A DNA stretch of 5,962 nt from Anaerolineales bacterium (GTDB lineage Bacteria > Chloroflexota > Anaerolineae > Anaerolineales > Villigracilaceae). Both the position numbers and the translations under genes were made by a program. Each line of letters starts with the position of its first letter. Positions within the stretch are counted from its first letter, which is position 1. The stretch is taken from positions 1 through 5,962 of the forward strand of contig JAFGKO010000019.1 of the NCBI GenBank assembly GCA_016928525.1, in the 5' to 3' direction. The notes under the pieces are model-generated. The model worked only from the letters and a program-made list of their open reading frames with translations. It ran no database searches and was not told the DNA's origin. Positions 1 to 5,962 of the stretch are shown here, piece by piece.

Positions 1-479
1 ACAATCGCCCCTTTGGTGGCCTCCATCCGTTCGGCAACAGCCATACTCCAGGAAGCATCAACTACAAAAACCACCAGATTTGCCCGCTTGGTCGCCCGCA
101 TTTTTTCCTGCAAATCCTCTAGGCGGATCGCAAATGCCAGGTCTCCTTTGTCACGTTTGATCTGGTGGGGAGCCGCCGCCCGGATGGTTGCATCAAAGGC
201 AACGTCGGGCGTTTTGCCCCTGGCAGGTCGGGCTTTGATGTATCTTCCACGCTTGCGCTCGGTGTGAGTTCGTGTTCTCCGACCGCTGCGGCGGCGGGTC
301 AGCCTATCCAGCGAGGATTCAAACTGGCGGGTAACCTTGAATTCAGCGCCGGGGTCTATCCTTTGGCCGCCGTCCCACCAGCGGGTGTCCTGGGCAGGGA
401 AAAGGTCCTGCCGGGCGGCCTCAGTAGGCCGCGCATCCGGGGTCTGGTCTTCGGTTTCCTCTAATCCCTCACCCGGTTT
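1..479 (-). CDS. chlD: ChlD/BchD-type chelatase medium subunit, linker and VWA part, -1 frame of the upstream ATPase gene (partial at left edge)
   Basis: This open frame encodes the C-terminal half of a Mg/Co-chelatase medium subunit. In order it has an acidic/proline linker (KKKPGEGLEETEDQTPDA), an arginine-rich segment (RRRSGRRTRTHTERKRGRYIK), the family-typical stretch DVAFDATIRAAAPHQ, then the start of a von Willebrand A domain (NLVVFVVDASWSMAVAERM). The MIDAS metal-binding motif DxSxS is at 45-59. The protein runs off the window edge. In this frame the last upstream stop is at 567-569, and there is no ATG, GTG or TTG codon between it and a TTG at 111-113, just before the VWA domain. Independent initiation therefore looks impossible. 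I infer that it is translated by a -1 shift from the ATPase gene at the A-run 477-485, giving one AAA+-linker-VWA polypeptide as in normal ChlD. The VWA domain would help assemble the ATPase ring with the large catalytic subunit. A homopolymer indel in the read is the alternative. Confidence 0.82.
415..432 (-). other. GC-rich 7-bp hairpin downstream of the frameshift site
   Basis: On the coding strand GCGGCCT and AGGCCGC are perfect complements separated by a 4-nt ACTG loop. It could form in the mRNA inside the linker coding region. It starts about 46 nt after the slippery run, further than typical -1 frameshift stimulators (roughly 5-9 nt), so a direct role is doubtful. The structure itself is plain in the sequence. 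Confidence 0.5.
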
Positions 480-1570
480 TTTTTTACCTGTATCTCCCCG
501 GTAGATATCTCTTCTTCTATTGACGCTTCTGCGTCCGCTTCCTGCTGCGCCATTTCCATCCGTTCCTCAAGCTCATGGGCACTCAGAACGACTTCCTCAA
601 ATGGCCCACGCCGGAAACGGTGCGCCAACGCAAGTTCAGCCGCCAGCAGAATATCCTGCCGCGTTATCGCCGAACGTCCGCCCAGCGCCGCCTGGGCGCG
701 CGCAGCTTTCAATATGACCAGGTCCGCCCTGTGCCCATCCACTTCGAGGCTTGCAGTAAGGTTGGCAATCGTTGCGAGGTCTCTCCGGGTATATTCAACC
801 GAGTCGACGTATTCTCTGGCCTGTTGAATTGTTCCAGATAATTCCCGTTCGCGGGGAAGCCATTTCTCCCGGAATGCAGCCGGGTCCTGTTCAAACTCGA
901 TATGGCGCTCGAGGATCGCGATCCGCGAGCCAGAGTCTTTGATACCCAGCACATCCACACACAGCGCAAACCGGTCAAGCAGTTGTGGGCGAAGGTCGCC
1001 TTCTTCAGGGTTCATTGTGCCAACAAGGATAAACCGCGCCGGGTGCGTGAAACTGATCCCCTCACGCTCAACCACGTTCACGCCCATTGCAGCCGAGTCG
1101 AGCAGGATGTCAACAACATGGTCATCCAGCAGGTTGACCTCGTCCACGTATAAAATGCCTCGATTTGCGCTGGCAAGAACCCCGGCTTCAAAATGGCGTT
1201 CGCCGCGTTGGATCGCCTTTTCAATGTCCAGGGTCCCCACCACGCGGTCTTCTGTTGCGCTCACCGGCAGATCAACAAACAGTGTGCGCCTTATGGCAGT
1301 TGCCAGGGTTTCCCCCCGCGCTGCGCGATCACGACACTCGTCACACCAGGTCGCAGATTGTTCAGGGTCACAGCTAAACCGGCAACCAGCTACCACTTGT
1401 ATGTCAGGCAGCAGGGCAGCCAGCGCTCGCGCAGCGGTACTTTTAGCCGTGCCGCGTTCGCCCCGGATTAAAACTCCCCCAATCTGGGGGGCAACCGCAT
1501 TCAACAGCAGCGCCCGCTTCATGCGATCTTGCCCAACAATTGCAGTAAAAGGATAGACTACTGTAGCCAT
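461..1570 (-). CDS. chlI: ChlI/BchI-like AAA+ ATPase of Mg/Co chelatase (zero-frame product, 369 aa)
   Basis: This is the motor ATPase of a metal chelatase that inserts Mg2+ (chlorophyll) or Co2+ (cobalamin) into a tetrapyrrole together with a ChlH/CobN large subunit. It has the opening PFTAIVGQDRMKRAL, Walker A GERGTAKST (residues 37-45), the family signature ATEDRVVGTLDIEKAI (106-120), Walker B ILYVDEVNLL (139-148), the sensor-type GTMNPEEG (184-191) and the arginine-finger region LRPQLLDRF (193-201). A lid helix bundle follows to about 330. The Cys set C63-x3-C67-x8-C76-x2-C79 lies between Walker A and Walker B. A glutamate-rich tail (332-356) resembles the start of the ChlD acidic linker. 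Translation stops at 461-463, five codons after the slippery A-run, while the VWA domain continues in the -1 frame. The product is thus ChlI-sized although the gene as a whole is chlD-like. The ATG at 1570 has only a weak GAGAAG ribosome site. No phototrophy or B12 gene is visible, so the metal is undecided; cobalt is my preference. Confidence 0.9.
   Translation of the reverse strand: MATVVYPFTAIVGQDRMKRALLLNAVAPQIGGVLIRGERGTAKSTAARALAALLPDIQVVAGCRFSCDPEQSATWCDECRDRAARGETLATAIRRTLFVDLPVSATEDRVVGTLDIEKAIQRGERHFEAGVLASANRGILYVDEVNLLDDHVVDILLDSAAMGVNVVEREGISFTHPARFILVGTMNPEEGDLRPQLLDRFALCVDVLGIKDSGSRIAILERHIEFEQDPAAFREKWLPRERELSGTIQQAREYVDSVEYTRRDLATIANLTASLEVDGHRADLVILKAARAQAALGGRSAITRQDILLAAELALAHRFRRGPFEEVVLSAHELEERMEMAQQEADAEASIEEEISTGEIQVKKNRVRD
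476..499 (-). promoter_or_regulatory. Candidate programmed -1 ribosomal frameshift site (A9 slippery run with upstream SD-like stimulator)
   Basis: On the coding strand the zero-frame codons are GTA AAA AAA AAC, so the heptamer A AAA AAA (485-479) matches the X XXY YYZ pattern for tandem -1 slippage. A shift there joins the ATPase to the VWA frame as ...IQVKKKPGEGLEE. A GGGGAG stretch at 494-499 ends 8 nt before the heptamer and resembles the Shine-Dalgarno stimulator 10 nt upstream of the dnaX A AAA AAG site. The zero-frame stop follows at 461-463. An exact 7-bp GC-rich hairpin lies further downstream (415-432), but about 46 nt is longer than the usual spacing. Whether the site works is inferred. 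Confidence 0.72.
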
Positions 1571-1628
1571 TCACTTCTCGGTTCTTAGTGGTGATGTGGT
1601 GATTCGGCTCACGCATTGAGCCATCAAC
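1571..1628 (-). other. Chelatase 5' leader with tandem 8-bp repeat and small hairpin
   Basis: The predicted leader holds two perfect adjacent copies of an 8-bp unit, GTGGTGAT on the plus strand (1588-1603). It also holds a 6-bp hairpin, GGCTCA/TGAGCC with a 5-nt loop (1606-1622), near the predicted transcript start. I see no cobalamin riboswitch: the leader is far too short and lacks a recognisable B12 box. The function of either element is unknown. Confidence 0.35.
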
Positions 1629-1634
1629 TTGCGG

Positions 1635-1664
1635 ATTATACCGTAGCCGTAAAATGGAGGACAA
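1635..1664 (-). promoter_or_regulatory. Sigma70-like promoter of the chelatase locus
   Basis: On the minus strand a perfect -10 box TATAAT (1635-1640) is preceded by an 18-bp spacer and a 4/6 -35 box TTGTCC (1659-1664). It lies between the aminotransferase terminator and the chelatase ATG, giving a leader of about 57 nt. This fits an independent transcription unit for the chelatase rather than read-through from the aminotransferase. Confidence 0.6.
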
Positions 1665-1677
1665 ACACCACCCGATC

Positions 1678-1708
1678 AAAAGGGTCCACTGCGTTGCGCA
1701 GTGGACCT
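1678..1708 (-). terminator. Rho-independent terminator after the aminotransferase gene
   Basis: Arms GGTCCACTGC (1683-1692) and GCAGTGGACC (1698-1707) are perfect complements with a 5-nt loop, which may close one further G-C pair. Read leftward, the stem is followed by a T-run (A residues at 1678-1681 on the plus strand). It lies 23 bases beyond the aminotransferase stop and separates that gene from the chelatase promoter. Confidence 0.8.
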
Positions 1709-1730
1709 TGCAATGTACAGGACTCGTCGC

Positions 1731-2981
1731 CTAGCGGGATACCATTGCCTCCATTTCCTGCCTGATAACAGAGGCAAGTCGCTTGGTTCCCTCTTCGATC
1801 TTGTCTGGTGTCATAAACGAGAAATTGATCCGCATGGTGTTTTCTCCACCACCAAGAGGGTAAAAAGGGCGCCCCGGAACAAATGCGACCTTTTGTTCTA
1901 CTGCCTTATCCAGCAGTTGGGTGGTATCCATTCCCTCAGGAAGTGTGATCCAGAGAAATAACCCACCCTTTGGATGGGTCCACTGAACGTCCACTGGAAG
2001 CAGTTCTTCCAGAAGGGAAAGCATAAGGTCTCTCCGCTCCTTGTAGACCTTCCGGATCGTTCGGACGTGATCGTCCACAAAACCGCCCCGGGCAGTTTCA
2101 TGGGCAACTACCTGTGAAAAGCTCCCTGTATGGAGATCGCTCCCCTGCTTGGCCTGAACAACTCTTGCAATGACTTCTTCTGGCCCGATCATCCAGGCAA
2201 CCCGGAAACCGGGGCACAGCGTTTTAGAGAACGTGCTTAAGTAGATCACATTCCCGGTAACAAAAGGTTCGTCTGCTGCTTTGTTCCGCGCCTGAGCGTC
2301 CAGAACAATCAGCGATGTTTCGTGTTCGCCTTCAAATCGCAGTTGTCCGTAGGGGTCATCCTCAATAATCGGGGTATTGTATCGCTCTGCAAGCTCAATC
2401 AACTCAATGCGCCGCTGATATGACATGGTTCGCCCGGTGGGATTCTGGAAATTTGGCAACGCGTAGATGAATTTGCCCTCGCCCGTTTTAAGAATCTCCT
2501 CAAGCTCTTCAGTCTTCATACCATCATCATCGGTTGGAACAGTTATATAAGCTGCCTGATAAGCATTCCAGGCCTGCAAGGCCCCCAGGTAAGTAGGCTC
2601 TTCTACAATGATCTTATCGCCTGGATCCAGCATAATTTTACCGATCAGGTCCAGCGCTTGCTGAGAGCCAGCAGTCATCACGACATTTTTCAATGAACAG
2701 GGAATACCATAGCGGTCAAAGTGGCGAAGCACCATTTCGCGCAGAGGTTGATAGCCTTCGGTCGTACTGTATTGGAGCGCCAGGTCCCTAAGTTTGGGGT
2801 CGGACAGGATTTTAGTAGTTGCCTCAGCAATTCGTTCTCCAGGGAACAATTCGGGCGCAGGCAGCCCTCCAGCAAAAGAGATAATGTCTGGCTGCTGCGT
2901 TAGCTTCAGCAGCTCTCGGATCGCAGAACTGCTCATTCCCTTGGTTCGCGCAGCATAAAGATCGCCCCATTTGGTTGTCAT
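1731..2981 (-). CDS. PLP-dependent aminotransferase, fold type I, LysN/2-aminoadipate-aromatic type
   Basis: This is a cytosolic class I/II aminotransferase that would move an amino group from an amino acid to a 2-oxo acid using pyridoxal phosphate. Visible marks are IISFAGGLPAPELFP (33-47), YSTTEGYQPLRE (71-82), TAGSQQALDL (103-112), NPTG (180-183), EDDPYGQLR (207-215), the Schiff-base lysine in STFSKT (K253), and MRINFS (383-388), whose arginine should bind the substrate carboxylate. At 416 aa it has full family length. The relatives I recognise are 2-aminoadipate (LysN), aromatic and branched-chain aminotransferases; substrate cannot be fixed from sequence alone. I chose the ATG at 2981 because GGAGAG stands just before it. 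The frame is open to an ATG at 3044, but the extra 21 residues (starting MCHCVGG) look unlike protein sequence of this family. It has its own terminator and no operon partner. Confidence 0.9.
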   Translation of the reverse strand: MTTKWGDLYAARTKGMSSSAIRELLKLTQQPDIISFAGGLPAPELFPGERIAEATTKILSDPKLRDLALQYSTTEGYQPLREMVLRHFDRYGIPCSLKNVVMTAGSQQALDLIGKIMLDPGDKIIVEEPTYLGALQAWNAYQAAYITVPTDDDGMKTEELEEILKTGEGKFIYALPNFQNPTGRTMSYQRRIELIELAERYNTPIIEDDPYGQLRFEGEHETSLIVLDAQARNKAADEPFVTGNVIYLSTFSKTLCPGFRVAWMIGPEEVIARVVQAKQGSDLHTGSFSQVVAHETARGGFVDDHVRTIRKVYKERRDLMLSLLEELLPVDVQWTHPKGGLFLWITLPEGMDTTQLLDKAVEQKVAFVPGRPFYPLGGGENTMRINFSFMTPDKIEEGTKRLASVIRQEMEAMVSR

Positions 2982-3117
2982 ATTTCTCTCCATGTTATGC
3001 ACAAAATACAGCTTAAATTTGGGTCCACCTACACAATGGCACAAGCCAATTTAACTGACCAGTAACCATTGCCATTTCAAACACATGACAGATTTCTTCA
3101 CTCGTTGTGAAGCACAA
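2982..3117. other. Intergenic leader of the aminotransferase gene
   Basis: This 136-bp stretch separates the secreted-protein terminator from the aminotransferase start. Only the ribosome site (GGAGAG, 2986-2991) is clear. I found no convincing paired -35/-10 boxes, although the promoter must lie here if the terminator at 3118-3141 works. Confidence 0.4.
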
Positions 3118-3147
3118 AAGGACCTGGGTTCTCAGGTCCTTGTTTTT
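3118..3147. terminator. Hairpin terminator between the secreted-protein and aminotransferase genes, possibly bidirectional
   Basis: Arms AAGGACCTG (3118-3126) and CAGGTCCTT (3133-3141) are perfect 9-bp complements with a 6-nt loop. Read leftward, the stem ends in a short T-run directly downstream of the secreted-protein gene. Read rightward, it is followed by GTTTTT. A weaker hairpin (GGTTGTC/GGCAACC, 3151-3168) lies immediately after the stop codon. Confidence 0.75.
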
Positions 3148-3167
3148 GCAGGTTGTCATCCGGCAAC

Positions 3168-4172
3168 CTACACCTCTTCTTCTTCTTCATCCTCTTCTTT
3201 GCGGCGGCGTGCCAGAATCAGCAGCAGCAATATACCCAGACCGATCCCACCTGCTACGCCGGTTGAGATAAATATGATCGAGCCGGTTGTGAGGCCAACC
3301 CGCAGCGGCTCTGCAAGAAGAGTTAATGCACAGCCCTCTTCGCAGGAGACATTGTCGCTGCGCCGGATGGTGTAGCAGATCTGGTCGCCACGCTTCTGTC
3401 CAACCCGCTGGACAATCTGGCACGCCCCTGCTGAGCAGTCCACCATCCCGATCCGGGCCAGATCACCCTGGGCTGCATCGAGCAGCCCATCGTAGATCAG
3501 GAAACAGATCTGTCCAAGCGGCGGCTCACTGCACACGTAGACCTCAAGATCATCCTGTCGTGACGGAATATATCCCTCAACGCCGGTTGTGGAATACGCA
3601 TCCTGCCAGCTCCCAGAGCGGGATTCGTACGCTACCAGGCCACACCCGGTAGGAATATCCAGGGTTGGTGTCGGTGTATAGTCGGGCAGTTCGGTTGGTG
3701 TTGCGGTTCCCTCATCGCCGGGTTCTTCCGTGGTAACTTCGGGGCGGGGGGTGTCCGTTGCTGTTGGAGAGGCTGTTGGTGTAGTGGTCGGTGTTCCCGT
3801 CTCCGTTGCTATCGGGGTTTCTGTGGGCGTATACGTGGCTGTAGGAACTGCCGTGTTGGTTGGGGTTGGCGTGGCACAGTCATCCGGGCAGGTGCTGACA
3901 TTCTCCCCATAGTATTCATCGCAGATGCCATCCCCACAGTAAATCGAACAGTCTGCAGGGCAGCTTACCGCATCTTCGTGATAGGGAAGGTAAAGAGCAG
4001 ATGCCTGGCAAATGCCATCTCCACAGAAGGGCGGCGCCTGCAATAATGCTCCAGAATGATCCTGAGCTGTGTCCTGTGCCAGCGCGGATGCTGTTTGGCC
4101 CAGCGTGGCCACAGCAATAATCACAATAATGGTTATGAGAATGTGATCGAGGTGTTCTCTTAAAATCCCCAT
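3168..4172 (-). CDS. Secreted, membrane-anchored protein with CGDGIC cysteine repeats and Thr/Pro stalk
   Basis: I do not recognise a named function. Numbered from the ATG at 4172, a signal peptide (about 1-32) has a hydrophobic core ILITIIVIIAVATLG and an ALA cleavage site. Two cysteine repeats follow, each CGDGIC...CPxDC (about 50-75 and 79-99). Next come a Thr/Pro-rich stalk (about 100-172), a domain with eight cysteines (about 174-289), one membrane helix (about 293-321), a stop-transfer RRRK, and a cytoplasmic tail of almost pure glutamate. The topology is type I: outside domains on a flexible stalk, anchored at the C-terminus. Such PT-rich stalks and CGDGIC repeats are, in my recollection, frequent in Chloroflexota surface proteins. 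The ATG at 4172 has an excellent AGGAG site 6 nt away. The ATG at 4199 (AGGA, 7 nt) is a real alternative that adds nine residues. It may bind a surface ligand, but that is a guess. Confidence 0.78.
   Translation of the reverse strand: MGILREHLDHILITIIVIIAVATLGQTASALAQDTAQDHSGALLQAPPFCGDGICQASALYLPYHEDAVSCPADCSIYCGDGICDEYYGENVSTCPDDCATPTPTNTAVPTATYTPTETPIATETGTPTTTPTASPTATDTPRPEVTTEEPGDEGTATPTELPDYTPTPTLDIPTGCGLVAYESRSGSWQDAYSTTGVEGYIPSRQDDLEVYVCSEPPLGQICFLIYDGLLDAAQGDLARIGMVDCSAGACQIVQRVGQKRGDQICYTIRRSDNVSCEEGCALTLLAEPLRVGLTTGSIIFISTGVAGGIGLGILLLLILARRRKEEDEEEEEV
3663..3882 (-). repeat. Low-complexity Thr/Pro-coding tract
   Basis: This DNA encodes the stalk of the secreted protein, with repeated ACN/CCN codons giving many TPT, PTA and TET units, plus a short acidic break (EEPGDEG). 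The repeats are degenerate at the DNA level, not exact tandem copies. This suggests selection for the amino acid composition rather than recent expansion. Confidence 0.6.
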
Positions 4173-4227
4173 ACGGTTCTCCTGGGGAGGTATATTCATG
4201 AAATAATCCTGATAAGCACTCTTGGCT

Positions 4228-4236
4228 ATTGTAGCA
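4228..4236 (-). promoter_or_regulatory. Extended -10-like element upstream of the secreted-protein gene
   Basis: On the minus strand TGC precedes TACAAT, matching the extended -10 pattern TGnTAnAAT closely (5/6 in the hexamer). No good -35 box is present at the right distance. It would start transcription near 4221, between the insertion sequence and the gene, and could keep the gene expressed despite the insertion. Confidence 0.4.
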
Positions 4237-4263
4237 CACTTCGAAATACAGGGATATTCTTTT

Positions 4264-4286
4264 GGGTGTGGCTATTCTGTCTTGGG
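4264..4286 (+). repeat. IS terminal inverted repeat, left (transposase 3' end)
   Basis: It begins GGGTGTGGCTATT at 4264 and is the inverted partner of 5846-5868. It starts only three bases past the transposase stop codon, so the gene reaches almost to the end of the element. Confidence 0.8.
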
Positions 4287-4289
4287 ACA

Positions 4290-5780
4290 TTAAGCCGCCA
4301 TCTCCAGGATAAGCGGTTCAGGAGAACAACCGGGCACCGGTTCGGGGTAAGGTGAGCCATAGCGGGCCACATGGGCTTGCTGGCGACGAAAGTGTTGAAA
4401 ATCAGTCCAATCCCCGTTGAGCGAGACCGCCCGCAGGCGAAGCATCGCGTCAGCTCCCGCCCGTGACCAGTGCATGCCCGATTGTTCGAAGCGGTCTTTG
4501 ACCAGGTGGCGACAAGCGCCTTCAATGACGCCGGTACCGATGGGCCAGCCCTGGGCCAGATAATGCTGATAGTGCATATAAGGCTGGTTACGCCGCAGAT
4601 AGTTGACCACCGTGGTCAAGGTCTTGTACTGAGCGGTTGACAAGGCCGGTGAGGACCGTTGGTAGTCCAGGTGACCCAGCAACTGCTCCAGGTTATCGTC
4701 TAGCACACACTGCAAGGCATCCGTCATCCAGGTGATGCGGTCGGGATGGTTTTCACCCAGGAGGACATTGACCGCATCCCATAGATATTCGACCACATGG
4801 ATCAGGTCCAGCATCAGGGTGAAGTCCGGAAATGCCACCCGGGTTTGTTGTTGCAGGGCCAGCGCCCCATCCGTCAAGGCAATCCGATGGACAATCGACG
4901 TCTGCTGGCGTTGGGCAACCCGCGCAGATAACTGTTCAAGCGCGATGGTTTTGCCTGCGAGAGTACCAAACGTCTGTTTGCCATGAATGGGTGGGCGAAC
5001 TGGAGTCTGTCTTTCTCCTTCAGTCTCCCTTGCGGTTGCCAGTAACGCTTGCATGATATCATCGCTGGTGCGCAGGTAGGGTGCGACCGTGTAGGTGGCG
5101 GTTACCACCGCTTCTTTTTTCGCGGTCTTTTTCTGACCTTTGCTCCGCCGTGCCTGGGGCGGTGGACTATCGCAACGGGTCATTGGAATACCTTTGCCAT
5201 CCACCGTCACCACCAAAATCGTGTCCTCGTCGGGCGTTGCCGGGACTGCCCGTTGGTCATAATAGGCCTCCATATACGCGGCCTGGTCCGCGGCACTCCC
5301 CTGAAGCGAACCCTTGGCAATCGACAGCCCGAAGAACTGTTCAATCAACCCCAAGGTGTTGTCCTGCGGCACCCAGACCTCGATCGCCCCCATCATTTCC
5401 TGCACACAATCCGAATAAATGCGTTCTGGCAGGCTCAGTTCGGTGTCCAGCGGATACCGCCCACCCACGCCCGCGCTCCAATAGTAATGGCGTTTGACCT
5501 CGACTTCACCAAACAACGACACATACTGTCGGGACGGTTGTCCCATGTGTGCATAGCGCCTGCCTTCGACCTCGACTGCTTTGTGCCGCGCTTCGTGTTC
5601 ACTGCACACCGTGAAAAACAACTGCATTAGCATGCGACCCAACATCAATAAGCCGCGCCAGAGATGACGTTCCACTTGATCGGCAGTTAGCTGTGCTTGC
5701 TCGTCGTTCATCACCATGCCCAGCAACGTTTCCACTTCTTCGCGCACGTTTTTTGCTATACTTTCGCTTGTGGGAGACAT
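4290..5780 (-). CDS. ISKra4-family DDE transposase
   Basis: This enzyme cuts and joins the ends of the insertion sequence. Numbered from the ATG at 5780, it has an N-terminal helical region, LFGEVEVKRHYYWS with GGRYPLD (about 89-112), ILVVTVDGKGIPM (188-200), a basic stretch QARRSKGQKKTAKKEAVV, LTDGALAL (302-309), LDLIHVVEYLWDA (324-336) and GTGVIEGACRHLVKDRFEQSGMHW (415-438). Likely catalytic residues are D194 in VDGKG, D304 or D325, and E420 in GVIEGA. The order fits an RNase H-fold DDE enzyme. The frame is intact at 496 aa, so the element may be active. I prefer the start at 5780 (AGGA 8 nt upstream). An ATG at 5804 adds eight residues but lacks a ribosome site. The family call rests on motif recognition. 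Confidence 0.85.
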   Translation of the reverse strand: MSPTSESIAKNVREEVETLLGMVMNDEQAQLTADQVERHLWRGLLMLGRMLMQLFFTVCSEHEARHKAVEVEGRRYAHMGQPSRQYVSLFGEVEVKRHYYWSAGVGGRYPLDTELSLPERIYSDCVQEMMGAIEVWVPQDNTLGLIEQFFGLSIAKGSLQGSAADQAAYMEAYYDQRAVPATPDEDTILVVTVDGKGIPMTRCDSPPPQARRSKGQKKTAKKEAVVTATYTVAPYLRTSDDIMQALLATARETEGERQTPVRPPIHGKQTFGTLAGKTIALEQLSARVAQRQQTSIVHRIALTDGALALQQQTRVAFPDFTLMLDLIHVVEYLWDAVNVLLGENHPDRITWMTDALQCVLDDNLEQLLGHLDYQRSSPALSTAQYKTLTTVVNYLRRNQPYMHYQHYLAQGWPIGTGVIEGACRHLVKDRFEQSGMHWSRAGADAMLRLRAVSLNGDWTDFQHFRRQQAHVARYGSPYPEPVPGCSPEPLILEMAA

Positions 5781-5837
5781 CGTTTCTATCCTGACTGCTA
5801 TCATCCGTTTTCAGGAGATGATTGTCGTTTGTCTCCC
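5772..5837 (-). promoter_or_regulatory. Inverted repeat that could sequester the transposase start codon
   Basis: In the transposase mRNA, GGGAGACA (5830-5837) is perfectly complementary to TGTCTCCC (5772-5779), which begins inside the ATG at 5778-5780. The arms are 50 nt apart. A long read-through transcript could fold this way and block initiation, an arrangement known for several other insertion sequences. This is inference from complementarity alone. Confidence 0.35.
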
Positions 5838-5845
5838 GCGTTTTT

Positions 5846-5868
5846 CCCAATCTAAAATAGCCACACCC
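5846..5868 (-). repeat. IS terminal inverted repeat, right (transposase 5' end)
   Basis: Read on the minus strand it begins GGGTGTGGCTATT, identical to the left end for 13 bases. Four internal mismatches plus one transition follow, then a shared TTGGG. It lies about 66-88 bases before the preferred transposase start. Confidence 0.8.
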
Positions 5869-5962
5869 TTTTCATTTTTTCATTAACCCGTTCCCATGAT
5901 GTTGGAGGGGCGCACAGCAAGATTATAGTAACAGGGATAACCCATCGCAACGGATTTCCCGA
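5869..5962. other. Flank right of the IS, no gene called
   Basis: Apart from the promoter above I see no supported gene in these 94 bases. Short open minus-strand frames exist but show no recognisable protein. Confidence 0.4.
5922..5950 (-). promoter_or_regulatory. Sigma70-like promoter just outside the IS right end
   Basis: On the minus strand a -35 box TTGCGA (5945-5950, 4/6) and a perfect -10 box TATAAT (5922-5927) are separated by the ideal 17 bp. Transcription would start near 5915 and run into the insertion sequence. Without the element it would lead to the secreted-protein gene with a leader of roughly 110-135 nt. Confidence 0.55.

What the first reader, a model, noticed from the sequence alone, without database searches (positions are those of the whole stretch)
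1..569. One chlD gene, two subunits: -1 frameshift at an A9 run joins the ATPase and VWA frames
The AAA+ ATPase ends five codons past a nine-A run. The rest of ChlD (acidic linker, arginine-rich segment, VWA with MIDAS) continues in the -1 frame with strong family similarity and no usable start codon for over 450 bases. The junction contains A AAA AAA in the correct phase, with GGGGAG 8 nt upstream, as in dnaX. A shift would give full ChlD and no shift would give a ChlI-sized ATPase. Dual-product chlD genes with programmed frameshifting have been reported in cobalamin producers (as I recall from work by Antonov), so the principle is known. This locus and its likely Chloroflexota setting deserve a check.
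Basis: partly seen in the sequence, partly recalled or inferred. Interest (0 to 1): 0.85.

Follow-up and report, generated by a model that had tools for sequence, protein, structure and literature searches.

The report
Frameshifted chlD gene in Chloroflexota bacterium
A single bacterial gene carries a run of nine A's where the reading frame can slip, so it very probably makes both a short motor protein and a longer version with an extra domain; the principle is already known, but relatives suggest that which of the two is the default product has switched repeatedly in evolution while the slippery site stayed.

Summary
The minus-strand ATPase frame (461-1570, 369 aa) ends five codons after an A9 run (477-485); the rest of ChlD continues in the -1 frame. 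It is no sequencing slip: of 188 distinct ATPase hits (window included), 125 have the VWA part at -1, all with an A7-A10 run there. The kind is known (PMC3711429; PMC9227772, including Anaerolineae), so the window is a new member of a known kind.

The relatives add three things. (1) Of 47 genes with ATPase and VWA in one frame, 29 keep the run, and all 29 meet a -1 stop within 0-9 codons: dnaX-like inverted polarity, Chloroflexus aurantiacus included. On two trees polarity changed 7 or 10 times, run presence 3 or 2 times. (2) Many A7 members have a stem-loop 4-8 nt downstream; A9-A10 members on average do not. (3) 71 of 80 genomes nearest the window show no CobN/ChlH large subunit, so 'chelatase' is unproven there.

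Whether ribosome or RNA polymerase slips at this A9 is undecided. The window's own genome is not held.

The parts
461..1570 (-). zero-frame ORF: ChlI-like AAA+ ATPase, 369 aa, ending VKKNRVRD* (short product)
   Evidence: TIGR02442 positions 1-343; TIGR02030 BchI-ChlI 429.5 bits (cut-off 467) against TIGR02031 BchD-ChlD 240.9; PDB ChlI 8osf E 7e-102
477..485 (-). A9 run; in-phase slippery heptamers A_AAA_AAA (485-479) and A_AAA_AAC (482-476)
   Evidence: conserved in phase in relatives
461..463 (-). zero-frame stop TAG, a few codons after the run
   Evidence: in the -1 class (window included) the zero-frame stop is 1-10 codons after the run in 121 of 125
1..485 (-). -1 frame: acidic linker, Arg-rich segment and start of VWA domain (C-terminal part of long product, runs off the window)
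   Evidence: TIGR02442 positions 356-498; no stop in 161 codons; first start codon at index 122; no Pfam match
42..59 (-). DASWSM = MIDAS-type DxSxS motif of the VWA domain
   Evidence: sequence of P0001; motif name recalled
1436..1462 (-). Walker A GERGTAKST
   Evidence: translation; motif name recalled
494..499 (-). GGGGAG, Shine-Dalgarno-like, 8 nt before the run; possible stimulator
   Evidence: duplex energy -8.1, 14th percentile of codon-order shuffles; not clearly a family feature
409..435 (-). GC-rich hairpin about 41 nt after the run (weak candidate stimulator)
   Evidence: 75-nt fold z -1.36, 20 of 200 shuffles as good; 60-nt fold z -2.66; inconclusive

Best explanation
The window holds a dual-product chlD gene. 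Translation in the zero frame makes a 369-aa ChlI-like AAA+ ATPase. A fraction of decoding events slips -1 at the A9 run (A_AAA_AAA in phase, second tandem site A_AAA_AAC) and makes a full ChlD (ATPase + acidic linker + VWA). The two proteins share the ATPase and would assemble together, as ChlI with ChlD or CobS with CobT. Shown by sequence: the split, the site, its conservation and the nearby zero-frame stops. Inferred: that slippage happens in the cell, that it is mainly ribosomal, and that the products assemble. In the genomes nearest the window the partner is probably not CobN or ChlH, so the client is unknown.
For: One profile split across two frames. In one search, 70 of 80 genome loci have the VWA frame at -1, 125 of 188 distinct ATPase hits (window included) do, all 125 with an A7-A10 run, the zero-frame stop within 10 codons in 121 of 125. 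In-phase heptamer in 154 of 154 genes. All 32 A7 junction runs sit in the one of three registers that allows -1 re-pairing; all 13 A8 runs of the -1 class sit in one of the two registers that do. The 120 best protein homologues listed, the window's own protein among them, are 353-381 aa, mostly ending in a KK-containing tail (the search's length window of 203-645 aa favours short forms). Of 47 one-frame relatives 29 keep the site, all 29 with a -1 stop at 0-9 codons, where about 9.4 are expected within 10 codons; 15 of 15 fourfold third positions before a stop one codon on are T, although T is 8-30% of such sites in the same genes. 15 A7 genes chosen by eye share a partly covarying stem. Published cassettes of this gene family shift in E. 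coli: 63% (11 A), 40% (9 A), 10% (7 A) (PMC3711429, passages).
Against: No expression data for the window. The window's downstream fold is not clearly unusual (z -1.36, 20 of 200 shuffles as good; -2.66 in a 60-nt frame). 18 of 47 one-frame relatives have no A7+ run; only 5 of these 18 have an adjacent chlI of about 336-339 aa (L175, L177, L180, L189, L190), so the short form is not always made this way. In the inverted class downstream structure is absent on average (mean z -0.17, 4 of 29 below -2). Relatives share descent, so the counts are not independent. The own genome is not held.
Confidence: 0.85

Rival explanations
1. Transcriptional slippage: RNA polymerase adds or drops A's at the A9 run, so a mixed mRNA pool is translated without ribosomal shifting.
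For: A9-A10 members lack a clear downstream structure on average (mean fold z -0.42 and -0.02). Thermus dnaX uses 9 A's this way (PMC3711429 and PMC5009743, passages).
Against: A7 runs (32 of 154 genes) occur, always in the -1 slip register, and many have a stem-loop about 4-8 nt downstream, covarying in the 15 aligned, which transcription slippage does not need. The 9-A cassette of this gene family gave 40% shifted product in E. coli, though that test does not by itself tell ribosome from polymerase.
Confidence: 0.25
2. Homopolymer sequencing or assembly error; the real gene has one frame.
For: Single contig; A9; the nearest row by path on the tree (L019) has A10 and one frame.
Against: The same -1 relation at the same place in 124 relatives, including chromosome-sized contigs (L154 on 5,801,598 bases, L167 on 6,346,587). 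An error of one missing A in the window would only turn it into the inverted form, since the present TAG would become the -1 stop.
Confidence: 0.03
3. Two separate genes: the VWA part is started afresh (reinitiation or coupling) and not fused.
For: Start codons do occur early in many relatives' -1 frame: median first start at codon 38, only 32 of 125 have none in the first 60 codons, and in 37 of the 76 genes where a WW-type motif was found a start precedes it.
Against: In the window the first start in the -1 frame is 122 codons after the run, inside the region that matches the family profile. The fused form exists in one frame in many relatives (47 of 188).
Confidence: 0.05
4. Decaying pseudogene.
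For: The frames are broken and an ISKra4-type insertion lies 2.7 kb away.
Against: The same break recurs across 124 relatives; both pieces still match the family profile and the -1 frame is open for 161 codons. Rates of silent and replacing changes were not measured.
Confidence: 0.02

Closest known systems
Frameshifted chlD (fs-chlD) of Antonov 2013/2020 and Kuznetsov 2022
   Same: -1 shift at a poly-A site between ATPase and VWA, giving ChlI-sized and ChlD products; already reported in Chloroflexota: Herpetosiphon (PMC3711429, passages) and Anaerolineae such as Brevefilum, Anaerolinea, Ornatilinea, Longilinea, Levilinea (PMC9227772, parts 1-3 of 4 read). Antonov 2020 itself not held.
   Different: The window is a further, unnamed organism. 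The one-frame relatives, noted as 'fusions' in PMC3711429 (Chloroflexus aggregans named there), in 29 of 47 cases here keep the slip site with reversed polarity.
E. coli dnaX (and the reversed dnaX described in PMC3711429)
   Same: A_AAA_AAR slip giving two nested products with a short tail after the slip; polarity known to occur both ways (PMC5009743, PMC3711429, passages)
   Different: Unrelated protein (inference from the families named); no consistent SD stimulator; the window has the reversed polarity (shift gives the long form).
Cobalt chelatase CobNST / Mg chelatase ChlIDH
   Same: ATPase nearest to ChlI in the PDB (8osf, 6l8d, 1g8p); TIGR02442 putative cobaltochelatase
   Different: No large subunit found in 71 of 80 genomes nearest the window; CobB/CbiA matched in 13 of 50, over its cut-off in 8 of 50; function there untested.

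Membership tests
fs-chlD (programmed-frameshift chlD) | ATPase in frame 0 and VWA in frame -1 of one chelatase-family protein | tested here: met
fs-chlD (programmed-frameshift chlD) | in-phase poly-A slippery site at the transition, conserved in relatives | tested here: met
fs-chlD (programmed-frameshift chlD) | stimulatory RNA structure downstream | tested here: inconclusive
   window z -1.36 or -2.66; clear on average in A7 relatives only
fs-chlD (programmed-frameshift chlD) | measured production of both proteins | not testable with these tools
   only other members' cassettes were tested in E. coli (PMC3711429)
fs-chlD (programmed-frameshift chlD) | no separate small-subunit gene in the genome | not testable with these tools
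   own genome not held; among 50 relatives' genomes 23 list a separate ChlI-like gene of about 40% identity, so the feature is not general there
CobNST / ChlIDH metal chelatase | large subunit CobN/ChlH (PF02514) in the genome | tested here: inconclusive
   relatives only: found in 9 of 80 genomes; the window's genome could not be tested; completeness of the genomes is not told
CobNST / ChlIDH metal chelatase | small subunit of ChlI type with Walker A | tested here: met
dnaX-type signal | upstream Shine-Dalgarno stimulator | tested here: inconclusive
   strong in the window, not clearly enriched in the family

The most novel reading that the evidence does not exclude
The slippery site, not the frame break, is the conserved unit. 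chlD in Chloroflexota has repeatedly switched polarity: in some lineages the shift makes the long form; in others (a group with Chloroflexus aurantiacus, probably its Caur_0117, and a Thermoflexus group) the long form is the default and a -1 slip onto a nearby stop makes a ChlI-sized short form. So some genes annotated as plain full-length chlD, bchD or bchI are hidden dual-product genes. Slip-run length and stem-loop strength look traded off. In most genomes nearest the window the pair works without any CobN/ChlH, as an AAA+/VWA machine with an unknown client.
Probability: 0.75. Interest if true: 0.65.

Novelty: new member of a known kind. Interest (0 to 1): 0.5.

Why it matters
If the inverted reading holds, a programmed slip can be kept while its output is flipped, and gene finders that look for frame breaks overlook the one-frame dual-product genes (29 of 154 run-bearing genes here). 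It gives a named target (C. aurantiacus, probably Caur_0117) in which a short ChlI-like product can be looked for. It also sharpens the open question of PMC9227772: what a ChlI/ChlD pair does in bacteria with no large chelatase subunit.

Tried and rejected
Gene neighbourhood as a clue to function: the open frames of 81 loci (80 plus the window) were clustered. Leaving aside a cluster of mostly antisense frames over chlD (28 loci), the largest neighbour cluster, S1-domain-like by eye (name recalled), occurs in 10 loci. Only members of the top 20 clusters were looked at by eye; no family search was run on them, and many contigs are short.

SD-like stimulator as a family feature: not clearly enriched.

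Run-length/stem trade-off: Spearman 0.54 (p 6e-13) over 154 genes, but on starred branches only 3 independent pairs exist for A7 against A9-A10 (1.8 going along, 0.1 the other way) and 5 for A7-A8 against longer runs (1.7 against 0.5), too few for a test. Reported as a trend.

Covariation of the A7 stem: 15 of the 32 A7 genes, chosen by eye because they align without gaps. Three measures exceed all 500 shuffles, but two do not (pairs changed on both sides 4 against 3.1, reached in 160 of 500; further pair types 7 against 7.0, reached in 359 of 500), and much of the covariation is one difference between two groups of sequences.

Run kept only because Lys-Lys is wanted: expected 1.33 of 29 from the genes' own codon use. 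The class was chosen by having the run, so this is a yardstick and not a test.

Strict link between run loss and an adjacent chlI: 5 of 5 one-frame genes with an adjacent chlI lack the run, but 13 others lack it without one, so the link is loose.

[quoted passage not shown] That the gene of L153 is Caur_0117 rests on its position and on those papers' names, not on a sequence comparison.

Rows dropped or relabelled: 11 of 188 ATPase hits without a VWA hit were left out of the frame analysis. L188 is counted among the 47 although its ATPase frame is broken. L172 (doubtful hit) and L188 were left out of the tree; ten further rows (long branches, +1 rows, chlD next to chlI) out of that. L121 was counted +1 but reads as -1 at the junction and was entered as -1. 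In one search L162, which has no run, counted as run-bearing. My note says 18 genes have the -1 stop one codon on; the right number is 16.

Antonov 2020 (10.1093/molbev/msaa081) is not held; I know it only from recall and from its citation, so whether it already describes the reversed form is unchecked. Searches for print.

Full report
WHAT IS THERE. On the minus strand an ORF of 369 codons (461-1570) encodes a ChlI-like AAA+ ATPase. It ends CAG GTA AAA AAA AAC CGG GTG AGG GAT TAG. The -1 frame from the A9 run onward is open to the window's edge (161 codons) and continues the same profile: TIGR02442 1-343 in frame 0, 356-498 in frame -1, each piece alone below the model's whole-protein cut-off. 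By score the ATPase is closer to ChlI (TIGR02030, 429.5 bits, cut-off 467) than to ChlD (TIGR02031, 240.9 bits), and its PDB matches are three ChlI sequences. Pfam finds Mg_chelatase and AAA_lid_2 in the ORF and nothing in the 161-codon piece.

IS IT CONSERVED? A scan of genome contigs with the ATPase returned 80 loci, most titled Chloroflexota or its classes. In 70 of 80 the VWA part lies in frame -1, in 9 in frame 0, in 1 in frame +1. A sample of 400 genomes of the same phylum had matches in 181; with 110 regions from it, 190 loci plus the window gave 188 distinct ATPase hits: 125 with VWA at -1 (window included), 47 at 0, 5 at +1, 11 without VWA. All 125 of the -1 class carry a run of 7-10 A at the junction: A7 27, A8 13, A9 76, A10 9. 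The zero-frame stop follows within 1-10 codons in 121 of 125 and within 18-19 in 4. An in-phase A_AAA_AAA (153) or A_AAA_AAG (1) is present in all 154 run-bearing genes of the -1 and 0 classes. Elsewhere in these genes (313,360 bases, mean G+C 61%) there are 9 runs of A>=7. A homopolymer error in one contig therefore cannot be the source of the pattern; in the window itself one A more would only turn it into the inverted form described next.

THE ONE-FRAME RELATIVES. They exist, but 29 of the 47 keep the A7-A10 run in the same place, and a -1 slip there meets a stop 0-9 codons later in all 29; from the same genes' own -1 frames about 9.4 of 29 would be expected within 10 codons. In 16 genes the stop is one codon on; 15 of these have a fourfold-degenerate codon before it, its third base is T in 15 of 15 although T makes up 8-30% of such sites in those genes, and the amino acids differ (Ala, Pro, Ser, Leu). 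This is what selection for a -1 stop looks like, with the caveat that these genes are related. They are E. coli dnaX-like in layout: the full protein is the default and the slip makes the short one. One is Chloroflexus aurantiacus: the contig length of L153, 5,258,541, equals the published genome size (PMC3150298, passages). The gene lies at about 154 kb; this position and the papers' names make it probably Caur_0117, annotated bchI in PMC3150298 and called BchD-2 in a proteome study that saw it mainly in the lag phase (PMC9316378, passages). No sequence comparison ties the two. Its predicted products, counted from the first possible start, are 696 and 363 aa. Against the need for a short form there: the genome paper names separate cobN, cobS and cobT genes and the proteome paper a second BchI, Caur_1255. 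The nearest named database proteins of this group are 'putative cobaltochelatase' or 'magnesium chelatase' of about 690 aa from Chloroflexus, Oscillochloris and Viridilinea. PMC3711429 (passages) mentions the Chloroflexus aggregans protein as a fusion.

HOW OFTEN DID IT SWITCH? On an ATPase tree of 175 rows, polarity (-1 against frame 0 with run) changes at least 7 times and the presence of the run 3 times (LG+G4; one row without a run, L162, counted there as run-bearing). With a mixture model and 165 rows the counts are 10 and 2. Starred branches force at least 6 changes of the inverted label in both trees. Two inverted groups hold several genomes: 17 rows including C. aurantiacus (support only 68) and four rows including two titled Thermoflexus (support 100); eight others are single rows, some of which could be run-length errors in metagenome-assembled genomes. 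These are quick trees with 59 weak forks each, so the counts are rough; the run is nevertheless more stable than the frame relation in both.

MECHANISM. The phase argument favours the ribosome: all 32 A7 junction runs are in the one register of three that lets both tRNAs re-pair at -1; the 13 A8 runs of the -1 class are in one of the two registers that do. Most A7 members have a predicted stem that begins about 4-8 nt after the run, about 10 nt in the Thermoflexus group. In 15 of the 32 A7 genes, chosen by eye, 86.7% of the cells pair, against at most 52.5% when slid; 11 cells change on both sides against 4.5 in shuffles (0 of 500), while two other measures do not exceed the shuffles. The structure was read from these sequences, so the slid control leans towards it. 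Mean downstream fold z is -2.34 for A7 (n 32), -1.43 for A8 (14), -0.42 for A9 (94), -0.02 for A10 (14); z is below -2 in 31 of 125 of the -1 class and 4 of 29 of the inverted class, whose mean is -0.17. Stretches elsewhere in the A7 genes give -0.29, measured with another kind of shuffle. Shorter runs thus seem to come with stronger stems, but the tree offers too few independent pairs to prove it. In the window (A9) the fold is marginal (z -1.36 over 75 nt; -2.66 over 60 nt) and the GGGGAG is 6th of 125, while SD-like pairing is not clearly enriched in the family. A 9-A cassette of this gene family gave 40% shifting in E. coli (PMC3711429). Transcriptional slippage, known for 9 A's in Thermus dnaX, remains possible for the window.

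FUNCTION. The label cobaltochelatase needs CobN; Mg chelatase needs ChlH. Both belong to PF02514, which is found in 8 of 50 and 1 of 30 genomes behind the 80 loci, so 71 of 80 show none; completeness of these genomes is not told. The 8 with it also list a separate gene 51-58% identical to the window's ATPase, so the junction-run chlD is an extra gene there. CobB/CbiA is matched in 13 of 50 and passes its cut-off in 8 of 50. In 50 genomes of the 55-62%-identity group, in which several have three or four PF02514 copies, 40 have PF02514. PMC9227772 (parts 1-3 of 4 read) had pointed to Brevefilum and Spirochaeta genomes without a large subunit and called the function unclear; the present count makes it common among the genomes nearest the window. 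A separate ChlI-like gene of about 40% identity is listed in 23 of 50 of them. No widely shared gene neighbour was seen.

VERDICT. Real, conserved, and of a known kind. The window is a new member. The repeated polarity reversal in Chloroflexota chlD was not met in the papers found by the searches (listings and the passages cited); Antonov 2020 could not be read.

Noticed in passing
window 4264-5868: ISKra4-family transposase gene (4290-5804, minus; NF033572 248 bits, over its cut-off) between 24-nt imperfect inverted repeats 4264-4287 and 5845-5868 (83%): an apparently intact insertion sequence next to the locus.
   Followed up: partly
window 1731-3044: Aminotransferase-like protein resembling the catalytic half of MocR/PdxR regulators (NF052282 255.5 bits, below its cut-off), on the same strand as chlD and upstream of it.
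   Followed up: no
window 3168-4199: 343-aa protein with two CGDGIC...C..DC cysteine repeats, a Thr/Pro-rich stretch, a C-terminal hydrophobic segment and an acidic tail; no NCBIfam match.
   Followed up: no
L191-L195: A stand-alone ChlI-like ATPase of about 40% identity (381-410 aa in L191 and L193-L195) with no VWA hit nearby; close to a protein starting like type 2 isopentenyl-diphosphate isomerase in 3 of 5 loci, a GtrA-like protein in 4 of 5 and a glycosyltransferase-like protein in 3 of 5 (by eye, names recalled). 23 of 50 genomes list such a match.
   Followed up: partly
L060, L111: Two relatives with the VWA frame at +1 after A8 and A10 runs: run-length errors or a different slip; undecided.
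   Followed up: no
L136 (G284, contig of 4,684,931 bases): The only A_AAA_AAG (E. coli dnaX heptamer) in 154 genes, followed by CCT GAT (-1 TGA); the contig size fits Chloroflexus aggregans DSM 9485 (size recalled).
   Followed up: partly
L129 (G152): A second ATPase of 64% identity, without VWA hit and without A-run, in a genome that also has a frameshifted chlD (L082): a possible duplication of the short form into its own gene.
   Followed up: no
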